From: Candidatus Saccharibacteria bacterium oral taxon 488
GTDB lineage: Bacteria; Patescibacteriota; Saccharimonadia; Saccharimonadales; Saccharimonadaceae
DNA length: 64,000 bases
Direction of reading: 5' to 3'
Assembly (NCBI GenBank): GCA_013099015.1
Contig: CP039998.1
Location: 558,001 to 622,000, forward strand
Positions 1 to 64,000 of this stretch are shown here, in pieces. Numbering within the stretch: position 1 is the stretch's first letter; each line of letters opens with the position of its first letter. The notes beneath the pieces are model-generated. The model was given only the letters and a program-made list of their open reading frames with translations. It had not been told where the DNA came from and made no database searches. Position numbers and translations under genes: made by a program.

Positions 1-806
1 ATAATACGCCGCTGAATAACTGGCACGATCTCTGCCCCGGCCTCAACCGCCAAGTCGCCGCGGGCTACCATGACACCGTCGCTGGCCTTGACAATCTCCT
101 CCAGATGCTCATCAGAGATCGCTGACTTGGTCTCGATTTTGGCAATGATATACGCATCCGAACCCAGCGCCGTCAGCCGCGAGCGTAGATCGATAATGTC
201 GTCCTCTGTCTGCACAAAACTAAGCGCCACATAATCAAAGTCCTGATCGGCTGCCCACTCAATATCGGCGATATCTTTTGGCGTCAAGATGTCACCACCA
301 AAATCGGTATCTGGCAGATTCAACCCTTTACGGCTCATCAAAAATCCGTCATTCTGCACCTCCACCTTGATGGCCGTTGGGCCAGCAATTTCACGAACGA
401 TTGATTTGATCTTGCCATCAAACATATACAGCGGCTCGCCAACTTTCATTTTCTCAGCGAGGTTATACTGGACAGGCAGATTGGAGCTCCCGTCATGTTC
501 TGTGATTGACGAATCAAGCGTCAGCATATCACCAGCCCGCACCGTCAGCATGTTGTCTTTGAGAACGCCGAGGCGGATTTTTGGACCTTGAAGGTCTTGG
601 AGAATGGCAACTGGTTTACCCTGCTCATGACTGGCTGTGCGGATCCAGTCGATTTGCTCACGCCGCTCATCATAACTACCGTGGCTGAAATTCAGACGAA
701 AGCCATTGACACCGGCCTGCATAAGTTGACTAATTTTATCCTGACTCATCGTTGCCGGACCGACAGTCGCTAGGATCTTGGTACGTTTAAAAATTGTGTT
801 ACTCAT
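1..806 (-). CDS. pyk: Pyruvate kinase, N-terminal part, cut by window edge
   Basis: Pyruvate kinase makes pyruvate and ATP from phosphoenolpyruvate and ADP in the cytosol. About 268 residues are visible from the ATG at 806-804; the C-terminal part lies outside the window. Family landmarks are clear: an N-terminal KILATVGPA, then GVNGFRLNFSHGS, DLQGPKIRLG, ALSFVQTEDD, IAKIETKSA and GVMVARGDLAVE around the active site. The start is fixed by a TATAAT box that ends seven bases before the ATG, which predicts a leaderless or near-leaderless transcript. It is the last step of the sugar route whose other enzymes lie at 44110-49170. Identification is secure; allosteric properties cannot be judged because the C-terminal domain is missing. 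Confidence 0.97.
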   Translation of the reverse strand, partial: MSNTIFKRTKILATVGPATMSQDKISQLMQAGVNGFRLNFSHGSYDERREQIDWIRTASHEQGKPVAILQDLQGPKIRLGVLKDNMLTVRAGDMLTLDSSITEHDGSSNLPVQYNLAEKMKVGEPLYMFDGKIKSIVREIAGPTAIKVEVQNDGFLMSRKGLNLPDTDFGGDILTPKDIADIEWAADQDFDYVALSFVQTEDDIIDLRSRLTALGSDAYIIAKIETKSAISDEHLEEIVKASDGVMVARGDLAVEAGAEIVPVIQRRI

Positions 807-813
807 CCTTTTG

Positions 814-819
814 ATTATA
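814..819 (-). promoter_or_regulatory. -10 box of pyk, leaderless arrangement
   Basis: TATAAT on the minus strand ends seven bases before the pyk ATG. No convincing -35 was seen. Confidence 0.6.
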
Positions 820-852
820 ACACCGGTTAGACGCTGAGAAAAGATATAATCA

Positions 853-1569
853 CTATTCAGAATTCGCTGCCCGATATCGAGCGATTGCTTGGCGGGCGGC
901 TTGCTGTTGAGCCACCTGCTTGGACGGACCCACGCCGCGCCCCATCAGCGTTTCACCAACGAATACCCCAAGCGTAAATACCTTATCATGATCTGGCCCT
1001 TCCTCACTCAAAACTTTATATACTGGCGTCTGATTGTCAACGCGCTGAGAAATTTCCTGCAAATACGACTTCGGATCACGCCAGCTGCCTGATTCCAAAA
1101 TTCCATCTAGCTTAACGATAATATGCTTATGAATAAAATCGCGCGCATCGTCAAAGCCGCGCTCCAGATAAATCGCACCGATTACCGCCTCAAAGGCATT
1201 GGCTAAAATCTGCAAGTGCGCCCGATCCGATCCATTTTTCTCGCCCTTTGACATGCGAATCAGCGGCCCATAACCTAATTTATCACCCGCCGCACCGATA
1301 CTTTCCGTCCGCACCAGTGCCGCCCGCCACGCCGTCAAAACTCCTTCCGGCTCAGAAAAGTGCGTAAATAAATACTCCGTTACCGCTAACTCCAACACCG
1401 CATCACCGAGGAATTCCAACCGCTCGTTATGCTCGTGGACTGATTTTCTGTGTTCATTAACGTAGCTACGATGCGTCAAAGCCGTAATCAACAGATCCAA
1501 GTTATTAAACTCAAATCCCAGCTTCTCGCGCGCAAACTCCTGATACGGCGCCGTATTCATCCCGCTCAT
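853..1569 (-). CDS. rnc: Ribonuclease III
   Basis: Cleaves double-stranded RNA in rRNA and mRNA maturation. The 238-residue length is typical. The RNase III signature NERLEFLGDAVLEL lies near residues 48-61, with the second acidic cluster in the stretch ending ANAFEAVIGAIYLERG. The C-terminal third, beginning near DPKSYLQEISQ, is a double-stranded RNA-binding domain. The ATG directly abuts the stop codon of the upstream Nudix gene, so the two are probably cotranscribed with nusB and rpmF. A second in-frame ATG three codons in (MSGMN) could be the true start. Confidence 0.97.
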   Translation of the reverse strand: MSGMNTAPYQEFAREKLGFEFNNLDLLITALTHRSYVNEHRKSVHEHNERLEFLGDAVLELAVTEYLFTHFSEPEGVLTAWRAALVRTESIGAAGDKLGYGPLIRMSKGEKNGSDRAHLQILANAFEAVIGAIYLERGFDDARDFIHKHIIVKLDGILESGSWRDPKSYLQEISQRVDNQTPVYKVLSEEGPDHDKVFTLGVFVGETLMGRGVGPSKQVAQQQAARQAIARYRAANSE

Positions 1570-2067
1570 TTATAGATTCTCCTGTCTGATTCGTTTCATA
1601 GCGAGCAGAATCAGCTTGCCAATATCCTCATACTCAATTTCGTCCAGCGCCTCATGAAAGGTAAACCACGCCAGGCCATTCATCCAGTCTTCTTTTTGCA
1701 GTTTTTCGTCCGGATCAAGCGCCTTCATCAGGTACACTTGCTGCGAAATCAACACTAACTTATCGAGTCGGCGGTAGCGAAAATTAATTTTGCCCAGCCA
1801 ACCGCACACCTCGATGTTCTTGAGGCCAGCTTCCTCACCAACCTCACGCTTGGCGGCGGCCTGCGCTGTCTCGCCCGGCTCAACGTGACCCTTAGGAATT
1901 GTCCAGCGATCCCGCGCGTCTTGGTAGAGCAGAAACTCAACATCACCCTTTTTATTGCGTCGAAACACCACGCCGCCGGCGGTTGGCTCGCGAACTATTT
2001 CTTGGATTGACGGTTTTTTGCGACCGCCAAAATATTTCTTGATATGATCAAAGCTGCTTGTCTTCAT
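1570..2067 (-). CDS. Nudix hydrolase
   Basis: Predicted pyrophosphohydrolase acting on a nucleoside diphosphate linked to another moiety; the substrate is unknown. The Nudix box is intact: GHVEPGETAQAAAKREVGEE followed by AGL, matching G-x5-E-x7-REUxEExGU. The chosen start (MKTSSFDHIK) has an AGAGG ribosome-binding site within the end of nusB, giving 165 residues and a 20-base overlap with nusB; an ATG six bases upstream is an alternative. The N-terminal 30 residues are basic and precede a FRRNKKGDVEFLLYQ strand typical of the fold. The position between nusB and rnc suggests a housekeeping role such as NTP sanitation or mRNA 5' end processing, but this is inference. Confidence 0.9.
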   Translation of the reverse strand: MKTSSFDHIKKYFGGRKKPSIQEIVREPTAGGVVFRRNKKGDVEFLLYQDARDRWTIPKGHVEPGETAQAAAKREVGEEAGLKNIEVCGWLGKINFRYRRLDKLVLISQQVYLMKALDPDEKLQKEDWMNGLAWFTFHEALDEIEYEDIGKLILLAMKRIRQENL

Positions 2068-2503
2068 CGGCATCCTCTTGAAGGGAGCGATACGCCGTGC
2101 CGAGCACACCGTTCACAAATTTCCCTGAGTTATCCGAACCAAACGTTTTTGCCAGTTCCACTGCTTCGTTGATAGCCACTTTTGGTGGCACCGCCGCCCG
2201 AGAAAACAATAATTCATACAGCCCGAGCCGTAGTACTGTCCGGTCAATTCGCGATATCTGCTCAATTGGCCATTCTGGCGCCAGCGGACGAAGCTTAGCA
2301 TCAAGCGCCGTCTTGTGCGCGGTGACGCCATCGATCAGACTTCGTACAAACTTAACATCATCGACTGACGATTTGTATTTCTCAAGATTGCGCGTCAAGA
2401 TATCGGCGACATCAACCTCGCTGTCGCCAACTTCCTGGCGAAACTCAATCTCGTATAACGTCTGCAACGCGACGATTCGTCCCAAATGACGGTTTGAAGC
2501 CAT
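2048..2503 (-). CDS. nusB: Transcription antitermination factor NusB
   Basis: NusB with S10 (NusE) loads onto boxA of rRNA leaders and prevents premature termination. The 151-residue all-helical protein carries the family landmarks RIVALQTLYEIEF at the N-terminus, PEWPIEQISRIDRTVLRLGLYELLF in the middle and VAINEAVELAKTFG followed by KFVNGVLG near the end. It lies 27 bases downstream of rpmF and overlaps the Nudix gene. The C-terminus is extended by an acidic tail (QEDADEDKQL) beyond the conserved fold. Confidence 0.96.
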   Translation of the reverse strand: MASNRHLGRIVALQTLYEIEFRQEVGDSEVDVADILTRNLEKYKSSVDDVKFVRSLIDGVTAHKTALDAKLRPLAPEWPIEQISRIDRTVLRLGLYELLFSRAAVPPKVAINEAVELAKTFGSDNSGKFVNGVLGTAYRSLQEDADEDKQL

Positions 2504-2530
2504 GACAAAAACGTTCCTGTTCGTGTTAGT

Positions 2531-2680
2531 TTACTTTGTGCTCTTGCTACCAGTCTCACGTTTGGTCGTCTTGACCTTCACTGGTGACGTCCCGTTGACG
2601 CGGCGTGCTAATTTCAGTACCAAGTGGCTGCGACGCAGACCGGTCTTGCGCGGACTGCTCTGCTTTTTTGGTTGTGCCAT
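2531..2680 (-). CDS. rpmF: 50S ribosomal protein L32
   Basis: Small large-subunit protein of 49 residues, read directly from the minus strand. It begins MAQPKKQSSPRKTGLRRSH, the usual L32 N-terminus (MAVPKRKxSxxRxxxRRxH), and is very rich in Lys and Arg. It lacks the two CxxC pairs of zinc-type L32, so it is the zinc-free type. A good ribosome-binding site (AAGGAG) sits nine bases upstream of the ATG. It is first in the rpmF-nusB-Nudix-rnc series. In many bacteria L32 neighbours fatty-acid genes; none are here, as expected for an organism without lipid synthesis. Confidence 0.9.
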   Translation of the reverse strand: MAQPKKQSSPRKTGLRRSHLVLKLARRVNGTSPVKVKTTKRETGSKSTK

Positions 2681-2781
2681 AGAAAAATCTCCTTTATTTC
2701 AGTTTATCGTAACACTTGGGCTTCATTATACTGGTTTTTGATAGATTTCTCAAGGGGATGTGAGGTGGTGGCAGTGAGTTA

Positions 2782-2810
2782 TTGACTTTATTAAGTGTTT
2801 ATGATATTAT
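2782..2810 (+). promoter_or_regulatory. Strong sigma-70-like promoter for the 2852 gene
   Basis: TTGACT at 2782-2787 and TATTAT at 2805-2810, spaced by 17 bases. The transcript would start near 2817 and have a leader of about 35 bases containing an AAGGA ribosome-binding site. Confidence 0.75.
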
Positions 2811-2851
2811 TAAAGACATCATACCCAACCACTAAGCAAGGATATTTTACG

Positions 2852-3316
2852 ATGAGCAATTTATTACACAACTGGATCGCTGAGATAACCCCAGAAACAC
2901 CAGAGCAGGCAGCGAAGTGGCGCGGCACGTTAGCTAAAGTGGGCGCTGCGACCGTGGGTGTGGTAATGATTACATTTGGACACAACCTTGCCACTCAGCA
3001 CTTAGGTAGTGCCGAGAAGGAATCAATGAATCATATTACCGACACCGGAACCCTTATCGTGGAAGGCGGCGCCCAGATACGCGATACCGGCGGAGTTACC
3101 GATGATAACCTTTTAGCAACTTTTACGTCAACGGGGAAACTAGAAATCGCTGTGACTGATGGCGTCTGGCGTAATGACAACCCGAACAGTGGACCGTGGA
3201 TTTGCATAACCGAAAGCACTGCTGGCCAAGCCATGCCCGGAATAGGACTAGATCCCAACAACAAAGACAACCTCGTATGTATTAACAGCGAGAAAGTATC
3301 GCTACCTGATGCTTAA
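2852..3316 (+). CDS. Small membrane-anchored exported protein, unknown function
   Basis: Unrecognised 154-residue protein. The start MSNLLHNW is chosen for its AAGGA ribosome-binding site; an upstream ATG would read through the promoter region. Residues about 30-47 (VGAATVGVVMITFGHNL) form a single hydrophobic segment, so the rest is probably outside the membrane. The outer part is rich in Asp, Asn, Thr and Gly with two Cys (WICITES and LVCINSE) that could form a disulfide. It stands alone on the plus strand between minus-strand operons with its own strong promoter, like the lipoprotein at 52591. A surface or secreted role is plausible but not shown. Confidence 0.7.
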   Translation: MSNLLHNWIAEITPETPEQAAKWRGTLAKVGAATVGVVMITFGHNLATQHLGSAEKESMNHITDTGTLIVEGGAQIRDTGGVTDDNLLATFTSTGKLEIAVTDGVWRNDNPNSGPWICITESTAGQAMPGIGLDPNNKDNLVCINSEKVSLPDA

Positions 3317-3330
3317 ACAGTATAATATAT

Positions 3331-6300
3331 CTAGACAACAATATTCACTAACTTCCCCGGTATATAAATCACCTTTTTCGGTGTCCGGGCGTCGAGATAG
3401 GCGCAAACTTTTTCATCAGCCAGCGCCGCTTGCTCAACAGCATCCTTGTCGGTATCGGCTGGTAATTCCAATTTAGCACGAAGCTTGCCATTGACCTGGA
3501 CGATGATAGTCATCACATCACTCGCCAGATATTTTTCATCCCATTTCGGCCAGTGATTGACATGAATGGTATCAGTATGACCCAATTCCTGCCACAATTC
3601 CTCAGTGATATGCGGCGCAAATGGCGCCAAGATTTGCAGCAGACTTTCTAAGGTAAACCGCCACGTTTCTGACGCTTGCATGCCATGTGATTCTTTGAAC
3701 TTGTATAAACCATTAACCATTTCCATCATCGCCGCCACTGCCGTGTTGAATTTTTCGTCCTCGATATCGCGGGTGACTTTCTTGATAGTGAGGTTAGTGA
3801 GGCGCAACAGCTCCGCGGCTACATCACCATCCTCTTCCAGAGTACACTCTTCGCTCAAATCTCCACTGGAGATTTCTCGCGAGCGTTCGGCTGAAGCGTC
3901 CGCTATTCGCGAATACTTCACAGCCTCTGTCAGAGGAGGTAATGTAGCCGCCCCAACAAACTCCTGCACCAAATTCCACACTCGGTTTAAGAACCGATAC
4001 GTCCCCGGTACCCCGCGCGGATCCCACGGTGCATCCATATCGTACGGCGCGATGAACATCTCGTAAACACGCAGCGCATCGGCACCGTAACCACTGTCCA
4101 TAATCTCCATCGGGTCGATGACGTTACCCTTGGACTTACTCATCTTTTGACCGTCTGGCGCCATAATGTAAGCGTTATACATCATCCGCTTGAACGGCTC
4201 CGGCGTCGGCACTAGACCGAGTTTATAGAAAAAGCGCATCCAAAAACGACTATACAATAGGTGTGCTACCGCATGATCGGCGCCATTGTAATAATCAACT
4301 GGCGCCCAGTATTTGATCAGCTCTGGATCCCACGCCTGAGCGTCATTGTGCGGGTCAAGATAGCGCAGGAAATACCAACTGGAGCAGGCATAGCCGTCCA
4401 GCGTGTCAGTTTCGCGTCGGCCTTCATGCCAATTGTCGCCCGCCGGCTTTGGCTCGGTGATCGGCACAGTTTTGCCCGTCTCAACATCAACCCACACACG
4501 CACCCAGTCATCAACTTGCGCTAGGACCGACGTATTACCACCCGTCGGCTTGAAATTCTCGACTTCTGGCAAAATCACCGGCAAGCATTCGTCCGCTACA
4601 GCAATTGGCTCAAAACCATCGACATGCACCATCGGAATTGGCGCACCCCAGTACCGCTGGCGAGAAATCAGCCAATCGCGCATTTTGTAAGTAGTTTTAC
4701 CACGACCAGATCCCTGCTGTTCCAGCCACGCTACGATTTGCTCGCGGGCTTCGCTCGTCGGTACACCATCAAAGGCGCCCGAGTTGACGAGTACACCCTC
4801 TTTAGTACTGAATTCGTCTTTTCGTCCAGAGAGGTAGGCACGCCATCCGAAAAGGTGATGTTCCCATTTGATACGCTTCTCAACCTCATTCTTATCAACC
4901 CACTCAATAGTATGTTTACCGCTCTCAATCTCGCTCTCTATCTGTGTGTCATCAGCGAGTATGACTTCATAGAAAGCTCCCCACGTTTTTTGATTCTTAT
5001 TTTTTGTATGCCGATAGCCGTTACGCGCGATAATCGGTGAGACTTGGCGAATCGACGCAATGTTGATATAACCCGTCTCCTCTCGAACTTCACGGCGCAG
5101 CGCATCCTCCAGCGATTTATCTTCTGGCTCTACGCCGCCGCCAACAAAGTGTACGTGATCGCCTCCCTCAATCTGCAATAAATACTTACCATCAGCCCGA
5201 GTAACAATCGCATCGACAACCGGTCGTTTAATTTGCTCAACGTCAGCACGTACTGCGCCCGGGCCTTCAGATAATTCCTCATACTCAGCCACTACTTGGA
5301 TAATCGGTAGGTCATACTTTTTCGCAAATTCATAGTCACGTTCATCATGCGCCGGCACCGCCATAATTGCGCCAGTGCCGTAACCACCGAGGATATAGTC
5401 TGCTACCCAAATTGGTACTTTCTGGCCGTTGACTGGATTGATAGCATAACTACCAGTAAATACGCCGGTTTTATCTTTATTTTCCTGGCGTTCAACGTCA
5501 GATTTCTGCTGCGCCGCCATCACATAAGCCTCAACTGCTTGGCGCGTGTCGGCATTAACCAGCTGAGACACTAATGGATGTTCTGGCGCCAGCGCCACAT
5601 ACGTCGCGCCAAACAGCGTGTCGGGGCGCGTAGTGAAAACAGTTATGACGTCGTCGCGGCCTTCAACCGCAAACTCAACCTCCGCACCAACCGACCGGCC
5701 GATCCAATTTTTCTGCATGGTTTTGACCATGTCCGTCCAGTCTAGGTCATCAGTCGCCTCCAAAATCTCATCAGCATAGGCGGTGATACGGAAGAACCAC
5801 TGTTTGAGGTTGCGCTTGGTGACGGGGTTACCGCAGCGCCAACATTTGCCGCCCTCAACTTGCTCGTTAGCTAGCACCGTATTGTCGGTATCGCACCACC
5901 ACTGCGGCTGCTCTTTTTGGTATGCCAAATCGTGCTTGTATAGCTGCGTAAAAATCCACTGGGTCCACTTGTAATACTCGGGGTCAGCGGTAGAAATCTC
6001 CTTTGACCAATCATAACTAAAGCCGAGTCGCTTCAGTTGAGCAATGAAATGAGCCTTGGCTTCGTCATGCGCCACTCGCGGTGTTTTACCAACCTTGATG
6101 GCGTAATTTTCCACCGGCAGCCCGAAGCTATCCCAACCAATTGGATGATAAGTATTATAGCCCTGTTGGCGCTTGAGGCGCGCTTTAATGTCGGCAAACT
6201 GAAACGTCCGACCATGACCGATGTGAATACCCGCGCCAGTGATACCAGGAAGCATGCTGAGACTATAATACTTTGGGCGCGTCGTATCACTAAGGTCGGT

Positions 6301-6372
6301 GACATACGTACCGTCAGCCTCCCATTTATCTTGCCATTTTTTCTCAATTTCCGTAGGATTGTAGCGTCTCAT
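3331..6372 (-). CDS. leuS: Leucyl-tRNA synthetase with an inserted Nudix domain
   Basis: Charges tRNA-Leu with leucine. The start MRRYNPTEIEKKWQDKW matches the family, giving 1013 residues against roughly 820-880 usually. The HIGH motif (GIHIGHGR), KMSKS loop (GQKMSKSKGN), Cys knuckles (WWCD, CWRC) and editing residues (TTRPDTLFG, VPAHDERDYE) are all present. Two insertions explain the length. Residues about 382-520 form a Nudix hydrolase domain placed in the editing domain between LPIIQVV and EGVLVNSGAFDG, where the E. coli enzyme has a short loop. Residues about 808-852 are encoded by a palindromic repeat in the anticodon-binding domain. A TATACT box and an AAGGAG both precede the ATG. Confidence 0.96.
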   Translation of the reverse strand: MRRYNPTEIEKKWQDKWEADGTYVTDLSDTTRPKYYSLSMLPGITGAGIHIGHGRTFQFADIKARLKRQQGYNTYHPIGWDSFGLPVENYAIKVGKTPRVAHDEAKAHFIAQLKRLGFSYDWSKEISTADPEYYKWTQWIFTQLYKHDLAYQKEQPQWWCDTDNTVLANEQVEGGKCWRCGNPVTKRNLKQWFFRITAYADEILEATDDLDWTDMVKTMQKNWIGRSVGAEVEFAVEGRDDVITVFTTRPDTLFGATYVALAPEHPLVSQLVNADTRQAVEAYVMAAQQKSDVERQENKDKTGVFTGSYAINPVNGQKVPIWVADYILGGYGTGAIMAVPAHDERDYEFAKKYDLPIIQVVAEYEELSEGPGAVRADVEQIKRPVVDAIVTRADGKYLLQIEGGDHVHFVGGGVEPEDKSLEDALRREVREETGYINIASIRQVSPIIARNGYRHTKNKNQKTWGAFYEVILADDTQIESEIESGKHTIEWVDKNEVEKRIKWEHHLFGWRAYLSGRKDEFSTKEGVLVNSGAFDGVPTSEAREQIVAWLEQQGSGRGKTTYKMRDWLISRQRYWGAPIPMVHVDGFEPIAVADECLPVILPEVENFKPTGGNTSVLAQVDDWVRVWVDVETGKTVPITEPKPAGDNWHEGRRETDTLDGYACSSWYFLRYLDPHNDAQAWDPELIKYWAPVDYYNGADHAVAHLLYSRFWMRFFYKLGLVPTPEPFKRMMYNAYIMAPDGQKMSKSKGNVIDPMEIMDSGYGADALRVYEMFIAPYDMDAPWDPRGVPGTYRFLNRVWNLVQEFVGAATLPPLTEAVKYSRIADASAERSREISSGDLSEECTLEEDGDVAAELLRLTNLTIKKVTRDIEDEKFNTAVAAMMEMVNGLYKFKESHGMQASETWRFTLESLLQILAPFAPHITEELWQELGHTDTIHVNHWPKWDEKYLASDVMTIIVQVNGKLRAKLELPADTDKDAVEQAALADEKVCAYLDARTPKKVIYIPGKLVNIVV
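3817..3949. repeat. 133-bp palindromic element, copy A, inside leuS
   Basis: Inverted repeats nest around a common centre: outer arms GGCTACAT (3817-3824) and ATGTAGCC (3942-3949), inner arms at 3830-3842 and 3925-3937 with two mismatches, and an internal hairpin around ATCTCCACTGGAGAT. The core aligns without gaps to the reverse complement of copy B at 53481-53613; by hand count about 98 of 116 positions match. It stays open in the leuS frame and adds about 44 residues, including the stretch SRIADASAERSREISS. The outer arms differ from those of copy B but still pair within this copy. Confidence 0.85.
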
Positions 6373-6385
6373 ACTCCTTAGTATA

Positions 6386-7711
6386 TCATCTCTCGACGCT
6401 AGTGTCGGTGTCTTCATCGTTCTCATCCGTGGAGGTACCACCCCTAGCAAACGGTGGCGGTATTGGTGATGAGCCGGCAAAATCCTGAAGTACTGATTTA
6501 AGATTATCGGTGTCTGACGGTATATCAATTTGCTCTGACTTACTGTAGTCGAACGTCATGTCCATAGTGAGATCCCGATCCTTGTCGCCATCTGAGCCGC
6601 GCGCCTTGATTTCGATCGCTTTAAGCTGGTGTGACCACGGATCGACCCAGATGCGTATAGTGGGCAATCTCTTTGACGACGTAGTTTTATTTGCTGTATT
6701 GAATACTTTGTTGCCATAACATTCTTTGATTTTCTTGCCAAGTTTTGTATCCCCCAGAGAATCGACAAATGCGCGTAGTTTGTCTGACATTTTACCGTCC
6801 GAAGCTAAATCAATTTCAAAGCCAGGCACACCGTCACGCGGCTCGACCTTGGCGTCCTTTTTGACCGTCACAAAGCTGTTTTTGCGATACGCGTTGATCA
6901 GTTCGCTACGAACCTGCTGGTCACCATTGATCAAATCAAAGATTTCTTGAGAGCACGTGTCTTTGTTTGTATGTGATGCTCCAAGCTCATCAAATGATAC
7001 CTTAAGCCACTTGCCTTCAATTTTGTTAAGTTTTTCATCAAGCTGTTTGAGGATCTGGTCGCGTATCATCGTCGACCGCGTATCTGGTAGTACTCCCCGG
7101 CTTCGAGCCTTGATGATCGTCTCTACCATCTGGCGCACGATATCTTTTAGATGTTCGCTCTTAATATAAATCGTGCCTTTGCCGTCAGCCACCATTGTGA
7201 GGATGACGTCTTGCTGGATCTCCATGCCGTTAATAGCTAACTTTATCGTAGCTTCAGTTTTTGACTTTGGTGCGTCGGTGGCGGCTTTGAGCTTGACATC
7301 AATACGATTACCGTTGCCGAGATTCATGACGAGTTTACCCGAGGAAACCACCTTTTTGGTCTGAAATGAATTAACCACTGCATCAGTTACCATCCTCTGC
7401 GGGTCTTGCCACCAGAAAAAGTACAATAGTACCGCAGCGATAGCCAGCAGCAATACGACCGAGCCGGTAACAATACCGATGATGAGGCTGGTTTTCTTTT
7501 TTGGCGGCATAACCGAATTCATGATCGGTGGTTGCGACGTCGGCGATGCTGGTCGTGCCGGCGTCGATGCAGGCTGATCAGCCTGTGCAGGCGGAGTCGT
7601 TGTCGACTGTGATGAGCTTGATGCGACCGTCGATTGCGACGCTGCCGGCGGTGTTGACGCAGCAGCTTTATCCGCTGGTGTTTTCTTGCTATTCGTACCC
7701 TTGTCGTCCAT
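6386..7711 (-). CDS. Single-pass membrane protein with large external domain, unknown function
   Basis: 441 residues, not recognised as a named family. Residues 1-75 are a low-complexity cytoplasmic tail rich in Ala, Ser, Thr, Pro and Gln. Residues about 76-100 (TSLIIGIVTGSVVLLLAIAA and following) form one membrane helix. The remaining 340 residues are mixed alpha/beta, rich in Lys and Asp, and include a Cys pair (NKDTCSQE and IKECYGN) consistent with an external fold; the pattern resembles lipid- or surface-binding LppX/LolA-like domains only loosely. It has a strong GAGGAGG ribosome-binding site and ends 13 bases before leuS. A role at the cell surface is inferred. Confidence 0.8.
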   Translation of the reverse strand: MDDKGTNSKKTPADKAAASTPPAASQSTVASSSSQSTTTPPAQADQPASTPARPASPTSQPPIMNSVMPPKKKTSLIIGIVTGSVVLLLAIAAVLLYFFWWQDPQRMVTDAVVNSFQTKKVVSSGKLVMNLGNGNRIDVKLKAATDAPKSKTEATIKLAINGMEIQQDVILTMVADGKGTIYIKSEHLKDIVRQMVETIIKARSRGVLPDTRSTMIRDQILKQLDEKLNKIEGKWLKVSFDELGASHTNKDTCSQEIFDLINGDQQVRSELINAYRKNSFVTVKKDAKVEPRDGVPGFEIDLASDGKMSDKLRAFVDSLGDTKLGKKIKECYGNKVFNTANKTTSSKRLPTIRIWVDPWSHQLKAIEIKARGSDGDKDRDLTMDMTFDYSKSEQIDIPSDTDNLKSVLQDFAGSSPIPPPFARGGTSTDENDEDTDTSVER

Positions 7712-7741
7712 ATTCCTCCTCGTTATACTTTCATTGTATCA

Positions 7742-9043
7742 CTATCCGCGAAAGCGCGAGAAAAATTCATTTTTTCGCTTAATCCAGTCAGGTGACTGGC
7801 GCACTAATTTTTTCTCATCCTCGGTGCTGTGTAGGTTAATTTTAATCGCTTCCTCGAGCCAAACACCGCCACTTGAACCTTTGAAGAGAGCCACGCCGCC
7901 CGCATGAAGTTTTTCGCGCACAAATCCGCCGGCCATCAGCGCATCACGACACTCCTTGACCTGACAGCCGCGACGACGTGCTACCGGCGCCAGGTATTGA
8001 TTAGCCATCTCACCGACGGTCACTACCCAATCCAGCTCGTCTGGCGAACACTGAGCGCCGAGCTTCGCATGACCGGCCTGCGTATCCTTGCGTAGCCCAT
8101 TCATATTACCAAACACCACGATACGCTGCGGCACCTCGAGACTATACAGCGTTTGTAGTGCTGACAATGCCGTCAGCGGCGACGAGCTATAGCTATCGTC
8201 AATCAAAATCGTCTGATCCGCACCACGAAGCACTTGCATCCGACCCGGCAGCGAACTTAGCTGGCTCAAACCCTTTTCAATCAGTTCCTTTGTCATACCC
8301 ATCCGCACCCCGGCGAGCATCGCCACGACGGCTGGCCGCAAATTATGTTCACCAAGCAGCGGCAGCATCACCGCAATGCCATCAGGATATTCCGGGCCGA
8401 TAATCTTGCCGACATAACCGTGCTCCAGCGAGAAATCATGCTGCTCAAAATAATACTCAGCGACTTCGCTGGTGCCGTATGTCGTCATCTGAGGATTTGT
8501 CAAAAATGCGGCAAATCGACCATCGATATCATCGCGGTTAATGGCCGCAAAGCGAGCATTATTCGCCAATGTCAACATCTCGCTGGCTACCTCATCAACG
8601 GTATGCTCAACCCGCATGCGGCCAGAGGTTACCGACGTCACAACGGCCATGTCCGGCAAAATAACCTGCTGAAACCACGCATTAAAACCAGGCCGCATCG
8701 GGCTGAATTCTTGGACGATGACATGAGCTTCGGGATGCTCGGCGCGAGCACGTTTCTTGACAGCTCGCATCATCTTGCGGCGGTACCAAAATCCCCACTT
8801 CTCCTCCGGACGATTCTCGGGGTAGCGCACGCCCATGATCTGCAGAAGGGTTTGTAAGTGCGACGTTGGCTCAGCAGCGTGCATGGCAACAGCAAATTGC
8901 TGCGACAGCACGGTGGCGATCGCTGTTTTAGCACTCGTTTTGCCAGCACTCCCGGTCACTGCGATCAACTTGACATCAGCATGATCGGCAAAAAATTGCC
9001 GGACATAGCGTATCATTTTTTTCTCAAACGACTTCTTGAACAT
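7742..9043 (-). CDS. Mur ligase family ATP-dependent ligase, MurF-like
   Basis: Mur ligases join an amino acid or peptide to a carboxylate using ATP, via an acyl phosphate. The P-loop AVTGSAGKTSAKTAI lies only about 30 residues from the start, and DDSYSSSPLTALSAL matches the MurF DDSYNANP region; LPGRMQVLRG and the C-terminal VVFGNMNGL also fit. The usual MurF N-terminal domain (about 80 residues, binding the UDP-sugar) is absent, so the natural substrate may not be the standard UDP-MurNAc-tripeptide. The start MFKKSFEKK is preferred because a TATGAT box ends seven bases before it and overlaps the alternative ATG at 9055. 433 residues. Confidence 0.85.
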   Translation of the reverse strand: MFKKSFEKKMIRYVRQFFADHADVKLIAVTGSAGKTSAKTAIATVLSQQFAVAMHAAEPTSHLQTLLQIMGVRYPENRPEEKWGFWYRRKMMRAVKKRARAEHPEAHVIVQEFSPMRPGFNAWFQQVILPDMAVVTSVTSGRMRVEHTVDEVASEMLTLANNARFAAINRDDIDGRFAAFLTNPQMTTYGTSEVAEYYFEQHDFSLEHGYVGKIIGPEYPDGIAVMLPLLGEHNLRPAVVAMLAGVRMGMTKELIEKGLSQLSSLPGRMQVLRGADQTILIDDSYSSSPLTALSALQTLYSLEVPQRIVVFGNMNGLRKDTQAGHAKLGAQCSPDELDWVVTVGEMANQYLAPVARRRGCQVKECRDALMAGGFVREKLHAGGVALFKGSSGGVWLEEAIKINLHSTEDEKKLVRQSPDWIKRKNEFFSRFRG

Positions 9044-9050
9044 CCCCTTT

Positions 9051-9056
9051 ATCATA
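9051..9056 (-). promoter_or_regulatory. -10 box of the MurF-like gene, leaderless arrangement
   Basis: TATGAT with an upstream TG (extended -10) ends seven bases before the ATG at 9043. Confidence 0.5.
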
Positions 9057-9081
9057 CCATAAGCGCTGTCAAACGCGCTAC

Positions 9082-9228
9082 TTGACGAACAAAAAAGAGC
9101 TGTTACGCGCCCACCCGGGGCAATTTCGTGTGTTTGTTTTGGATGGCAGCATAGGAAACGCCCCTATGCGTACCAGCTCTGACGATATTATGCGCTTTTT
9201 TGTTAAAAAGCACAAGGGGTTTGTCTGA
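9082..9228 (+). other. Possible small ORF or structured RNA in a 190-bp gap
   Basis: Two readings compete. On the plus strand a TTG-initiated frame of 48 codons ends at TGA 9226-9228; it contains GQFRVFVLDGSIGNAPM and reads like a small basic protein, but there is no ribosome-binding site or ATG at its head. The same DNA holds a long-range inverted repeat, 9096-9108 with 9168-9180 (12 of 13 positions paired), enclosing two short hairpins, and the minus strand runs into TTTTTT just after the stem, as a terminated small RNA would. It shows none of the SRP, RNase P or tmRNA signatures I know. Confidence 0.3.
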
Positions 9229-9235
9229 TATTTAT

Positions 9236-9673
9236 CTACAATTCCTTAGCAAAAGCGTTAGTGCTACGTACGACTGCGCCCTTTTTCAAGTAGAACTGCT
9301 GCGCCGCTTCACGTTCTGGGCGTGATGTGAATTCTAATTTCAAAGCGCCCTGCTCGCGGCCCCAGTCAATAATAGCGTCCCAGAGTCGAGAGCCGACGCC
9401 CTTACCCTGGATAGTCGGATCAGCAACGAAGTCATCGAGATAGATCTTACGCCCAGCAGCCGGCCCAAGTAGCAGTGCCACCGTTGCCATGCCAACAACT
9501 TTGCCCGATAACCGCGCCAACAGCAACACATGACTCGGCGAGTCGATAATCTGCTGCAACAGCTTGGCGTCAGCTGGATGCGGCTTGCTGGTAAGCGCCG
9601 CGATAAGGTTAGTGATGTCTGCCACATCAGATTCGGTGATGTGGGATGCGCGTTCAATTGTTAATTCGTTCAT
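9236..9673 (-). CDS. GNAT family N-acetyltransferase
   Basis: Predicted acetyl-CoA-dependent acetyltransferase of 145 residues with unknown acceptor. The fold is recognisable by the central strand KVVGMATVALLLG, the acetyl-CoA pyrophosphate-binding motif QGKGVGSRLWDAIIDWG (Q-x-x-G-x-G/A) and the C-terminal AAQQFYLKKGA. It shares a 20-base bidirectional promoter with pta, which faces the other way. Neighbouring acetyl-phosphate metabolism may be coincidental. Protein or small-molecule acetylation cannot be told apart from sequence. Confidence 0.9.
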   Translation of the reverse strand: MNELTIERASHITESDVADITNLIAALTSKPHPADAKLLQQIIDSPSHVLLLARLSGKVVGMATVALLLGPAAGRKIYLDDFVADPTIQGKGVGSRLWDAIIDWGREQGALKLEFTSRPEREAAQQFYLKKGAVVRSTNAFAKEL

Positions 9674-9693
9674 AGTTCCATTATACTATACTC
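9674..9693. promoter_or_regulatory. Bidirectional promoter, GNAT gene / pta
   Basis: Only 20 bases separate the two start codons. The minus -10 (TATAAT, 9680-9685) and the plus -10 (TATACT, 9682-9687) overlap, each ending six bases before its ATG. Both transcripts would be leaderless. Confidence 0.65.
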
Positions 9694-10533
9694 ATGAATC
9701 AGCACATACGAGACTTAGCAAAAATTTTAGCTTCAAATCCGCCACGCGTGGTATTTCCTGAGGGCGATAATCACATCATCCAGCAGGCGGCGCGGGCACT
9801 AGAAGAAAGCGGCGCGGTGCAGCCGGTGCTGCTTGATGGAAAAGAGGACGCTATCAGTCGCGGTGCAACGATGCTAACGAGCGGCGAAGCTGACGTTATG
9901 GTGGCTGGAATTGACCATCCGACAAAAGACGTGCTGCGAGCTGGACTCAAAATTGTTGGGCTGGCACCTGATATTCGGTATGCATCCAGCTTTTTCGTGA
10001 TAGACGTCCCACAGTTTCAGGGCGGCGAACGAGGTCTGCTACTCTTTGCCGACTGCGGCATGAACATTCAGCCAAACGCCGAGCAGCTAGCGGCAATTGC
10101 TGTGGCCTCGGCGGATAGTGCGGCATCACTTGGCTGGAAGCCGCGCGTGGCTATGTTGTCATACTCAACGAAAGGTAGCGCTGGTGGCGACAGTGTCGAG
10201 CTCGTCACCCAGGCACTGCAGCTCGTCAAAACAGAACAGCCCGATATACTCATTGACGGTGAACTGCAATTAGACGCGGCAATCGTCCCGGCTATCGGCC
10301 AGAAAAAATCACCGGACAGTCCGGTTGCTGGCAGAGCTAATGTCCTTGTTTTCCCTGATCTTGATTCTGGCAATATCGCTTATAAGCTAGCCGAACACCT
10401 GGCTGGCGGCCATGCATACGGGCCGATCTTGCAGGGTTTTGCTCGGCCGATCAGCGATCTATCGCGCGGCTCCAGCGTTGATGATGTGATTGGCGCCACG
10501 CTTATTACTGCCAGTATGGCGCGAACTTCATAG
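9694..10533 (+). CDS. pta: Phosphate acetyltransferase
   Basis: Interconverts acetyl-CoA and acetyl-phosphate, the step before ATP formation by acetate kinase (not in this window). The protein is 279 residues, about 40-50 shorter than usual Pta. Family features: PRVVFPEGDNHIIQQAARAL at the N-terminus, GEADVMVAGIDHPTKDVLRA, SSFFVIDVP, FADCGMNIQP, PRVAMLSYSTKGSA, ILIDGELQLDAA and NVLVFPDLDSGNIAYKLAEHL, all in the usual order. The shortening lies mostly between the N-terminal block and the ADVMVAG block. Start fixed by a TATACT box six bases upstream. Confidence 0.93.
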   Translation: MNQHIRDLAKILASNPPRVVFPEGDNHIIQQAARALEESGAVQPVLLDGKEDAISRGATMLTSGEADVMVAGIDHPTKDVLRAGLKIVGLAPDIRYASSFFVIDVPQFQGGERGLLLFADCGMNIQPNAEQLAAIAVASADSAASLGWKPRVAMLSYSTKGSAGGDSVELVTQALQLVKTEQPDILIDGELQLDAAIVPAIGQKKSPDSPVAGRANVLVFPDLDSGNIAYKLAEHLAGGHAYGPILQGFARPISDLSRGSSVDDVIGATLITASMARTS

Positions 10534-10540
10534 AAACTAG

Positions 10541-11110
10541 CTACTGCGTGATATACCACTGTGCAAATTGATGCCATTGCTGCAGCGTATCAGTCTCAAC
10601 CGCTAGGCCTTGATCGCGCCGATCAAACACCTCGGACATCGTCAGGCCGTTACTACCATCCATCGTAATAATCTTGTTAACCGACGCACCACTCTTGCCA
10701 CGCGGCGGAGCGACAAACTTCCCCGGCTGATCAAAGATAAACGTCTGTAGAGTATGCCCGTCGTAATAAGCAACAATATCATGGAGAATAATCTGCCAAT
10801 CATCTTTGTCGCGGAGCAAAGCCAAAAAATCCTCGGGCGTCAACCAGTGTGCGATATCCTTCATATAACCACCGGGAAAGCCACCGAGCGCGGGCACTTC
10901 CCAATTACTATCATTAACAACGACCGGCTCTCCAACTTTCTCGTACGCCGCCCGAACCTTAGCCTCGGTAATTTTTAGCGGATCGAGATGCTGGATCTCA
11001 TCAATATCGAGACTAATGATCTCCACCGCTATGTCGTATTGTTTAAGCGTAGCCGTCGCTTCTTCAATTTTACGTGGATTACCAGTCACGAGATTGGTGT
11101 GTTTTGTCAT
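10541..11110 (-). CDS. HAM1/RdgB-type non-canonical purine NTP pyrophosphatase, paralog 1
   Basis: This family hydrolyses dITP, ITP or XTP to the monophosphate, keeping damaged bases out of DNA and RNA. The start MTKHTNLVTGNPRKIEEA carries the family motif (TGNxxKxxE). VVNDSNWEVPALGGFPGGYMK corresponds to the substrate loop (family VEDSGLxVxALxGxPGxYS), with Asn-Trp replacing Gly-Leu, and the C-terminal half is less typical than paralog 2 at 11553. The substitutions suggest altered substrate choice. A TATAAT box ends seven bases before the ATG. 189 residues; last of five nucleotide-pool genes on this strand. Confidence 0.85.
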   Translation of the reverse strand: MTKHTNLVTGNPRKIEEATATLKQYDIAVEIISLDIDEIQHLDPLKITEAKVRAAYEKVGEPVVVNDSNWEVPALGGFPGGYMKDIAHWLTPEDFLALLRDKDDWQIILHDIVAYYDGHTLQTFIFDQPGKFVAPPRGKSGASVNKIITMDGSNGLTMSEVFDRRDQGLAVETDTLQQWHQFAQWYITQ

Positions 11111-11117
11111 GGGACTT

Positions 11118-11123
11118 ATTATA
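11118..11123 (-). promoter_or_regulatory. -10 box of HAM1-type paralog 1
   Basis: Extended -10 TGCTATAAT on the minus strand, ending seven bases before the ATG at 11110. Confidence 0.6.
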
Positions 11124-11181
11124 GCACTTCTTATTTTAAGTGTAGCCATATCACACTGGTTTTATTATAGAGGATCCTTCG

Positions 11182-11532
11182 TCAACCAACCTCACCCAGC
11201 GCCTTTATAATATCCTCATCCCGTGATACCGCATGAACATTTGACAGTTGTAGAAACCATTTTGGGGCATCATGAACAACGATCACTGGTTTACCAAGTG
11301 CTATGGCCATGCCAACTTCGTAGCGTGCGCTTTCCTGGTCGGATTCCCATAGATACACCAAAACATCAGCAGAACGGACAGCCTGAACTTCGTCTTCTGG
11401 ACTGAAGTTTGTCTCATCGTCTTTGTAATTATAGTACCAATTACACGGAATACTATAGCCGGAATCCTCTAGGATTTTTGCAACGCGATTCGCCCTGTCG
11501 AGGTTTTTGCCAGCTAGATAGATCACTTTCAT
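11182..11532 (-). CDS. Nucleoside 2-deoxyribosyltransferase-like protein
   Basis: A 116-residue Rossmann-like protein. The N-terminal MKVIYLAGKNLDRANRVAKI, the central SADVLVYLWESDQES and ARYEVGMAIALGKPVIVV match the deoxyribosyltransferase/TIR-like superfamily, in which a Glu in the xxExGxA motif is the nucleophile (here YEVGMA). Such enzymes swap bases on deoxynucleosides or hydrolyse deoxynucleotides. A TATTAT box ends six bases before the ATG. It sits between two HAM1-type genes, supporting a role in nucleotide salvage or sanitation. A purely NAD-related role is possible because the fold is shared. Confidence 0.75.
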   Translation of the reverse strand: MKVIYLAGKNLDRANRVAKILEDSGYSIPCNWYYNYKDDETNFSPEDEVQAVRSADVLVYLWESDQESARYEVGMAIALGKPVIVVHDAPKWFLQLSNVHAVSRDEDIIKALGEVG

Positions 11533-11538
11533 ATATAA

Positions 11539-11544
11539 ATAATA
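11539..11544 (-). promoter_or_regulatory. -10 box of the deoxyribosyltransferase-like gene
   Basis: TGCTATTAT on the minus strand, ending six bases before the ATG at 11532. Confidence 0.5.
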
Positions 11545-11552
11545 GCATGTGT

Positions 11553-12110
11553 TTATTCAAGTGTAATGAGAAATTGACGGACGGCATCAATTGGTTTAAT
11601 TGTAGGGTACGTGGCTACATATTCGTCAGTATAAAGTTCAGCGCGTGTTTTGCCGCCGTAGCCATCCGGACAAAATATTTTATCCCAGCCAAAACCACCG
11701 TTGCCCGCAGGGTGCTTGGCGATGACGCCACCAAGTTCAGCACGGAACAATTTGATCTGCTCACCATCGTAGTAGCCAAACACACACGCCGCCACCGCCG
11801 ATCGATCGCCAAAACCATCAAGCATCCGACAGAGATTCTCTAAACCGTTCGGTGCCTCGACAAAAAACTTGATAAACGGACCTGGCAGTCCACCGAGCGC
11901 CGTAAACTCAAGCGCTACATCCTCGACTAGAACCGGACATTTAGCGACTATATACGCCTGGCGAACTTTATGCTCAACAATCTCTTCCAAGCTCGTTGAT
12001 TGAATCTCCATTAAATCAACTGCCCGGTGTGCTAGCGGCAAATCTAGCACACGCGCTAGAGCATCTGCTTTGTGTTGATTGCTAGTGATAAACGTAACGT
12101 TTTTTACCAT
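11553..12110 (-). CDS. HAM1/RdgB-type non-canonical purine NTP pyrophosphatase, paralog 2
   Basis: A 185-residue member of the HAM1 family. The N-terminus VTFITSNQHKADALARVL holds the T-S-N-x-x-K triphosphate-binding motif. LVEDVALEFTALGGLPGPFIK is the substrate loop and GGVIAKHPAGNGGFGWDKIF is the purine-recognition segment (family GxFGYDPIF, with Trp for Tyr). It is closer to canonical RdgB than paralog 1 and is probably the main house-cleaning enzyme. The gene lies nine bases after the MazG-like gene. A weak TAATAT box ends six bases upstream of the ATG. Confidence 0.9.
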   Translation of the reverse strand: MVKNVTFITSNQHKADALARVLDLPLAHRAVDLMEIQSTSLEEIVEHKVRQAYIVAKCPVLVEDVALEFTALGGLPGPFIKFFVEAPNGLENLCRMLDGFGDRSAVAACVFGYYDGEQIKLFRAELGGVIAKHPAGNGGFGWDKIFCPDGYGGKTRAELYTDEYVATYPTIKPIDAVRQFLITLE

Positions 12111-12119
12111 ATTCTTATA

Positions 12120-12524
12120 TTAGCTCTTTTCTTCACGATACTTCCCTGGCTGGGCACGCAGTATTTCCACCCATCTACTGTCATCTGTAAAATCATTGTA
12201 TTCAATATAGTGCCGATTATCAAAGCCGCCATTATCCTGCTTTTTACGCGCCATTTCTTCTTGAACTTGCTCTATAGAAAAGCCAAAGGCCTGGCGCAGC
12301 GCATCAACGACTTCTTGCAAATTAGCCAGCTCTTTGAGCGATTCATCGCGCTGATTATCATCCAGCGGAATCTCATCCGCCTCCTCGTGAACCTTGCGGA
12401 GCAGCTCGCGGCGAAATTCTTGCTTGTCTAATGTCCGGTATTCCGTATGCAAAAATTCTGGATCATCCAGGCACTTTTTTACCACTTTATCACGCACTAA
12501 TTTTTGTAAGTAAAATCGGATCAT
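12120..12524 (-). CDS. MazG-like nucleotide pyrophosphohydrolase
   Basis: A 134-residue all-helical protein of the MazG/PRA-PH superfamily, which strips pyrophosphate from NTPs or phosphoribosyl-ATP. The N-terminal FYLQKLVRDKVVKKCLDD is typical of the short phosphoribosyl-ATP pyrophosphohydrolase-like proteins of phages and small bacteria. The metal-binding pattern is visible as RKVHEEADEI followed by KELANLQEVVDAL (E-x-x-E near E-x-x-D). No histidine pathway is seen in the window, so NTP or dNTP clean-up is more likely than histidine synthesis. It is five bases from its upstream neighbour and ten from the next gene. Confidence 0.85.
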   Translation of the reverse strand: MIRFYLQKLVRDKVVKKCLDDPEFLHTEYRTLDKQEFRRELLRKVHEEADEIPLDDNQRDESLKELANLQEVVDALRQAFGFSIEQVQEEMARKKQDNGGFDNRHYIEYNDFTDDSRWVEILRAQPGKYREEKS

Positions 12525-12528
12525 CTCA

Positions 12529-12933
12529 TTACTTCCGTTGAGTTACTGTTTCAACGCCGTCTTCATAAACCAATTCGCCAATCTCAACTTCGTAAATATG
12601 CTTGTCGTTACGAAACGCAAAAAATCGGACGGCTTTATGTTGCTGCCAGGCTTGAACTATTTCCGCCCGCACACCATCAGCGACGTCGCCAAATACCCAC
12701 AGCTCATCAGCGCGCGCCACCAGTGTATTATTAGCGCGCCGCACCGTGTCACGCTCCACCGCGTCGAGCAAAAAGTAGTCAAAACTGGTAAATGGATTGA
12801 TTGGCACAACGCCTTGCTCAAGCGCAAATTTCGTGACGAAAAATCTCATGTAAAAATATTTCTTCGACATCGCCGTAAACACAACCGTGTCGGCGGGTTT
12901 GATAGTGAGGGCGCGATGTGATTGCTGAGTCAT
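12529..12933 (-). CDS. DUF4406-like protein, possible nucleoside-processing enzyme
   Basis: A 134-residue protein. The patterns INPFTSFDYFLLDAVERD, ADELWVFGDVADGVRAEI and KAVRFF recall small DUF4406-type proteins that share the deoxyribosyltransferase-like Rossmann fold; this is from memory of the pattern, not a search. E-I in DGVRAEIVQAW would be the position of the catalytic Glu in that fold. It has a strong AGGAGG ribosome-binding site and follows ligA by 13 bases. Its placement at the head of the nucleotide-pool genes suggests a related job. Confidence 0.6.
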   Translation of the reverse strand: MTQQSHRALTIKPADTVVFTAMSKKYFYMRFFVTKFALEQGVVPINPFTSFDYFLLDAVERDTVRRANNTLVARADELWVFGDVADGVRAEIVQAWQQHKAVRFFAFRNDKHIYEVEIGELVYEDGVETVTQRK

Positions 12934-12946
12934 GGTTATTACCTCC

Positions 12947-14977
12947 TTATTGTATAATCTCTAACAATGCTTGTTCATCAATAATTTTGGTGCCGTATTG
13001 TTCGGCTTTTTTCAGCTTGCTGGCGCCGACTTTGCCACCGGCTACCAAATATGTTGTATCTTTTGCAACGGCGGTTTGGAAGGTGCCGCCGAGATTACGG
13101 ATTTTTTCAGCAGCAACGTCGCGGCCCATCGACTGCAGGGTGCCAGTGATGACAAAACTTTGGCCAGCCAGACGGTCGGATTTTTGGCTAAACTGTGGCG
13201 CCACACCCAAGTCAGCAAATTTTTTGAGCAGCATCACGTTATCTTCATCAGCAAACCACGCCACGATCGACTCGGCGACAATTTCGCCCACTCCGTCTAC
13301 TTCGCGTAGCTCATCGATAGTCGCTTGGCTGAGCTTCTCAACACTTTCAAAGTGATTTGTGAGATCAATCGCTGTCTGCGCGCCAACATGCCGAATACCG
13401 AGACCAAACAAAAACCGCTCCAAGGCTGGCTGTTTCTTAGCAGCAATGGCATCAATGAGCTTTTGCGCGGAAATCTCAGCGAAACGCTCCAACTGCAGTA
13501 AATCATCTTTCGTCAACCGGTAAATATCCGCCAAGTCATTAAACAGCCTAGCCTCGACCAGCGCCTCGACATTTTTCTCGCCCAGCGTATCAATGTCCAG
13601 CGCGCCTTTGGAGGCAAAATGCGCCAGAGACCGCTTCAAAATCAGCGGGCCGCTCAAACCTTTAACCCGATACACCGCCTCGCCTGCTGGCCGTATAAAT
13701 TCTAGCTCCGGATATTGGCGCGACAGTTCTGCCGAATAATCAATTGGTTTAGCATCTGCCGGTCGCAATTCTTTCAGTACGGTTTGCACCTGCGGAATAA
13801 TATCGCCCGCCTTGAAAATCACCACCGTATCGCCGCGGCGCACATCCAGCCGGGCAATTTCGTCAGCGTTATGCAGGCTAGCATGCTGCACCGTCGTACC
13901 GGCCACCACCACTGGGTCAAAAACCGCTACTGGCGTGGCCGCACCGGTTCGACCGATGGAAATGACGATATCGCGGATGATGGTCGTAGCTTCTTCGGCA
14001 GCAAATTTATACGCTACTGCCGCTCGCGGTGTCTTGCCAACGATGCCGAGCTCGGCAAACTGTCGCCGGTCGTTGAGCTTGATGACCGCTCCGTCGGTGT
14101 TAAACTGCAGCGACTGACGCAGCTCATCCAGATGGTCAACATAGCTCATCACCTCGTCCAAGCCATAGACAATTTGCGTCTGCCGACTAGTGGTGATACC
14201 CAGCTCGTTCATCATCTGATAGCCAAAGGCAATCGTCGGCGTGTCCTCGAGGTTGTCACGAATAATGTCATAGCCAACAAAATTGAGCGGACGTTCTGCC
14301 ACCAGTTTTGGATCAAGCTGACGAATCGTCCCCGCCGCCAAATTACGCGGATTGGCAAATTCAGGCTGACCGGCCGCTCGCCGACGCTGATTTAATGCTG
14401 CAAAGTCGGCCTTGTGCATCACAATTTCACCACGAATCTCCGTCCGACCGCGCAAAAAATGAGCGAATCGCTGGTTGGCGCGCAGTGTCAGCGGCACATT
14501 CTGAATCGTCCGCACGTTCATAGTCACGTCTTCACCAACTAATCCGTCGCCGCGCGTCACTGCCCGCGTCAGCACACCGTCCTCATAAATTAGCGCGCAG
14601 GCCAGGCCATCCATCTTGATATCACACAAAAATTCTTCAGTGATATCACTACGCACTTTGTGCATACGCTCTATCCACGCCGCAACTTCCGCCCGGTCAA
14701 ACACGTCCTGCAGCGAAATCATTCGCGTTTGATGCTGAACCTTAGCGAATTTACTGAGCACTTTTCCTGCCACCCGCTGGGTTGGGCTGTCTGGTGTGAT
14801 AAGTTCAGGAAACTGCTCTTCTAGTTGCGACAGTTCATGTTTCAGGCTATCAGCCGCCGCCTCGCTCATGATCGATTCGTCAAGCACATGATAATGGTAG
14901 CGATAATCATTGATCAGATCTCGCAGTTTGACAATTCGTTGCTCGGCCGCCTGCCTATCAAGCTGGCGCACTGTCAT
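12947..14977 (-). CDS. ligA: NAD-dependent DNA ligase lacking the zinc-finger cysteines
   Basis: Seals nicks in duplex DNA using NAD+. The start MTVRQLDRQAAEQRIVKL is chosen by homology; it overlaps the preceding gene by 20 bases and gives 676 residues. The Ia domain motif YHYHVLDES, the adenylation lysine in CDIKMDGLACAL, the TRGDGLVGEDVTMN strand, GRTGAATPVAVFDPV (OB fold), helix-hairpin-helix repeats and a C-terminal BRCT domain (LAGQSFVITGTL) are all present. The four zinc-binding Cys normally between the OB fold and the HhH domain are absent: the region from QYPELEFIRPAGEAVYRV to SLAHFASKGALDID contains no Cys. Confidence 0.96.
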   Translation of the reverse strand: MTVRQLDRQAAEQRIVKLRDLINDYRYHYHVLDESIMSEAAADSLKHELSQLEEQFPELITPDSPTQRVAGKVLSKFAKVQHQTRMISLQDVFDRAEVAAWIERMHKVRSDITEEFLCDIKMDGLACALIYEDGVLTRAVTRGDGLVGEDVTMNVRTIQNVPLTLRANQRFAHFLRGRTEIRGEIVMHKADFAALNQRRRAAGQPEFANPRNLAAGTIRQLDPKLVAERPLNFVGYDIIRDNLEDTPTIAFGYQMMNELGITTSRQTQIVYGLDEVMSYVDHLDELRQSLQFNTDGAVIKLNDRRQFAELGIVGKTPRAAVAYKFAAEEATTIIRDIVISIGRTGAATPVAVFDPVVVAGTTVQHASLHNADEIARLDVRRGDTVVIFKAGDIIPQVQTVLKELRPADAKPIDYSAELSRQYPELEFIRPAGEAVYRVKGLSGPLILKRSLAHFASKGALDIDTLGEKNVEALVEARLFNDLADIYRLTKDDLLQLERFAEISAQKLIDAIAAKKQPALERFLFGLGIRHVGAQTAIDLTNHFESVEKLSQATIDELREVDGVGEIVAESIVAWFADEDNVMLLKKFADLGVAPQFSQKSDRLAGQSFVITGTLQSMGRDVAAEKIRNLGGTFQTAVAKDTTYLVAGGKVGASKLKKAEQYGTKIIDEQALLEIIQ

Positions 14978-16073
14978 CAGCGACGACCTTTCGGTAGAAT
15001 AGATAGATGTAGCACGCCGAGGCAACAATCGATAACGCCACCAACATCAACGCCACGAGCGGCACCAGCGGCAGCCAGTTCAACGCCGGTATCACCGTTT
15101 TGAGTGCGCCATCAATCGTAATGACCGGAATAAGCACCGCTGCCCAAACCACGGCGAGCACCAGCAGCAGCCACATCAATCGCAGCAAGATCCGCATCCG
15201 CCGCCCTAGTACAACGTCCGATGCCAGTCGCGCTGCTTCTAGTGGATACATCCCCGGTAGGGTAATAATTACCATAGCGAACAACGTACTCGTCAGCCAA
15301 TATATCGACAAGGTGACGATTAATATGGTGGCGCTGGCCGCCAACATCAACACCACCGTCTGCTGCAACATGCCTGACGTGTCCGCCGCTCCGTAAATAA
15401 TGACCGCTATCGCTGCTGGTAATAATTGAATGAGCGCGATAAACACTAGGACCGACAGGGCGATGACCGGCGCGCCCGCATTATACAGCCCATCACGAAT
15501 CTTTGGGCGCCTACCAGCAGTCACACCACGAACCAGCCAAATTGTCGTTAGCCATATATATAGTCCGATCAGCGCGCCAATAACCTGCTGCGACGATCCA
15601 GCGCTACTCGTCGAGCCACCAAGCTGACTGGTAACCACGCCAGCAAATAGCATTAACGTCGGTACGATAGTGCCCAGGGCGCCCCCCTGATTCGTTCCAT
15701 TGATCGTATCCTTTAGCTGCTGATACGTGTCTTGCGAAATCAGCCCCGACAGCAGCACACCCAGCACTGCGTATATTGCCGCCAATCCAACGAAGATCCG
15801 CCAGTGCTTTCGCATCAGTTGCCATGCTTGTTTGGTCAGCGCAAAGTAGCCTGGCAACTTGAGCGAACGACGATAGTCACGTCGCTTGGTCACTCGAAAA
15901 CTACGGTGCGGCCGACGGCGGAGAAAGGCTTGGCGGCGCTGCGTTAGTCGCCGCCAAGCCTTATTAAGCCTCTCTTTTAACGATACTGTTTTCTTTGCCG
16001 CGGCGCGACTATCTGCTTTTGAAGTTGCTCGTTTACGCCGCGTGGTGTGTTGTTTTTCAGTTGGCTTCGTCAT
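14958..16073 (-). CDS. Polytopic membrane protein, unknown function
   Basis: 371 residues. The first 80 are highly basic (Lys and Arg runs) and probably cytoplasmic and nucleic-acid or membrane-surface facing. Six or so hydrophobic segments follow, for example IFVGLAAIYAVLGVLLSGLI, APVIALSVLVFIALIQLLPA, VVLMLAASATILIVTLSIYW, LLRLMWLLLVLAVVWAAVLI and LVPLVALMLVALSIVASACY. The overall layout resembles the membrane-domain proteins annotated as glycerophosphoryl diester phosphodiesterase membrane domain or YIP1-like, but no catalytic residue is seen. It lies between htpX and ligA and overlaps the latter. Confidence 0.75.
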   Translation of the reverse strand: MTKPTEKQHTTRRKRATSKADSRAAAKKTVSLKERLNKAWRRLTQRRQAFLRRRPHRSFRVTKRRDYRRSLKLPGYFALTKQAWQLMRKHWRIFVGLAAIYAVLGVLLSGLISQDTYQQLKDTINGTNQGGALGTIVPTLMLFAGVVTSQLGGSTSSAGSSQQVIGALIGLYIWLTTIWLVRGVTAGRRPKIRDGLYNAGAPVIALSVLVFIALIQLLPAAIAVIIYGAADTSGMLQQTVVLMLAASATILIVTLSIYWLTSTLFAMVIITLPGMYPLEAARLASDVVLGRRMRILLRLMWLLLVLAVVWAAVLIPVITIDGALKTVIPALNWLPLVPLVALMLVALSIVASACYIYLFYRKVVADDSAPA

Positions 16074-16075
16074 GA

Positions 16076-16951
16076 TTACATCTTCGTTGCATTACTTCGC
16101 AGACGTGCGATTCGATCTTCTAGCGGCGGATGGGTGCTAAATAACTTTGAGAAAAAGCCAGGGCGCAGCGGATTATTCATAAACAAGTTTGCTGTTGAAG
16201 TACTCTGCCTGCGCATTGGCCGACCATAACTTTGTAGCTTCTCCAGTGCCATCGCCAGCCCCTCCGAGTCACGAGTTAATAGCGCGCCCGAGGCATCCGC
16301 CAGATACTCGCGCTGGCGGCTGACTGCCAGTTGCGTAATCGTTGCTAAAATCGGTGCCAAGATTACTACTATAATACCCACGACGTAGACAACCGGGCTG
16401 GTATCCCCGTCATCATCATCGCCATATATCATCATCCGGAGTGCGATATCAGCAAGCAACCCAATAGCACTCACCAACCCAAAGGCAATCATACTAACGC
16501 GAATATCGTAATTACGCACATGACTCATCTCGTGCGCCATCACCGCCTCGAGTTCGCGCTTGTCCATAATTTCTAGCAGCCCAGTAGTCGCACCGACGAT
16601 AGCGTGCTTTGGATCGCGGCCAGTTGCAAAGGCATTTGGTGCCGGGTCGTCAATAATGTAGACTTTTGGCATCGGCATGCCGGAAGCGATCGCGAGGTTT
16701 TCTACTACTCGCCACAGCTCCGGCGCATCCTTCTTTTCAATCTGCTGCGCACCGCTCATCGCCATGGCCAATTTACCAGCGATATAATATTGTAACCACG
16801 CATAAAGCAGCGCACAACCGACAATGATCACCGATAATGAATAATTCCGTAGATACATACCGACCAGCACACCAATCACGCCGATAATCGCCACAAACAC
16901 CGCCATGATCAATACGGTGTTTCGCTTGTTATGAGAAATTGCACTATACAT
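16076..16951 (-). CDS. htpX: HtpX-like M48 zinc metalloprotease
   Basis: Membrane protease that degrades misfolded membrane proteins. 291 residues. Two N-terminal membrane helices (residues about 15-55) precede the zinc motif VMAHEMSHVRNYD (HExxH), and the third ligand is the Glu in SRQREYLADASGALLT. Two more hydrophobic segments lie between them, as in HtpX. The C-terminal THPPLEDRIARLR is diagnostic. It follows lemA, a common pairing. A TATAAT box ends six bases before the ATG and overlaps the tail of the lemA terminator, so htpX probably has its own leaderless transcript. Confidence 0.95.
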   Translation of the reverse strand: MYSAISHNKRNTVLIMAVFVAIIGVIGVLVGMYLRNYSLSVIIVGCALLYAWLQYYIAGKLAMAMSGAQQIEKKDAPELWRVVENLAIASGMPMPKVYIIDDPAPNAFATGRDPKHAIVGATTGLLEIMDKRELEAVMAHEMSHVRNYDIRVSMIAFGLVSAIGLLADIALRMMIYGDDDDGDTSPVVYVVGIIVVILAPILATITQLAVSRQREYLADASGALLTRDSEGLAMALEKLQSYGRPMRRQSTSTANLFMNNPLRPGFFSKLFSTHPPLEDRIARLRSNATKM

Positions 16952-16957
16952 GTAGTT

Positions 16958-16963
16958 ATTATA
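16958..16963 (-). promoter_or_regulatory. -10 box of htpX, leaderless arrangement
   Basis: TGGTATAAT on the minus strand, ending six bases before the htpX ATG. Confidence 0.6.
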
Positions 16964-16967
16964 CCAA

Positions 16968-16998
16968 AAACCGCCCGCCGAAAATAGGCGAGCGGTTT
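16968..16998 (-). terminator. Rho-independent terminator after lemA
   Basis: AAACCGCCCGCC pairs with GGCGAGCGGTTT around a 7-base loop (one mismatch), with TTTTT following on the minus strand. Confidence 0.8.
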
Positions 16999-17022
16999 AG
17001 TTTGGGCGAAGATTATCCCGCC

Positions 17023-17592
17023 CTAGAATTTCACCTCAACTGGATTCTCAACGCTTGCTCGATCAGCAACCTCAAAGAACTCCTTGGCCTGGAAGCCGAA
17101 CATGCCGGCAACCATGTTAGCCGGGAACCTTTGAATCCTTGTGTTCAGATCGCGAACGCCGCCATTATAAAAGCGACGCGATGCCTGAATCTTATCCTCA
17201 GTGTCAACCAGTTCTTGCTGTAGCTGCAAGAAATTCTCATTAGCCTTTAGTTCTGGATATGCCTCAGCGACAGCAAACAGACTCTTCAACGCGCCCTCCA
17301 GCATATTCTCAGCCTGTGCAGTGTCAGCCACACCTTTAGCACCCATAATGGCTGAACGAGCTTCGGTAACCTTTTCAAATACTTCTTTCTCGTGCGTAGC
17401 ATAGCCCTTAACTGAGTTAACTAGGTTCGGAATCAAGTCAGTCCGGCGTTTGAGCTGCACGGTGATATCACTCCATGCTTCCTCGACGCGGTTACGCAGC
17501 GTTACTAGACCGTTGTATGTACCGATCAAAAACGCCACGATCAGAACGATAACGACACCGACGATAATTAAAGTTATTATTACTGCATCCAT
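17023..17592 (-). CDS. lemA: LemA family protein
   Basis: A 189-residue protein with one N-terminal membrane helix (residues about 4-26, IITLIIVGVVIVLIVAFLIG) and a long helical external domain. YNGLVTLRNRVEEAWSDI followed by VQLKRRTDLIPNLVNSVKGY is the LemA signature, and the FFEVADRASVENPVEVKF end is typical. LemA genes are often beside htpX, as here; the molecular role is not established. It has an AAGGAGA ribosome-binding site and a terminator directly downstream. Confidence 0.95.
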   Translation of the reverse strand: MDAVIITLIIVGVVIVLIVAFLIGTYNGLVTLRNRVEEAWSDITVQLKRRTDLIPNLVNSVKGYATHEKEVFEKVTEARSAIMGAKGVADTAQAENMLEGALKSLFAVAEAYPELKANENFLQLQQELVDTEDKIQASRRFYNGGVRDLNTRIQRFPANMVAGMFGFQAKEFFEVADRASVENPVEVKF

Positions 17593-17680
17593 GTTCTATT
17601 CTCCTTATGGTTAGTACCTTATACACATAATTATACCATACACACGGGTCGTATAGTGGCAAAATCATGCCAACTCATTG

Positions 17681-17710
17681 TTGACACGCAGCTCATCATA
17701 GTCGTATACT
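17681..17710 (+). promoter_or_regulatory. Promoter of the AbrB/ABC exporter operon
   Basis: TTGACA at 17681-17686 and TATACT at 17705-17710, spaced by 18 bases. The transcript should start near 17717, inside the palindrome at 17715-17735. Confidence 0.75.
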
Positions 17711-17714
17711 TATT

Positions 17715-17735
17715 CATATAAATCATATTTATATG
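17715..17735. promoter_or_regulatory. Palindromic operator candidate
   Basis: CATATAAA and TTTATATG form a perfect 8-bp inverted repeat around a 5-bp spacer. It covers the predicted transcription start and lies just upstream of the ribosome-binding site, a position suited to autorepression by the AbrB-type product of the first gene. Confidence 0.55.
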
Positions 17736-17750
17736 AAAGAAAGGAATTAT

Positions 17751-17966
17751 ATGACAAAACTAAAGAGTAGACATGCTTGGACAGTCAAGGTTGGCGAACG
17801 CGGGCAAATTGTGATACCCAAAGAGGCACGAGATATTTTTAATATCAAGCCTGGCGATACACTTATCATGCTCGGCGACAAGCAGCAAGGAATTGCTATT
17901 CCGACTAAGAATAAAGTCATTGATACAATCACCGCCGTACTCAATGATACGGAGATGAAATCATGA
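17751..17966 (+). CDS. AbrB/SpoVT-type transcriptional regulator
   Basis: A 71-residue swapped-hairpin DNA-binding protein. The motif TVKVGERGQIVIPKEARD followed by IKPGDTLIMLGD is the SpoVT/AbrB signature. The start at 17751 is set by an AAAGGAA ribosome-binding site; the ATG at 17733 lies inside the operator palindrome. It is the first gene of an operon with an ABC ATPase and permease, overlapping the ATPase by four bases. This layout (a small AbrB-like regulator plus an ABC exporter pair) suggests it represses the exporter and itself. Confidence 0.9.
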   Translation: MTKLKSRHAWTVKVGERGQIVIPKEARDIFNIKPGDTLIMLGDKQQGIAIPTKNKVIDTITAVLNDTEMKS

Positions 17967-18688
17967 ATGCAATCACTGCGACCAACTTAACAAAACGCTA
18001 CGGTGACTTTGTCGCAGTCGACAGCCTTAATCTATCAATTGAAAAGGGTGAGTTATTTTCACTACTTGGTGTCAATGGTGCGGGTAAGACGACATTGATT
18101 AAAATGTTATCTTGCTTAAGCCAACCAACACAAGGTGATGCTATTTTACTCGGCAATAGTATTACCGAAAAACCTCAGGCAGTCAAACAGATGATCAACG
18201 TTTCACCACAAGAAACTGCTGTAGCTGGTAATTTATCAGTCCGCGAGAATCTCGAACTGATCGCTGGACTCTACGGACAATCTGCTCATAACGCCAGTGA
18301 GAGCGCCTCACGTATGGCAAGCCAATTCAAGCTCGAAACTGTCGAACATAAAAAAGCTAAGCATTTGTCTGGCGGCATGCAGCGACGCCTGTCGATCGCC
18401 ATGGCGCTCATCTCAAATCCAAAAATATTATTCATTGACGAACCAACGCTAGGTCTTGATATTTTTTCGCGCCGTGAGTTATGGGAGGCGATCCAGTTGC
18501 TCAAAGGTACAGTGACGACGCTGTTGACAACTCACTATCTCGAGGAAATTGAAGCATTGTCTGATCGTGTCGGCGTTATGGCGCGCGGCAAGCTCGTGGC
18601 AATCGGTACAGTAGCAGAACTGCAAAAACAAACCAATACGCGCACTCTCGAGGATGCGTTTGTAGCACTTGTAGGAGGTATTCGATGA
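17963..18688 (+). CDS. ABC transporter ATP-binding protein
   Basis: A 241-residue ATPase subunit that powers the adjacent ABC-2 permease. Walker A is LLGVNGAGKTTLIKML, the signature is KHLSGGMQRRLSIAMAL, Walker B is PKILFIDEPTLGLD, and the switch His lies in LLTTHYLEEIEAL. The truncated C-terminus and drug-exporter-like sequence place it with the multidrug/daunorubicin-type (DrrA-like) family. It begins at an ATGA overlap with the regulator and ends in another ATGA overlap with the permease, so the three proteins are translationally coupled. The substrate is unknown. Confidence 0.95.
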   Translation: MNAITATNLTKRYGDFVAVDSLNLSIEKGELFSLLGVNGAGKTTLIKMLSCLSQPTQGDAILLGNSITEKPQAVKQMINVSPQETAVAGNLSVRENLELIAGLYGQSAHNASESASRMASQFKLETVEHKKAKHLSGGMQRRLSIAMALISNPKILFIDEPTLGLDIFSRRELWEAIQLLKGTVTTLLTTHYLEEIEALSDRVGVMARGKLVAIGTVAELQKQTNTRTLEDAFVALVGGIR

Positions 18689-19434
18689 GATCATTACTAT
18701 TTGCTAAACGCTGTACGAAAGAAGTTGTACGCGATCCGATCAATCTATTCTTTGGATTAGTCTTTCCACTCGTTTTGCTTGGACTGCTCTCTATTATAAA
18801 TGCCAGCATTCCCGCCGAAGCCAATAATACTATGTTTGCCATCAAAAATTTGGCACCAGGTATCGCAATGTTCGGTACGGCATTCCTAGCACTATTCTCA
18901 AGTATGCTCCTAGCAAAAGACCGAACTTCATCATTCCTGATGCGTCTGTTTACCTCGCCTATGACAGCCCGAGATTTTATCATTGGATACACAATTCCGA
19001 TGATTATCATTGCTACCATGCAGGCAGTGATTACCCTCGTTATCGCCTGCTTTATCGGGCTCGACTTTTCAGTGCATATTATTGGGGCAATCGTTATTAC
19101 AACGGTAACGTCGCTTCTATTTGTCGGATGTGGGTTATTCTTCGGCAGTCTCATTAACGAGCGAGCAGTTGGCGGTATATGTGGCGCCCTGCTCACCAAT
19201 GTCGCTGGCTGGCTGTCGGGCGTATTTGTCCCGGTTGATCTCATCGGTGGTGGCTTTAAAATGGTTGCGGAAGCACTGCCATTTTACCACAGTGTTGCTG
19301 CCATTAAAGGTAGCATCGAGGGAAATTGGCAAGTCATCACACCACATCTACTGATTGTTTTGTGTTATACCACCGTTATCTTTACACTCGCCATCTATAT
19401 CTTTCGGCGAAAGATGACCGGACGAAACACCTAA
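18685..19434 (+). CDS. ABC-2 type transporter permease
   Basis: A 249-residue integral membrane subunit with six predicted helices: about residues 20-38, 50-75, 98-125, 130-155, 160-185 and 220-242. LFFGLVFPLVLLGLLSI is the first, and the motif region LTNVAGWLSGVFVPVDLIGG followed by EALPFYHSVAAIKG is characteristic of the DrrB-like ABC-2 class. It works with the ATPase at 17963 to export an unknown compound such as a drug, bacteriocin or lipid. A terminator follows at 19477. Confidence 0.93.
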   Translation: MRSLLFAKRCTKEVVRDPINLFFGLVFPLVLLGLLSIINASIPAEANNTMFAIKNLAPGIAMFGTAFLALFSSMLLAKDRTSSFLMRLFTSPMTARDFIIGYTIPMIIIATMQAVITLVIACFIGLDFSVHIIGAIVITTVTSLLFVGCGLFFGSLINERAVGGICGALLTNVAGWLSGVFVPVDLIGGGFKMVAEALPFYHSVAAIKGSIEGNWQVITPHLLIVLCYTTVIFTLAIYIFRRKMTGRNT

Positions 19435-19476
19435 TTTATCTGGATCTGGCACCCTAGAATTCAACTATCCATAACG

Positions 19477-19502
19477 AAAGCCGCCTTTTATCGGCGGCTT
19501 TT
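19477..19502 (+). terminator. Rho-independent terminator of the ABC operon
   Basis: AAGCCGCC pairs with GGCGGCTT around a short loop, followed by TTTT on the plus strand. Confidence 0.8.
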
Positions 19503-19512
19503 GTAACAATTG

Positions 19513-19598
19513 TGGTGCGCGAGGCGGGAATCGAACCCGCACGACTTTTGGTCAAGGGATTTTAAGTCCCTCGCGTCTACCAATTCCGCCACTCGCGC
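19513..19598 (-). tRNA. tRNA-Leu (anticodon UAA)
   Basis: 86 nt with encoded CCA. The acceptor GCGCGAG pairs with CTCGCGC, and the D-arm GGCGGAATTGGTAGACGC is typical of tRNA-Leu. The anticodon loop reads CTTAAAA with anticodon TAA, and a long variable arm follows. The T-arm is GGGTTCGATTCCC. It reads Leu codons UUA and UUG. Confidence 0.96.
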
Positions 19599-19679
19599 GT
19601 ATTTACCATTATTCATGACGTCAAGCCCCCTGCAACATAATTTTAAATATTATGTAGCTAGCACCCGCGTCTACAACAA

Positions 19680-20306
19680 TTATACTACATTTTCTGGATC
19701 ATAAAAATGATCTAGCTGAGCATCTAGCAGCGCCCGCACCTCATCATAATATCGACCAACAACAGGATGTCTCTGGGCCTTTTCGCGATGCGGTATCATA
19801 TGATACTGGTACGCTTCACGAGTTGTGCGACAATGATGAGCATACTCACCTCCATCAAGATAGTCATAGGCAACCGGCATAAATTTATCAAGCGCATAGA
19901 CGAAACATGCTTCTTCGCTAGAAAAAGATTCGTATTCCTTAATCGTTTCAGCGATCCATGGCATATATGAGAAATCTGATTGAATACGCTCCAACGCTGC
20001 TGCCTCACGAATTTTTCGCTCAGATGAATTTGCCGCCTGGCTATCCATTGCCGATACATCACCCGAATAGACCTCTACAACATCATGAACAATGGCAAAT
20101 TGGGCAACTTTACCAATATCTAATTTCGGATTAATCTGCGGAGCGAGCACACACGCTAACAATGCTAAAGCCCAGGAATGTTCCGCATCATTTTCCCTCA
20201 GTGGTGATCGTTTTGGCGGCACGATATCACGATGAATATAATACATCGGCACGATTAATGAACTAATCAGCTGGAGTATATGCTGAACATTTGGAGGTCG
20301 TTTCAT
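19680..20306 (-). CDS. HD-domain phosphohydrolase, YfbR/HDDC2-like
   Basis: A 208-residue metal-dependent phosphohydrolase. The HD residues are visible as the His in RENDAEHSWALALL, HD in QFAIVHDVVEVYSGD and the later Asp in FVYALDKFMP. The order and spacing match YfbR-type 5'-deoxynucleotidases, which remove phosphate from dNMPs. With the pyrophosphatases at 10541-12524 it could complete conversion of dNTPs to nucleosides, but substrate is inferred. Its start shares a 21-base divergent promoter with a decayed gene on the plus strand. Confidence 0.85.
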   Translation of the reverse strand: MKRPPNVQHILQLISSLIVPMYYIHRDIVPPKRSPLRENDAEHSWALALLACVLAPQINPKLDIGKVAQFAIVHDVVEVYSGDVSAMDSQAANSSERKIREAAALERIQSDFSYMPWIAETIKEYESFSSEEACFVYALDKFMPVAYDYLDGGEYAHHCRTTREAYQYHMIPHREKAQRHPVVGRYYDEVRALLDAQLDHFYDPENVV

Positions 20307-20327
20307 AGATTTAGTATACTATAAGCC
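20307..20327. promoter_or_regulatory. Bidirectional promoter, HD gene / pseudogene
   Basis: The minus -10 TATACT (20313-20318) ends six bases before the HD-gene ATG. The plus -10 TATACT (20315-20320) ends seven bases before the ATG at 20328. The two boxes overlap. Confidence 0.55.
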
Positions 20328-20535
20328 ATGAAACAAATAGTACACATCCACGATGGCAATACATTTAATAATCGTACACGATTATCTTAAGACGCTTTAA
20401 AATGATACTGTCACGACTCTACACACCGAAATGGCGTAAATGGTTGACCTAAACATAAATGATACTGGTCTTGTTGGCCGACATGCCAAACTCGATTTAC
20501 TGTTTCAAAAATTATTCTATTCAATTAGACAAACT
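20328..20535 (+). pseudogene. Decayed RBBP9/YdeN-like serine hydrolase
   Basis: Opens with MKQIVHIHDGNTF, close to the first strand and loop of small alpha/beta hydrolases of this type (family MKxIxxIHGGxTF), then stops after 20 codons. Further pieces follow in shifted frames: DYLKTL near 20380, PKWRKWL near 20435 and DMPNSIYCFKNYSIQLDKL near 20475, in the order expected for the family (an RMPNSxNAxY-like block comes last). The catalytic Ser region is gone. It keeps an intact-looking divergent promoter, so the decay is probably recent. The identification is from pattern memory. Confidence 0.5.
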
Positions 20536-20562
20536 GTCTGTAGATTATCCCCATTTTACATA

Positions 20563-20937
20563 CTACATCTGAAATGCCGTTATCCAAAAACATATCGTGG
20601 ATATAAGTGAAATCGGAGTCATTACATATTTTTCTTTCTTACTTTTTGAAATGATGTTCATAATAGTATTTAACGATAGATAAGCGGCAAAGAAGAAGCA
20701 AATATATTCAGTAACCTTAAAAGACAGCCACAGGGGAATAAAACCTCCGGCTTGCAAAATAATTATCATGGCAAAAATTTGGATAGCCACCGAAATGACC
20801 GCCGCAACCCTCAAGTTCTTAGGCAAGATTTTATGTTGTCCACCCATTGTAAATTCGCCCAAAGGCAAGCCGCAAGCAACAAGCACAGTCATAATTGCTA
20901 TAATTCCAAATAATACGGCACCTAATATTGAAAACAT
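20563..20937 (-). CDS. Small four-helix membrane protein, unknown function
   Basis: A 124-residue, very hydrophobic protein with four predicted helices (about residues 2-24, 42-64, 68-92 and 104-122). The loop GLPLGEFTMGGQHKILPKNL is conserved-looking and recalls small membrane proteins of Firmicutes. The DNA is clearly more AT-rich than its neighbours and uses AT-ending codons, so transfer into this locus is likely. An AGGAGAG ribosome-binding site precedes the start. It lies between a decayed gene and the 3' end of tRNA-Cys. No function can be assigned. Confidence 0.7.
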   Translation of the reverse strand: MFSILGAVLFGIIAIMTVLVACGLPLGEFTMGGQHKILPKNLRVAAVISVAIQIFAMIIILQAGGFIPLWLSFKVTEYICFFFAAYLSLNTIMNIISKSKKEKYVMTPISLISTICFWITAFQM

Positions 20938-21020
20938 AAATCAATACTCTCCTTTCGCAAAATACAAAAATTCAGTTGCAGATTCAACTTTATTTCACTC
21001 AATATTTTCACTTATATTAT

Positions 21021-21040
21021 AGCTCTCCAAGAGAGCTTTT
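21021..21040. terminator. Hairpin downstream of tRNA-Cys
   Basis: AGCTCTC pairs with GAGAGCT around a 3-base loop. The T-run is on the plus strand side (TTTT), so its use by the minus-strand tRNA is uncertain. Confidence 0.3.
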
Positions 21041-21051
21041 ATCGACAATCC

Positions 21052-21125
21052 TGGAGGCACGTACGAGAGTCGAACTCGTCTAAAAGGTTTTGCAGACCTC
21101 TGCGTAACCGCTCCGCCAACGCGCC
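21052..21125 (-). tRNA. tRNA-Cys (anticodon GCA)
   Basis: 74 nt with encoded CCA. The acceptor GGCGCGT pairs with ACGTGCC (one G-U), the discriminator is U as usual for tRNA-Cys, the anticodon stem-loop is AGGTCTGCAAAACCT with anticodon GCA, and the T-arm is GAGTTCGACTC. It lies 13 bases after tRNA-Leu(GAG), so the two are probably cotranscribed. Confidence 0.95.
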
Positions 21126-21138
21126 GCTCTGTTACATT

Positions 21139-21226
21139 TGGTGCGAGCGAGAAGACTTGAACTTCCACGAGCATAATGCTCACTAGCCCCTCAAGCTAGC
21201 GCGTCTACCAATTCCGCCACGCCCGC
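21139..21226 (-). tRNA. tRNA-Leu (anticodon GAG)
   Basis: 88 nt with encoded CCA. The acceptor GCGGGCG pairs with CGCTCGC (one G-U), discriminator A. D-arm GGCGGAATTGGTAGACGC as in the other tRNA-Leu, anticodon stem-loop CTAGCTTGAGGGGCTAG with anticodon GAG, and a long variable arm (GAGCATTATGCTC). It reads CUC and CUU. Confidence 0.95.
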
Positions 21227-21251
21227 ACGACTGTCATCATTATACCTGACA

Positions 21252-23045
21252 CTACGGTGTTTTGTAAACTGAATCTTGGCGAACTGTCCAGTAAATCACG
21301 TCGGCGAATCGATCAGTAGGATACACCAGCCGCACTGATTCACCGAGAGCTGACACAGAGCGCAGGTGGATATAGTCCAGCTGTACTTGATATAACGCGA
21401 GGGCTGGCACATCGGACTGCCAATGCTTAGTAAACGCTTGGTATTTGCTAACTCGTTGCTTGGCGCTTTGTTTGGTGCGACCAGCCGCGAGAGCATCATC
21501 GGCCACCGCGCTGTTATAGTTAGCAAAATTGAGACCACTTTGATTAGCCTGTGACGAATGCCAGTAGGCAAAGACATCGGCGTCACCGCCCAGCACCAAC
21601 TCATACAGTAGCACGTCAAAGCCGCGCGGCCGCAGGACGGACTGCAAAACGTTCTGCGAGGCATCATTTGGATCAACCACCCGCAAGTCAACGGTGATAT
21701 GCAGCGTTTCCTGCCAGACTTTTACGAGTTCACGCGCAATACTTTCAAAATCAGAACCCTTGAGCGTCACGAACGATAATTGCAAAACCTGCTCGCCCTT
21801 TTTACGCTGATTACCGACCACCTTCCATCCTTCTTCGTCCAGTAATTTTTTCGCTGCTTCTGTGTCATACGGCAAACGACCGGCCAGTTGCCCGTCCACT
21901 TGGTCGTCAAAAATTGGGCCGTGCAGTGGCTTCTTGGCAAAGGCAAACTTCTCGCGCAGTGCTTGGGTATTAATTGACTGGACCAGCGCTTGTCGAACTT
22001 TGCGCGAACTCACCACTTCGCTCTGGGTGTTAAATAATGCATAGACACCATCGTTAATAGCGTACGACCGCGAGGCATACATGTGACGGATCTGGTCTGA
22101 CTGAGCCATATATGACAACTCCGGTGTCGCCATAATTTCACTCGTCTTGAGACCTTTGGTTATCTCGTCCCGCGTCGGATATACATACAGCTGAAAACGA
22201 TCCAGCTTTGGCGCGCCATGATGATACTGCGAGTTCGCCACCAGATGAAGCACTTTTTTCGACCCATCAGCATTGGCATTCTGTAGAATCCGCATAGCAA
22301 ACGGCCCAGAGGTTACGGGCGACTTGCCATAACCATGCTCACGTAGCTCGGCCGGATTAACTTCACTGAGGCTGTGCTGAGGCAAAATCGGAAAGGTGAG
22401 GGCGTGCATGAATGGTGCGTACGGGGCTGGCAGGGTAAATTGTACTGTCCGCTCGTCAACCTGCTTGACGTTGATCGACTGCCAACCAGTAATTGACGAT
22501 TGTGTCCGTGCATCCTTGAGTAGATTAACAGTAAACACCACGTCGCGAGCATCCAGTGGCGCTCCGTCTGACCACTTGAGATTACGGCGCAATTTGACCG
22601 TGTACTCAGTCTCGGCCTCATTGACTGTGACCGACTCAGCGAGGTCCCCCTTGATATGTCCGGTCGTATCATAATTATAAAGACTCGCAAACATCAGTCG
22701 GGCCGCTGACTTTTCGGCACTACTACGAGCAAAGATTGGGTTCAGTGTCTCTAATGGCCCCAGCACGCCCTCTGAGTACGACCCACCCCTGGCTGGTGCG
22801 TTATGAGCGTACAATTCACGAAATGACAGCCACTGCACCATGCTGATGGTAATCAATAGAATAACCAGAAAAATCCACCCCAGGACATGCCGCTTGACTC
22901 CAGCCAAATGTTCGAGGCGCGAAGAGATAAACATATGCGTGTGACGCAAGGTCGTCTTGGTCAGTTTTTGCGCTTGCCCATCAAGATCTTTTGTTGCGAA
23001 GTCCAGTCGCAGAAATTTTTTCCAAGATGATTTTTTTGTGTCCAA
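21252..23045 (-). CDS. Membrane-anchored peptide-type ABC substrate-binding protein
   Basis: A 597-residue family 5 (oligopeptide/dipeptide) substrate-binding protein. It has no lipobox; residues about 50-72 (VLGWIFLVILLITISMVQWL) form a membrane anchor after a basic cytoplasmic tail. The family landmarks GVLGPLETLNPIFARSSAE, NLKWSDGAPLDARDVVFTV and GKSPVTSGPFAM are clear. Its partners (DppBC-like permeases and ATPases) are not in this window. The gene follows secG by ten bases and precedes two tRNAs. A role in peptide capture from the host fits, but it might serve a non-transport function. Confidence 0.92.
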   Translation of the reverse strand: MDTKKSSWKKFLRLDFATKDLDGQAQKLTKTTLRHTHMFISSRLEHLAGVKRHVLGWIFLVILLITISMVQWLSFRELYAHNAPARGGSYSEGVLGPLETLNPIFARSSAEKSAARLMFASLYNYDTTGHIKGDLAESVTVNEAETEYTVKLRRNLKWSDGAPLDARDVVFTVNLLKDARTQSSITGWQSINVKQVDERTVQFTLPAPYAPFMHALTFPILPQHSLSEVNPAELREHGYGKSPVTSGPFAMRILQNANADGSKKVLHLVANSQYHHGAPKLDRFQLYVYPTRDEITKGLKTSEIMATPELSYMAQSDQIRHMYASRSYAINDGVYALFNTQSEVVSSRKVRQALVQSINTQALREKFAFAKKPLHGPIFDDQVDGQLAGRLPYDTEAAKKLLDEEGWKVVGNQRKKGEQVLQLSFVTLKGSDFESIARELVKVWQETLHITVDLRVVDPNDASQNVLQSVLRPRGFDVLLYELVLGGDADVFAYWHSSQANQSGLNFANYNSAVADDALAAGRTKQSAKQRVSKYQAFTKHWQSDVPALALYQVQLDYIHLRSVSALGESVRLVYPTDRFADVIYWTVRQDSVYKTP

Positions 23046-23054
23046 GGCGCGCTC

Positions 23055-23291
23055 CTAGCCCTTCAGACTCGGCAGCACCAAACTCGCCAAGATCGACAGC
23101 ACGAACACAACAGCAAACACAATAGTCACATCAAACAAGTTCTTGTCAAAACCTCGCCGCGTGGTGAACAGCTCGCCCGACGAGCCAAAGCCTGCGCCCA
23201 GGCTCGCGCCACGCTGCTGCAACAATATGGCAATGATCATCAAAACGGCTGATCCTAATGTGACATACGGCAAAATAGTATCAAGTGACAT
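23055..23291 (-). CDS. secG: Preprotein translocase subunit SecG
   Basis: A 78-residue two-helix subunit of the SecYEG channel. The first helix is PYVTLGSAVLMIIAILLQQ; the conserved loop RGASLGAGFGSSGELFTTRRG (SecG GxxxxFG...RG) is followed by the second helix in VTIVFAVVFVLSILASLVLP. Length, topology and loop are all typical. An AAGGAG ribosome-binding site precedes the ATG. Confidence 0.95.
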   Translation of the reverse strand: MSLDTILPYVTLGSAVLMIIAILLQQRGASLGAGFGSSGELFTTRRGFDKNLFDVTIVFAVVFVLSILASLVLPSLKG

Positions 23292-23300
23292 GCTTTCTCC

Positions 23301-23672
23301 TTATTCTGGCGCCGGCTTGATAACGAAGGCGCTACTTACTATATAGTTTACCAGACTGAGTATGATTCCGGCAAGAATTGACGAGCCAAAACTCATGGAT
23401 AATCCCGGTGCTAGTGCCAATGATATATACACCATGATGCCATTCACCACCAGCGTAAATAAACCGAGCGTGAGCAAGATCGCCGGTAGTGATAAAATGA
23501 CAACGATTGGTTTCAAGATAGAGTTGACGATCGAAAAGATGAGGCCAGCGAGGACAAACGTTGCCGTCGTCTCGACCACTGGCTCACTCGTCCCGAGAAG
23601 CCGCACCGCCACCCAGATACCAACAGAATTAAGTACCCACCTAACAAAAAATATTGCAAATTGTCGTCTCAT
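23301..23672 (-). CDS. Phage holin family (YvlD-like) membrane protein
   Basis: A 123-residue protein with four helices at about residues 8-24, 33-52, 55-80 and 88-118. NSILKPIVVILSLPAILLTLGLFTLVVNGIM is the family signature (N-x-x-x-KP...LP.T.GLF.LVIN); it is distributed widely and is unrelated to true lysis holins in most bacteria. It lies between secG and the pilin gene. Function unknown. Confidence 0.85.
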   Translation of the reverse strand: MRRQFAIFFVRWVLNSVGIWVAVRLLGTSEPVVETTATFVLAGLIFSIVNSILKPIVVILSLPAILLTLGLFTLVVNGIMVYISLALAPGLSMSFGSSILAGIILSLVNYIVSSAFVIKPAPE

Positions 23673-23697
23673 GACTACATTTCATTATATCATAATG

Positions 23698-24066
23698 CTA
23701 GCAGGCGCCGTCGACTACCTTGCGCTCAGTGCTCTTGATGTGCAGCTGGAGCTGCTGGCGACTACTCGTCCCCTCAATGCAGATCGCGGCTGGCGTCGAA
23801 CCAGACGGCGGGATTGTCCGTACAGTGATTACGATATCTGGCGAGCCACTCTTGAACGACTGCGGCAATGTCGTTGGGTATGATCCTTTGAAGTTTTTTT
23901 CCTGCTCCGCCGCTGATAGCGCATTCTGTAGATCTGACGTTATGGCTTTACGCACCGTCTCTTTTCGCCACCCGTTATAACTGACGAGACCGATACCCGC
24001 CAAGATGCCGATAACCACAACGACAATTAGTATTTCTATGACGGTAAATCCATACTTTCGACTCAT
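23698..24066 (-). CDS. Type IV pilin-like protein
   Basis: A 122-residue prepilin. The leader is MSRKYG, cleaved by prepilin peptidase before the methylated Phe; FTVIEILIVVVVIGILAGIG carries the required Glu at position +5 and the hydrophobic assembly helix. The C-terminal domain includes two Cys (AAICIEGT and VVDGAC) that may close a disulfide loop. With pilB (57306) and the pseudopilin-propeller protein (37984) it forms part of a type IV pilus, important for surface motility and host contact in this group. It ends close to the next gene. A weak -10 (TATCAT) lies seven bases before the ATG. Confidence 0.93.
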   Translation of the reverse strand: MSRKYGFTVIEILIVVVVIGILAGIGLVSYNGWRKETVRKAITSDLQNALSAAEQEKNFKGSYPTTLPQSFKSGSPDIVITVRTIPPSGSTPAAICIEGTSSRQQLQLHIKSTERKVVDGAC

Positions 24067-24068
24067 AC

Positions 24069-25652
24069 TTATGATGATAGCATAAGCATAATCTTTTTCG
24101 CTAGCTCTTTATCCACGATTTTTTCCAGGTCGGTGAGTGAGGCATTCCGTATACGGCTGATGCTACCAAATTTTTTCAGCAATTTTGCGCGGGTTTTTGG
24201 CCCCACACCAGGGATTTCCTCCAGCTGATTTTTTGTTTGCTGCTGACGTTTGAGCGCCGTGTGGTAGCTCACCGCAAAGCGATGCGACTCGTCGCGGATG
24301 CGCTGGAACAATTTGACGATGTCAGTTGTCACAAGGATATTTTCGTCTGTCGTCGGACGTTCTTTACGATTTTGCTCGGTACTGGCTCGTAAGTTTTTTG
24401 AATGCGAGCCAGCGTTACGCTGACTTGGGTGTAAATTCACTATATAAACATCACCATCTTCGTGAATCGCGATATCTACCCGTGGCTGCGACTGAATATG
24501 CTCAATGAACGCCGTATCAATCTGCGAACCAATCTTATGTACTAGCAACTCTTCCTCGCGCTTGGCGATACTGATAATCGGCACAGTGACGCCACGCTCA
24601 TCACGCGCTTTGATGGCCGCCGCCAGCTGACCCTTACCACCGTCAATGAGCAGCAGGTCGGGACGACCCCAGCTTTTCAGATGACGCTCACTCAGCCGGC
24701 GAAAAATCGTCTGATACATATTGCCGGTGTCGTCATTTTTCTCACTGACTTTGAATTTGCGATACTCTGCCCGGTCGCTCGCGCCATTGGTAAATACCAC
24801 CATACTGGCAACAACCTGCCGCCCGCTCATATGTGAAATATCGTAACCCTCAATGTGTGCTGGAATACCTTTTAGGCCCAACAATTTTGCCAAATCCGCC
24901 AGCGCCTTGTCTTTAGAAATATCCAAGAATTCTTTGTCGCCAAAACAAACCCGCCGCTGCAACTCCTGCATGGCGCGCAGCTTATTGCGAAGATCAGCCG
25001 CCCGCTCAAAATCATGCAGCCCAGCTGCCGTTTTCATGTCGCGCTCCAACTCGGCGGCGATAGCCTTACGGTTGCCTTTGATGTAGCTGATGAGCTTGCG
25101 TAAAGTAGCTTTGTAGGCGGCTGACCCATCACTCAGCCGCGGGCTGAGACCCAAGTCTTCATCCAATTTCGACTGCCCCGGACGGCGCTGCCTGGTCAAA
25201 TACGGAAAAACCCGCCGCAAATAGCGCAGCGCTTTTTTCAAAGCAAAGCCATTATAGAACGGGCCAACATATTCCGCCCCATCATCAGCTGGATTGCGCG
25301 TAAAACTGACGGTCGGCCACTCGCTTTTCATGTCGATTCGCACATACATCTGCGATTTATCATCGCGCAGCAGTACGTTGTAACGCGGCATATAGCGCTT
25401 GACCATCTCGCTTTCCAAAAACAACGCATCAACTTCGCTCTCGGTCTCAATCCAATCAGTGTCAGCAATTTCCGTCACTAACGCCATAGTTTTATTGTCC
25501 CGCCCACGCGAATCCTGAAAATACTGGCGCACGCGATTTTTCAGCACCGCCGCCTTGCCCACATAAATAATCTCGCCGCTGGCTGACTTATGAAAATAGA
25601 CACCGGGAGTGCGGGGTAGGGTTTTGAGTTTTTGCTGCAACCGTTGATTCAC
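24069..25652 (-). CDS. uvrC: Excinuclease ABC subunit C
   Basis: Makes both incisions in nucleotide excision repair with UvrA and UvrB (uvrB is at 40707). The GIY-YIG domain begins PRTPGVYFHKSASGEIIYVG; a UVR domain lies near LHDFERAADLRNKLRAM; the RNase H-like domain holds GYDISHMSG, DLLLIDGGKGQL and HRFAVSYH; and the C-terminal HhH pair is EEIPGVGPKTRAKLL. 527 residues with a GTG start at 25652, chosen because a TATAAT box ends seven bases before it and the alternative ATG at 25661 overlaps that box. It is somewhat short for the family (about 600). Confidence 0.95.
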   Translation of the reverse strand: MNQRLQQKLKTLPRTPGVYFHKSASGEIIYVGKAAVLKNRVRQYFQDSRGRDNKTMALVTEIADTDWIETESEVDALFLESEMVKRYMPRYNVLLRDDKSQMYVRIDMKSEWPTVSFTRNPADDGAEYVGPFYNGFALKKALRYLRRVFPYLTRQRRPGQSKLDEDLGLSPRLSDGSAAYKATLRKLISYIKGNRKAIAAELERDMKTAAGLHDFERAADLRNKLRAMQELQRRVCFGDKEFLDISKDKALADLAKLLGLKGIPAHIEGYDISHMSGRQVVASMVVFTNGASDRAEYRKFKVSEKNDDTGNMYQTIFRRLSERHLKSWGRPDLLLIDGGKGQLAAAIKARDERGVTVPIISIAKREEELLVHKIGSQIDTAFIEHIQSQPRVDIAIHEDGDVYIVNLHPSQRNAGSHSKNLRASTEQNRKERPTTDENILVTTDIVKLFQRIRDESHRFAVSYHTALKRQQQTKNQLEEIPGVGPKTRAKLLKKFGSISRIRNASLTDLEKIVDKELAKKIMLMLSS

Positions 25653-25659
25653 AGCTACC

Positions 25660-25665
25660 ATTATA
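25660..25665 (-). promoter_or_regulatory. -10 box of uvrC, decides the GTG start
   Basis: TATAAT on the minus strand. It ends seven bases before GTG 25652 and contains the alternative ATG. Confidence 0.5.
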
Positions 25666-25673
25666 TCAAGCGA

Positions 25674-26477
25674 TCATGTCTTGCCGACAAAACCACTCAG
25701 TACGCTATCCAGCTCACCTTGAGCAAGTCGTACCGCCCACTCTTGACGCTCCAGGAATGATAACAATCCAGCCTTTAGCCCAAACCAGCCTAACTTTTTT
25801 CTAGCTTCGGCAACTTTTCTAAATTGCTCCCTGAATGTATAATACTGGTCGCGACAATCTTGCGGAATATCTGAAATTTTGCGGTTTGGCATTATAACAT
25901 TTACTAATTCCTCAACTTTTTCTTTGTCTTTTGGACGCCATCCGGTAATTGAACGACATCCGTACGCTCCTAATTGAGCAATTGGATTAAGGATAGCGCA
26001 TACTGTCTCACCATCTCTCTTCACAAGCCACTGATCAAGGCTAGATGAAGGAATTTCCGTCTCAATACCGCCTAGGCGCCAATATAGACGACCTTCATTA
26101 TCAACATAACGATCGCCGACGAAATCAAATATACCGCGACGATTCTTTTCGTATGGATTAAGTCCAAAGGTTGAAATTACTAACTTATCACCGACAGCAT
26201 CAGCAATTTCCTGTCGACAACTCTTCACAACAGCTTTATCTGTGCTTTGCACTAATGTATCAAGGTCTCGCACCGTACCGTTATCACGTAGACGCGGTAA
26301 ATACACGTCATTAGGCAAACAAACGACATGATTATCCCAATCAATTTCGGCAGCGTTGGTAACTGCATGTAGACCCAGCCCGCCGACAACGTTATACGGA
26401 GCTTCGCGATCTTCCATTCTATCATGAATGCTGCGTCTTACCAGCAGCGAGTATATATTTTCTGAAACTTCACTCAT
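25674..26477 (-). CDS. Unrecognised protein with nucleotidyltransferase-like region
   Basis: 267 residues, not assigned to a family. The segment GGLGLHAVTNAAEI ... CLPNDVYLPRL followed by NGTVRDLDTLV loosely recalls nucleotidyltransferase-fold proteins in which Gly-Gly and a D-x-D carry substrate and metal (here RDLDTLV), but the spacing is not standard. The rest is charged, with a possible amphipathic helix at the end (GWFGLKAGLLSFLERQEW). It has an AAGGA ribosome-binding site and sits between an HD phosphohydrolase gene and uvrC. No signal peptide or membrane helix is seen, so it is probably cytosolic. Confidence 0.6.
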   Translation of the reverse strand: MSEVSENIYSLLVRRSIHDRMEDREAPYNVVGGLGLHAVTNAAEIDWDNHVVCLPNDVYLPRLRDNGTVRDLDTLVQSTDKAVVKSCRQEIADAVGDKLVISTFGLNPYEKNRRGIFDFVGDRYVDNEGRLYWRLGGIETEIPSSSLDQWLVKRDGETVCAILNPIAQLGAYGCRSITGWRPKDKEKVEELVNVIMPNRKISDIPQDCRDQYYTFREQFRKVAEARKKLGWFGLKAGLLSFLERQEWAVRLAQGELDSVLSGFVGKT

Positions 26478-26495
26478 ACCATAGTCCTTGTCCGC

Positions 26496-27233
26496 CTATT
26501 GTAAGTCATTTGCCTTAGTTATATCAAGTAAATACCCTTTCAAAAACTCACTCCACTCCGGCACATTCTTTTCGCGGAAATAGGCACGAAGGAAATCAAC
26601 CATAACGTGCTGACGCTTCCTCGCTTCTATTCGCCCCGGCTCCGTTAGCATCAAGCCTTTCAACTTCAACAGTTTCTCAAAAAAGTGATTAATAAAGCCG
26701 TCGGTATCATGCGTATTGCCATTAACGTCGTATTCGTGCGCCGCTAGATCAACATTTGGCCAAACCGTGGGGTCAAAAATCCGCCCGCCGTGATGGCAGG
26801 CATACATCAACCCTCGCTCAATTCCAACCGCACCAATAGCATCGCACATGTCAGCGTCAGACACTAGCTGCCCTGCCAATCGCTGCGGTTGCTGCCCATC
26901 CAGCCGTTTGCCATAACCAATCGCCGCAATATTTTCTAATACCGCCTGACGTAGGTCAGCGGCCACTCCCGCCTCCGCCATACTATTGACTGCGTTCGTC
27001 AATTTCTCTGCCTGCGCCTTGCCGACTAGTTTATAGTCGTCGACGTCATGCAGCCAAGCCGTCAACAGCACTTCTTGCAAATCCACTGGCTCGCTGCATT
27101 CGCTAGCAAAACGCTCTGCCAGCAGCGCCACCCGCTCGACATGATCATCGGCGTGACCCGATGGATCGCCACCTAATATACCACGCACGTTATTTTTTAT
27201 TGTCTCAAGTTGAGCTATCTGCCGTTCGTCCAT
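26496..27233 (-). CDS. HD-domain phosphohydrolase
   Basis: A 245-residue protein with the HD-fold metal ligands in order: His in HADDHVERVALLAERFA, HD in LLTAWLHDVDDYKL and Asp in LVSDADMCDAIGAVG. This arrangement matches soluble HD hydrolases of the YedJ type that act on phosphate esters or nucleotides. The substrate is not predictable. A TACAAT box ends six bases before its ATG. A plus-strand exporter gene diverges from it 78 bases away. Confidence 0.88.
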   Translation of the reverse strand: MDERQIAQLETIKNNVRGILGGDPSGHADDHVERVALLAERFASECSEPVDLQEVLLTAWLHDVDDYKLVGKAQAEKLTNAVNSMAEAGVAADLRQAVLENIAAIGYGKRLDGQQPQRLAGQLVSDADMCDAIGAVGIERGLMYACHHGGRIFDPTVWPNVDLAAHEYDVNGNTHDTDGFINHFFEKLLKLKGLMLTEPGRIEARKRQHVMVDFLRAYFREKNVPEWSEFLKGYLLDITKANDLQ

Positions 27234-27239
27234 GAGTTT

Positions 27240-27245
27240 ATTGTA
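27240..27245 (-). promoter_or_regulatory. -10 box of the HD gene at 27233
   Basis: TACAAT on the minus strand, ending six bases before the ATG. Confidence 0.5.
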
Positions 27246-27299
27246 TCACCCATGCAGGCCTCGACCCGCTAAACTATTTCCATTTTAGCCAAGAGGCGC

Positions 27300-27305
27300 T
27301 ATAGT
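27300..27305 (+). promoter_or_regulatory. -10 box of the ThrE-like exporter, leaderless GTG
   Basis: TATAGT on the plus strand, ending six bases before the GTG start at 27312. Confidence 0.5.
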
Positions 27306-27311
27306 AGTGAT

Positions 27312-28730
27312 GTGAAAACAACTGTCAAAAGAAAAGTACCTGAATTTATCAAGCGATCACTGGGACGAATTCCACGATTACCAACGCCAGAACCCATTTG
27401 GCAATTAGATAAAATCGACGAGAGCCTGACGCCGAACATGCGAGCGCTGCGGATGACGATGACAATCGCCGAGGAACTACTGGCGATGGGAGTGGCCGCA
27501 CGGGACGTCGTGCACATGGCGTTGGGGATCACTGGCACGTACTGTAAGCGACGGGTTCACATTGATATCAGCTCAACGCTCATCACCATATCTCAAGATC
27601 GCGGCTCTGAGCGCGAACCGCTCACGTTGGTGCGAACGATCACGTTGAAGTATGTCAATTACCAAACGATCCAAGCATTGCAAAACCTCGCCCTCGTGAT
27701 TCGCGACCATCACTTGCCGCTAGCGGAGGCTGAGAGACGAACCGAGGAATTATTGACAAATCGACGGGAACATTCACGCTGGATCGTCTGCCTGGCGGGC
27801 GGTGGCGTGTCGATGGGCGTGGTGATTTTATTTAACGGCTCAATTCTGATGAGCGGGCTGGCGTTTGTGATGGGCTTTGTGGCGACGGCGACGATGAGGA
27901 TTCTGGACAAATGGGGCCTCGCAACATTTTACCTCCAAATCATTACCGCACTCCTAATCACCCTGGCGGCGGGTGCTGCCCAGTGGCTGAATGGCTGGCT
28001 GGGCTGGCAAGTTGATACGACGATGCTGGTGATCAGCGGTATCGTGCTGTTGGTGGCGGGGCTGATGATCGTTGGCGCTTTTCAGGATGCGATTGATGAA
28101 TATTATGTAACAGCAAATGCCCGACTGCTGCGGGTAACTATGGCGACGATGGGTATTGTTGTCGGTGTAATGACCGGGCTATACATCATTCAGCGATTTG
28201 GGATTAGCTTTCCAACGACGCCGGATCGGCTGGGGCTAGCGGCAGATATACGAGCGCAATACTTGGGGGCGCTGATTATTGCTGCTGGTTTCGCGGCTGG
28301 CAATCACGCGCGTTTATTCGGAATGCTGATTGCCGGCGGTGTCGGTGTTTTGGGGTGGTGGGTGTCGAGTACGCTAATTGGGTCACTCGGAGTTGTCATC
28401 GCCAGCGGCGCCGCAGCGACAGTAGTCGGATTGACGGCAGTGCTGGTGTCCCGGCTATGGCGCTTCCCTTCAGTGGCCATTATCGCTGCTGGCATCGTGC
28501 CGCTGGTGCCGGGCTTGTCGCTCTACAACGGCTTGATGGGGGTGATCGAAAATCCACCGACCGACCCTGAATTTTTACTGTCCCTAGCGATATTAGCGCG
28601 AGCTATCATGATCGGCGTGGCCATCGCGATCGGTGCATCGCTTGGTAATATGATCGGCCGACCAGTACGGCGCGGTATGATTCGCTGGTATAATAAGCTC
28701 CTGCGACGACGAGAGATAAAAGTTCAATAA
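27312..28730 (+). CDS. Threonine/serine exporter family protein (ThrE-like)
   Basis: A 472-residue membrane protein starting with GTG. Residues about 35-150 form a cytosolic domain; LGITGTYCKRRVHIDISSTL and REPLTLVRTITLKYVNYQTI match the ThrE/DUF1212 family, with five or so helices after residue 155. The second half (from about residue 320; LGALIIAAGFAAGNHARLFG and GIVPLVPGLSLYNGLMGV) is the DUF3815-like partner domain, fused in one chain as in Actinobacteria. It probably exports small amino acids by proton exchange. The DNA is GC-richer than its neighbours. Confidence 0.9.
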   Translation: MKTTVKRKVPEFIKRSLGRIPRLPTPEPIWQLDKIDESLTPNMRALRMTMTIAEELLAMGVAARDVVHMALGITGTYCKRRVHIDISSTLITISQDRGSEREPLTLVRTITLKYVNYQTIQALQNLALVIRDHHLPLAEAERRTEELLTNRREHSRWIVCLAGGGVSMGVVILFNGSILMSGLAFVMGFVATATMRILDKWGLATFYLQIITALLITLAAGAAQWLNGWLGWQVDTTMLVISGIVLLVAGLMIVGAFQDAIDEYYVTANARLLRVTMATMGIVVGVMTGLYIIQRFGISFPTTPDRLGLAADIRAQYLGALIIAAGFAAGNHARLFGMLIAGGVGVLGWWVSSTLIGSLGVVIASGAAATVVGLTAVLVSRLWRFPSVAIIAAGIVPLVPGLSLYNGLMGVIENPPTDPEFLLSLAILARAIMIGVAIAIGASLGNMIGRPVRRGMIRWYNKLLRRREIKVQ

Positions 28731-28744
28731 AGTACGCGCAAATT

Positions 28745-31700
28745 TTATTTCAAGACTACACACTCGTCGCCCAGTGTCTGACGCAGCTGACTCATGAGCT
28801 GATCGCCAGCCTCAACACGAAACGGCATGCGCATGGCAGACTTATTTGCCTCACCCAGCACTAACACCACATCGGTCACACCGGCGTATTCGGAGCAGAG
28901 TGACTTGAGTGCCACTAGTTTATCATGGTCGCTCGGGTTTTTGATATGAAGAAATAGCTTTTCCGTCTCGGGCACGGCGTGCGTGGCTACTGGATGCGGT
29001 GGCGTGTTTGTCGCGTCGGCCGGTGTTGACTTCATGTTCGTCCCTTTCGCTGTCGATACTCGGGCCGCGCCTGCTCGCTGAGTCATTTGAGCTCGAAATG
29101 CCGTACGCCGCTCTTGCTTGACCTTACTACTCATCTTTGGCGCTTCCATTTTACGGCCAGTCGATTGATACTGCCGGAGGTCATCGTCAGAAATCAGTTC
29201 AATTTCATCAGCAATCATCTTGCTCTCTGAGCCCAAATTACCATCCCGATCACGGGCCGAGTTTTTGCCGGTCACCCGAATGACAGCGTCCTGGACGAGC
29301 TTGGCGCCGACTTGCTCATACAAATTCGGAAAGACGATAACTTCGCCCTCGCCAAACTTATCTTCGATCCCAGCGAATGCCATCTTGCTGCCTGACTTGG
29401 TAACGATGGTGCGCACCGTCGTGATAATACCGCCGATCGTCATCAGGCGACCGTCGTATTCTGGCACCAGCTGCGTTAATGGCTGCGCCTGCTCGCTCAG
29501 ATATGTTTCATACGCATCGAGCGGGTGCGCCGAAATATACAGCCCCATCAGCTCGCGCTCCCACATCAGCCGCTCTTTGTTGGTGTGTTTGGCCGGCGCC
29601 GGCTGTAGCTGCATCGTTGGCTGAACATCAGCCGACTCATCACCAAGCATACCAAACAGGTCAGTCTGCCCCGACGCAGCCTCTTTCTGAGTTTTTTGAG
29701 CAAAGGCGACAATGGTATCAAGATTAAATAATAAATCAGACCGATCACCAAAACTATCAAAGGCACCAGTTTTGATCAGCGACTCCCAGGCCTTGCGGTT
29801 AAACTTGCTGGTCGACACTCGCTTGGCAAAATCCTCGACCGACTTGAACGGGCCATCAGCCTCGCGGGCACGGATAATTTCTTCCACCGCGCCGACACCG
29901 ACGCCCTTGACCGCCGCCATGCCGAAACGAATCTTCTTTTCACCAGGCACCACCGCGAACTCGACGAATGACTCATTGACGTCCGGGTTGAGCACTTCAA
30001 TACCCATGTGCTTACACTCAGTCATCTCGATGGCCAGGCGCTCGGTGTCGTCCTGATCACTAGTCATCAGCGCCGCCATGAACGCGTCAGGATAATGCGC
30101 CTTAAGATACGCCGTCCAGTAGGCAATCAAGCCATAACACGCCGCGTGCGACTTATTGAAACAGTAGTTAGCAAATTCCTCCAGCGCGTCCCAGAATTGC
30201 TCGGCAATTTCCTTGGTCGCGCCACCGACCTTAACCGCACCCTCAACGAACTCCGGCTTGACCTTTTTCATCAGGTCGATTTTCTTTTTACCCACCGCTT
30301 TACGTAGGGTGTCGGCTTGACCACCGGTAAAACCACACCACTCTTTGGAAATCTGCATAAACTGCTCCTGATAGACCAAGATGCCGTACGTATTCTTCAG
30401 CGAGTTTTCCATGCCGGGGTGCAGATAGGTAATCTCTTCCTCGCCATGTTTACGCTTGATGAACGAGTCGATAAACTGCATTGGCCCCGGGCGGTACAGG
30501 GCCACCATGGCGATGATGTCTTCAAAGACACTTGGTTTGAGCTCGCGCAAGTACCGCTTCATGCCAGCCGACTCCAACTGGAACACGCCGGTGGTATCAC
30601 CGCGCTGGAATAATTTGTAGGTTTCTTCATCATCCAGCGGCAGCGTTGATAAATCAATATCCGTTTTGTAGACTTTGCGAATAATACGCAGGGCATTGTT
30701 AATGATGGACAGGTTAGACAAGCCCAAAAAGTCCATCTTCAGCAGCCCGAGCTCTTCCACCGGGCCCATGGGATACTGCGTTGCCACCACGCCCTTTTGC
30801 GCCATCTCGAGCGGCACGTATTTCACCAAATCATCCGGCGCAATCACCACGCCAGCAGCGTGCACACCGTGTGAGCGAATCGTTCCCTCCAGCCGCGAGG
30901 CAAAGTCATAGACGGTTTTGGCAGTTGGATTACTTTCGTATTCTTTCTTGAGATCAGGGTCTTCCTCGAGCGACTTTTTAATCGGTACATGACGACCCTG
31001 CACAGGTGGCGGAATGAGCTTGGCCAGCCGGTCGGACTCGCCATATGGCACCTGCAGCACCCGAGCCACGTCACGCACCGAAGCGCGCGCCGCCATGGTG
31101 CCAAAGGTACAAATGTTAGCCACTCGCTCTGAACCATATTTCCTGGCACAATATTCAATCACTTCACCGCGGCGGGTATCTTGAATGTCGATATCGATGT
31201 CGGGCATGGAAATACGGTCGGGGTTGAGAAATCGCTCAAACAGCAGGTCGTAATGCAGCGGGTCAAGATCGGTGATGTTTAGGGCATAGGCGATGATTGA
31301 ACCGGCCGCCGAACCACGCCCTGGCCCAAAGATAATCCCCTGAGATTTGCCCCAGTTGATAAAGTCCTGAACGATCAAAAAGTAGCCGTTATAGCCCATG
31401 TTGTCGAGCACGCCAAACTCCATGTCTAGCCGCTCGATTTGATCGTCAGACAACATCGCACGCAGCTCGTCGTTTGGCAATTTCTTGGCGTCCTCCAGCT
31501 TCATGCCAGCGTAGCGCGCCGCCATACCGCTATACACCAGATGATCCAGATATTCTTTTTCGGACTCACCGTTTGGCGTTGGGAATTTCGGGATGAGAAT
31601 ATCACCCAGCTTAATTTCCACGTCACACCGATCGGCGATGGCCTTGGTGTTGGCGATTGCCTGAGGATTGGTTGTTTGCCACCGCGAAATGATGTCTTCT

Positions 31701-32512
31701 GGTGTGGTCAAATGCAGCTCAAAATCCTTCAAGCTCATCCGCTTTTCATCACTCAAATACGCACCGGTACCAACGCATAGCAGAATCTCATGCGCCTCCT
31801 GGTCTTCGTGATTGAGGTAATGACCGTCGCTGGTCACCACACACGGAATATCCAGTTCCTCGCTGATGCGCTCAATGTAATCATTGACCTTTTTCTGCTC
31901 CGGCCAGTGGCTGCGCGCTTCGGGGTGGCCATGGTCTTGAAGTTCCATGTAGTATCGGTCGCCAAACACTGACTTGTACCAGCCAGCAATTTCCTTGGCC
32001 TTTTCATAATCATCATTGCGCAAATTCTCGCCCAACTCACCACCAATACAGCCAGACATACAGATGATGCCTTCGTTGTATTGTTCGAGTAGCTCGTGGT
32101 CAATACGCGGCTTGTAATAGACGCCTTCGAGGTTAGCGATGGTGCTGAGCTGCATCAGGTTTTGATAGCCCTTGTGGTTCATCGCCAGCAGCGTCAGGTG
32201 ATAGCGTGCCTTGTCCTTAGCTGGGTCGCGGTCGTGACGAGTGCGGGCTGCTACGTAGGTTTCGATGCCGATGATTGGCTTGATACCAACATTCTTGGCT
32301 GCCTTATAAAACTCAATTGCGCCCGACATCGTGCCGTGGTCAGTAATGGCACAGGCCTCCATACCCAGCTCCTTCACCCGCGCCACCATGTCAGGAATTT
32401 TAGTCAGCCCATCCAGAAGCGAATGGTGGGTGTGATTGTGTAGGTGTACGTAATCAGACGGCTGCAACGCGGCCGCGGCTTGAGCTGAAGCTGTCGTATG
32501 TTTGGTAGCCAT
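28745..32512 (-). CDS. dnaE: DNA polymerase III subunit alpha
   Basis: The replicative polymerase, 1255 residues. The PHP domain begins VHLHNHTHHSLLDGLTKI and keeps the metal-binding His pattern. The palm carries GPGRGSAAGSIIAYALNITD and the catalytic PDIDIDIQDTRRGEV (equivalent to PDFDVDF). The finger region includes FGTMAARASVRDVARVL, QEQFMQISKEWCGF and the helix-hairpin-helix near RFGMAAVKGVGVGAVEEI; the OB fold starts around GRLMTIGGIITTVRTIVTKS. The family is the DnaE1 type. An AAGGAGG ribosome-binding site lies 11 bases upstream. Confidence 0.98.
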   Translation of the reverse strand: MATKHTTASAQAAAALQPSDYVHLHNHTHHSLLDGLTKIPDMVARVKELGMEACAITDHGTMSGAIEFYKAAKNVGIKPIIGIETYVAARTRHDRDPAKDKARYHLTLLAMNHKGYQNLMQLSTIANLEGVYYKPRIDHELLEQYNEGIICMSGCIGGELGENLRNDDYEKAKEIAGWYKSVFGDRYYMELQDHGHPEARSHWPEQKKVNDYIERISEELDIPCVVTSDGHYLNHEDQEAHEILLCVGTGAYLSDEKRMSLKDFELHLTTPEDIISRWQTTNPQAIANTKAIADRCDVEIKLGDILIPKFPTPNGESEKEYLDHLVYSGMAARYAGMKLEDAKKLPNDELRAMLSDDQIERLDMEFGVLDNMGYNGYFLIVQDFINWGKSQGIIFGPGRGSAAGSIIAYALNITDLDPLHYDLLFERFLNPDRISMPDIDIDIQDTRRGEVIEYCARKYGSERVANICTFGTMAARASVRDVARVLQVPYGESDRLAKLIPPPVQGRHVPIKKSLEEDPDLKKEYESNPTAKTVYDFASRLEGTIRSHGVHAAGVVIAPDDLVKYVPLEMAQKGVVATQYPMGPVEELGLLKMDFLGLSNLSIINNALRIIRKVYKTDIDLSTLPLDDEETYKLFQRGDTTGVFQLESAGMKRYLRELKPSVFEDIIAMVALYRPGPMQFIDSFIKRKHGEEEITYLHPGMENSLKNTYGILVYQEQFMQISKEWCGFTGGQADTLRKAVGKKKIDLMKKVKPEFVEGAVKVGGATKEIAEQFWDALEEFANYCFNKSHAACYGLIAYWTAYLKAHYPDAFMAALMTSDQDDTERLAIEMTECKHMGIEVLNPDVNESFVEFAVVPGEKKIRFGMAAVKGVGVGAVEEIIRAREADGPFKSVEDFAKRVSTSKFNRKAWESLIKTGAFDSFGDRSDLLFNLDTIVAFAQKTQKEAASGQTDLFGMLGDESADVQPTMQLQPAPAKHTNKERLMWERELMGLYISAHPLDAYETYLSEQAQPLTQLVPEYDGRLMTIGGIITTVRTIVTKSGSKMAFAGIEDKFGEGEVIVFPNLYEQVGAKLVQDAVIRVTGKNSARDRDGNLGSESKMIADEIELISDDDLRQYQSTGRKMEAPKMSSKVKQERRTAFRAQMTQRAGAARVSTAKGTNMKSTPADATNTPPHPVATHAVPETEKLFLHIKNPSDHDKLVALKSLCSEYAGVTDVVLVLGEANKSAMRMPFRVEAGDQLMSQLRQTLGDECVVLK

Positions 32513-32567
32513 TATCTATCACGCCTCCTTGGGCGCCACCTCCTCTTTCTCCACCAAGTATAGCATG

Positions 32568-32912
32568 TTAGCGCCGGCGCTGCATGGTATCAATCAACTG
32601 ATTGAGAAAATCCGCCAGTGCCGGAAAGATATCAGCAAACCGCCCGAGCAGCCAAGCTGATACCATGATTAGCACCGTCACGCCCACGAGGCTACCCATG
32701 CCAAAGAAAAAGCCGCGCCAAAAGTTTATCCAATAGATCTGCCGCCGCGATCGATGAAAATCAAAAAACAAGTCTTCAATCATTGCCTGCCGAGCGCCGT
32801 TTTCATTGTCACGCTTGATGCGATCAATGGCGCGGCGGGCTACCGAGGGACGTGGGTCGGCGGCCTTCTTGTCCTCATGGCCACTTTCTCTTGACGATTT
32901 AGTTGGCGCCAT
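32568..32912 (-). CDS. Small membrane protein, DUF5665-like
   Basis: 114 residues from the start MAPTKSSRE, which overlaps galU by 14 bases; an alternative start nine bases upstream exists. Residues 1-65 are charged and cytosolic. One helix-turn region, FWRGFFFGMGSLVGVTVLIM followed by VSAWLLGRFADIFPALADFL, with repeated Gly and Phe-Arg-Gly, resembles the short DUF5665 family. It is the last gene of the gat-galU operon. Function unknown. Confidence 0.65.
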   Translation of the reverse strand: MAPTKSSRESGHEDKKAADPRPSVARRAIDRIKRDNENGARQAMIEDLFFDFHRSRRQIYWINFWRGFFFGMGSLVGVTVLIMVSAWLLGRFADIFPALADFLNQLIDTMQRRR

Positions 32913-33807
32913 TTTCCTCAAGCCGCTTGACTAGATATTCGCGGAGGCTCGCACCAAGCTTCGGATCACGCATGCCAAAATCGATCACTGTCTTGAGATA
33001 CTCCAGCTTATCACCAGTGTCATAGTACGTGCCGTTGGTGATTTCTACGCCATAAAAACTATGGCCGTCATCAATCATGCTCTGCATAATCGGCTGCACC
33101 GTAAATTCACCGTGACCATCAAACGCATGCTTGGCTTTCTCGAGATAGCTAAAGAACTCGCCCGGCAGCAAATAGCTACTGACGCTTGCAAGATCGGACG
33201 GGGCATTAGCTTTGCCTGGTTTTTCAACAATGTTCGTCATCTTGATCACACCGTCAGCAACCTGCTCACCGTTAACCACGCCGTAGCGATCAAATTCAGC
33301 ATCATCAATAATCTTCTTGCACGATAGCACCGCGCCGTCTAATTTTTGCGCCGCAGCGATCATTTGGCGGAACCGGCTGGGACTAGCAGCGATAAAGTCA
33401 TCAGCAAACGTATAAATAACCGGCTCATCACCATTGATCAAATGTGCGGCGCAGGTCAACGGTGTGGCATTGCCGTACGGGCCTTTCTGGCGGATATAGA
33501 CAAAGTTAGCCATTTCTGACAAATTATTCACGATGTCAATCAGTGGCTGCTTCTTGGCGCCGCCCGCCCGCAGATTGACTAGCAGCTCCTCGTTCGGCCT
33601 GTCAAAATGATCCTCAATTGCTCGTTTGTTGGCGCTACCGATGATAATGATATCTTTGATGCCGGCCTCGACTAATTCCTCGACAACGTATTGGATAATC
33701 GGCTTGTCGATCAGCGGCATCATTTCTTTTGGCATGGCCTTGGTCTGCGGCAAGAACCGCGTACCGAAGCCAGCGGCGGCGATGATAGCTTTGGTTGGTT
33801 TTTTCAT
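32899..33807 (-). CDS. galU: UTP-glucose-1-phosphate uridylyltransferase
   Basis: Makes UDP-glucose from UTP and glucose-1-phosphate. The 302-residue length is typical. The nucleotide-binding loop KAIIAAAGFGTRFLPQTKAMPKEMMPL (split here as AAAGFGTRFLPQ and PKEMMPL), VEELVEAGIKDIIIIGS, the metal site FADDFI and VEKPGKANAPSDLASV are all GalU signatures. UDP-glucose would feed surface polysaccharide or glycolipid synthesis. It overlaps the preceding Nudix gene by four bases. Confidence 0.96.
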   Translation of the reverse strand: MKKPTKAIIAAAGFGTRFLPQTKAMPKEMMPLIDKPIIQYVVEELVEAGIKDIIIIGSANKRAIEDHFDRPNEELLVNLRAGGAKKQPLIDIVNNLSEMANFVYIRQKGPYGNATPLTCAAHLINGDEPVIYTFADDFIAASPSRFRQMIAAAQKLDGAVLSCKKIIDDAEFDRYGVVNGEQVADGVIKMTNIVEKPGKANAPSDLASVSSYLLPGEFFSYLEKAKHAFDGHGEFTVQPIMQSMIDDGHSFYGVEITNGTYYDTGDKLEYLKTVIDFGMRDPKLGASLREYLVKRLEENGAN

Positions 33808-34376
33808 GATAGTTCCTCCTGTCGTAGGTTATCTAAATAATCAAACAAAAGTGCGAATGGCCCTGTCACACATAAATCACCCGCCCGAGCAATGGCAAAC
33901 AACTCTGCCGCTGAAACAAACCGTAATTCAGCGCCTTGGCTGCTTTCAGCTTCATCAAGGTGGATTGCATCCTCATTGTACACGCAATCAGTCGCCAAGT
34001 ACACTGCAATCTTGATGTTAATGTACGGGCCCTCATAGCATTCACCAATATATTCAAAGCGCCCTGGCGTGCAGCTGGTCTCTTCCACTAGTTCACGCCG
34101 CGCTACCATCTCTACTGCTTCACCCGGCTCCCCGTCACCGCCGGGAAAATCATAGAGCCACTTTTCCGGGCCAGCTCGAAACTGATAGGTCATAGCGATC
34201 TTGTTATCCGTCGTCACTGCCACCACCAACACTGACACTAACTCCTCAGAAAAGAAGGTTGTAAACTCATACTGTTCGCCATCCTTTGTTTGATACCGCT
34301 TGATGACAGCCGAGCGCTTGTACGCATCGCCGACAGTCTGCGTGGTGGTTGGCTGAATACGCGTGAATGTTTTCAT
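33804..34376 (-). CDS. Nudix hydrolase, ADP-ribose pyrophosphatase-like
   Basis: A 190-residue Nudix protein. The Nudix box GGDGEPGEAVEMVARRELVEE followed by TSC fits G-x5-E-x7-REUxEE, and the residues before it (EKWLYDFPGG) match ADP-ribose/NDP-sugar pyrophosphatases (typically xxxELPAG). It overlaps gatB by one base and galU by four. Being beside galU suggests a role in nucleotide-sugar turnover; ADP-ribose is an equally good substrate. Confidence 0.88.
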   Translation of the reverse strand: MKTFTRIQPTTTQTVGDAYKRSAVIKRYQTKDGEQYEFTTFFSEELVSVLVVAVTTDNKIAMTYQFRAGPEKWLYDFPGGDGEPGEAVEMVARRELVEETSCTPGRFEYIGECYEGPYINIKIAVYLATDCVYNEDAIHLDEAESSQGAELRFVSAAELFAIARAGDLCVTGPFALLFDYLDNLRQEELS

Positions 34377-35878
34377 TACAGTCGCTCTCGGATTAGTTTC
34401 TGGGCGAGGCTCGGGTTGGCCTGGCCCTTAGAGCGCTTCATGACTTGGCCGACGAGGTAGCCGATGGCTTTGTCTTTGCCCGAGCGAATATCAGCGATGG
34501 ATGCCGCCGAGGCTGGGTCGTTCAATACTTCGTCAACAATGGCAGCAATAACCCCCTCGTCAGACACCTGCAACAAATTCTTACTCTCGGCAATCTCGCG
34601 CGGCCCCTGCTCGAGATATTGTCGATCAAATAGACTGAGGAAAATCTCCTTACCGCCCGTCGAACTCACCTCGTTATTCTCAACGAGCAGTGACAACTCT
34701 GTCAACCGACGCGGCCCGACATAGCCCTCCCCGATGAGATCCATATCAATCAGCTCCTCCGGCGTCGAAGCAAACCAGTTAAAGATCCGCTTGACCAGCC
34801 GCTGATATTTTATCTTGTCAACCCCCAGTTCATCAAGGACGGCTTGCTCGTTATGTACCGTCAGCGTCTTGATAGCGTCAAGCAATATCGCGAGCGGCTG
34901 ATGACCGAGGATCGTCGTAATCACCGAATGATCCAACCCCAGATCGGCCCACCGCTCTCGGCACTGGCTTGGCATCAACGGCATATAATGCTGCATGTGA
35001 GCAATCTCCTCGTCAGTCAATACAATCGGCGGAATGTCCGGATCAGGCATGTAGCGGTAATCCTGAGCGTCCTCTTTCGAGCGCTGCGAAGTGGTGACTT
35101 GCTTGTCATCATTCCAGCCGCGGGTTTCCTGCACCACCGACTCACCACTTTCCAGCAGGTCAACTTGACGCTTAAACTCGTATTCAGCGGCACGCTCGAC
35201 GCTGCGGAATGAATTGAGATTCTTCACTTCCGCGCGTTTGCCGAGCTCGGTCGCGCCTTTCTTGGCCACCGAGATGTTGACATCAAAGCGCATGTTGCCA
35301 TGATACAAATCACCGTGCGTCACGCCAGCATAGACCATCAATTTATGCAGCTCCGAAGCGTATGCCTTGGCTTCCTCGGCAGAATGCATGTCTGGCTCAG
35401 AGACGATTTCAATCAACGGCGTACCAGCGCGGTTGAGGTCAACCAGCGAATAGCCGTCGTGGTGCGTCAGCTTACCGGCATCCTCTTCCATGTGCGCATG
35501 ATGAATCCGCACCCGCTTGAGCGAGCCATCCTCTAGCGGCGCATCAACATAGCCAGCCAAAATGATCGGCTGATACATCTGCGAGGTCTGATAACCCTTT
35601 GGTAGGTCAGGATAAAAATAATGCTTGCGATCAAATCGGCTAACACGAGCAATCGGCGCGTTCAACGCCTTGCCGGCACGCACCGCCAGCTCGACGGCGT
35701 GCTTATTCAGCACCGGCAGCATGCCTGGTAATCCAAAATCAATTTCATGTGTTTTACTATTTGGCTCGGCGTCGCGAGCGTCGTTATCAGCTGGGCTAAA
35801 CAGCTTGGTTTTGGTCGCCAGCTGGACGTGGCATTCGATACCAATGGTCATTTCATATTCATCATATACACTCATCAT
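34376..35878 (-). CDS. gatB: Aspartyl/glutamyl-tRNA amidotransferase subunit B
   Basis: GatCAB converts Glu-tRNA-Gln (or Asp-tRNA-Asn) to the amidated form. 500 residues. The N-terminal kinase-like domain includes IGIECHVQLATKTKLFSP, FGLPGMLPVLN, DRKHYFYPDLPKGYQTSQ and GTPLIEIVSEPDM; the C-terminal YqeY-like domain ends LVGQVMKRSKGQANPSLAQK. A second ATG one codon later is equally plausible. Catalytic residues appear intact. The genome therefore probably makes Gln-tRNA or Asn-tRNA indirectly. Confidence 0.97.
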   Translation of the reverse strand: MMSVYDEYEMTIGIECHVQLATKTKLFSPADNDARDAEPNSKTHEIDFGLPGMLPVLNKHAVELAVRAGKALNAPIARVSRFDRKHYFYPDLPKGYQTSQMYQPIILAGYVDAPLEDGSLKRVRIHHAHMEEDAGKLTHHDGYSLVDLNRAGTPLIEIVSEPDMHSAEEAKAYASELHKLMVYAGVTHGDLYHGNMRFDVNISVAKKGATELGKRAEVKNLNSFRSVERAAEYEFKRQVDLLESGESVVQETRGWNDDKQVTTSQRSKEDAQDYRYMPDPDIPPIVLTDEEIAHMQHYMPLMPSQCRERWADLGLDHSVITTILGHQPLAILLDAIKTLTVHNEQAVLDELGVDKIKYQRLVKRIFNWFASTPEELIDMDLIGEGYVGPRRLTELSLLVENNEVSSTGGKEIFLSLFDRQYLEQGPREIAESKNLLQVSDEGVIAAIVDEVLNDPASAASIADIRSGKDKAIGYLVGQVMKRSKGQANPSLAQKLIRERL

Positions 35879-36294
35879 AACGCTCCCAAATCTTTTAATG
35901 CCTGTTCAAATGCGGCCATTGCCCGCTTGAATGTCTGGGTGGTGATGGTGACCCGACTTTCGTGGGCAATTTGATTACGCAGCTTATGCGCCGACCAAAC
36001 CGCGTCCTCATTCGTCCACAGACCACGCCGTGCCTTGAGCCGCTCACCCATCGTCGTACCGCTAACGCCGTATTCGCGCATCGCCCGGTCGAGCAACTTG
36101 TCAGCTTTGATAATCGCCATCTGCAGGCTATCGGGGTTATTTGTATCGGCCACACGCTGCACCGCCTGCCAGACTTTTCGGTATAGTTCCCGGTCGAGCT
36201 TCTCCGTTTGTTTTGACGTCAACTGAATGAATAGCATCAATAGGCCACCGATCACCAGCGCCGCTACCACCAGTGCGATCAACAATCCATCCAT
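35875..36294 (-). CDS. Membrane-anchored helical protein between gatA and gatB
   Basis: 139 residues, unrecognised. Residues 4-25 (LLIALVVAALVIGGLLMLFI) form one membrane helix. The remainder is helical and basic-acidic, including a KLDRELYRKVWQAVQRVADT stretch and the motif MREYGVSGTTMGERLKARRG; VWSAHKLRNQIAHE recalls HEPN-like R-N-x-x-A-H (RNQIAHE matches RxxxxH only broadly). It overlaps gatA by one base and gatB by four, so it is cotranslated with the amidotransferase. Function unknown. Confidence 0.7.
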   Translation of the reverse strand: MDGLLIALVVAALVIGGLLMLFIQLTSKQTEKLDRELYRKVWQAVQRVADTNNPDSLQMAIIKADKLLDRAMREYGVSGTTMGERLKARRGLWTNEDAVWSAHKLRNQIAHESRVTITTQTFKRAMAAFEQALKDLGAL

Positions 36295-37664
36295 CAGAGG
36301 ACCTCCACTTCCGCCGCCAGTTTCAGCAGGCTTCCGTCCGAACGGTAATTACCAACTAGCTGCACGCCGATCGGTAATCCTTCGTCATTATTTCCAGCTG
36401 GCACAGAAATTGCCGGCAGTCCAGCTAGACTAGCCGGCACGGTCATGATGTCAGACAGATACATCTTGATCGGATCACCAGTGTTCTCGCCAAGTTTGAA
36501 TGCCGGCGTTGGTGCCGTCGGCGTCAGCAGCGCATCGTACTCAGTGAACAACTTTTTGAACTCGTTGATGAGCAGCGTACGCGCTTTTTGCGCCTGCATG
36601 TAATAGGCATCAAAAAATCCGCTCGACAACACGAAACTACCGATCATAATCCGCCGCTTATTCTCCGTCATAAAACCTTCGTTACGGCTGCGGCCGTACA
36701 ATTCCGCCAGCGTTTTTACCTCAGCCGCTCGGTGACCATAACGCACACCATCATAGCGTGCCAGATTTGACGATAATTCTGCCGGCACAATAATATAGTA
36801 CATCGCCAGCGAATATTGCATCATGTCCAGATTCACTTCTTCAATTTCATAGCCCAGCTGCTTCAATTTTTCGGCATAATCAAGCGTTTTTTGGCGAACT
36901 GCCGTGTCTACGTCGTCAGTCATACATTGCTTGACCAAACCAATCTTTTTCTTTCTAAAGCCTGGCTGATTCCGCCAAAAGTCAGGCAGCGTCGTCATAT
37001 CCTTGTCGTCATGGCCCGCCATAATTTCCATCACCAAATTAGCATCATCAGCATTCGTCGCGAAACAGCCAATCGTGTCCGTGCTCGAGGCCATAGCCAC
37101 CACGCCGTAGCGGCTGACTGCGCCGTAGGTTGGTTTGACGCCGACCACGCCGTTAAAACTGGCGGGCTGACGAACCGAACCGCCAGTGTCTGTCCCCAAT
37201 GCAAACGGCACCACGTCAAGCGCCGTCACTACCGCCGAGCCGCCCGACGAACCGCCGGCTACTCGAGTTTTATCCGTAGCGTTTTTAGTCGGACCAAAGG
37301 CTGAATTTTCCGTCGAACCGCCGTGAGCAAAGGCGTCCAAGTTCGCCTTGCCGATGCAAATTGCGCCTTCAGCCTCTAATTTTTCAACCGCTGTTGCCTG
37401 GAGCGGCGCCTCAAAATTCTCGAGCATTTTTGCAGCGGCAGTCGTCGGCGCCCCAAAGGCTAAGAAATTATCTTTCACCACAAATGGCACACCAGCCAGT
37501 CGCCCAGAAACCTCGCCCTTATCCACCAGTTCGGCCCGCTTCAACGCCCGCTCTTCTGTCAAGCTGAGCAGTGCGTGATAATCTTCAACTTCGCGCGCTC
37601 GCCGCAGTGCTTCTTTAACATTTTCGACTGCGCCCTTTCCGGTAAAATCACTAATCCGACTCAT
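36294..37664 (-). CDS. gatA: Aspartyl/glutamyl-tRNA amidotransferase subunit A
   Basis: Glutaminase/amidase subunit that supplies ammonia to GatB. 456 residues. The amidase catalytic Lys is in GVPFVVKDNFLAFGAPTTA, the Ser-cis-Ser-Lys triad in VAGGSSGGSAVVTAL (SSGGSA) and GTDTGGSVRQPASFNGVVG. All three are intact. The C-terminus ends in ISVPAGNNDEGLPIGVQLVG, as usual. It overlaps gatC by one base. Confidence 0.97.
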   Translation of the reverse strand: MSRISDFTGKGAVENVKEALRRAREVEDYHALLSLTEERALKRAELVDKGEVSGRLAGVPFVVKDNFLAFGAPTTAAAKMLENFEAPLQATAVEKLEAEGAICIGKANLDAFAHGGSTENSAFGPTKNATDKTRVAGGSSGGSAVVTALDVVPFALGTDTGGSVRQPASFNGVVGVKPTYGAVSRYGVVAMASSTDTIGCFATNADDANLVMEIMAGHDDKDMTTLPDFWRNQPGFRKKKIGLVKQCMTDDVDTAVRQKTLDYAEKLKQLGYEIEEVNLDMMQYSLAMYYIIVPAELSSNLARYDGVRYGHRAAEVKTLAELYGRSRNEGFMTENKRRIMIGSFVLSSGFFDAYYMQAQKARTLLINEFKKLFTEYDALLTPTAPTPAFKLGENTGDPIKMYLSDIMTVPASLAGLPAISVPAGNNDEGLPIGVQLVGNYRSDGSLLKLAAEVEVL

Positions 37665-37951
37665 TACAATACCTGCGGCACTTTCACTTGATTATTCTGT
37701 TTATCAGGCGCCATCTCAAGCAACTCATCCTGAGAAATTCCCAGCTTGACCTCATCTTCACGCCAGACATTCTCTAGTCCCGTCACTTGATAAGTTGGCT
37801 CCACACCCGCCGTATCAAGCTCGCCGAGCTGCTCAATATAGCCAATTATATTTTCTAAATCCTGGCGCAGTCCATCAACTTCATCATCAGCTAATGCCAG
37901 ACTACTCAAACTCGCCAAGTGCTGAATATCACTGGTAGAAATAGTTGTCAT
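37664..37951 (-). CDS. gatC: Aspartyl/glutamyl-tRNA amidotransferase subunit C
   Basis: 95-residue subunit stabilising GatA-GatB. DIQHLASLSSLALADDEVDG and the C-terminal RRED-like region (NVWREDEVKLGISQDELLEM) are diagnostic. It opens the gatC-gatA-X-gatB-Nudix-galU-X operon. A TATAAT box ends seven bases before the ATG. Confidence 0.95.
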   Translation of the reverse strand: MTTISTSDIQHLASLSSLALADDEVDGLRQDLENIIGYIEQLGELDTAGVEPTYQVTGLENVWREDEVKLGISQDELLEMAPDKQNNQVKVPQVL

Positions 37952-37958
37952 GAAGTCT

Positions 37959-37964
37959 ATTATA
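37959..37964 (-). promoter_or_regulatory. -10 box of the gat operon, leaderless arrangement
   Basis: Extended -10 TGCTATAAT on the minus strand, ending seven bases before the gatC ATG. Confidence 0.6.
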
Positions 37965-37983
37965 GCACTGTCTCGAGGAAAAC

Positions 37984-39837
37984 CTAATAACTCAGCAGCC
38001 GCGGCGAATGGAGCGTCACCATCTGTGGTAGGCCATACCTACTGATCCCAGAACCAAGCGATAACCCACCGCGGTTCCAGCCGATAGCTGCCGCCGTTGC
38101 TGCATCGGTTGCCGCATTTGGTGCGTCTGGTCGTTCAATATAACTAATCTTGTTGGCACCACGATCTGCCACATATACTCGACCATCCGGGCCACGTAAA
38201 ACTTGTCCGCCGCCATCGCCACCAAAGCCAGGACCCATCCAGCTAGGTTGATTCGGCACTGACGAGTTTGGTAGAGAGTCGGCAACCGCACAGTCCCTGA
38301 AATGCTCACAGCTAGTGAAGCCGATGAATCGCTCGCTCGCTTTAATAGTGCTACTATTACGACTTGTTATATCATAGCGGAATAATTCACCAATATATAA
38401 CTTCGAGACGTAGACGTGGTCACCATTTGGCGAGAAATCAGCAGCATATCCTAAGCTACTGTCAAGTGGGTTGTTGTTATGCACGCCAACTGACCAGTGA
38501 GCTATTGGTGTCATATTGGTATCAGCCCCAGATATATCAAATACGTGTAATACTCCAGCGTTACCATTACGATTTGGACAGGCACTACCACCCATAAACA
38601 CTAACATTTTGGTAGCCTCGTTGTTAAAGTTAATTGAGCCGAATCCCGTTCGCGAAGGACTTGATGGATTTGGTTGTACGATACACGGCTGAGCCGGGCC
38701 AGACGGTACATTATATACTGCTGCATTTGGTGTCTGAATAGTTGCTCCGTTGTCAGTCGAGAAAATATTGAAGGCATAGACTTGATTCGGCGAACCCGGC
38801 CGATAGGTATACACCACCGCACCATTTCCCGCATTATTCGGCACGGCATTCATCGCCTCGCCAGAATAGTTGCGTGAAAAACTGCCCGCCATGCCAATGG
38901 ACATGTTCTTTTTCGTCACTCGTCCGAGTGGATCATTGGTAAAATCAACAACGTGGTAGTATAGCGTACCGAATTTTGCCCGCTCACGACCATTTGCCGA
39001 GTTTGATACTACGAGATACTTAGATTCCTCTTTGTTGATTGGAAAGGCAACCACTGCCTGCGTACCAGTACGCGAGCCACACAATCCCTGTGGTGATTCA
39101 CTATAGTATGCCGTTTGACCATCGTCACATGTTGGATTGCCATCGGGAGCCGAGCTATCAACCTGCATAATATTTCGCGCTGAATTCCAGATACGAAGCC
39201 CGTCAGAGTAGAATTTCAAATTACCATTACGATCGGAAATCGTTGTTAAACCCTCATGGGATGGGCCACTTGAGTGTGTTGGATGAGGGTGTGGCGTCGG
39301 TTTATTTGACCCGCCCACACCAAAATCAAGGCAGACTGACCCGCCGATACACCACCAACGCTTACTGGCGCGCGTTCCCTTAAAATCAACTTCCGGGATA
39401 GCTTGCTGGCGTGAATTGTAAATATAGGTCTTATACGGGCGGCCATCAGATTTTCGAATCAACTCAAGGTAGCCCTTGACATCAGCACGCCGCGGGTTAG
39501 TTGTTGAGGTGTATTCACCAATAAAATACGAACGTAATTTGTCATTACGAAATACGTCAATCGCCGTACCGTTGCCGCGGCAATCAGTACCTGGACGCAC
39601 ACCCGAGGCAATGGCACTGTCATGGCCACGACTGATACATTCATTCATCCGCACCACGCCGGCCTCAGCCGCTTCACGTGCCAGCTGATTATAATACTGC
39701 TCCATCAAGGCATTAGCTGCCGCTGACGCCAGTTGGAGACCAGCCAACAAGATCAGCAGCAGCATAATGCTCGCTACAAGGACGGTCGGCAAGACGAACC
39801 CACCGTCCTTATCCCACCCAGACGCTTTGTTAGTCAC
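37984..39837 (-). CDS. Pseudopilin N-terminus fused to a beta-propeller-like domain
   Basis: 617 residues from a GTG start with a GGAG ribosome-binding site, overlapping the upstream gene by eight bases. The N-terminus KASGWDKDGG is followed by FVLPTVLVASIMLLLILLAG, a prepilin-like cleavage site and assembly helix (as in PilX/PilV-type minor pilins); a YYNQLAREAAEAGVVRMNEC stretch follows. From about residue 190 the sequence has repeated blade-like segments ending in YVSKLYIGELFRYDITSR, GPDGRVYVADRGANKISYI and LRGPDG, suggestive of a six- or seven-bladed propeller. This could be a pilus-tip adhesin analogous in layout to PilY1, but that is inference. Confidence 0.75.
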   Translation of the reverse strand: MTNKASGWDKDGGFVLPTVLVASIMLLLILLAGLQLASAAANALMEQYYNQLAREAAEAGVVRMNECISRGHDSAIASGVRPGTDCRGNGTAIDVFRNDKLRSYFIGEYTSTTNPRRADVKGYLELIRKSDGRPYKTYIYNSRQQAIPEVDFKGTRASKRWWCIGGSVCLDFGVGGSNKPTPHPHPTHSSGPSHEGLTTISDRNGNLKFYSDGLRIWNSARNIMQVDSSAPDGNPTCDDGQTAYYSESPQGLCGSRTGTQAVVAFPINKEESKYLVVSNSANGRERAKFGTLYYHVVDFTNDPLGRVTKKNMSIGMAGSFSRNYSGEAMNAVPNNAGNGAVVYTYRPGSPNQVYAFNIFSTDNGATIQTPNAAVYNVPSGPAQPCIVQPNPSSPSRTGFGSINFNNEATKMLVFMGGSACPNRNGNAGVLHVFDISGADTNMTPIAHWSVGVHNNNPLDSSLGYAADFSPNGDHVYVSKLYIGELFRYDITSRNSSTIKASERFIGFTSCEHFRDCAVADSLPNSSVPNQPSWMGPGFGGDGGGQVLRGPDGRVYVADRGANKISYIERPDAPNAATDAATAAAIGWNRGGLSLGSGISRYGLPQMVTLHSPRLLSY

Positions 39838-40675
39838 ATCCAACTCCGTACTTATTGCACATTGTCGAACGGATGTTGCGCTGCACATTGGTTCTAGTGT
39901 ATGTCGACCCGGTATCGTGTACCTGGACGGCTGCCGTGATCGCCCCGGCAACCAGTACCGCTCCGGTTGCACCCAGCAAAATCAGAGACATTGTCTTAGA
40001 TGTGTTACGGCCAGAAATAATCCCCTTGAGCATCCACAACGTCACGCCGATTACCCCTAATGCCAAGAGATATGGCACAAACTCTGCGAGATATAGCGCA
40101 CCATACACCCTATCGGCACTGCCCGCACCGATAAACAGTAGTGAACTAATGAGAACTGTTATTATTTTTGCTACAAGCACTATTGCTGGAATTATCAATG
40201 CACCAAATGCGCCGTATGTTACTACTTTATACGCTGTCCGGCTAGTGTAGTTGTCGCGATCCGAGATAGCCCGTGAGACACGACCAAATGTGATGAGCGC
40301 AACAACTGCAAATAGCGTTGCCAATACACCCGCCATGACGATACCCGTCCCTGGTGTCACCATATTTATTGACAATATGTCAGCCAACCAGCCACCAATC
40401 GAAGTCGAAGTCGTTGTTGTTGCACCATTGACCTTCACCCAAGCGCCAAACAACGCCACCAATACCTGCGCAAATAACAACGCTGAAACGACTGTTGATA
40501 CCATCGCCAGCAGATATTCAAATGTCAGCCACTTTGCCTTGCCGCGATTTGGATCAACTGTAGCCTGAGGGTAATACGCCGTTGGCTGCGATGCATACTG
40601 TGGAACTGGCGGAACATCTGCGTCCTGTACCGGTTGCACCATCTCTGGTGTTGATGCTATTTTCTTTTGTGTCAT
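39830..40675 (-). CDS. Polytopic membrane protein upstream of the pseudopilin
   Basis: 281 residues. A Pro/Gln-rich cytoplasmic tail of about 50 residues is followed by six hydrophobic segments, including LLAMVSTVVSALLFAQVLVA, MAGVLATLFAVVALITFG, AFGALIIPAIVLVAKIITVL, VPYLLALGVIGVTLWMLKG and LILLGATGAVLVAGAITAAV. The arrangement recalls DUF5671-type proteins but I am not certain. It has a GGAGG ribosome-binding site and overlaps the pseudopilin-propeller gene, so it may help to insert or anchor that protein. Confidence 0.65.
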   Translation of the reverse strand: MTQKKIASTPEMVQPVQDADVPPVPQYASQPTAYYPQATVDPNRGKAKWLTFEYLLAMVSTVVSALLFAQVLVALFGAWVKVNGATTTTSTSIGGWLADILSINMVTPGTGIVMAGVLATLFAVVALITFGRVSRAISDRDNYTSRTAYKVVTYGAFGALIIPAIVLVAKIITVLISSLLFIGAGSADRVYGALYLAEFVPYLLALGVIGVTLWMLKGIISGRNTSKTMSLILLGATGAVLVAGAITAAVQVHDTGSTYTRTNVQRNIRSTMCNKYGVGCD

Positions 40676-40706
40676 AATTATTACCTCCGCTTATGCTACC
40701 CTCATT

Positions 40707-42677
40707 CTACATGGTCTGGCGAATTTCTGCAATCAAATCACGCAGCTCCGCCGCTTTTTCAAATTCTAGATTGGCGCTATGGAGCTCCATTTGACCAGTC
40801 AACTCCTTAATTAGCGTTGGATATTCGTCCTTTGGAATCTTCTTCAAATCAAGTTTTGGCTTTTTGTCTGATTCTTTTTGCGGGATGATAGAGCGCAGGC
40901 CATCATCAATCTTCTTTTGAATAGTTTGCGGCGTGATGTCGTGCGCTTCGTTATAGTTCTGCTGAATGTGCCGCCGACGATTCGTCTCGTCAATCGCCGC
41001 CCGCATCGACCCAGTAATTGTATCGCCATACATCAGCACCCGCCCATCCACGTGCCGCGCCGCCCGGCCAATCGTCTGGATCAGTGCCTGCTCAGAGCGC
41101 AGGAAACCTTCTTTATCAGCGTCCATAATCACTACCAGACTGACCTCTGGCAAATCCAACCCCTCGCGCAGCAAATTAATACCAACCAAGACATCATACG
41201 TACCCAACCGCAGATCTTTCAAGATATCGCCGCGCTCCAGCGTGTCAATTTCACTGTGTAGATACGCCGTTTTCACGCCATTGTCGGTCAAGTAGGCGCT
41301 TAAGTCCTCGGCCATACGCTTGGTCAAGGTGGTTACCAGTACGCGGTGTCCGCTAGCAACAGTCTGGCGAATCTCCTCCATCAAATCATCAACCTGCCCC
41401 TCAGTTGGCCGCACCTCAATCGGCGGATCAAGCAGCCCCGTCGGCCGAATCAACTGCTCGGCCGGCTTTGGCGAATGAGCCAGTTCATAGTCGCCCGGCG
41501 TAGCCGACACATAAATCGCCTGATGAATATGCTGATCAAATTCATCAAACCTCAGCGGGCGATTATCCAGCGCACTGGGCAAGCGAAACCCGTGCTCCAC
41601 CAACACTTCCTTGCGCGCCCGATCGCCGTTATACATGCCGCGGACTTGCGGCAAGGTCATGTGCGACTCGTCAACCAGCAGCAGCCAATCGTCTGGAAAA
41701 TAATCAATCAACGTCGCTGGCTGTTCGCCCGGCTCGCGGTCGGTCAGATAGCGCGAATAATTCTCAATACCTTTGACAAAGCCAGTTTCTTTCAGCATCT
41801 CCAGGTCGTATTTGGTGCGCTGAGCTAGGCGCTGGGCCTCCAGTAATTTATCGTGTGACCCAAGCCATTTGAGCCGCTCGTCAAACTCCTTTTCGATGCC
41901 GATGATGGCCTTTTCAATTCGTTCGCGCGGCGTTGAATAGTGGCTGGACGGAAAAATCGTTAGGCTAGCTGGCTGATCCAAAATCTCGCCCGTCAGCGGA
42001 TCGATTCGCGTGAGTCTCTCAACTTCATCGCCAAAAAACTCCACTCGCACCGCCGTGTCCTGCCCAGCTGGGAAAATATCCACCACATCGCCACGCACCC
42101 TGAAAGTACCGCGCGCGAAATCAACGTCGTTGCGCTTATATTGAATGTCAGTTAGTAAGCGAATAAACTTATCCTGGACTCGCCGCTCGCCTACCGTCAG
42201 CTGAATCGCCATATCAGCATACGTCTCCGGCGAACCGATGCCGTAAATACAGCTAACACTAGCCACGATGATAACGTCGCGTCGCGTTAGCAGCGCCGAA
42301 GTCGCCGCATGCCGCAGCCGATCAATTTCATCATTAATCTTTGAATCTTTCTCAATGTAGGTGTCACTCGAAGCAATGTAGGCTTCCGGCTGATAATAAT
42401 CAAAATAGCTGACAAAATAATGCACCTCATTATCCGGAAAAAACTCCTTAAACTCAGAAAACAGCTGCGCTGCCAAAGTCTTATTGTGTGCCAGCACCAG
42501 CGTCGGCACATTGGCTCGGGCGATAATATTTGCCATGGTAAACGTTTTACCCGAACCGGTCACGCCCAGCAGTGTTTGCTCGCGCTCGCCCCGCTCCAAA
42601 CCGCCCACCAGCTGAGCAATCGCCGTTGGCTGGTCGCCAGTCGGCTGATACCTGGAAACGAGATTAAATTGATTCAC
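40707..42677 (-). CDS. uvrB: Excinuclease ABC subunit B
   Basis: Damage-verification helicase of nucleotide excision repair. 656 residues with GTG start. Walker A is [17 protein letters not shown], the beta-hairpin region is [20 protein letters not shown], helicase motifs include [33 protein letters not shown] and the [24 protein letters not shown] block, and a C-terminal UVR domain ([18 protein letters not shown]) recruits UvrC. A TACAAT box ends seven bases before the GTG. Confidence 0.98.
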
Positions 42678-42684
42678 ATTTCCT

Positions 42685-42690
42685 ATTGTA
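42685..42690 (-). promoter_or_regulatory. -10 box of uvrB, leaderless GTG
   Basis: TACAAT on the minus strand, with TGC upstream, ending seven bases before the GTG at 42677. Confidence 0.55.
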
Positions 42691-42696
42691 GCATTA

Positions 42697-42726
42697 TTGA
42701 CAAATGGTAAATTTTCATGATATAGT
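42697..42726 (+). promoter_or_regulatory. Promoter of the LOG-family gene
   Basis: TTGACA (42697-42702) and TATAGT (42721-42726) with an 18-base spacer. Leader of about 32 bases with an AAGGG ribosome-binding site. Confidence 0.65.
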
Positions 42727-42764
42727 TGACCAGTTATTAGCGATAAAACAAAAAGGGCACTTCA

Positions 42765-43451
42765 ATGACTCCACAAAATACATGTATTCCGCGTGACGTA
42801 CAGCTACAAGCTGCGATGTTCCGTCTTGGCAAGATGGAAGACGAAATCCAGAGCGGCTACGAAATTCTCCGAAAATATCAGAAAACAATAACCATCTTTG
42901 GCTCGGCGCGCACCGACCCGAATAGCGCCTATTACCATGCCGCGAAAGAAACAGCCGAGCGGCTAGCCAAGCTCGGTTACGCTATTGTTTCTGGTGGTGG
43001 ACACGGCATCATGGGCGCCGCCAACGAAGGCGCTAATAAGGCCGTCCAAGAGGGAGCGCGAGCTGCTGGCGGCGAGTCGATCGCGTTCAATATCCGCCTG
43101 CCGCATGAACAGGAAGTCAATAAGTATGCTACCGAGGTGTTTGAGTTTCAGCACTTTGCCCCGCGAAAGATCGTCATGACCATGTTTGCTAATGCCTATA
43201 TTTATTTCCCAGGCGGCTTCGGTACATTGGATGAACTGGCGGAGATATTGACGCTAATCCAGACTGAAAAAGCTAACCGCGCGCCAGTGATCTTGTTTGA
43301 CACAGCATTTTGGAGCGATTTGGATGCCTTTTTCCGCAATCATATGCTGGCTGAGGGAGCTATCGTTGAGAAAGACCTGGATATTTATACTATCACCGAT
43401 AGCGTTGACGAGATCATTGAGCTGGTACAAGCAAATAAGACCTATTGCTGA
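42765..43451 (+). CDS. LOG-family (TIGR00730-type) Rossmann-fold protein
   Basis: 228 residues. The family motif PGGFGTLDELAEILT (PGGxGTxxE) and the phosphate-binding SGGGHGIMGAANEGA are intact; these enzymes release the base from nucleoside 5'-monophosphates (cytokinin-activating in plants, nucleotide N-glycosidase in bacteria). It is often misnamed lysine decarboxylase. It would fit the nucleotide turnover theme but stands alone on the plus strand. A ribosome-binding site and good promoter are upstream. Confidence 0.93.
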   Translation: MTPQNTCIPRDVQLQAAMFRLGKMEDEIQSGYEILRKYQKTITIFGSARTDPNSAYYHAAKETAERLAKLGYAIVSGGGHGIMGAANEGANKAVQEGARAAGGESIAFNIRLPHEQEVNKYATEVFEFQHFAPRKIVMTMFANAYIYFPGGFGTLDELAEILTLIQTEKANRAPVILFDTAFWSDLDAFFRNHMLAEGAIVEKDLDIYTITDSVDEIIELVQANKTYC

Positions 43452-43468
43452 TCACCTATCGTGTCAAT

Positions 43469-44110
43469 TCAGACTTTTTGGGATTTCTTCAGGGTATTTG
43501 TATTTTGCTGGGACTTTTTATGAGGTTTTTTGCTAGCAGATTTTTTAGATTTTACGGGCACGGCAGCTGACTTGCGGCGTTTTGGTTTAGCGTTGGCTAC
43601 CGGTAGCTGGAACGGCGACGCTGACTTGACTGGCTCACCGACGGCCGAGGCAACATAGCAAATCCCGCCCTCGCAGACAACGCGCTCAACAGTCGGCGTG
43701 TGCGTGCGCGGATGGGCTGAAAAACGACGGGTTATTTCATAGCCAAGCCCGCGCTTACCAGATTCGATACGATGCTGACCGTATGGTAATTGATGATGAT
43801 AATTTTCAACGATATCCACCGGATGAAACGAGATAACCTGCCCGTCAAAATCCATCATCACCCAGTCGCTAGCTCTCGCCCAGGCTGCCTGATCAATCCG
43901 CGGCGCAGCAGCCATTAGCGCCTGATACACTTCTCTACCCGTCGTGTCCGCCGGATCAAGCCCCAGTGCACGGATAATTGAATGAGCCCGAGCTAAAATC
44001 TCAGTAATCAACCTCACATCGCTATCGTCACCGGCCATTCGTCTGAGCTCGCTCACGGCAACTCGTGTCCGCACTGAATCACCCAATAATTTTGTTAAGT
44101 TTCTTGACAT
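43469..44110 (-). CDS. Unrecognised protein with Lys-rich C-terminal tail
   Basis: 213 residues, no recognised family. The first 150 residues form a compact cytosolic-looking domain with conserved-looking WVMMDFDGQVISFHPVDI and YHHQLPYGQHRIESGKRG. The last 45 residues are a disordered basic tail (Lys, Ser and Pro repeats such as KSKKSASKKPHKKSQ) that might bind nucleic acid or membrane. It overlaps the PfkB gene by one base and ends the sugar operon. Convergent with the LOG gene, 17 bases away. Confidence 0.7.
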   Translation of the reverse strand: MSRNLTKLLGDSVRTRVAVSELRRMAGDDSDVRLITEILARAHSIIRALGLDPADTTGREVYQALMAAAPRIDQAAWARASDWVMMDFDGQVISFHPVDIVENYHHQLPYGQHRIESGKRGLGYEITRRFSAHPRTHTPTVERVVCEGGICYVASAVGEPVKSASPFQLPVANAKPKRRKSAAVPVKSKKSASKKPHKKSQQNTNTLKKSQKV

Positions 44111-45072
44111 TAAAACTCCTTTTCGCTTAGTGGCATGGCATGTAGTCGCGCACCTTGATATAAGATACCAGTTTTAGCACCAATATGATTGACGACCGAG
44201 CTTGAATTTGCGCTGGCAAATACTACTGCGTCCTTCAGCTGGGCGCCATGAGCCCACTGACTCAAAAAGCCACTGGCAAATGCATCACCTGCGCCAGTCC
44301 GATCAATTGCTGGCACATCCTCGTACATCGCTGCTCTGACAATCGTTACACCATCAGACGCCATCGAGCCATTCACGCCGTCTGTCAGCAACACCACCGG
44401 CACGAGCTCTTTTGCTCGCCGCACCAGCTGTTCCAGATCATCACCCGGCACTAACTGTTGCATCTCTTCTTTGTTCAGTGCCAATACCTCCACATCATCC
44501 AGCAGTCCCATTAACTTCTCGCGCTGTGCTAGCTCTCGCTTGCCTGGATTAAAGCAAATTTTCATACCAGCTGCTCGCGCCTCACGAAATACCTTATCCA
44601 AGACCGTCATCTGACCTGCTAATGTTGATACATACAACCAATCAGCCTCAATATCCGCCACGGTAAAATCAGCCGCGTGATAATGCGTTGATGCGCCGCG
44701 ATACGTCAAAATTGTCCGTTCACCATTTGGCGCCAATAACAATACCGAGTAGCCCGTATTGTATTTTTGGGAAAATCGAACATATCGCGTATCAACATTC
44801 TCGGCGTCCAGATCATCCAGCACTGCTTGGCCAGCCGGATCACGGCCGACAACGCCCAAAAACATCACTTCGTGGCCCTGCCTGGCAAAGGTTACCGCGG
44901 CATTCGTCGCACCCCCACCCGTCGAAAAATGGATCTGGTTGACGTCGGCCTTGGCACCAAGTTCTAACTTAGCAAAACAACGTTCTGGACTGTCGCACAC
45001 CGGAGCCAAGGCGTCTGACTGGCTTAAAAAAACATCCTGCACACCAGCACCAACAGTAATAATTCTTGCCAT
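44110..45072 (-). CDS. PfkB-family carbohydrate kinase
   Basis: Phosphorylates a sugar, sugar phosphate or nucleoside with ATP. 320 residues. The signatures are STGGGATNAAVTFARQGHEV near the N-terminus (substrate loop) and DRTGAGDAFASGFLSQWA at the C-terminus with the catalytic Asp. It overlaps the aldolase by one base (TAATG), so a fructose-6-phosphate or tagatose-6-phosphate kinase acting just before the aldolase is tempting; ribokinase or adenosine kinase activity cannot be excluded. No PfkA-type phosphofructokinase is seen in the window. Confidence 0.9.
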   Translation of the reverse strand: MARIITVGAGVQDVFLSQSDALAPVCDSPERCFAKLELGAKADVNQIHFSTGGGATNAAVTFARQGHEVMFLGVVGRDPAGQAVLDDLDAENVDTRYVRFSQKYNTGYSVLLLAPNGERTILTYRGASTHYHAADFTVADIEADWLYVSTLAGQMTVLDKVFREARAAGMKICFNPGKRELAQREKLMGLLDDVEVLALNKEEMQQLVPGDDLEQLVRRAKELVPVVLLTDGVNGSMASDGVTIVRAAMYEDVPAIDRTGAGDAFASGFLSQWAHGAQLKDAVVFASANSSSVVNHIGAKTGILYQGARLHAMPLSEKEF

Positions 45073-45983
45073 TACACCACCGCCTTTCCGGCTGAACCGA
45101 AGGCCTGAATTTTCGTCTCAACTACTTCCTGAACGGCTGCGTACACCGGTGGCATCAGCTTAACGATGGCATATTCATTTGGATTTTCACGCAAGGTTTT
45201 TTCCAGTGTGGTGCGGAAAGCGTAGCGCATGTCGGAGTTGATGTTGATTTTAGAGACGCCAATTTTTGCTGCGTCCTCAAAATAATGCAGCGGCGTGCCT
45301 GATCCGCCATGAAGCGAAATCTGGCAGTGCAGCGCTTCGCGGATGCGTCCTAATAATTCCAAATCCAAAACTTTCGGCACCGGATACAACCCGTGCAAAT
45401 TACCAATCGCCGCCGCAAAAGTGTCAATTCCCGTCGCCTCTACGAAATCACGCGCGCCTTCTGGCGTGGAAAAGGTTTTCTTAATTTCTTCATAGTCAAT
45501 CGCCTCGGTGTGGACATTTGACGAACCCCAAAAATAATGCGGCTCGGCTTCCACCAACGCGCCGGTGAACTTGGCGTACTCGACAACCTCACGAGTTTTG
45601 GCAATGATTTCCTCGTCCGAGGCATCGTGATTTGCCTGGGAAATATCGATATGCACAAACTCATAACCCGCGTCAATCGCCCGCTTGCATCCCTCCACCG
45701 TTGGCCCGTGATCCAAGTTCAAATACATCTCGATGCCATATTCAGCCTTATAATTATCCACCAGATCGCGCACGTTTTCTAGACCCATAGCCTTCACCTC
45801 GGCGTCGGACACTTCGACCAGCACCGGCGATTGGAGTTTCTGCGCCGCGCGCGCTACCGCGATCAGCGTTTCTTGATTATCAATATTAAACGCCCCGACC
45901 GCAAAATGTTGCGCCCGTGTCCGCTGCATCAAATGGCGCGCATGCGTGGTATTGCGCCGAATGTCAGAAATTGTCAGTCCCAT
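45072..45983 (-). CDS. fba: Class II fructose-bisphosphate aldolase family protein
   Basis: Zinc-dependent aldolase splitting fructose-1,6-bisphosphate (or a related ketose bisphosphate) to two trioses. 303 residues. Zinc and phosphate sites: HFAVGAFNIDNQETL, LNLDHGPTVEGCKRAIDAGY, AIGNLHGLYP and SLHGGSGTPLHYFEDAAKIG with KININSDMRYAF. The usual VEAELGxxGGxED loop is replaced by LVEAEPHYFWGSSNVH, so it is a divergent member. It shares an operon with the PfkB kinase. Tagatose-bisphosphate specificity is possible. Confidence 0.9.
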   Translation of the reverse strand: MGLTISDIRRNTTHARHLMQRTRAQHFAVGAFNIDNQETLIAVARAAQKLQSPVLVEVSDAEVKAMGLENVRDLVDNYKAEYGIEMYLNLDHGPTVEGCKRAIDAGYEFVHIDISQANHDASDEEIIAKTREVVEYAKFTGALVEAEPHYFWGSSNVHTEAIDYEEIKKTFSTPEGARDFVEATGIDTFAAAIGNLHGLYPVPKVLDLELLGRIREALHCQISLHGGSGTPLHYFEDAAKIGVSKININSDMRYAFRTTLEKTLRENPNEYAIVKLMPPVYAAVQEVVETKIQAFGSAGKAVV

Positions 45984-46038
45984 AACCTCGCTTTATCCCT
46001 TATACTACTTATGGTTAGTATAGCAGCGGCGGCGGAAA

Positions 46039-46252
46039 ATGAAAAGAGGCGAAGGGGTTTTACGATTTATTTTTGTACGGTTTTCGTCAAAATGCTGGCC
46101 TTATCTTTTGGCTCATCATAGGGTCAATCCCGATGAGGGAACTTGGTATTTTTACTTATGCAGCAGCATGGGAGATCGCGACACTCGTGACAATTCCCTG
46201 TATAGCTGTGGACGCTCGAGAAATTCCCTGGCGTCTGCGCCAGCCTAAATAA
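46039..46252 (+). pseudogene. Possible frameshifted small membrane-protein gene
   Basis: In the gap between aldolase and transketolase genes, a frame reading NAGLIFWLIIGSIPMRELG and FTYAAAWEIATLVTIPC, then ending in basic residues at TAA 46250-46252, looks like a one- or two-helix membrane protein. It has no start codon in that frame, but deleting one base in the GGGGTTTT run at 46054-46061 would join it to the ATG at 46039 and give about 70 residues. It overlaps the end of the transketolase gene. Otherwise nothing is seen in this gap. Confidence 0.3.
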
Positions 46253-47207
46253 ATGACAGGTTATCTTTTACGTGCCGGACAATTGTTTCAACATCAAGTC
46301 CATGCTTTTGCCATAATTCAGCTACCGAGCCGCTTTCGCCGAACTGGTCGCGGACGCCGATGCGCTTTATTTTGACTGGCAATTTCTCGCCGAGTACTTC
46401 CGCCACCGCGCTGCCAAATCCGCCGGCGATTTGCCCTTCTTCCGCTGTCACCACACGGCCGCATTTTTGGGCGGCGGCAACGACCGCTGCTTCGTCCAGC
46501 GGTTTAATAGTGCTAAAATGCACGACTTCTGCCTGAACGCCGGCGTACGCCAATTGTTCTGCCGCCATGAGGAGTTGATAGGTCATCGTGCCAGTACCTA
46601 GTAACGCCACATCGGTACCCTGCCGCAGTACAGACGCCTGGCTAATCGCCACTTCCCCATCCAAAAACAGCGGCATATCGGCCCGCGGCAACCGCACATA
46701 ATTTGGCCGCGGATCAGTCGCCATCACTGCCGCCATTATTTCGGCCTCGTAGGCATCACCTGGCGCCAAGACCACCATGTTTGGCAGGCTCCGCATCAGC
46801 GCGATATCCTCCAGCATTTGGTGCGTTGCCCCGTCCGCACCGACATTCAGCCCGGCATGTGAACCGACCAGCTTGACCGGCTGGTTATTCAGGCAAATCG
46901 TCGTCCGAATTTGTTCCCAATTACGCCCCGGACTGAACGCCGCATAACTGGCCGCAAACGGGATATTACCCATCGCTGCTAACCCTGAGGCTACTGTTAC
47001 CAGATTTTGCTCTGCCACACCAACCTCAATAAATCGCGGTGCACCAATTTGCTCGGCAAACTCGCCAAAGCCAACACTTTCTGCCAAGTCGGCGCTTAGC
47101 GCAACAACTTGACTATTGTTCATTGCTGTGTGAACTAGCCCATGGCCAAAACTAAGCCGCATCGACGCGGTATTTCCCGCGCGCCAATTGTCCCGCAACA
47201 CACTCAT
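46245..47207 (-). CDS. Transketolase, C-terminal subunit
   Basis: Pyrimidine-binding and C-terminal domains of a split transketolase, which moves two-carbon units between sugars in the non-oxidative pentose phosphate pathway. 320 residues. SADLAESVGFGEFAEQIGAP, RFIEVGVAEQNLVTVASGLA (catalytic Glu of the thiamine diphosphate site), FSPGRNWEQIRT, SHAGLNVGADGATHQMLEDI and VVTAEEGQIAGGFGSAVAEV are typical. It overlaps the N-terminal subunit gene by four bases (ATGA). Confidence 0.95.
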   Translation of the reverse strand: MSVLRDNWRAGNTASMRLSFGHGLVHTAMNNSQVVALSADLAESVGFGEFAEQIGAPRFIEVGVAEQNLVTVASGLAAMGNIPFAASYAAFSPGRNWEQIRTTICLNNQPVKLVGSHAGLNVGADGATHQMLEDIALMRSLPNMVVLAPGDAYEAEIMAAVMATDPRPNYVRLPRADMPLFLDGEVAISQASVLRQGTDVALLGTGTMTYQLLMAAEQLAYAGVQAEVVHFSTIKPLDEAAVVAAAQKCGRVVTAEEGQIAGGFGSAVAEVLGEKLPVKIKRIGVRDQFGESGSVAELWQKHGLDVETIVRHVKDNLSFI

Positions 47208-48064
47208 GCGCCTACTGCTCCTTCCGACTGTTTCCCGGCTGATAGACCCAATTTTGCCAGCGCCGCAGCGGCCTGCTCAGCATTTGGCGCCTTGCCGTGC
47301 CACCGATAATCACCCTCCATAAAATCAACGCCGCGCCCGGGTATCGTATGCGCGATAATCACGCTCGGCTGCTCGCGTACTGCCTGCGCCACTTCAACCG
47401 CCGCGATAATTTGTGTCATGTCATGCCCGTCAATTTCCTGCGCCTGCCAGCCGAAACTGCGCCATTTCTCGCCCAAATCATCCAGCGGCATGACCTGCTC
47501 AGTATCGCCGCCAATTTGAATATTATTACGATCAATGATGGCTATTAGCCGGCCTAATTTATACTTGGCTGCAAACATCGCCACTTCCCAAATATTACCC
47601 TCATCAAGTTCACCGTCGCCTAAACTACAATATAAGAAGCGCTCCGAATTCTGCAAATACTGCAAATGATACGCCATACCGGCAGCCTGACTGAGACCGC
47701 AGCCAAGCGGCCCGCTGGTCGTCTCTAGCCCTGATAATTTCACCCGCTCCGGATGGCCTTGTAGCCGCGAGCCAAACTGCCGCAAACTCATTAACTCTGA
47801 TTCCGATAAAAATCCGCGCATCGCCATCGCTGCGTATAGCAGCGGCGCATAATGGCCATTGCTCATGACGAACAGATCGCGATCAGGCCGATCCGGTTCT
47901 TCTGGCCGCAATCTAAGAATCCGAAAATACAGCACTGCCATCACATCAGCAAACCCCAGCGGCCCTGCCACATGACCGCTGCCAGCAGCCGTCACTTGGC
48001 GAATAATCAGCTGCCGTAACTCTTGCGCCTTCTTTTCTAGCTGGCCAGTCGTGAGTTGGCTCAT
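47204..48064 (-). CDS. Transketolase, N-terminal subunit
   Basis: Thiamine-diphosphate-binding half of the split transketolase. 286 residues. AGSGHVAGPLGFADVMAVLY is the family entry motif, SNGHYAPLLYAAMAMRG follows, and the metal/TPP motif GDGELDEGNIWEVAMFAAKY is intact, ending IDRNNIQIGG. Works as a complex with the next gene product. It starts six bases after rpe. Confidence 0.96.
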   Translation of the reverse strand: MSQLTTGQLEKKAQELRQLIIRQVTAAGSGHVAGPLGFADVMAVLYFRILRLRPEEPDRPDRDLFVMSNGHYAPLLYAAMAMRGFLSESELMSLRQFGSRLQGHPERVKLSGLETTSGPLGCGLSQAAGMAYHLQYLQNSERFLYCSLGDGELDEGNIWEVAMFAAKYKLGRLIAIIDRNNIQIGGDTEQVMPLDDLGEKWRSFGWQAQEIDGHDMTQIIAAVEVAQAVREQPSVIIAHTIPGRGVDFMEGDYRWHGKAPNAEQAAAALAKLGLSAGKQSEGAVGA

Positions 48065-48070
48065 GGTAAA

Positions 48071-48721
48071 CTACCCGAGCACACCCGTCTTGCTAATTTC
48101 CTGCTGGAGTTTAGCGAACATTGCTGGTGGATCAGTTGCTTTTTGGATTGTCCCACCAACGTTCAGGACGTTCACGCCGCCCTGAACAAGGCTATAAGCA
48201 TTGTCAACCATCACACCACCATCCCAACCAATTTCAACATTCGGATTAATCATCTTGACGAGCCGAATTTTTTCCAGCTGCATCAGGCTGGCTGTTCCGC
48301 CAAACTTACCTAGCTCACCGCTGAAAATCAGGACATGCTCTGCCTCTTTGATAAGCTCTTCGACGGTTTGCGGCACTGTTGGCTTGAGCAGTGCTAGCCC
48401 GGCCATAATACCCGAGCGCTTAATTTCTTTGAGTGCCCCCAACACGTCGCCTTCGGCCTCGGCATGAATGATAATCAAGTGCGGCCTCAGTGCAATTAAC
48501 TTTGGTACATACTCATCTAGTTTGTTCACCATAGCGTGAATATCAATCGTCCAACCTTCTGGTGCCCATAATTCTGGGATGCTGACCGTAAAGGTTGGCG
48601 CAAATTCACCATCAGTCAAATCGATATGCACCCGCTCAGCAAAGCCGGTAATTCTATCGACTTGCTCTTTGTATTGCTGGGCATTTTCTGCCAAAATTGC
48701 CGGGGCGATAACACTACTCAT
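48071..48721 (-). CDS. rpe: Ribulose-phosphate 3-epimerase
   Basis: Interconverts ribulose-5-phosphate and xylulose-5-phosphate. 216-residue TIM barrel. IAPAILAENAQQYKEQVDRI at the start, VHIDLTDGEFAPTFTVSIPE and DIHAMVNKLDEYVP are Rpe-like; in the end strand GWDGGVMVDNAYSLVQGGVN and LNVGGTIQKATDPPA replace the usual VDGGI and AGSAxF. The standard M-D-V-M/S-D-G active site reads HIDLTDG, so it is a divergent member, but its operon makes the assignment likely. Overlaps rpiB by four bases. Confidence 0.82.
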   Translation of the reverse strand: MSSVIAPAILAENAQQYKEQVDRITGFAERVHIDLTDGEFAPTFTVSIPELWAPEGWTIDIHAMVNKLDEYVPKLIALRPHLIIIHAEAEGDVLGALKEIKRSGIMAGLALLKPTVPQTVEELIKEAEHVLIFSGELGKFGGTASLMQLEKIRLVKMINPNVEIGWDGGVMVDNAYSLVQGGVNVLNVGGTIQKATDPPAMFAKLQQEISKTGVLG

Positions 48722-49170
48722 ACGATTTCATCCAGTTGCGCATTGCGCCGATTATACCGCGGGGCATCCGCGTATGCAGTATTGAGCCACGTTTCAACAA
48801 TGCCCTTCCAGGCAGCTTCGTTATCCTCGAGGACCCTAGCCGGCAGGCATAATACATTCGAATTATTGTCACGCCGCGTCATCCTCGCCTCATGTGCATC
48901 CCAAATAACACTGGCGCGGATCCCCTTAAAACGATTCGCCGCCATACACATACCCTGACCGCCGCCGCAAATTAAAATTGCCCGTGGATCATCCTCGCCA
49001 TCACCAATCACTCGCAGCGCTGCCGCTGCCGCAAACTGTGGAAAGTCGTCATCAGGATTAAGCTCACGACCACCGACATCCTCGACTGCGTAGCCACTTT
49101 TCGCCAAATACGCAAATACTTTTTCTTTCAGCGCAAACCCGCAATGATCTGAACCAAGATAAATCTTCAT
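48718..49170 (-). CDS. rpiB: Ribose-5-phosphate isomerase B
   Basis: Interconverts ribose-5-phosphate and ribulose-5-phosphate. 150 residues from MKIYLGSDHCGFALKEKVFA, the RpiB N-terminus (GSDHAGxxLK). The catalytic Cys lies in AILICGGGQGMCMAANRFKG and the anion-binding Arg/His in IWDAHEARMTRRDNNSNVLC. It is the first gene of the rpiB-rpe-tktN-tktC series. The start is fixed by a TATACT box six bases upstream. Confidence 0.95.
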   Translation of the reverse strand: MKIYLGSDHCGFALKEKVFAYLAKSGYAVEDVGGRELNPDDDFPQFAAAAALRVIGDGEDDPRAILICGGGQGMCMAANRFKGIRASVIWDAHEARMTRRDNNSNVLCLPARVLEDNEAAWKGIVETWLNTAYADAPRYNRRNAQLDEIV

Positions 49171-49176
49171 GGGTTT

Positions 49177-49182
49177 AGTATA
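49177..49182 (-). promoter_or_regulatory. -10 box of the pentose phosphate operon, leaderless
   Basis: TATACT on the minus strand, ending six bases before the rpiB ATG. Confidence 0.55.
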
Positions 49183-49233
49183 AGCGGTTTGGGCGATATT
49201 TGCAACCAATCAAGTCCTTGGAAGCTCAACTCA

Positions 49234-49923
49234 TTACGTCGAGCCGCAGCCAGCCAACACCTTACCCATCGCCTCTTTTTCTGCATTTGTTACCCACAGA
49301 CGATATTTACGCTTGATCGCCACCTGCCGTTCAATGTACTGACAGCGAAACGGTTTGTTAGGAGGCAGCCAGGTTGCCGCGTCGCCATCGCCTTTGGCTT
49401 GGTTGGCCGGACCGTCAGCAGCCAACAAATTCAGCGGGTCGTTTGCCAATTTTTCTCGTTCCTCACGTGGTAGTTGCTGTGCACCTTTCTGCCACGCATC
49501 ACTTAACGCCACCACGTGATCAATTTGTACTTTCGACGAAGTCTCTGGCCCGCGCTGAAACTTGATCGTCCGGCCGGTATACGGGTCACGTAGTGTCCCG
49601 GCCAACACGCGACATTTATCATCAATTTTTGTTTCCGTTAGATCCCGCGCCAGGATCACCTCGCGCACCGAACAGCCGCTCATTTTGCCCCAACCATCAC
49701 TAAATTGTTTGCGGCTATAGCCCGTTTTGGATGCGCGACCTTTAACCTCTAGTTTAGCTAACTCCGCCTGAGCGTTTGAATCACCAAATAATTGCCGCTG
49801 CATAGACGGCGAAGTCGGCGCAACCCGCGGCTGCTGTAGCTGCACCGCCCACACTACTGCACCCACTACCGCCGTGACAAGCAGTACCGTTATCTGCCGC
49901 CGTCTAATTTTCCTCGTTGCCAT
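49234..49923 (-). CDS. Secreted HNH-type nuclease (DUF1524-like)
   Basis: 229 residues starting MATRKIRRRQ, with an N-terminal membrane helix or signal (ITVLLVTAVVGAVVWAVQL) putting the rest outside. The HNH/beta-beta-alpha-metal region reads KVQIDHVVALSDAWQKGA then NDPLNLLAADGPANQAKGD and DAATWLPPNKPFRCQYIERQ, matching secreted DUF1524/GmrSD-C nucleases (D-H-V-V, N-L, N-x-x-K-x-D). Cys residues (SGCSV, DDKCRV, FRCQY, AGCGST) probably form disulfides. It likely degrades external DNA for salvage or uptake. Divergent from a peptidase gene via a 20-base shared promoter. Confidence 0.9.
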   Translation of the reverse strand: MATRKIRRRQITVLLVTAVVGAVVWAVQLQQPRVAPTSPSMQRQLFGDSNAQAELAKLEVKGRASKTGYSRKQFSDGWGKMSGCSVREVILARDLTETKIDDKCRVLAGTLRDPYTGRTIKFQRGPETSSKVQIDHVVALSDAWQKGAQQLPREEREKLANDPLNLLAADGPANQAKGDGDAATWLPPNKPFRCQYIERQVAIKRKYRLWVTNAEKEAMGKVLAGCGST

Positions 49924-49943
49924 ATTTATATTATAATAAAAGT
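49924..49943. promoter_or_regulatory. Bidirectional promoter, HNH nuclease / M1 aminopeptidase
   Basis: The minus -10 TATAAT (49930-49935) and plus -10 TATAAT (49932-49937) overlap within ATTATAAT, each ending six bases before its ATG. Confidence 0.65.
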
Positions 49944-52457
49944 ATGAAAACAGTTCCACGCCTACTCGACACCTTTATGCCACATCATTACGCATTAACT
50001 CTTGATCTGACGCACGCCGAAGAAAAATCTTTTTCTGGCTCGGTAATTATTTCTGGCGAGTCAACTAGTGAATTGATTTCGCTGCACACCAAAGACTTGA
50101 CCATTCATTCAGCGTTGATTGACGATCAGCCAGCCGAGTTTTCTCACGGTGAATTTGATGAATTACGCCTGTCGTACCCAGAGTTGTCCAATGGTGAGCA
50201 CACGGTTTGCATCAAATTTTCTGGCGCTATCACCGACGCCATGCACGGGCTGTATCCGTGTTACTTTACGCATGACGGCGTCAAAAAGCAATTGTTTGCC
50301 ACCCAATTTGAATCACACCACGCCCGCGAGGTATTCCCATGCGTTGATGAGCCAGCTGCCAAAGCAACCTATGACGTAACGCTCGTCACTGCTCCGAAGC
50401 TAACCGTCCTTGGCAATATGCCCGTCACTGAATCATCCGAAAAGGACGGCACGCTGATAACAACTTTTGCCACCACGCCACGAATGAGCAGCTACCTACT
50501 TGCTTTTGTTGTCGGTGAGCTACACAAAAAGACCACTCATACCGCCTCTGATGTTGAGGTAAACGTCTGGGCAACACCGGCTCAGAGCGAGGATACTCTT
50601 GATTTTGCGCTAGACATTGCTACTCGCTCAATTGATTTTTATGATGAGTATTTCGGCGTGCCATATCCGCTGCCAAAATCAGACCACGTGGCACTGCCAG
50701 ATTTCTCGTCAGGCGCCATGGAAAACTGGGGGCTAATCACCTACCGCGAAAGCTGCTTGCTGGCTGACCCAAAATTAACACCGGAGTCGTCCAAGCGCTT
50801 CATCGCCACCGTCATCGCCCACGAACTCAGCCACCAGTGGTTCGGTAACCTGGTAACGATGCAATGGTGGAACGACCTGTGGCTGAATGAGAGTTTCGCC
50901 AATATGATGGAATACGTAGCAGTCGACGCGCTACATCCTGAATGGCGGATGTGGGAGGATTTTGCAACGAGTGAAGTCACTGCGGCACTGCGGCGCGATA
51001 GCCTGGACGGCGTACAGCCCGTGCAGGCCGATGTTAATCACCCAGATGAGATTAGCACCCTGTTCGACCCGGCGATTGTCTATGCCAAAGGCGGACGGCT
51101 ATTAGTGATGGTACGGCGGCTGATCGGCGAGGAAGCGTTCCGTTCTGGGCTAAAATCGTATTTTGAAAAATTTGCATATAAAAACACTATTGGCAACGAT
51201 TTATGGCAAGAATTGGAAACTGCCAGCGGACAGCCGATTGTTAAATTGATGAATGCCTGGATTTCTCAGCCAGGGTTGCCGATTGTACAGGTCGAGCAGG
51301 ATAGTTCTGGCGAGCAGTCCACTGTCACCTTACGCCAAGAACGATTTTTCATCGGCGATCACCAGCCGTCCGATGCCCTGTGGCCGATTCCGCTGTTCGC
51401 CAATCAGCCGCTTGATGATATTCTGACCGAGCGCGAGAAAACATTTACGGCAAATGGCGATGTTCGGCTAAACTGCGGACTGAACGGACATTTCGTAACG
51501 CACTACGACTCAGCAACGCGAGACCGATTGATCGAAAAGGCGGCAGAATTATCGACGTTAGATAAAATTTGCTTACTGCAAGACATGACGTTGTTAGCGC
51601 GGTCTGGACGAGAAAGTTCGGCGGCGCTGCTGCCGCTGGCACGCGTTTTTCAGCACGAGACCAATGAAAGAGTCTTTAATAAAGCCGGGACAAATTTGGT
51701 GGAATTACGCAAATTCGTCGATGACAGTGAAGCAGGACGCGCTCGGCTAAAGCAGATTTCTGTTGAATTTGCCCGCGATACATTCATGGAACTTGGCTGG
51801 GATGAGCAGGACGGCGAGTCTGATGACGATCGCGAGCGGCGCACGGCAGCGCTAGGTTTGATGTTATACGGCGAGGACTCAGCAGCACTCGCGGAGGCCA
51901 AGCAACGCTTTAATGAGACTAACCTAGGTGATTTACCAGCTGAAATTCGGCCGCTGATCATCAATGCCAATGTCAGACATTTTGAGACGCCAGAAATGAT
52001 TGACAAGCTTTTTACGATATATCAGAATACGCCGTCAGCCGACCTGCAGGTTGACATCGCGCTAAGCTTGACCTCGACGAAGAATCCAGCAACCGCCGAA
52101 CGAATTTTAGTAGCAATAAAAGATGCTAATATTATCCGCCCGCAAGACGCCAGCCGTTGGTTTATTTATCTGATCCGCACGCGGGAAAACCGGCAAATTG
52201 CCTGGAACTGGCTGAAAGAAAATTGGTCGTGGGTGAAAGACACCTTTGGCGGCGATAAAAGCTACGATAATTTTATCCGCTACGCCGCCAGCGCTCTGTT
52301 GACCCGCGATGAGCTAAACGACTTCACCAAATTCACTAAGCCGCTGCGCGCCGAACCGGCCCTAACCCGCACCATTGATCTGGGCATCCGCGAGATTGCC
52401 GGCAGAGTAGCACTGATTGAGCGAGATCAGGCGGCGGTTATTGATGCGCTTAATTAA
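49944..52457 (+). CDS. M1 family aminopeptidase
   Basis: Zinc aminopeptidase that trims N-terminal residues from peptides. 837 residues. DFSSGAMENWGLITYRE holds the GAMEN substrate motif; VIAHELSHQWFGNLVTMQWW gives HExxHx18E, with the third ligand in LWLNESFANMMEYVAVDAL. The C-terminal half is the helical ERAP1-type domain. No signal peptide is seen, so it is probably cytosolic and processes imported peptides. The start is chosen for its -10 box six bases upstream. Coexpressed with the divergent secreted nuclease. Confidence 0.96.
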   Translation: MKTVPRLLDTFMPHHYALTLDLTHAEEKSFSGSVIISGESTSELISLHTKDLTIHSALIDDQPAEFSHGEFDELRLSYPELSNGEHTVCIKFSGAITDAMHGLYPCYFTHDGVKKQLFATQFESHHAREVFPCVDEPAAKATYDVTLVTAPKLTVLGNMPVTESSEKDGTLITTFATTPRMSSYLLAFVVGELHKKTTHTASDVEVNVWATPAQSEDTLDFALDIATRSIDFYDEYFGVPYPLPKSDHVALPDFSSGAMENWGLITYRESCLLADPKLTPESSKRFIATVIAHELSHQWFGNLVTMQWWNDLWLNESFANMMEYVAVDALHPEWRMWEDFATSEVTAALRRDSLDGVQPVQADVNHPDEISTLFDPAIVYAKGGRLLVMVRRLIGEEAFRSGLKSYFEKFAYKNTIGNDLWQELETASGQPIVKLMNAWISQPGLPIVQVEQDSSGEQSTVTLRQERFFIGDHQPSDALWPIPLFANQPLDDILTEREKTFTANGDVRLNCGLNGHFVTHYDSATRDRLIEKAAELSTLDKICLLQDMTLLARSGRESSAALLPLARVFQHETNERVFNKAGTNLVELRKFVDDSEAGRARLKQISVEFARDTFMELGWDEQDGESDDDRERRTAALGLMLYGEDSAALAEAKQRFNETNLGDLPAEIRPLIINANVRHFETPEMIDKLFTIYQNTPSADLQVDIALSLTSTKNPATAERILVAIKDANIIRPQDASRWFIYLIRTRENRQIAWNWLKENWSWVKDTFGGDKSYDNFIRYAASALLTRDELNDFTKFTKPLRAEPALTRTIDLGIREIAGRVALIERDQAAVIDALN

Positions 52458-52483
52458 GTAATATGAGTTATACACTTTTACAG

Positions 52484-52512
52484 TTGACTTATTTAATATC
52501 GAGTGGTATAAT
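52484..52512 (+). promoter_or_regulatory. Strong promoter for the lipoprotein gene
   Basis: TTGACT (52484-52489) and TATAAT (52507-52512) with a 17-base spacer, followed by a leader of about 70 bases with an AAGGAG site. Confidence 0.8.
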
Positions 52513-52590
52513 CGCCAACAAACATTAACCACACTGAGTGGAGTTGGTGCGTGTTTGAGGTAATAAATTAACTCAATTTAAGGAGATCTT

Positions 52591-53103
52591 ATGGGAAATC
52601 ACAACACTATTGGTAGCCAGGGAGACCGGAGAGATACACCGCACCAGATAGCTGACACCGTGCGTGAGCTGGGGCAAAAGGCCGTGGCTTGGGCCTTAAT
52701 GGCTGGCACGGCCGCATTTGGACTCGTAGGCTGCTCGTCGGGGAAGAAAACCACCGAACACAAGACTGTCTCCGTGGCTTGCGGCCACGATTCGTTAGCA
52801 GTACCGCAGATTGAACGTGCTGAAACTTACAAATATAATATAACTGGAGAGCCAAGGCTCGGAGTAGTTACTGTTGGTTGCCCCCGTGGCGGCAATGTCA
52901 TAGTTACCGGCATAAATGAACCAAACGGTAATCCTGCGCCAAAGGGTGAGCTATTTCCACATACTCTTGAGATAACTGCCCTTTGCTCTCAAGGCGATAC
53001 AGGCTTCAAAACACGTGTTACCGACACGCCGGCTGGCAACAATATATTTGAAGCCACCATAAAAGACTGCTCCATCGAAAGTGCAGTAATAAACCGGCCC
53101 TAG
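52591..53103 (+). CDS. Predicted lipoprotein, unknown function
   Basis: 170 residues. The N-terminal 30 residues are polar; AVAWALMAGTAAFGLVGCSS then provides the hydrophobic core and lipobox (LVGC) of a signal-II peptide, unusually far from the start. The mature domain of about 115 residues has four further Cys (SVACGHD, VGCPRG, ALCSQG, KDCSIE), enough for two disulfides. It has a strong promoter and AAGGAG ribosome-binding site. It stands alone on the plus strand like the gene at 2852, which it resembles in style but not in sequence. A surface function is inferred. Confidence 0.75.
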   Translation: MGNHNTIGSQGDRRDTPHQIADTVRELGQKAVAWALMAGTAAFGLVGCSSGKKTTEHKTVSVACGHDSLAVPQIERAETYKYNITGEPRLGVVTVGCPRGGNVIVTGINEPNGNPAPKGELFPHTLEITALCSQGDTGFKTRVTDTPAGNNIFEATIKDCSIESAVINRP

Positions 53104-53129
53104 CTAACAGCATATTACCAAATTACAAC

Positions 53130-54200
53130 CTACACCACTAGGCATTCGGCGTTGTAATCCCTATCAATAGCTACAGCTAACATACACATATCGCGTCCCT
53201 CATATTGCGGATGTTTTGCTATGAATAGTTCCGCCGCAAAACGCATTTGTCGCTGTTTTTTGGCAGTAATCGCCGCCAAGCCATCACCATATCTGGAATT
53301 GTTGCGATATTTGACCTCGGAGAAATACAGCACATCGTCTTTTACGCTGACGATGTCAATCTCGCAGTACCGTGTCCGCCAGTTGCGAGCAATGATCTCA
53401 TGACCGTCCGCCCCTAGCTGATCCGCTGCTGCTTGCTCGCCTGCATTACCAATGTCGCGAGTAGTGGATAGGTGAGCAACGGGTTCGCTATCTCCTCCGA
53501 CAGAGGCTGTGGAACGTTCGCGAGTAGCGGACGTTTCAGCCGAACGCTCACAAGACATCTCCGGTGGAGATGCGAGTGAAGAGTGTACTCTGTCGGAGGA
53601 TGGTAGCGAACCCGCCTCCACATACTTCTGTAGCGGCGCAAAACTCAGTCGATGCAGTGGCGTCACGCCCAACCGCTCAATTGCCATACGGTGCTTCGCC
53701 ACGCCATAGCCAGCATTTGACGCGAAGCCGTACCCTGGATAGACCACATCTTGCTCGACCATAAAATTGTCGCGCGCCACTTTGGCGATAATTGACGCGG
53801 CCGATACGCTCGGGATCAAACCATCGGCCTTAGCCATCACCGTTACATATTGTTCCAGCGCCGTATCCGCCAGAAAATTGACCGTTCCGTCAATGATAAT
53901 TTCATCAAATGCCAAATTCTTCTCCTTGCACTGCGACTGAATTTGTTGTACCGCTCGCCGCGTTGCCAATCGCAGCGCCTGACTCATACCAACCTCGTCC
54001 AATTTTCCAGCGCTCACCCAGCCCAGCGCCCACGCAGCCGCCTGCTCGCGAATCACCTCATCCAAAGCCTCGCGGCGTTTTTTAGTCAACTTTTTACTAT
54101 CATCCAAACCCTCAATCTCGACACCACCCAAAATCACCGCGCCCACCACCAGCGGCCCCGCCCACGGCCCACGTCCGACTTCATCAATGCCGAGGATCAT
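53130..54200 (-). CDS. rnhB: Ribonuclease HII fused to a YraN-family nuclease-like domain
   Basis: 356 residues. Residues 1-200 are RNase HII, which removes RNA from RNA-DNA hybrids: GIDEVGRGPWAGPLVVGAV (catalytic DE), IIDGTVNFLAD and SIIAKVARDNFM are intact. Residues about 240-356 are a UPF0102/YraN domain with the RecB-like nuclease motif YCEIDIVSVKDDVLYFSEVKYR (E-I-D ... E-V-K). Residues about 196-240 (from LPSSDRVHSS) come from a palindromic repeat at 53481-53613. In other bacteria rnhB and yraN are separate adjacent genes, so the repeat seems to bridge two formerly separate genes. It overlaps the preceding VanZ-like gene. Confidence 0.9.
   Translation of the reverse strand: MILGIDEVGRGPWAGPLVVGAVILGGVEIEGLDDSKKLTKKRREALDEVIREQAAAWALGWVSAGKLDEVGMSQALRLATRRAVQQIQSQCKEKNLAFDEIIIDGTVNFLADTALEQYVTVMAKADGLIPSVSAASIIAKVARDNFMVEQDVVYPGYGFASNAGYGVAKHRMAIERLGVTPLHRLSFAPLQKYVEAGSLPSSDRVHSSLASPPEMSCERSAETSATRERSTASVGGDSEPVAHLSTTRDIGNAGEQAAADQLGADGHEIIARNWRTRYCEIDIVSVKDDVLYFSEVKYRNNSRYGDGLAAITAKKQRQMRFAAELFIAKHPQYEGRDMCMLAVAIDRDYNAECLVV
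53481..53613. repeat. 133-bp palindromic element, copy B, inside rnhB-yraN
   Basis: Outer arms GGGTTCGCTA (53481-53490) and TAGCGAACCC (53604-53613) are perfect complements. Inner arms TCCTCCGACAGAG (53493-53505) and CTCTGTCGGAGGA (53588-53600) are also perfect. Internal inverted pairs include CGTTCG with CGAACG (53515-53520, 53541-53546) and CATCTCCGGTGGAGATG. It is homologous to copy A (3817-3949) on the opposite strand and stays open in this host frame. Confidence 0.88.
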
Positions 54201-54693
54201 GCGCGCGCCTACCCTTTTTCACATCCTTTTTTACGTCCGAACCCATGACCACCCAGCCCAGCCACACCGCCGCCGCACCCAGCGTATTTGCCAAGATATC
54301 CCAATTGGTATCGTCCAGCTTGATACGCGCCAAACCAACCTTGACCATAAATAATTCTGCCAGCTCATTAATGCATCCCAGCGCCGACACCAGTGCAAAC
54401 ACCGAAAACACCATCACCAACCAGTGCGCCCGCCAGCGCGTCGCCAGCACCAAATATATCCACAACAATCCCGTAAACAATCCGCCGCCCACGAAATGCG
54501 TAGTAAAACTAGTGTCTCGCCCCTCGATCAGCGGCGATGGCAAATACCACGAGATAAAAAACAACACGCACGCAACGTATAGCAGCCAGCGGCACTTTAC
54601 TTCATCGGTAAAACCCTGGCGACGCAACATATACGGCACCGCAAATACCAAAGTCACGGGGACAAACACAGAAATATAATGAAAGATTGACAT
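54184..54693 (-). CDS. VanZ-like membrane protein
   Basis: 169 residues, five hydrophobic segments (about residues 6-22, 36-50, 72-86, 92-115 and 140-160). The segment DTNWDILANTLGAAAVWLGW contains the D-x-x-x-N-x-x-G motif of VanZ-like/DUF2238 proteins, and CINELAELFMVKVGLA precedes it as in that group. Function is unknown. It overlaps the start of the RNase HII gene by 17 bases. A TATAAT box ends six bases before its ATG. Confidence 0.75.
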   Translation of the reverse strand: MSIFHYISVFVPVTLVFAVPYMLRRQGFTDEVKCRWLLYVACVLFFISWYLPSPLIEGRDTSFTTHFVGGGLFTGLLWIYLVLATRWRAHWLVMVFSVFALVSALGCINELAELFMVKVGLARIKLDDTNWDILANTLGAAAVWLGWVVMGSDVKKDVKKGRRAHDPRH

Positions 54694-54699
54694 ACTAGC

Positions 54700-54705
54700 A
54701 TTATA
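54700..54705 (-). promoter_or_regulatory. -10 box of the VanZ-like gene
   Basis: Extended -10 TGGTATAAT on the minus strand, ending six bases before the ATG at 54693. Confidence 0.6.
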
Positions 54706-54715
54706 CCATGAGAAA

Positions 54716-54736
54716 ACCGCCCCCAGAGAGGGCGGT
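54716..54736 (-). terminator. Rho-independent terminator after rplS
   Basis: ACCGCCC pairs with GGGCGGT around a 7-base loop, followed by TTTTC on the minus strand. Confidence 0.7.
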
Positions 54737-54755
54737 CTGTTTACCTCAAAACCAA

Positions 54756-55277
54756 TTACGCTTCTTTATGGCGAGCTTCTACTTCAGCAGCCTTGGCGTC
54801 AAGTTCTGCCTGAGCAGCATCTTTCTCAGCCTGCTTGGCAGCGGCAGCTTGTGCAGCTTCCTCTTTCAGGCGTTCAGCTTCCGCTTCAGCCTTGGCATCG
54901 TGCACGTTGTTGACAGCCACGCGGTCAAAGTTTTTGGCAGTCAGGCGAGCTGATTTACCAGAACGCTTACGTAGGAAGCTGAGGAACTTGCGACGAACCT
55001 TGGCACGGCGGACGATTTCCACCTTTTCAATCAGTGAGCTGTGCAGCAAGAATGATTTTTCCACGCCAACACCTGATGCAATCTTACGAACAGTGATGCG
55101 TGAGGTGTGCGAACCTTTGTTGTCGGTGCGGATGACCACACCTTCAAACATCTGGATACGCTCTTTATTGCCTTCTTTAATCTTCTGGTAAACACGAACG
55201 GTGTCACCGCTGCGGGCGTCAACAACTGCTTGCTTTTTCTGTGCTTGATTGACTTTGTTGATTAACTCAAAACTCAT
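54756..55277 (-). CDS. rplS: 50S ribosomal protein L19 with long C-terminal extension
   Basis: L19 sits at the subunit interface. Residues 1-115 are the standard protein: ARSGDTVRVYQKIKEGNKER, IQMFEGVVIRTDNKG, TVRKIASGVGVEKSFLLHSS and AKVRRKFLSFLRKRSGKSAR. Residues about 116-173 form an added Ala/Glu/Lys-rich extension (repeats like AEAEAERLKEEAAQAAAAKQ), predicted as a charged helix. Some CPR ribosomal proteins carry such tails. A structured leader of about 100 bases precedes the gene; translation starts at the ATG read as MSFELINKVN. Confidence 0.97.
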   Translation of the reverse strand: MSFELINKVNQAQKKQAVVDARSGDTVRVYQKIKEGNKERIQMFEGVVIRTDNKGSHTSRITVRKIASGVGVEKSFLLHSSLIEKVEIVRRAKVRRKFLSFLRKRSGKSARLTAKNFDRVAVNNVHDAKAEAEAERLKEEAAQAAAAKQAEKDAAQAELDAKAAEVEARHKEA

Positions 55278-55380
55278 GACTCATGATATTTCCTATCTTC
55301 CAAACCTGTCACGGCTGGCCACGCAGCTGTACCCCTGCGGCTCCACACCTAACAAAGCTTGAATAATTTAACTCTGTACA
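55278..55380 (-). promoter_or_regulatory. Leader region of rplS
   Basis: GC-rich leader in otherwise AT-rich spacer, with a CGCAG/CTGCG hairpin (55322-55326 with 55335-55339). The position suits an autoregulatory ribosomal-protein leader, but I did not match it to a known leader motif. Confidence 0.3.
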
Positions 55381-55461
55381 ACTTCAGTGTATTTTAGCAT
55401 AGAACATGAAACTATACAAGATGATCTAGCGGTTATAATGGATACCGCGAATTGCTTAATT

Positions 55462-55980
55462 CTACAGATTCCTCAAAATGGCGTTAATCGATTTCTCTTG
55501 ACCATAACCAACCCAGATGTCATGGTCGTGATCATCGTCATCATCGTCTAGCTCGACAAAGGTGCTTTGTTTGGTCACGCCATATTTTTGACGGAGATCC
55601 TGACGGCTGTCATAGTCAACCTTCAGAATCTGCACACCAGCTGGGATTGGGCCTTCGCGCAACACCTTGTCAAACGCCTGGCAATCACCACACCACGGAG
55701 CGTAGAAAAATAGGATTGTCTTCCGGTAAGCATGTTCCCGGGTATTGCCGTCGACATAATCAGCGTAACGACCGACGGCTGGATTCACCGGCTGTGCTGA
55801 GCCAGATGGCTGCTTGGAGACTGAGCCACCAGATTGGCCGGGAGCTTTTTGTGAAGTGCCTTGCTGTGGTGTTGATTCGTTGGCCGGAGTCTGCGGGCGA
55901 AGTAGTAACACAGCCGCCACTACACCACCGACAACCGCAGCAGTGATGATGCTTGTGATGATGATATACTTCTTATTCAT
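55462..55980 (-). CDS. Membrane-anchored thioredoxin-like protein with Asp/His loop
   Basis: 172 residues. Residues 4-26 (YIIITSIITAAVVGGVVAAV) are a signal anchor; a Pro/Gln/Ser-rich linker of about 40 residues follows. The thioredoxin fold has ILFFYAPWCGDCQAFDKVL, a CxxC pair (CGDC). The usual cis-Pro next to the active site is absent (KYGVTKQSTFVEL) and an acidic/His run (DDDDDDHDHD) is inserted before the final strand, possibly metal-binding. It probably handles disulfides outside the membrane. A TATACT box ends six bases before the ATG. Confidence 0.88.
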   Translation of the reverse strand: MNKKYIIITSIITAAVVGGVVAAVLLLRPQTPANESTPQQGTSQKAPGQSGGSVSKQPSGSAQPVNPAVGRYADYVDGNTREHAYRKTILFFYAPWCGDCQAFDKVLREGPIPAGVQILKVDYDSRQDLRQKYGVTKQSTFVELDDDDDDHDHDIWVGYGQEKSINAILRNL

Positions 55981-55986
55981 ACCTCT

Positions 55987-55992
55987 AGTATA
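55987..55992 (-). promoter_or_regulatory. -10 box of the thioredoxin-like gene
   Basis: TGCTATACT on the minus strand, ending six bases before the ATG. Confidence 0.55.
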
Positions 55993-56084
55993 GCAACGGT
56001 TCCACTGCTTTGGAAGCTCATATTAACCCCGCCTTCCATCACATCGATACCGCAGGATTGATGGAGAAAAAATACCAGATAGAG

Positions 56085-56090
56085 TACAAT
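56085..56090 (+). promoter_or_regulatory. -10 box of malic enzyme, leaderless
   Basis: TACAAT on the plus strand, ending six bases before the ATG at 56097. No clear -35. Confidence 0.5.
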
Positions 56091-56096
56091 AGTAAT

Positions 56097-57230
56097 ATGG
56101 ATTACAATAAATTAGCACTTGAATTACACAAAAAATATAAGGGCAAAATCACCACCAGTTTACGCGACCAGGAGGAGTTGGATCGCGATAAATTAAGCGC
56201 CTATTACAGCCCAGGCGTGGGTGCGATCAGCCAAGCGATTGCCGAAAATCCAGTAGACCTGCCAAAGTATACCTGGACGAACAATTTGGTCGGTGTGATT
56301 TCTGATGGCTCAGCGATTCTGGGCTTGGGCGATTTGGGGCCAAAAGCCGCCATGCCAGTGATGGAAGGTAAGGCACTGCTGTTCAAGCATTTTGCTGATG
56401 TTGACGCTGTGCCAGTTGTACTGGATGTTCACCAGCCAGAAGAAATTATTGCCACGGTTAAGGCAATCGCGCCGAGCTTTGGCGCAATTAACCTCGAAGA
56501 CATCGCCGCACCAAAATGTTTTGAGATTGAAGAGCGCCTGAAAGCTGAGCTGGACATTCCCGTATTTCACGACGACCAGCACGGTACCGCGGTCGTGGTG
56601 TTAGCAGGACTAATCAATGCCGCGAAATTAACCGGACGAAACCTGGCAGACTGTAAATTTGTGGTCATTGGCGCTGGTGCAGCTGGCACGGCCATCATCA
56701 AGCTGCTACATCTATACGGCACAAGGAACATCGTGGCGGTAGATAGCCGCGGCATTGTTGGCTCGTCTCGCACGGATTTGAATGCTGAAAAAACTGCGCT
56801 ATTAGAATACGTCGACGCTTCGCAAGCTGGCTCAATTGAAGACGCCATCACTGATGCTGACGTGTTCATTGGTGTGTCGCGCGCTGGGCTACTTACGCCT
56901 GAATTGGTACAAAAAATGGCCAACAATCCAATCATCTTTGCCCTAGCCAATCCAGTTCCAGAAATCATGCCAGACGTCGCTCGAGAGGCGGGTGTAGCAG
57001 TCATCGCCACTGGCCGCAGCGATTTTCCAAACCAGATCAATAATTCCTTGGCCTTCCCAGGCATCTTCCGCGGCGCCCTGGATCATGGTGTGAAAAAAAT
57101 CACCGACCAGCATAAATTAGCAGCCGCCGAAGCGCTAGCTGGACTAGTCGAAAACCCAACTGCTGAGGAAGTCATTCCTTCGCCGTTTGACGAGCGAGTA
57201 GCGCCAACCGTCGCTCGTGTTATCACATAA
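56097..57230 (+). CDS. NAD(P)-dependent malic enzyme
   Basis: Decarboxylates malate to pyruvate with reduction of NAD(P). 377 residues from MDYNKLALELHKKYKGKI; the earlier in-frame ATG is rejected because the -10 box lies downstream of it. LSAYYSPGVGAISQAIAENP, SDGSAILGLGDLGPKAAMPV, NLEDIAAPKCFEIEERL, PVFHDDQHGTAVVVLAGL (metal D-D) and the Rossmann GAGAAGTAIIKLL are diagnostic. It lacks the phosphotransacetylase-like C-terminal domain of MaeB, so it is the short bacterial form. It supplies pyruvate and NADH to lactate formation. Confidence 0.96.
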   Translation: MDYNKLALELHKKYKGKITTSLRDQEELDRDKLSAYYSPGVGAISQAIAENPVDLPKYTWTNNLVGVISDGSAILGLGDLGPKAAMPVMEGKALLFKHFADVDAVPVVLDVHQPEEIIATVKAIAPSFGAINLEDIAAPKCFEIEERLKAELDIPVFHDDQHGTAVVVLAGLINAAKLTGRNLADCKFVVIGAGAAGTAIIKLLHLYGTRNIVAVDSRGIVGSSRTDLNAEKTALLEYVDASQAGSIEDAITDADVFIGVSRAGLLTPELVQKMANNPIIFALANPVPEIMPDVAREAGVAVIATGRSDFPNQINNSLAFPGIFRGALDHGVKKITDQHKLAAAEALAGLVENPTAEEVIPSPFDERVAPTVARVIT

Positions 57231-57305
57231 CCCTATTCGCCACATGCTAACGATCACAATAGAAGCTGTCGGAGAGCTGGCTTTAGCGTGGCTTTCTGAT
57301 ATCCA

Positions 57306-58928
57306 CTAGATAACTCGATTGACTTCCTCAAGTGTCGTCTCGCCGCGCAAAGCCGCCAGCACGCCCGCCTGCAATAATGTCACCATGCCATGTTTCTTGG
57401 CTGTAGCCTCAATTGCTTCAGTGTGAACGTCGGCAATATCGCCACGTAGGAATTTCTGAATTTCCTCAGTCACCACCAGCTGTTCCATCACCGGGATACG
57501 CCCCTTGTAACCAAACGGTACCTCGTCGGTCGCCACGGGTCGCCACAGTTTAAACGTATCAAGATCAGGACAATCAACATGTGACGGTAGATCCCGCAAG
57601 ACTTCCTTTACCCAATTGCGTGTCGCCTCATCTGGCTCATATTCTTCCTTGCTCTCATCGTGTAGCCGCCGCACCAGCCGCTGAGCGATCAATAGTCGCA
57701 CCGCTGAGCTAAAGATTGGATTCTGCCCGATCATATCAATAATTCGACTAAATGCCGCTGACGTCGAGTTAGCATGAAAGCTTGACAGCACTAGATGCCC
57801 GGTAATCGACGCCTGAATTGCTGTCTTGGCAGTTTCCTGATCACGAATCTCACCAACCATCACCACGTCCGGGTCGAGGCGCAGCACGCTACGCAACCCA
57901 TCATCAAACCGCTGGCCAGCCGTCGTATCAATCGGGATCTGCGTAATGCCGGGAATGGTATTTTCTACTGGGTCTTCCAGTGTAATCACTTTACGATCCG
58001 GCGTATTGAGCGCATTGAGAATGCTGTACAAAGTCGTTGACTTACCCGAACCGGTTGGCCCAACTAACAGCACCAGGCCACGCGGATGAGAAATAATCTC
58101 ATCAATTTGCGCCCGTTCAGCTGCACCGATACTGAGCAAGTCTAGGTTCAGCATCGAGGTGTCAAAATTAAATAAGCGCAGCACTACGTCTTGACCATAC
58201 ATGGTTGGCACTGCTTCGACACGGAGGTTAAGGAGGTGTGATACCCCGTCACGATGGATTTCTTGCTGCATGTGCCCCGACTGCGGCTCATTGGACGCCG
58301 TCGAAATATTTGCTCGCGAAGCCAGTGCCGCCATGATAACTCGATAACGATCACGGCCCAGCTCCGCCACCGAGTGCAGCGCGCCATCAACGCGCATCCG
58401 CACCCGAATGGTGTCGCGCTGATTCTCAATATGAATATCCGAAGCATTCAGCCGATCCGCCTGATCAATCAAGTAGTTAAACACGTCGTTTGTGCCGACG
58501 GTCGCCAATGTTTGGCTGACCTGCTGGAGGGTGTCACTGTCGCCCTCTTTGGCGATTTCGATATTATCATAAATCACTTTCTTTGGCGGATCAAACCGCA
58601 GCATTAACGACCGAAAGCCCGAGGCTGATATCAGGAAGAATTTAGCAATGATGCCCTGCTCGCGGTAGTTATTAGTCATCGTCGCTACTAATGATTGTGG
58701 CGTCTGTGACGTAATGCCAAATCGATATGACTGCTCGTCAGGGTTTATCGCCAGTGGCACAACGTGTCCATTATACATCTCTTCAATCGTCAAAATATCA
58801 CGAATCAGCGGAATTGTTTGTTCAAACTCGCGAGCATCCAGATATTGTAGGCCTAAAATCGCCGCTCGTTTCCGGGTTGCGTCTTCATCTTGATCGCGAC
58901 GTTGTTGTTGAATTCGATCTTCATCCAT
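57306..58928 (-). CDS. Type IV pilus assembly ATPase (PilB/GspE-like)
   Basis: 540-residue secretion ATPase that powers pilus extension. An N-terminal region of about 150 residues is followed by ASDIHIENQRDTIRVRMRVD, Walker A VGPTGSGKSTTLYSIL, the Asp box ITLEDPVENTIPGITQ, Walker B RLDPDVVMVGEIRDQETA and the His box SFHANSTSAAFSRI. The tetra-Cys zinc site of classic PilB is absent. The start ATG 58928 lies seven bases after a TATAAT box. With the pilins at 23698 and 37984 it supports a functional pilus. Confidence 0.95.
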   Translation of the reverse strand: MDEDRIQQQRRDQDEDATRKRAAILGLQYLDAREFEQTIPLIRDILTIEEMYNGHVVPLAINPDEQSYRFGITSQTPQSLVATMTNNYREQGIIAKFFLISASGFRSLMLRFDPPKKVIYDNIEIAKEGDSDTLQQVSQTLATVGTNDVFNYLIDQADRLNASDIHIENQRDTIRVRMRVDGALHSVAELGRDRYRVIMAALASRANISTASNEPQSGHMQQEIHRDGVSHLLNLRVEAVPTMYGQDVVLRLFNFDTSMLNLDLLSIGAAERAQIDEIISHPRGLVLLVGPTGSGKSTTLYSILNALNTPDRKVITLEDPVENTIPGITQIPIDTTAGQRFDDGLRSVLRLDPDVVMVGEIRDQETAKTAIQASITGHLVLSSFHANSTSAAFSRIIDMIGQNPIFSSAVRLLIAQRLVRRLHDESKEEYEPDEATRNWVKEVLRDLPSHVDCPDLDTFKLWRPVATDEVPFGYKGRIPVMEQLVVTEEIQKFLRGDIADVHTEAIEATAKKHGMVTLLQAGVLAALRGETTLEEVNRVI

Positions 58929-58935
58929 CAACCTT

Positions 58936-58941
58936 ATTATA
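58936..58941 (-). promoter_or_regulatory. -10 box of pilB, leaderless arrangement
   Basis: TGCTATAAT on the minus strand, ending seven bases before ATG 58928; this excludes the upstream TTG. Confidence 0.55.
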
Positions 58942-58968
58942 GCAAAAAGCTTATCCTTGGGCGAGTGC

Positions 58969-58974
58969 TATAAT
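58969..58974 (+). promoter_or_regulatory. -10 box of the SpoU methyltransferase gene
   Basis: TGCTATAAT on the plus strand, ending six bases before the ATG at 58981. Confidence 0.6.
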
Positions 58975-58980
58975 GATATC

Positions 58981-59514
58981 ATGCCAGAAATTACCCTCCT
59001 CGTGCACAATATTCGCTCGACGTACAATGTCGGTGCAATTATGAGAACAGCCGAAGGCTTTGGCGTCAGACAGATTATCTTTAGCGGCTATACGCCGTAC
59101 CCCGATTTACGATTAGCCGACCCCCGGTCTATCGACCCAAGGCTGCCGCACATTACCGAAAAGTTAACCGCCCAGATTCACAAGACTGCACTGGGCGCAG
59201 AAACAATGCTGCCCTTTAGCTACGTAGCCGATATTCGTCAGTGGCTGGCAGAGAATGCCAACAGGGAACGCTTACCCGTGATTGCCCTAGAGCAGTCAGC
59301 GTCGAGTACAGAGCTCAATACGTTTCGGCCACCAGCCCGCTTTGCCCTACTCCTCGGCGAGGAGGTCCATGGCATTGAGCCGGACATTCTAGCGCGGTGC
59401 GATCACATCGTCGAAATCCCCATGCGGGGTGCCAAGGAGTCATTTAATGTCTCAGTCGCGGCCGGTATCGCACTCTACGGCCTCTGTTTTTCGCTAAATA
59501 TAACCCCGGGCTAG
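58981..59514 (+). CDS. SpoU/TrmH-family RNA 2'-O-methyltransferase
   Basis: Methylates a ribose 2'-OH in tRNA or rRNA using S-adenosylmethionine. 177 residues from MPEITLLVHNIRSTYNVGAI; the N-R-x-x-x-N-x-G motif 1 of SPOUT enzymes is NIRSTYNVGAIMRTAEGFG. Motifs 2 and 3, FALLLGEEVHGIEPDIL and VEIPMRGAKESFNVSVAAGI, form the trefoil knot. It lacks an N-terminal substrate-binding domain, so it is the short TrmL/TrmH-like type. Convergent with the next gene, overlapping by four bases. Confidence 0.93.
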   Translation: MPEITLLVHNIRSTYNVGAIMRTAEGFGVRQIIFSGYTPYPDLRLADPRSIDPRLPHITEKLTAQIHKTALGAETMLPFSYVADIRQWLAENANRERLPVIALEQSASSTELNTFRPPARFALLLGEEVHGIEPDILARCDHIVEIPMRGAKESFNVSVAAGIALYGLCFSLNITPG

Positions 59515-59843
59515 ATCATAATCCCTACGGGCGTAAATGATGTCACAATTGCCATTAAAATCAGCGTCACGTACCAAATCTTGCGATTAAATTGATACTT
59601 CTCGACCGACACCACTAAAAGCAGGCCGACAATCAGTCCAACCGGCAGCGCCTGGATCGCTACCACGCCCAGCTCGATCGGCTGCTTCAGTCGCAACCAC
59701 AATGCCGCCAGTACGACACACACCACCAACTTTACGAAAAAGGTGCTGTCATTTTCATACAGCCGCTCCCGACCTTTGCGGTTGGTAATGCTACTTGCCT
59801 TCGAGCGATTACGAGCGTACGTTCGCGATTTTTGTTTTGCCAT
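59511..59843 (-). CDS. Small membrane protein, unknown function
   Basis: 110 residues from MAKQKSRTYARNRSKA. A strongly basic N-terminal tail of about 30 residues is followed by three helices (about residues 34-47, 55-75 and 85-107): FFVKLVVCVVLAALWL, ALPVGLIVGLLLVVSV and WYVTLILMAIVTSFTP. No family recognised. Isolated in its own small unit between convergent SpoU and a terminator. Confidence 0.7.
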   Translation of the reverse strand: MAKQKSRTYARNRSKASSITNRKGRERLYENDSTFFVKLVVCVVLAALWLRLKQPIELGVVAIQALPVGLIVGLLLVVSVEKYQFNRKIWYVTLILMAIVTSFTPVGIMI

Positions 59844-59883
59844 AAGCTTTTTTATCATATCATACCAGGCGCACCATAGCAAA

Positions 59884-59909
59884 GCAGCCCCGCATGAAAG
59901 CGAGGCTGC
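59884..59909 (-). terminator. Hairpin after the FG-GAP gene
   Basis: GCAGCCCCGC pairs with GCGAGGCTGC (one mismatch) around ATGAAA. The T-run on the minus strand is short (TTTG), so it is a moderate terminator. Confidence 0.5.
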
Positions 59910-59935
59910 CCTAAGTTTAGGTTACGAGAAATAAA

Positions 59936-60832
59936 TTACCACATATTTGTCAGGTGGACCGACTTAAATCCATTCCAACCGTGACCAACTTCTGCTGAAC
60001 CACTACTAAACGGCCAATTCATATTACCACTATTTGTATATTGCAGCAACCGTCCGTCTTTCGTCCGACCGACAATATCCGCCAGGCCATCAGTATTCAT
60101 ATCACCGAGCATAATGGTATCAAACCCGTTCCAGCCATGACCGATTTGACGACCGCTCTCGAACATTGTCATCTTGTTGTCGCGTCCACGATTGAGATAT
60201 GCCCACATCGTACCGTCCTGGCGTACTGCGACGATATCATCATAACCATCACCATTCAAATCACCAGCAACAATCGATCGAACATTATTCCAACCGTGAC
60301 CGATTTGACGGGCTTCATCTGACACGAAATCATATGTCCCTTCAAGCTTCTTGTAGCGCAGATAGACCTTGCCTGCCATCAAGTTACCGTTAGCGTCGAC
60401 ATAAACATGTGAGACTGGGCTATCCTTACCGTTCAATTTAGCAAATACCGCGCCACCACGATGGTCGATGTCGCTCGCAACTGGCTTGTCAGCAAATGGC
60501 GTCGTTGCTGAGCCATTGTTACGGAATACTTGAGCCTTTTGATTCTTTGAATAGGCAACGATATCCGGACGACCATCGCCATCCATGTCAGCAAATGTAA
60601 TGTTTGTGTATTTGTTAAAGCCCTGCCCGATCTTTGTTGAGCCGCCACTAAATGGCCAACCCGGGATAGCATTGTTCTGATATAGCCACAACGAGCCATC
60701 TTTGCTCAGGCCAACTGCGTCGCTGAAGACAACACCCTCGGTAGCATTCGCAACTGGTGCGCCACTCAGCACCAAGCCAAACACCGTCGCCGACAGCCCA
60801 AGCGCCGTTACCGTTTTCTTTAGTATTCCCAT
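59936..60832 (-). CDS. Secreted FG-GAP/VCBS repeat protein
   Basis: 298 residues. The signal peptide covers about residues 1-30 (TVTALGLSATVFGLVLSGAP, cleavage after VANA). The rest is a set of about five propeller-like repeats with the pattern G-x-G-W-N-x-x-x-x-I-x-x-x-D-x-N-x-D-G-x-x-D-I, visible as FADMDGDGRPDIVAYSKNQ, VAGDLNGDGYDDIVAVRQDG and MLGDMNTDGLADIVGRTKDG; the D-x-D-G-x-x-D loops bind calcium. It is probably an extracellular adhesion or carbohydrate-binding protein. It has a GGAGGG ribosome-binding site. The ATG at 60850 is a less likely start. Confidence 0.9.
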   Translation of the reverse strand: MGILKKTVTALGLSATVFGLVLSGAPVANATEGVVFSDAVGLSKDGSLWLYQNNAIPGWPFSGGSTKIGQGFNKYTNITFADMDGDGRPDIVAYSKNQKAQVFRNNGSATTPFADKPVASDIDHRGGAVFAKLNGKDSPVSHVYVDANGNLMAGKVYLRYKKLEGTYDFVSDEARQIGHGWNNVRSIVAGDLNGDGYDDIVAVRQDGTMWAYLNRGRDNKMTMFESGRQIGHGWNGFDTIMLGDMNTDGLADIVGRTKDGRLLQYTNSGNMNWPFSSGSAEVGHGWNGFKSVHLTNMW

Positions 60833-60904
60833 ACGTCCCTCCACCGTCATAGACGGTATTTATTTAGTACACTCCTACCGTACTACGTTTTCTAAATAAA
60901 AGCA

Positions 60905-60931
60905 ATCCCGCTTGTGATTATCAAGCGGGAT
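60905..60931 (-). terminator. Rho-independent terminator after rpsJ
   Basis: ATCCCGCTTG pairs perfectly with CAAGCGGGAT around a 7-base loop, followed by GCTTTTATTT on the minus strand. Confidence 0.7.
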
Positions 60932-60964
60932 CGTGGTAAATTCTACTGTAGGATTAGCAACCAA

Positions 60965-61282
60965 TTACATCCGAATCTCGGCGTCAACACCAGCCGGTAA
61001 GCTCAGATTCTGCAGGCTATCAATCGTTTTTGGCGTGGCATTGGTAATGTCAATGAGGCGCTTATGGGTGCGCATCTCATAACTCTCGCCGCCCATTTTA
61101 TAGACGTGCGGGCTTTTTACCACCGTGTAGGTACTGCGACGAGTCGGCAGCGGCACAGGGCCGGCCACGCTCGCGCCGGTGCGAATTGCCGTATCAATAA
61201 TTTGTTTTGCTGACTGGTCGATGACTTTATGGTCGTACGCTTTCAGGCGAATACGAATCTTGATACCAGTGTCTTGAGCCAT
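60965..61282 (-). CDS. rpsJ: 30S ribosomal protein S10
   Basis: S10 (NusE) is a small-subunit protein and antitermination factor partner of NusB. 105 residues from [20 protein letters not shown], with [20 protein letters not shown] and [20 protein letters not shown] diagnostic. The AAAGGAGG ribosome-binding site fixes this start. Unusually, the next genes of the S10 operon (rplC and so on) are not downstream; a terminator and a secreted-protein gene follow. Confidence 0.97.
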
Positions 61283-61302
61283 AGCTCCTCCTTTATGTGC
61301 GA

Positions 61303-61355
61303 CTCCGTAACCTCTGCTCACGTCCGTGCCTCGCGGATGGCCGAGTTCTCGGAGT
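61303..61355 (-). promoter_or_regulatory. Structured leader of rpsJ
   Basis: CTCCG (61304-61308) pairs with CGGAG (61350-61354) to close a GC-rich region upstream of the ribosome-binding site. This could be an autoregulatory leader. Not matched to a known family. Confidence 0.3.
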
Positions 61356-61400
61356 AAATTAATACTGTTTGGCGATTATATCACAATACCTGAAGTATGG

Positions 61401-62015
61401 CTAGTCAAGAACTACCGGATTTGCTGCCACCCACTGACGCCACTGCGCGACATCTTCAATCGGCGGTCGATAACCCATAGCTTCACCCAACCGGCTCGCC
61501 GCCAAAATACAGGCTGCAATATAGTCGGCACTAGCTTCGTGGTCAGACCGGACATATTCTTGGTATTGCTCACTAGTATAGTCCACCGGCAGAGGTACGA
61601 TGGTATTATCTATCTCACCAAAAACCTGCATTATCTTTTCGTCAAGCTGGATTACGTGCCCTAACTCATGACAAAACGCTATCAACCCGACGATTTGACG
61701 ACCTATTTCTGCATCCTCAAGTCGCTCACGCGGCACACCCAGTCGAGACGACATCCGTGCTATAAGATTCGGACTAGACAGCGTCTCCCTTGTACCGATG
61801 ACAATCATTGGAATTTTCTCACCATTCCGTGTTTCACCCTCACCACCCCTGAAGTCACCACTGTTCTCATCAATAACAATTTGCATCTCCTCTAGTGTCC
61901 GAGCCGGAAACAAATTCAAGGCGGTCTCGTAAATATCACCTGCTAGCGAATTAATATACTCACCAAGTGTTTCAACTTTTAATTTTTGCGCTTTTTTGTG
62001 CAACAACTCTTCCAT
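61401..62015 (-). CDS. Predicted HExxH metallopeptidase-like protein
   Basis: 204 residues, not in a recognised named family. IAFCHELGHVIQLDEKIMQ carries HELGH, the zinc motif, and SDHEASADYIAACILAASR provides a Glu for the third ligand about 45 residues later, giving a gluzincin-like site as in ImmA/IrrE or peptidase-like domains. No signal peptide or membrane helix is seen, so it is probably cytosolic. It lies between ldh and rpsJ. Substrate unknown. Confidence 0.75.
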   Translation of the reverse strand: MEELLHKKAQKLKVETLGEYINSLAGDIYETALNLFPARTLEEMQIVIDENSGDFRGGEGETRNGEKIPMIVIGTRETLSSPNLIARMSSRLGVPRERLEDAEIGRQIVGLIAFCHELGHVIQLDEKIMQVFGEIDNTIVPLPVDYTSEQYQEYVRSDHEASADYIAACILAASRLGEAMGYRPPIEDVAQWRQWVAANPVVLD

Positions 62016-62056
62016 AATAATCTAACTGTAACATATAATATTTATTCCGTCAAACA

Positions 62057-62983
62057 TCACTCTAAACTACGAATTGCTTCTGCCACCACTTTGGCCGAAT
62101 GACGCAGTGCCGCCTGTTCGCGCTCATTAAGCGGATACCCAGTCAAGATCTTCACACCATCCGCACAAATCGTTGATGGCAGGCCGAGCACTACATCGTG
62201 CAGCCCATACTCGCCCTCAACCAGTGAGCAGACTGGATAGACCGAGCGTGACGACGAGCGTAGTGCCGAGACAATCTTGGAGATAACGAAACCAATTGCA
62301 TAATACGTCGACCGCTTGGTCTCGATTACCCGATACGCTCGCTGGCGAATTTGCTCCTCAATACCGTCGACCATCGCTGGCTTAAATCCCGGATAATCAG
62401 CGAGCGGCACCTCACCGACTTGCGCCGATTCGATTGTCGCAAATGATGAATCACCATGCTCCCCTAAAATATAGGCGTCAACCTCCCGACTATGCACATC
62501 TAGCTGATCCGCGATATATGATTTAAGCCGCGACGTGTCAAGCGTTGTCCCCGTGCCAAACACCCGACTCTTTGGCAGGCCCGATTCTTTCAGCGCCACA
62601 TACGTTAGTGCATCAACCGGATTTGACACCACAATGATATACGGGCGAGCACCGTTTCTCATAATATTTCTAACTGTCCCACGCATAATCTCAGCGTTCA
62701 CACCGAGCAGCTCCAGTCGCGTCTGCCCCGGTTGTTGCGGCGCACCGGCAGTAACGACCACGATATCATCAGTCTTGATATCATCATAATCGCCTGGCCG
62801 CACCACAACACACCGATCAATCCCCATCGCATCATTGATATCCGCCGCCTGCCCCCACGCCAAGTCAGGGTTGCGGTCGATCAGCACAATTTCCTCAACC
62901 ACGCTCCGTAGTGCGCAGGCGTATGCCGCTGTCGCACCGACCATACCGCCCGCACCGACGACCACCAACTTCTGTTTATTCAT
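62057..62983 (-). CDS. ldh: L-lactate dehydrogenase
   Basis: Reduces pyruvate to lactate, regenerating NAD+ for glycolysis. 308 residues. The Rossmann motif is VVGAGGMVGATAAYACAL; the active-site loop VTAGAPQQPGQTRLELLGVN has Gln at the position that distinguishes lactate from malate dehydrogenase; the catalytic His is in YILGEHGDSSFATIESAQVG. An AGGAGA ribosome-binding site precedes the ATG. It is a main fermentation outlet for the pyruvate made by pyk and malic enzyme. Confidence 0.95.
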   Translation of the reverse strand: MNKQKLVVVGAGGMVGATAAYACALRSVVEEIVLIDRNPDLAWGQAADINDAMGIDRCVVVRPGDYDDIKTDDIVVVTAGAPQQPGQTRLELLGVNAEIMRGTVRNIMRNGARPYIIVVSNPVDALTYVALKESGLPKSRVFGTGTTLDTSRLKSYIADQLDVHSREVDAYILGEHGDSSFATIESAQVGEVPLADYPGFKPAMVDGIEEQIRQRAYRVIETKRSTYYAIGFVISKIVSALRSSSRSVYPVCSLVEGEYGLHDVVLGLPSTICADGVKILTGYPLNEREQAALRHSAKVVAEAIRSLE

Positions 62984-63070
62984 GTTTGTCTCCTAATTTT
63001 TATTGCGATAACTTCTCTACTGTAACGCTATCTTGTTGTTTTGTCAAGATACTCATAGTAATATATCATT

Positions 63071-63099
63071 AAAAATCCCCCGGAAACCGGGGGATTTTT
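63071..63099 (-). terminator. Rho-independent terminator after tuf
   Basis: AAAAATCCCCCGG pairs perfectly with CCGGGGGATTTTT around AAA, a strong bidirectional terminator. Confidence 0.9.
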
Positions 63100-63116
63100 G
63101 GGTTGCAGTGTAAAGA

Positions 63117-64000
63117 CTATTTGTTAATCTTTGTTACCACACCAGCACCAACGGTACGGCCGCCTTCGCGGATAGCAAAGTTCAAACCTTGCTCCATAGC
63201 GATTGGCGCGAGCAACTTAACCTTGAAGGTTACGGTGTCGCCTGGCATGACCATTTCTTTGTCAGCTGGCAGCTCAACTTCACCAGTCACGTCAGTGGTG
63301 CGGAAGTAGAACTGTGGCTTGTAACCCTTGGAGAATGGAGTGTGGCGACCGCCTTCTTCCTTCTTCAAGATGTAAACCTCAGCCTCAAACTCGGTGTGCG
63401 GCGTAATGGTGCCTGGCTTTGCCAAGACCTGGCCACGCTCAATGTCAGTCCGCTCAATACCGCGTAGCAAGACACCAGCGTTGTCGCCTGCTTGACCCTG
63501 ATCCAGAGACTTCTTAAATGCCTCAATACCGGTCACCACTGATTTCTGAGTTGGGCGGATACCAACGATTTCAACCTCGTCGTTCAGCTTAACAACACCC
63601 TGCTCAATACGACCGGTTGCCACAGTACCGCGACCCTTGATTGAGAAGACGTCCTCAATTGGCATAATGAATGGCTTGTCCATGTCGCGTGGTGGCTCTG
63701 GGATGTAGTTATCCATCGCGTCAACCAGCTCCATGATAGCGTCTTCGTACTTCTCGTCGCCTTCTAGCGCCTTGAGAGCTGAACCCTTGATAATTGGAGC
63801 ATTCTCATCAAAGCCGTTCTTAGCAAGCAGCTCGCGAACTTCTTCTTCGATCAGCTCGACCATATCTGCGTCAGCCATGTCCATCTTGTTGAGGAAGACA
63901 ACGATCTTTGGCACGCCAACCTGCTTTGCTAGCAGCACGTGCTCGCGGGTTTGCGGCATTGGGCCGTCGGTTGCCGCAATCACTAGGATCGCGCCGTCAA
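63117..64000 (-). CDS. tuf: Elongation factor Tu, C-terminal part, cut by window edge
   Basis: Delivers aminoacyl-tRNA to the ribosome. The frame runs to the window edge; about 294 residues are visible and the N-terminal GTP-binding part with the P-loop lies outside. [40 protein letters not shown] (NKMD), [20 protein letters not shown] and the end [15 protein letters not shown] are diagnostic. A strong terminator follows. Confidence 0.98.

What the first reader, a model, noticed from the sequence alone, without database searches (positions are those of the whole stretch)
53481..53613. A 133-bp palindromic repeat inserted in frame inside two protein-coding genes
Copies at 53481-53613 (rnhB-yraN) and 3817-3949 (leuS) have the same length. 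Their 116-bp cores align without gaps; by hand about 98 positions match. Each copy is a nested palindrome. The outermost arms differ between copies (GGGTTCGCTA/TAGCGAACCC against GGCTACAT/ATGTAGCC) yet pair perfectly within each copy, which indicates selection for a folded structure or an arm-copying mechanism. The copies read in opposite orientations relative to their genes, and both strands stay open, so the element is coding-tolerant on either strand. This behaviour is known for Rickettsia palindromic elements. I know of no such element described in Saccharibacteria, though I could not search.
Basis: partly seen in the sequence, partly recalled or inferred. Interest (0 to 1): 0.93.

Follow-up and report, generated by a model that had tools for sequence, protein, structure and literature searches.

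The report
Mobile palindromes inside Saccharibacteria housekeeping genes
Saccharibacteria carry a family of folded, palindromic DNA pieces of roughly 80 to 150 letters that sit in frame inside conserved genes and also between genes; they likely spread like tiny genetic parasites, and in the four genes where it is clear one of their two side arms is a reverse copy of the host gene beside it, which would help explain how such protein-coding palindromes get in.

Summary
In detail: two 133-bp copies at 53481-53613 and 3817-3949 match at 106 of 133 positions, lie in frame inside rnhB-yraN and leuS, and fold into an outer stem with two hairpins. They belong to a dispersed family in Saccharibacteria: a covariance model finds it in 33 of 344 genomes of one family, up to 14 copies each, with very strong covariation (672 doubly changed cells, 172 after shuffling). 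Copies lie between genes and in frame in twelve conserved genes, in both senses. Relatives have empty sites, and near-identical cores sit in different genes. Rickettsia palindromic elements behave like this, in another phylum.

The new point is the arms. They differ from site to site. In tlyA, mnmA, tsaD and dus the downstream arm is native gene sequence and the upstream arm its reverse-complement copy (25 of 25 nt in tlyA, imperfect in the others). None of 24 empty sites tested holds a comparable palindrome. I propose fold-back copying of neighbouring DNA, likely by template switching. Y1 transposase and reverse transcriptase genes do not track the element; how the core moves is unknown. Against: two copies in one genome share arms, 18 of 87 copies lack clear extended arms, and other sites are ambiguous.

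The parts
53481..53613 (+). copy A of the palindromic element (inside rnhB-yraN, read there in the minus sense)
   Evidence: covariance model match 53492-53602, 108.2 bits
   Evidence: covariance model match 3828-3938 minus, 116.5 bits
53481..53504 (+). copy A, 5' side of the outer stem (site-specific arm GGGTTCGCTA plus inner stem)
   Evidence: dot-bracket
53589..53613 (+). copy A, 3' side of the outer stem
   Evidence: dot-bracket
53505..53541 (+). copy A, hairpin 1 (GGCTG..CAGCC, with a TG bulge)
   Evidence: conservation
53544..53586 (+). copy A, hairpin 2 (ACGCTC..GAGTGT, apex CTCCGGTGGAG)
   Evidence: conservation
3889..3925 (-). copy B, hairpin 1
3844..3886 (-). copy B, hairpin 2
53130..54200 (-). 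host gene: RNase HII (residues 3-188) fused to UPF0102/YraN (254-328); the insert, residues about 197-240, lies between the two domains
3331..6528 (-). host gene: leucyl-tRNA synthetase; the insert, residues about 860-905, lies between the tRNA-synt_1 match (ends 832) and the anticodon-binding domain (starts 906)

Best explanation
These are copies of a family of short palindromic elements of Saccharibacteria that stand both between genes and in frame inside conserved genes, that likely spread as non-autonomous mobile DNA, and whose outer arms are likely made by fold-back (template-switch) copying of the host DNA beside them. Shown: a common core of about 80-110 nt with an outer stem and two hairpins, kept by strong covariation; copies in frame in twelve conserved genes and in many intergenic spaces, in both orientations; relatives with empty sites; near-identical cores in different genes with unrelated arms; in tlyA, mnmA, tsaD and dus a downstream arm that is native gene sequence and an upstream arm that is its reverse complement (exact in tlyA), giving the order left flank - reverse copy of right flank - core - right flank. 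Inferred: a growing DNA strand that has copied the core folds back on the core's own stem, copies some 10-30 nt of its own flank, then rejoins the chromosome. The same process, repeated during replication, would keep the arms matched. The insert would then be translated as a flexible linker, tolerated because it falls between domains or in loops. What carries the core to a new site is not known.
For: Family and fold: R1 model in 33 of 344 genomes of the family at E up to 0.01, 1 to 14 copies in 14 of 15 re-scored genomes; on 87 distinct aligned copies 92.3% of cells paired against 68.8% after shuffling, 672 doubly changed cells against 172, 0 of 500 shuffles as high; slid controls 36.8 to 45.3% (the alignment was fitted to the model). 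In-frame hosts: leuS, rnhB-yraN, dnaX, topA, an ABC-type ATPase, mnmA in two genomes, tlyA-like, a UPF0020-like methyltransferase in two, mutM in two, tsaD, dus, obg. Movement: tsaD of G039 and dus of G149 share an 81-nt core with one difference, with different sequence outside; dus is filled in G149 and empty in G133, whose Dus is 96% identical over the part before the insert; UPF0020 is filled in G042 and empty in G083. Arms: pairing beyond the core scores median 12.5 against 5.5 for mismatched partners, 69 of 87 above the control's 99th percentile. Arm origin: in tlyA the upstream arm is an exact 25-nt reverse complement of the downstream arm, which encodes PDIVL; in 11 of 11 other genomes with both halves of the gene, upstream homology stops at residue 136-139 (arm starts near 139) and resumes at 172-181 (arm near 178-185). 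tsaD: stops 125-129 (arm from 128), resumes 166-171 (arm to 170), 6 genomes. mnmA: stops 130-137 (arm from 139), resumes 174-182 (arm 178-185), 9 genomes. dus: stops 241-243 (arm from 244) in 4 genomes and resumes at 278, inside the arm, in G081; there the downstream arm scores up to 19 against empty DNA, the upstream arm up to 7. No comparable palindrome in 24 of 24 empty sites caught (7 tlyA fragments dropped by the pattern): best inverted-repeat score 6-10 against 12-25 when filled; narrowest for dus, 9 against 12.
Against: In G039 the rnhB and dnaX copies are identical over 144 nt including both arms, so arms can also travel with the core or be converted between copies. 18 of 87 copies have no clear pairing beyond the core. 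In an automated comparison of both arms with empty orthologs the downstream arm scored higher by DNA in 5 of 8 sites and the upstream arm in 3 of 8 (mnmA of G083, rnhB and leuS of the window); native status is clear only in tlyA, mnmA of G042, tsaD and dus. For dus 2 of 4 genomes resume homology at 288, beyond the arm, and for rnhB only 3 of 6 resume at or inside the downstream arm. In UPF0020 of G042 the pairing runs on into native upstream codons (NLAVGE), so the copying may there have run the other way. The right flank of dus in G149 resembles G081 more than its sister G133, so that gene may be recombinant. No mobilising enzyme was found. The more open frames of coding copies mostly follow base composition (2.4 open frames of 6 against 2.06 in shuffles; intergenic 0.9 against 1.1). 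The structure prediction of RnhB-YraN was poor (mean pLDDT 47.9) and says nothing on the linker.
Confidence: 0.72

Rival explanations
1. Classical miniature inverted-repeat transposable element: a transposase in trans recognises fixed terminal repeats, moves the element and leaves direct target duplications; the arms are just old, diverged terminal repeats.
For: Dispersed, palindromic, of MITE size, with empty and filled sites. In G039 a 144-nt unit including arms is identical in two genes.
Against: The outermost sequence differs from site to site and in four genes matches the host gene beside it. A crude test found no convincing direct duplication at the three inserts checked (longest shared words 5, 3 and 3 nt). 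Y1 transposases (PF01797) occur in 4 of 33 element-bearing and 49 of 311 other genomes, and in none of the five richest. Other transposase families were not searched.
Confidence: 0.15
2. The core inserts into pre-existing palindromes such as terminator hairpins; the arms are the old hairpin.
For: 50 of 71 intergenic copies lie within 60 nt behind a stop codon, and convergent gaps are over-represented (21 of 71 against 4 of 39 gaps of 80 bp or more without a copy in the same loci, p 0.03).
Against: 24 of 24 empty coding sites tested have no comparable palindrome; 14 of 71 intergenic copies lie between divergent genes, where no terminator is expected.
Confidence: 0.12
3. A functional structured RNA (for example a processing or regulatory element) kept at its sites by selection, with no selfish spread.
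For: Strong covariation with conserved unpaired bases; G-U cells exceed A-C cells at paired columns, 148 to 83 (93 to 83 without the fixed G-U pair, 93 to 49 if the mostly A-C column 24 is also left out), a hint that one strand is the folding one; the rplU-parA spacer holds copies in eight genomes.
Against: Orientation at one site varies (leuS, rplU spacer), relatives have empty sites, and the element sits inside unrelated coding genes. No Rfam family matches (only sub-threshold MIR5998 hits on a two-copy locus).
Confidence: 0.1
4. RNA-templated insertion: the folded transcript is reverse-transcribed from a nick (target-primed) and the cDNA folds back to copy the flank.
For: It would yield the same product order as observed, and G-U cells exceed A-C cells.
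Against: Reverse transcriptase genes (PF00078) occur in 8 of 33 element-bearing and 117 of 311 other genomes, and not in the richest genome G101 nor in G042 and G055; the genomes may be incomplete.
Confidence: 0.08

Closest known systems
Rickettsia palindromic elements (RPE) and the protein-coding palindromes of Wolbachia
   Same: About 105-146 bp, long stem-loop fold, both intergenic and fused in frame to conserved protein genes, several families per genome (passages of PMC2229807, and PMC10969869; Wolbachia seen only in the reference list of PMC2229807).
   Different: Other phylum; three-way-junction core with covariation shown here; site-specific arms, one of them in clear cases a reverse copy of host DNA, a feature not mentioned in the passages read, where the target duplication of RPE is entered as '?' in Table 1. 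Sequence kinship not tested.
Bacterial MITEs (Correia/NEMIS, ERIC, RUP, YPAL)
   Same: Short, non-autonomous, palindromic, dispersed (PMC2229807 passages).
   Different: Most of those carry terminal repeats and make target duplications; here the ends are site-specific and no convincing direct duplication was seen at three sites.
REP/BIME repeats moved by Y1 (RAYT) transposases
   Same: Bulged hairpins in one-strand folds (recalled, no call).
   Different: No association with Y1 transposases; in-frame coding copies.
Quasipalindrome template-switch mutation
   Same: Makes reverse-complement copies, homogenises arms, inverts spacers (abstracts of PMC8794818, and PMC8604942).
   Different: There it alters existing local sequence; here it would act around a mobile core at many sites.

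Membership tests
Rickettsia palindromic elements | 100-150 bp palindromic unit with long stem-loop fold | tested here: met
Rickettsia palindromic elements | in-frame, stop-free insertion in unrelated conserved genes, besides intergenic copies | tested here: met
Rickettsia palindromic elements | several sequence families in the group | tested here: met
   a second recurrent in-frame family in leuS, mnmA and an ABC-type ATPase of relatives; not found in the window
Rickettsia palindromic elements | sequence homology to a described RPE family | not tested
   no RPE sequence was fetched or compared
Rickettsia palindromic elements | insert is translated and the host protein works | not testable with these tools
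   only open frames seen
MITE | fixed terminal inverted repeats shared by copies | tested here: not met
   outer arms differ from site to site; exception G039 rnhB/dnaX
MITE | direct target-site duplication | tested here: inconclusive
   longest abutting direct words 5, 3, 3 nt at the three sites checked
REP/RAYT system | co-occurring Y1 transposase | tested here: not met
   4 of 33 element-bearing, 49 of 311 other genomes
Template-switch (quasipalindrome) event | reverse-complement copy of adjacent sequence, absent from the empty site | tested here: met
   tlyA, mnmA, tsaD, dus; other sites ambiguous
Rfam RNA family | match at the curated threshold | tested here: not met
   nine loci, E up to 1; window, gathering

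The most novel reading that the evidence does not exclude
A transposase-free class of selfish DNA: a self-folding core whose DNA strand primes on itself, copies the flank of whatever site it enters and so builds its own site-specific inverted repeats, leaving an inverted instead of a direct target duplication. Coding palindromes of Rickettsia, Wolbachia and Saccharibacteria would be independent products of this one replication-driven process.
Probability: 0.3. Interest if true: 0.93.

Novelty: new variant of a known kind. Interest (0 to 1): 0.8.

Why it matters
How protein-coding palindromes enter genes was open in the 2007 review read here: it lists the target duplication of the Rickettsia elements as unknown and says there is no experimental support yet for movement of such repeats by transposases (PMC2229807 passages). 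Here filled and empty sites give a specific, checkable product: one arm native, the other its reverse complement. It also shows a group with small genomes lengthening its core enzymes with what is likely selfish sequence, and supplies a covariance model to find more.

Tried and rejected
Exact 20-base pattern over genome contigs: 27 loci, only one from Saccharibacteria by title (L018), the rest taken as chance matches in other groups; over viral contigs none, so no phage carrier was seen by that pattern.

Autonomous partner between neighbouring copies: ten ORFs near or between them were N-methylation-motif (pilin-like), EamA, CHAP, S41 peptidase, ParA or ParB proteins, or had no Pfam match (two); no transposase among them. 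Y1 transposase and reverse transcriptase associations rejected. Insertion into existing palindromes rejected for the coding sites tested.

Phylum-wide search: 9 of 379 genomes; six of these were already known from the family, the other three are weak (E 0.004-0.008), so wider spread is unproven.

Counting choices: copies inside called ORFs of about 100 aa or less, and one (L116) at the very start of a 331-aa ORF, were counted as intergenic by judgement; one partial model match (L071:1480-1522) was left out of the 87-copy counts.

Structure prediction of RnhB-YraN: poor, not used. Literature: Saccharibacteria + palindromic + repeat gave 23 papers, 15 listed, none on such an element by title or start of abstract; 'repeat palindromic element' + Patescibacteria none; 'protein-coding palindrom' six papers, none on Saccharibacteria by title or start of abstract; 'inverted target site duplication' one paper, on a fungus; a broad Saccharibacteria/mobile element search gave nothing relevant in the 12 listed of 1,285; three searches for Rickettsia elements and quasipalindromes gave 5, 4 and 10 papers. 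Ogata 2002 (PMC186582) is not held, so its text was not seen. Papers seen: passages of PMC2229807 and PMC10969869; outlines with abstracts of PMC8794818, PMC8604942 and PMC6649704; the rest as search listings.

Full report
What was checked. The two segments are real, of equal length and similar at 106 of 133 positions (98 of the inner 116). They are the one repeat pair of 40 nt or more in the window and fold far better than shuffles. Both fold as an outer stem with two hairpins. Of 50 base pairs shared by the two folds, 8 are changed on both sides and 4 on one side. leuS is read through the element in one sense and the rnhB-yraN fusion in the other. Pfam places both inserts between domains.

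Host. No genome is held for the window. A protein search restricted to the LeuS insert region returned 132 proteins (120 listed, all with LeuS-type domains), one restricted to the RnhB-YraN insert 74; where the name gives an organism it is 'Candidatus Saccharibacteria bacterium oral taxon 488', some on contigs of 850-894 kb. 118 of the 120 LeuS clusters were caught by a regular expression and carry the insert; 2 were not caught. That search selects for the insert, so it is not a survey of presence. Of the 74 hits of the second search, three begin as TopA with the insert (one of them, P0180, ends as LeuS) and one is a LeuS with the insert in the opposite sense at the same place; some RnhB-YraN inserts are shortened by about 18 residues (P0171 confirmed as LeuS).

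The family. Through one public single-cell genome (L018, oral taxon 348) the relatives could be reached. BLAST found matches in 8 of 344 family genomes. A covariance model from nine copies raised this to 33 of 344. Scoring all candidates in 15 genomes gave 14 copies in G101, 9 in G042, G055 and G076, 6 in G083, and fewer elsewhere; one of the 15 had none. Phylum-wide only weak extra matches appeared. On 87 distinct copies covariation is overwhelming, with the reserve that the alignment was fitted to the model. Conserved unpaired bases lie in the junction.

Where copies lie. Seventy-one intergenic copies: 36 between tandem, 21 between convergent and 14 between divergent genes, 50 of 71 within 60 nt behind a stop codon. 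Fifteen distinct coding cores lie in frame in twelve kinds of gene. Coding copies are richer in G+C (0.57 against 0.46) and keep more frames open (2.4 against 0.9 of 6), but shuffles give 2.06 and 1.1, so this mostly follows composition. The spacer behind rplU is hit in eight genomes, in both orientations, and the same loops of leuS, mnmA and dus carry other inserts in other genomes, so tolerated landing sites seem to be reused.

Filled and empty sites. In nine genomes of the genus of G039, LeuS has no such insert in five, a remnant in the other sense in one, and other inserts in three. Dus is filled in G149 and empty in G133. A UPF0020-like methyltransferase is filled in G042 and empty in G083: NLAVGE-insert-PQVTVLDPFCGTG against NLAVGDTQSQNLTVLDPFCGTG. 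tsaD of G039 and dus of G149 carry an 81-nt core with a single difference between two unrelated sets of flanks.

Origin of the arms. Pairing goes on at the edge of the core for a median aligned length of 16 nt, 2 nt of core included, with different sequence from site to site. The tlyA case is the clearest: 25 nt upstream of the core are the exact reverse complement of 25 nt downstream, and the downstream stretch encodes PDIVL, which reads PDIIV, PDIIL or PDLIV in the three empty orthologs printed. Homology with 11 of 11 other genomes that have both halves stops where the upstream arm starts and resumes at or near the downstream arm. The same holds for tsaD in 6 genomes and mnmA in 9. In dus upstream homology stops at the arm in 4 genomes and resumes inside the downstream arm in G081, near its end in G133, and beyond it in two. 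In leuS it stops at 858-863 (arm from 860) and resumes at 897-903 (arm 901-905) in 6 genomes, one with a remnant. For rnhB the downstream side fits in 3 of 6. An automated score was less one-sided, 5 of 8 sites for the downstream arm by DNA. No empty site among 24 tested holds a comparable palindrome. In the four clear genes the native arm is the downstream one, whichever way the core points, but in UPF0020 of G042 the pairing reaches native upstream codons, so the direction is not a rule.

Mechanism. The product order 'left flank, reverse copy of right flank, core, right flank' is what would arise if a strand that has just copied the core folds back on the core's stem, copies its own flank and then rejoins. 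Template switching of this kind is reported to create and mend hairpins and to invert spacers (abstracts of PMC8794818 and PMC8604942); spacer inversion could also explain the two orientations found in leuS. This step is inferred, as is the translation of the inserts. The agent that moves the core is unknown; Y1 transposases and reverse transcriptases do not track it. Contrary facts are the shared arms of rnhB and dnaX in G039, the 18 of 87 copies without clear extended arms and the ambiguous sites named above.

Comparison. It works like the Rickettsia palindromic elements and matches their description in size, fold and in-frame coding insertion. Kinship by sequence was not tested, so I file it as a new variant of a known kind.

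Noticed in passing
L137, L138, L203-L205, L028 (about 1708): A second, unrelated in-frame palindromic family (core with GAAAAAATCTGGGC and GGGACCCGGATTATTTTC) in leuS, mnmA and an ABC-type ATPase of several genomes; its outer arms also vary and pair by eye. Not found in the window by that pattern.
   Followed up: partly
L029, L167, L031: A possible third palindromic family (CTCGCCAACAAATTT ... GGAAATTTCCGTTGGCGA) in dnaX and dus of G039, with a part in dnaX of G081.
   Followed up: partly
window 3331-6528, LeuS residues 434-554: A NUDIX domain lies inside LeuS next to the editing domain; only some of the listed LeuS clusters carry PF00293.
   Followed up: no
window 2795-3316 and 52591-53103: Two small plus-strand ORFs lie convergent directly behind the two genes that carry the element.
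   Followed up: no
protein P0180: A TopA N-terminal part joined to a LeuS C-terminal part at the element; recombination between copies or an assembly chimera.
   Followed up: no
L072, L073, L074, L075: Head-to-head pairs of copies with 23-34 nt between the model matches, in G042 and G083; in L072 the arms of the two share sequence.
   Followed up: partly
L033 and L076: Intergenic copies of G083 and G042 between the same two gene clusters have different but internally paired arms, as expected if arms are continually re-matched.
   Followed up: partly
G083 contig C5 start, G125 contig C4 start: Contigs break inside tlyA near the position of the insert in G042, perhaps because of a hairpin there.
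   Followed up: no
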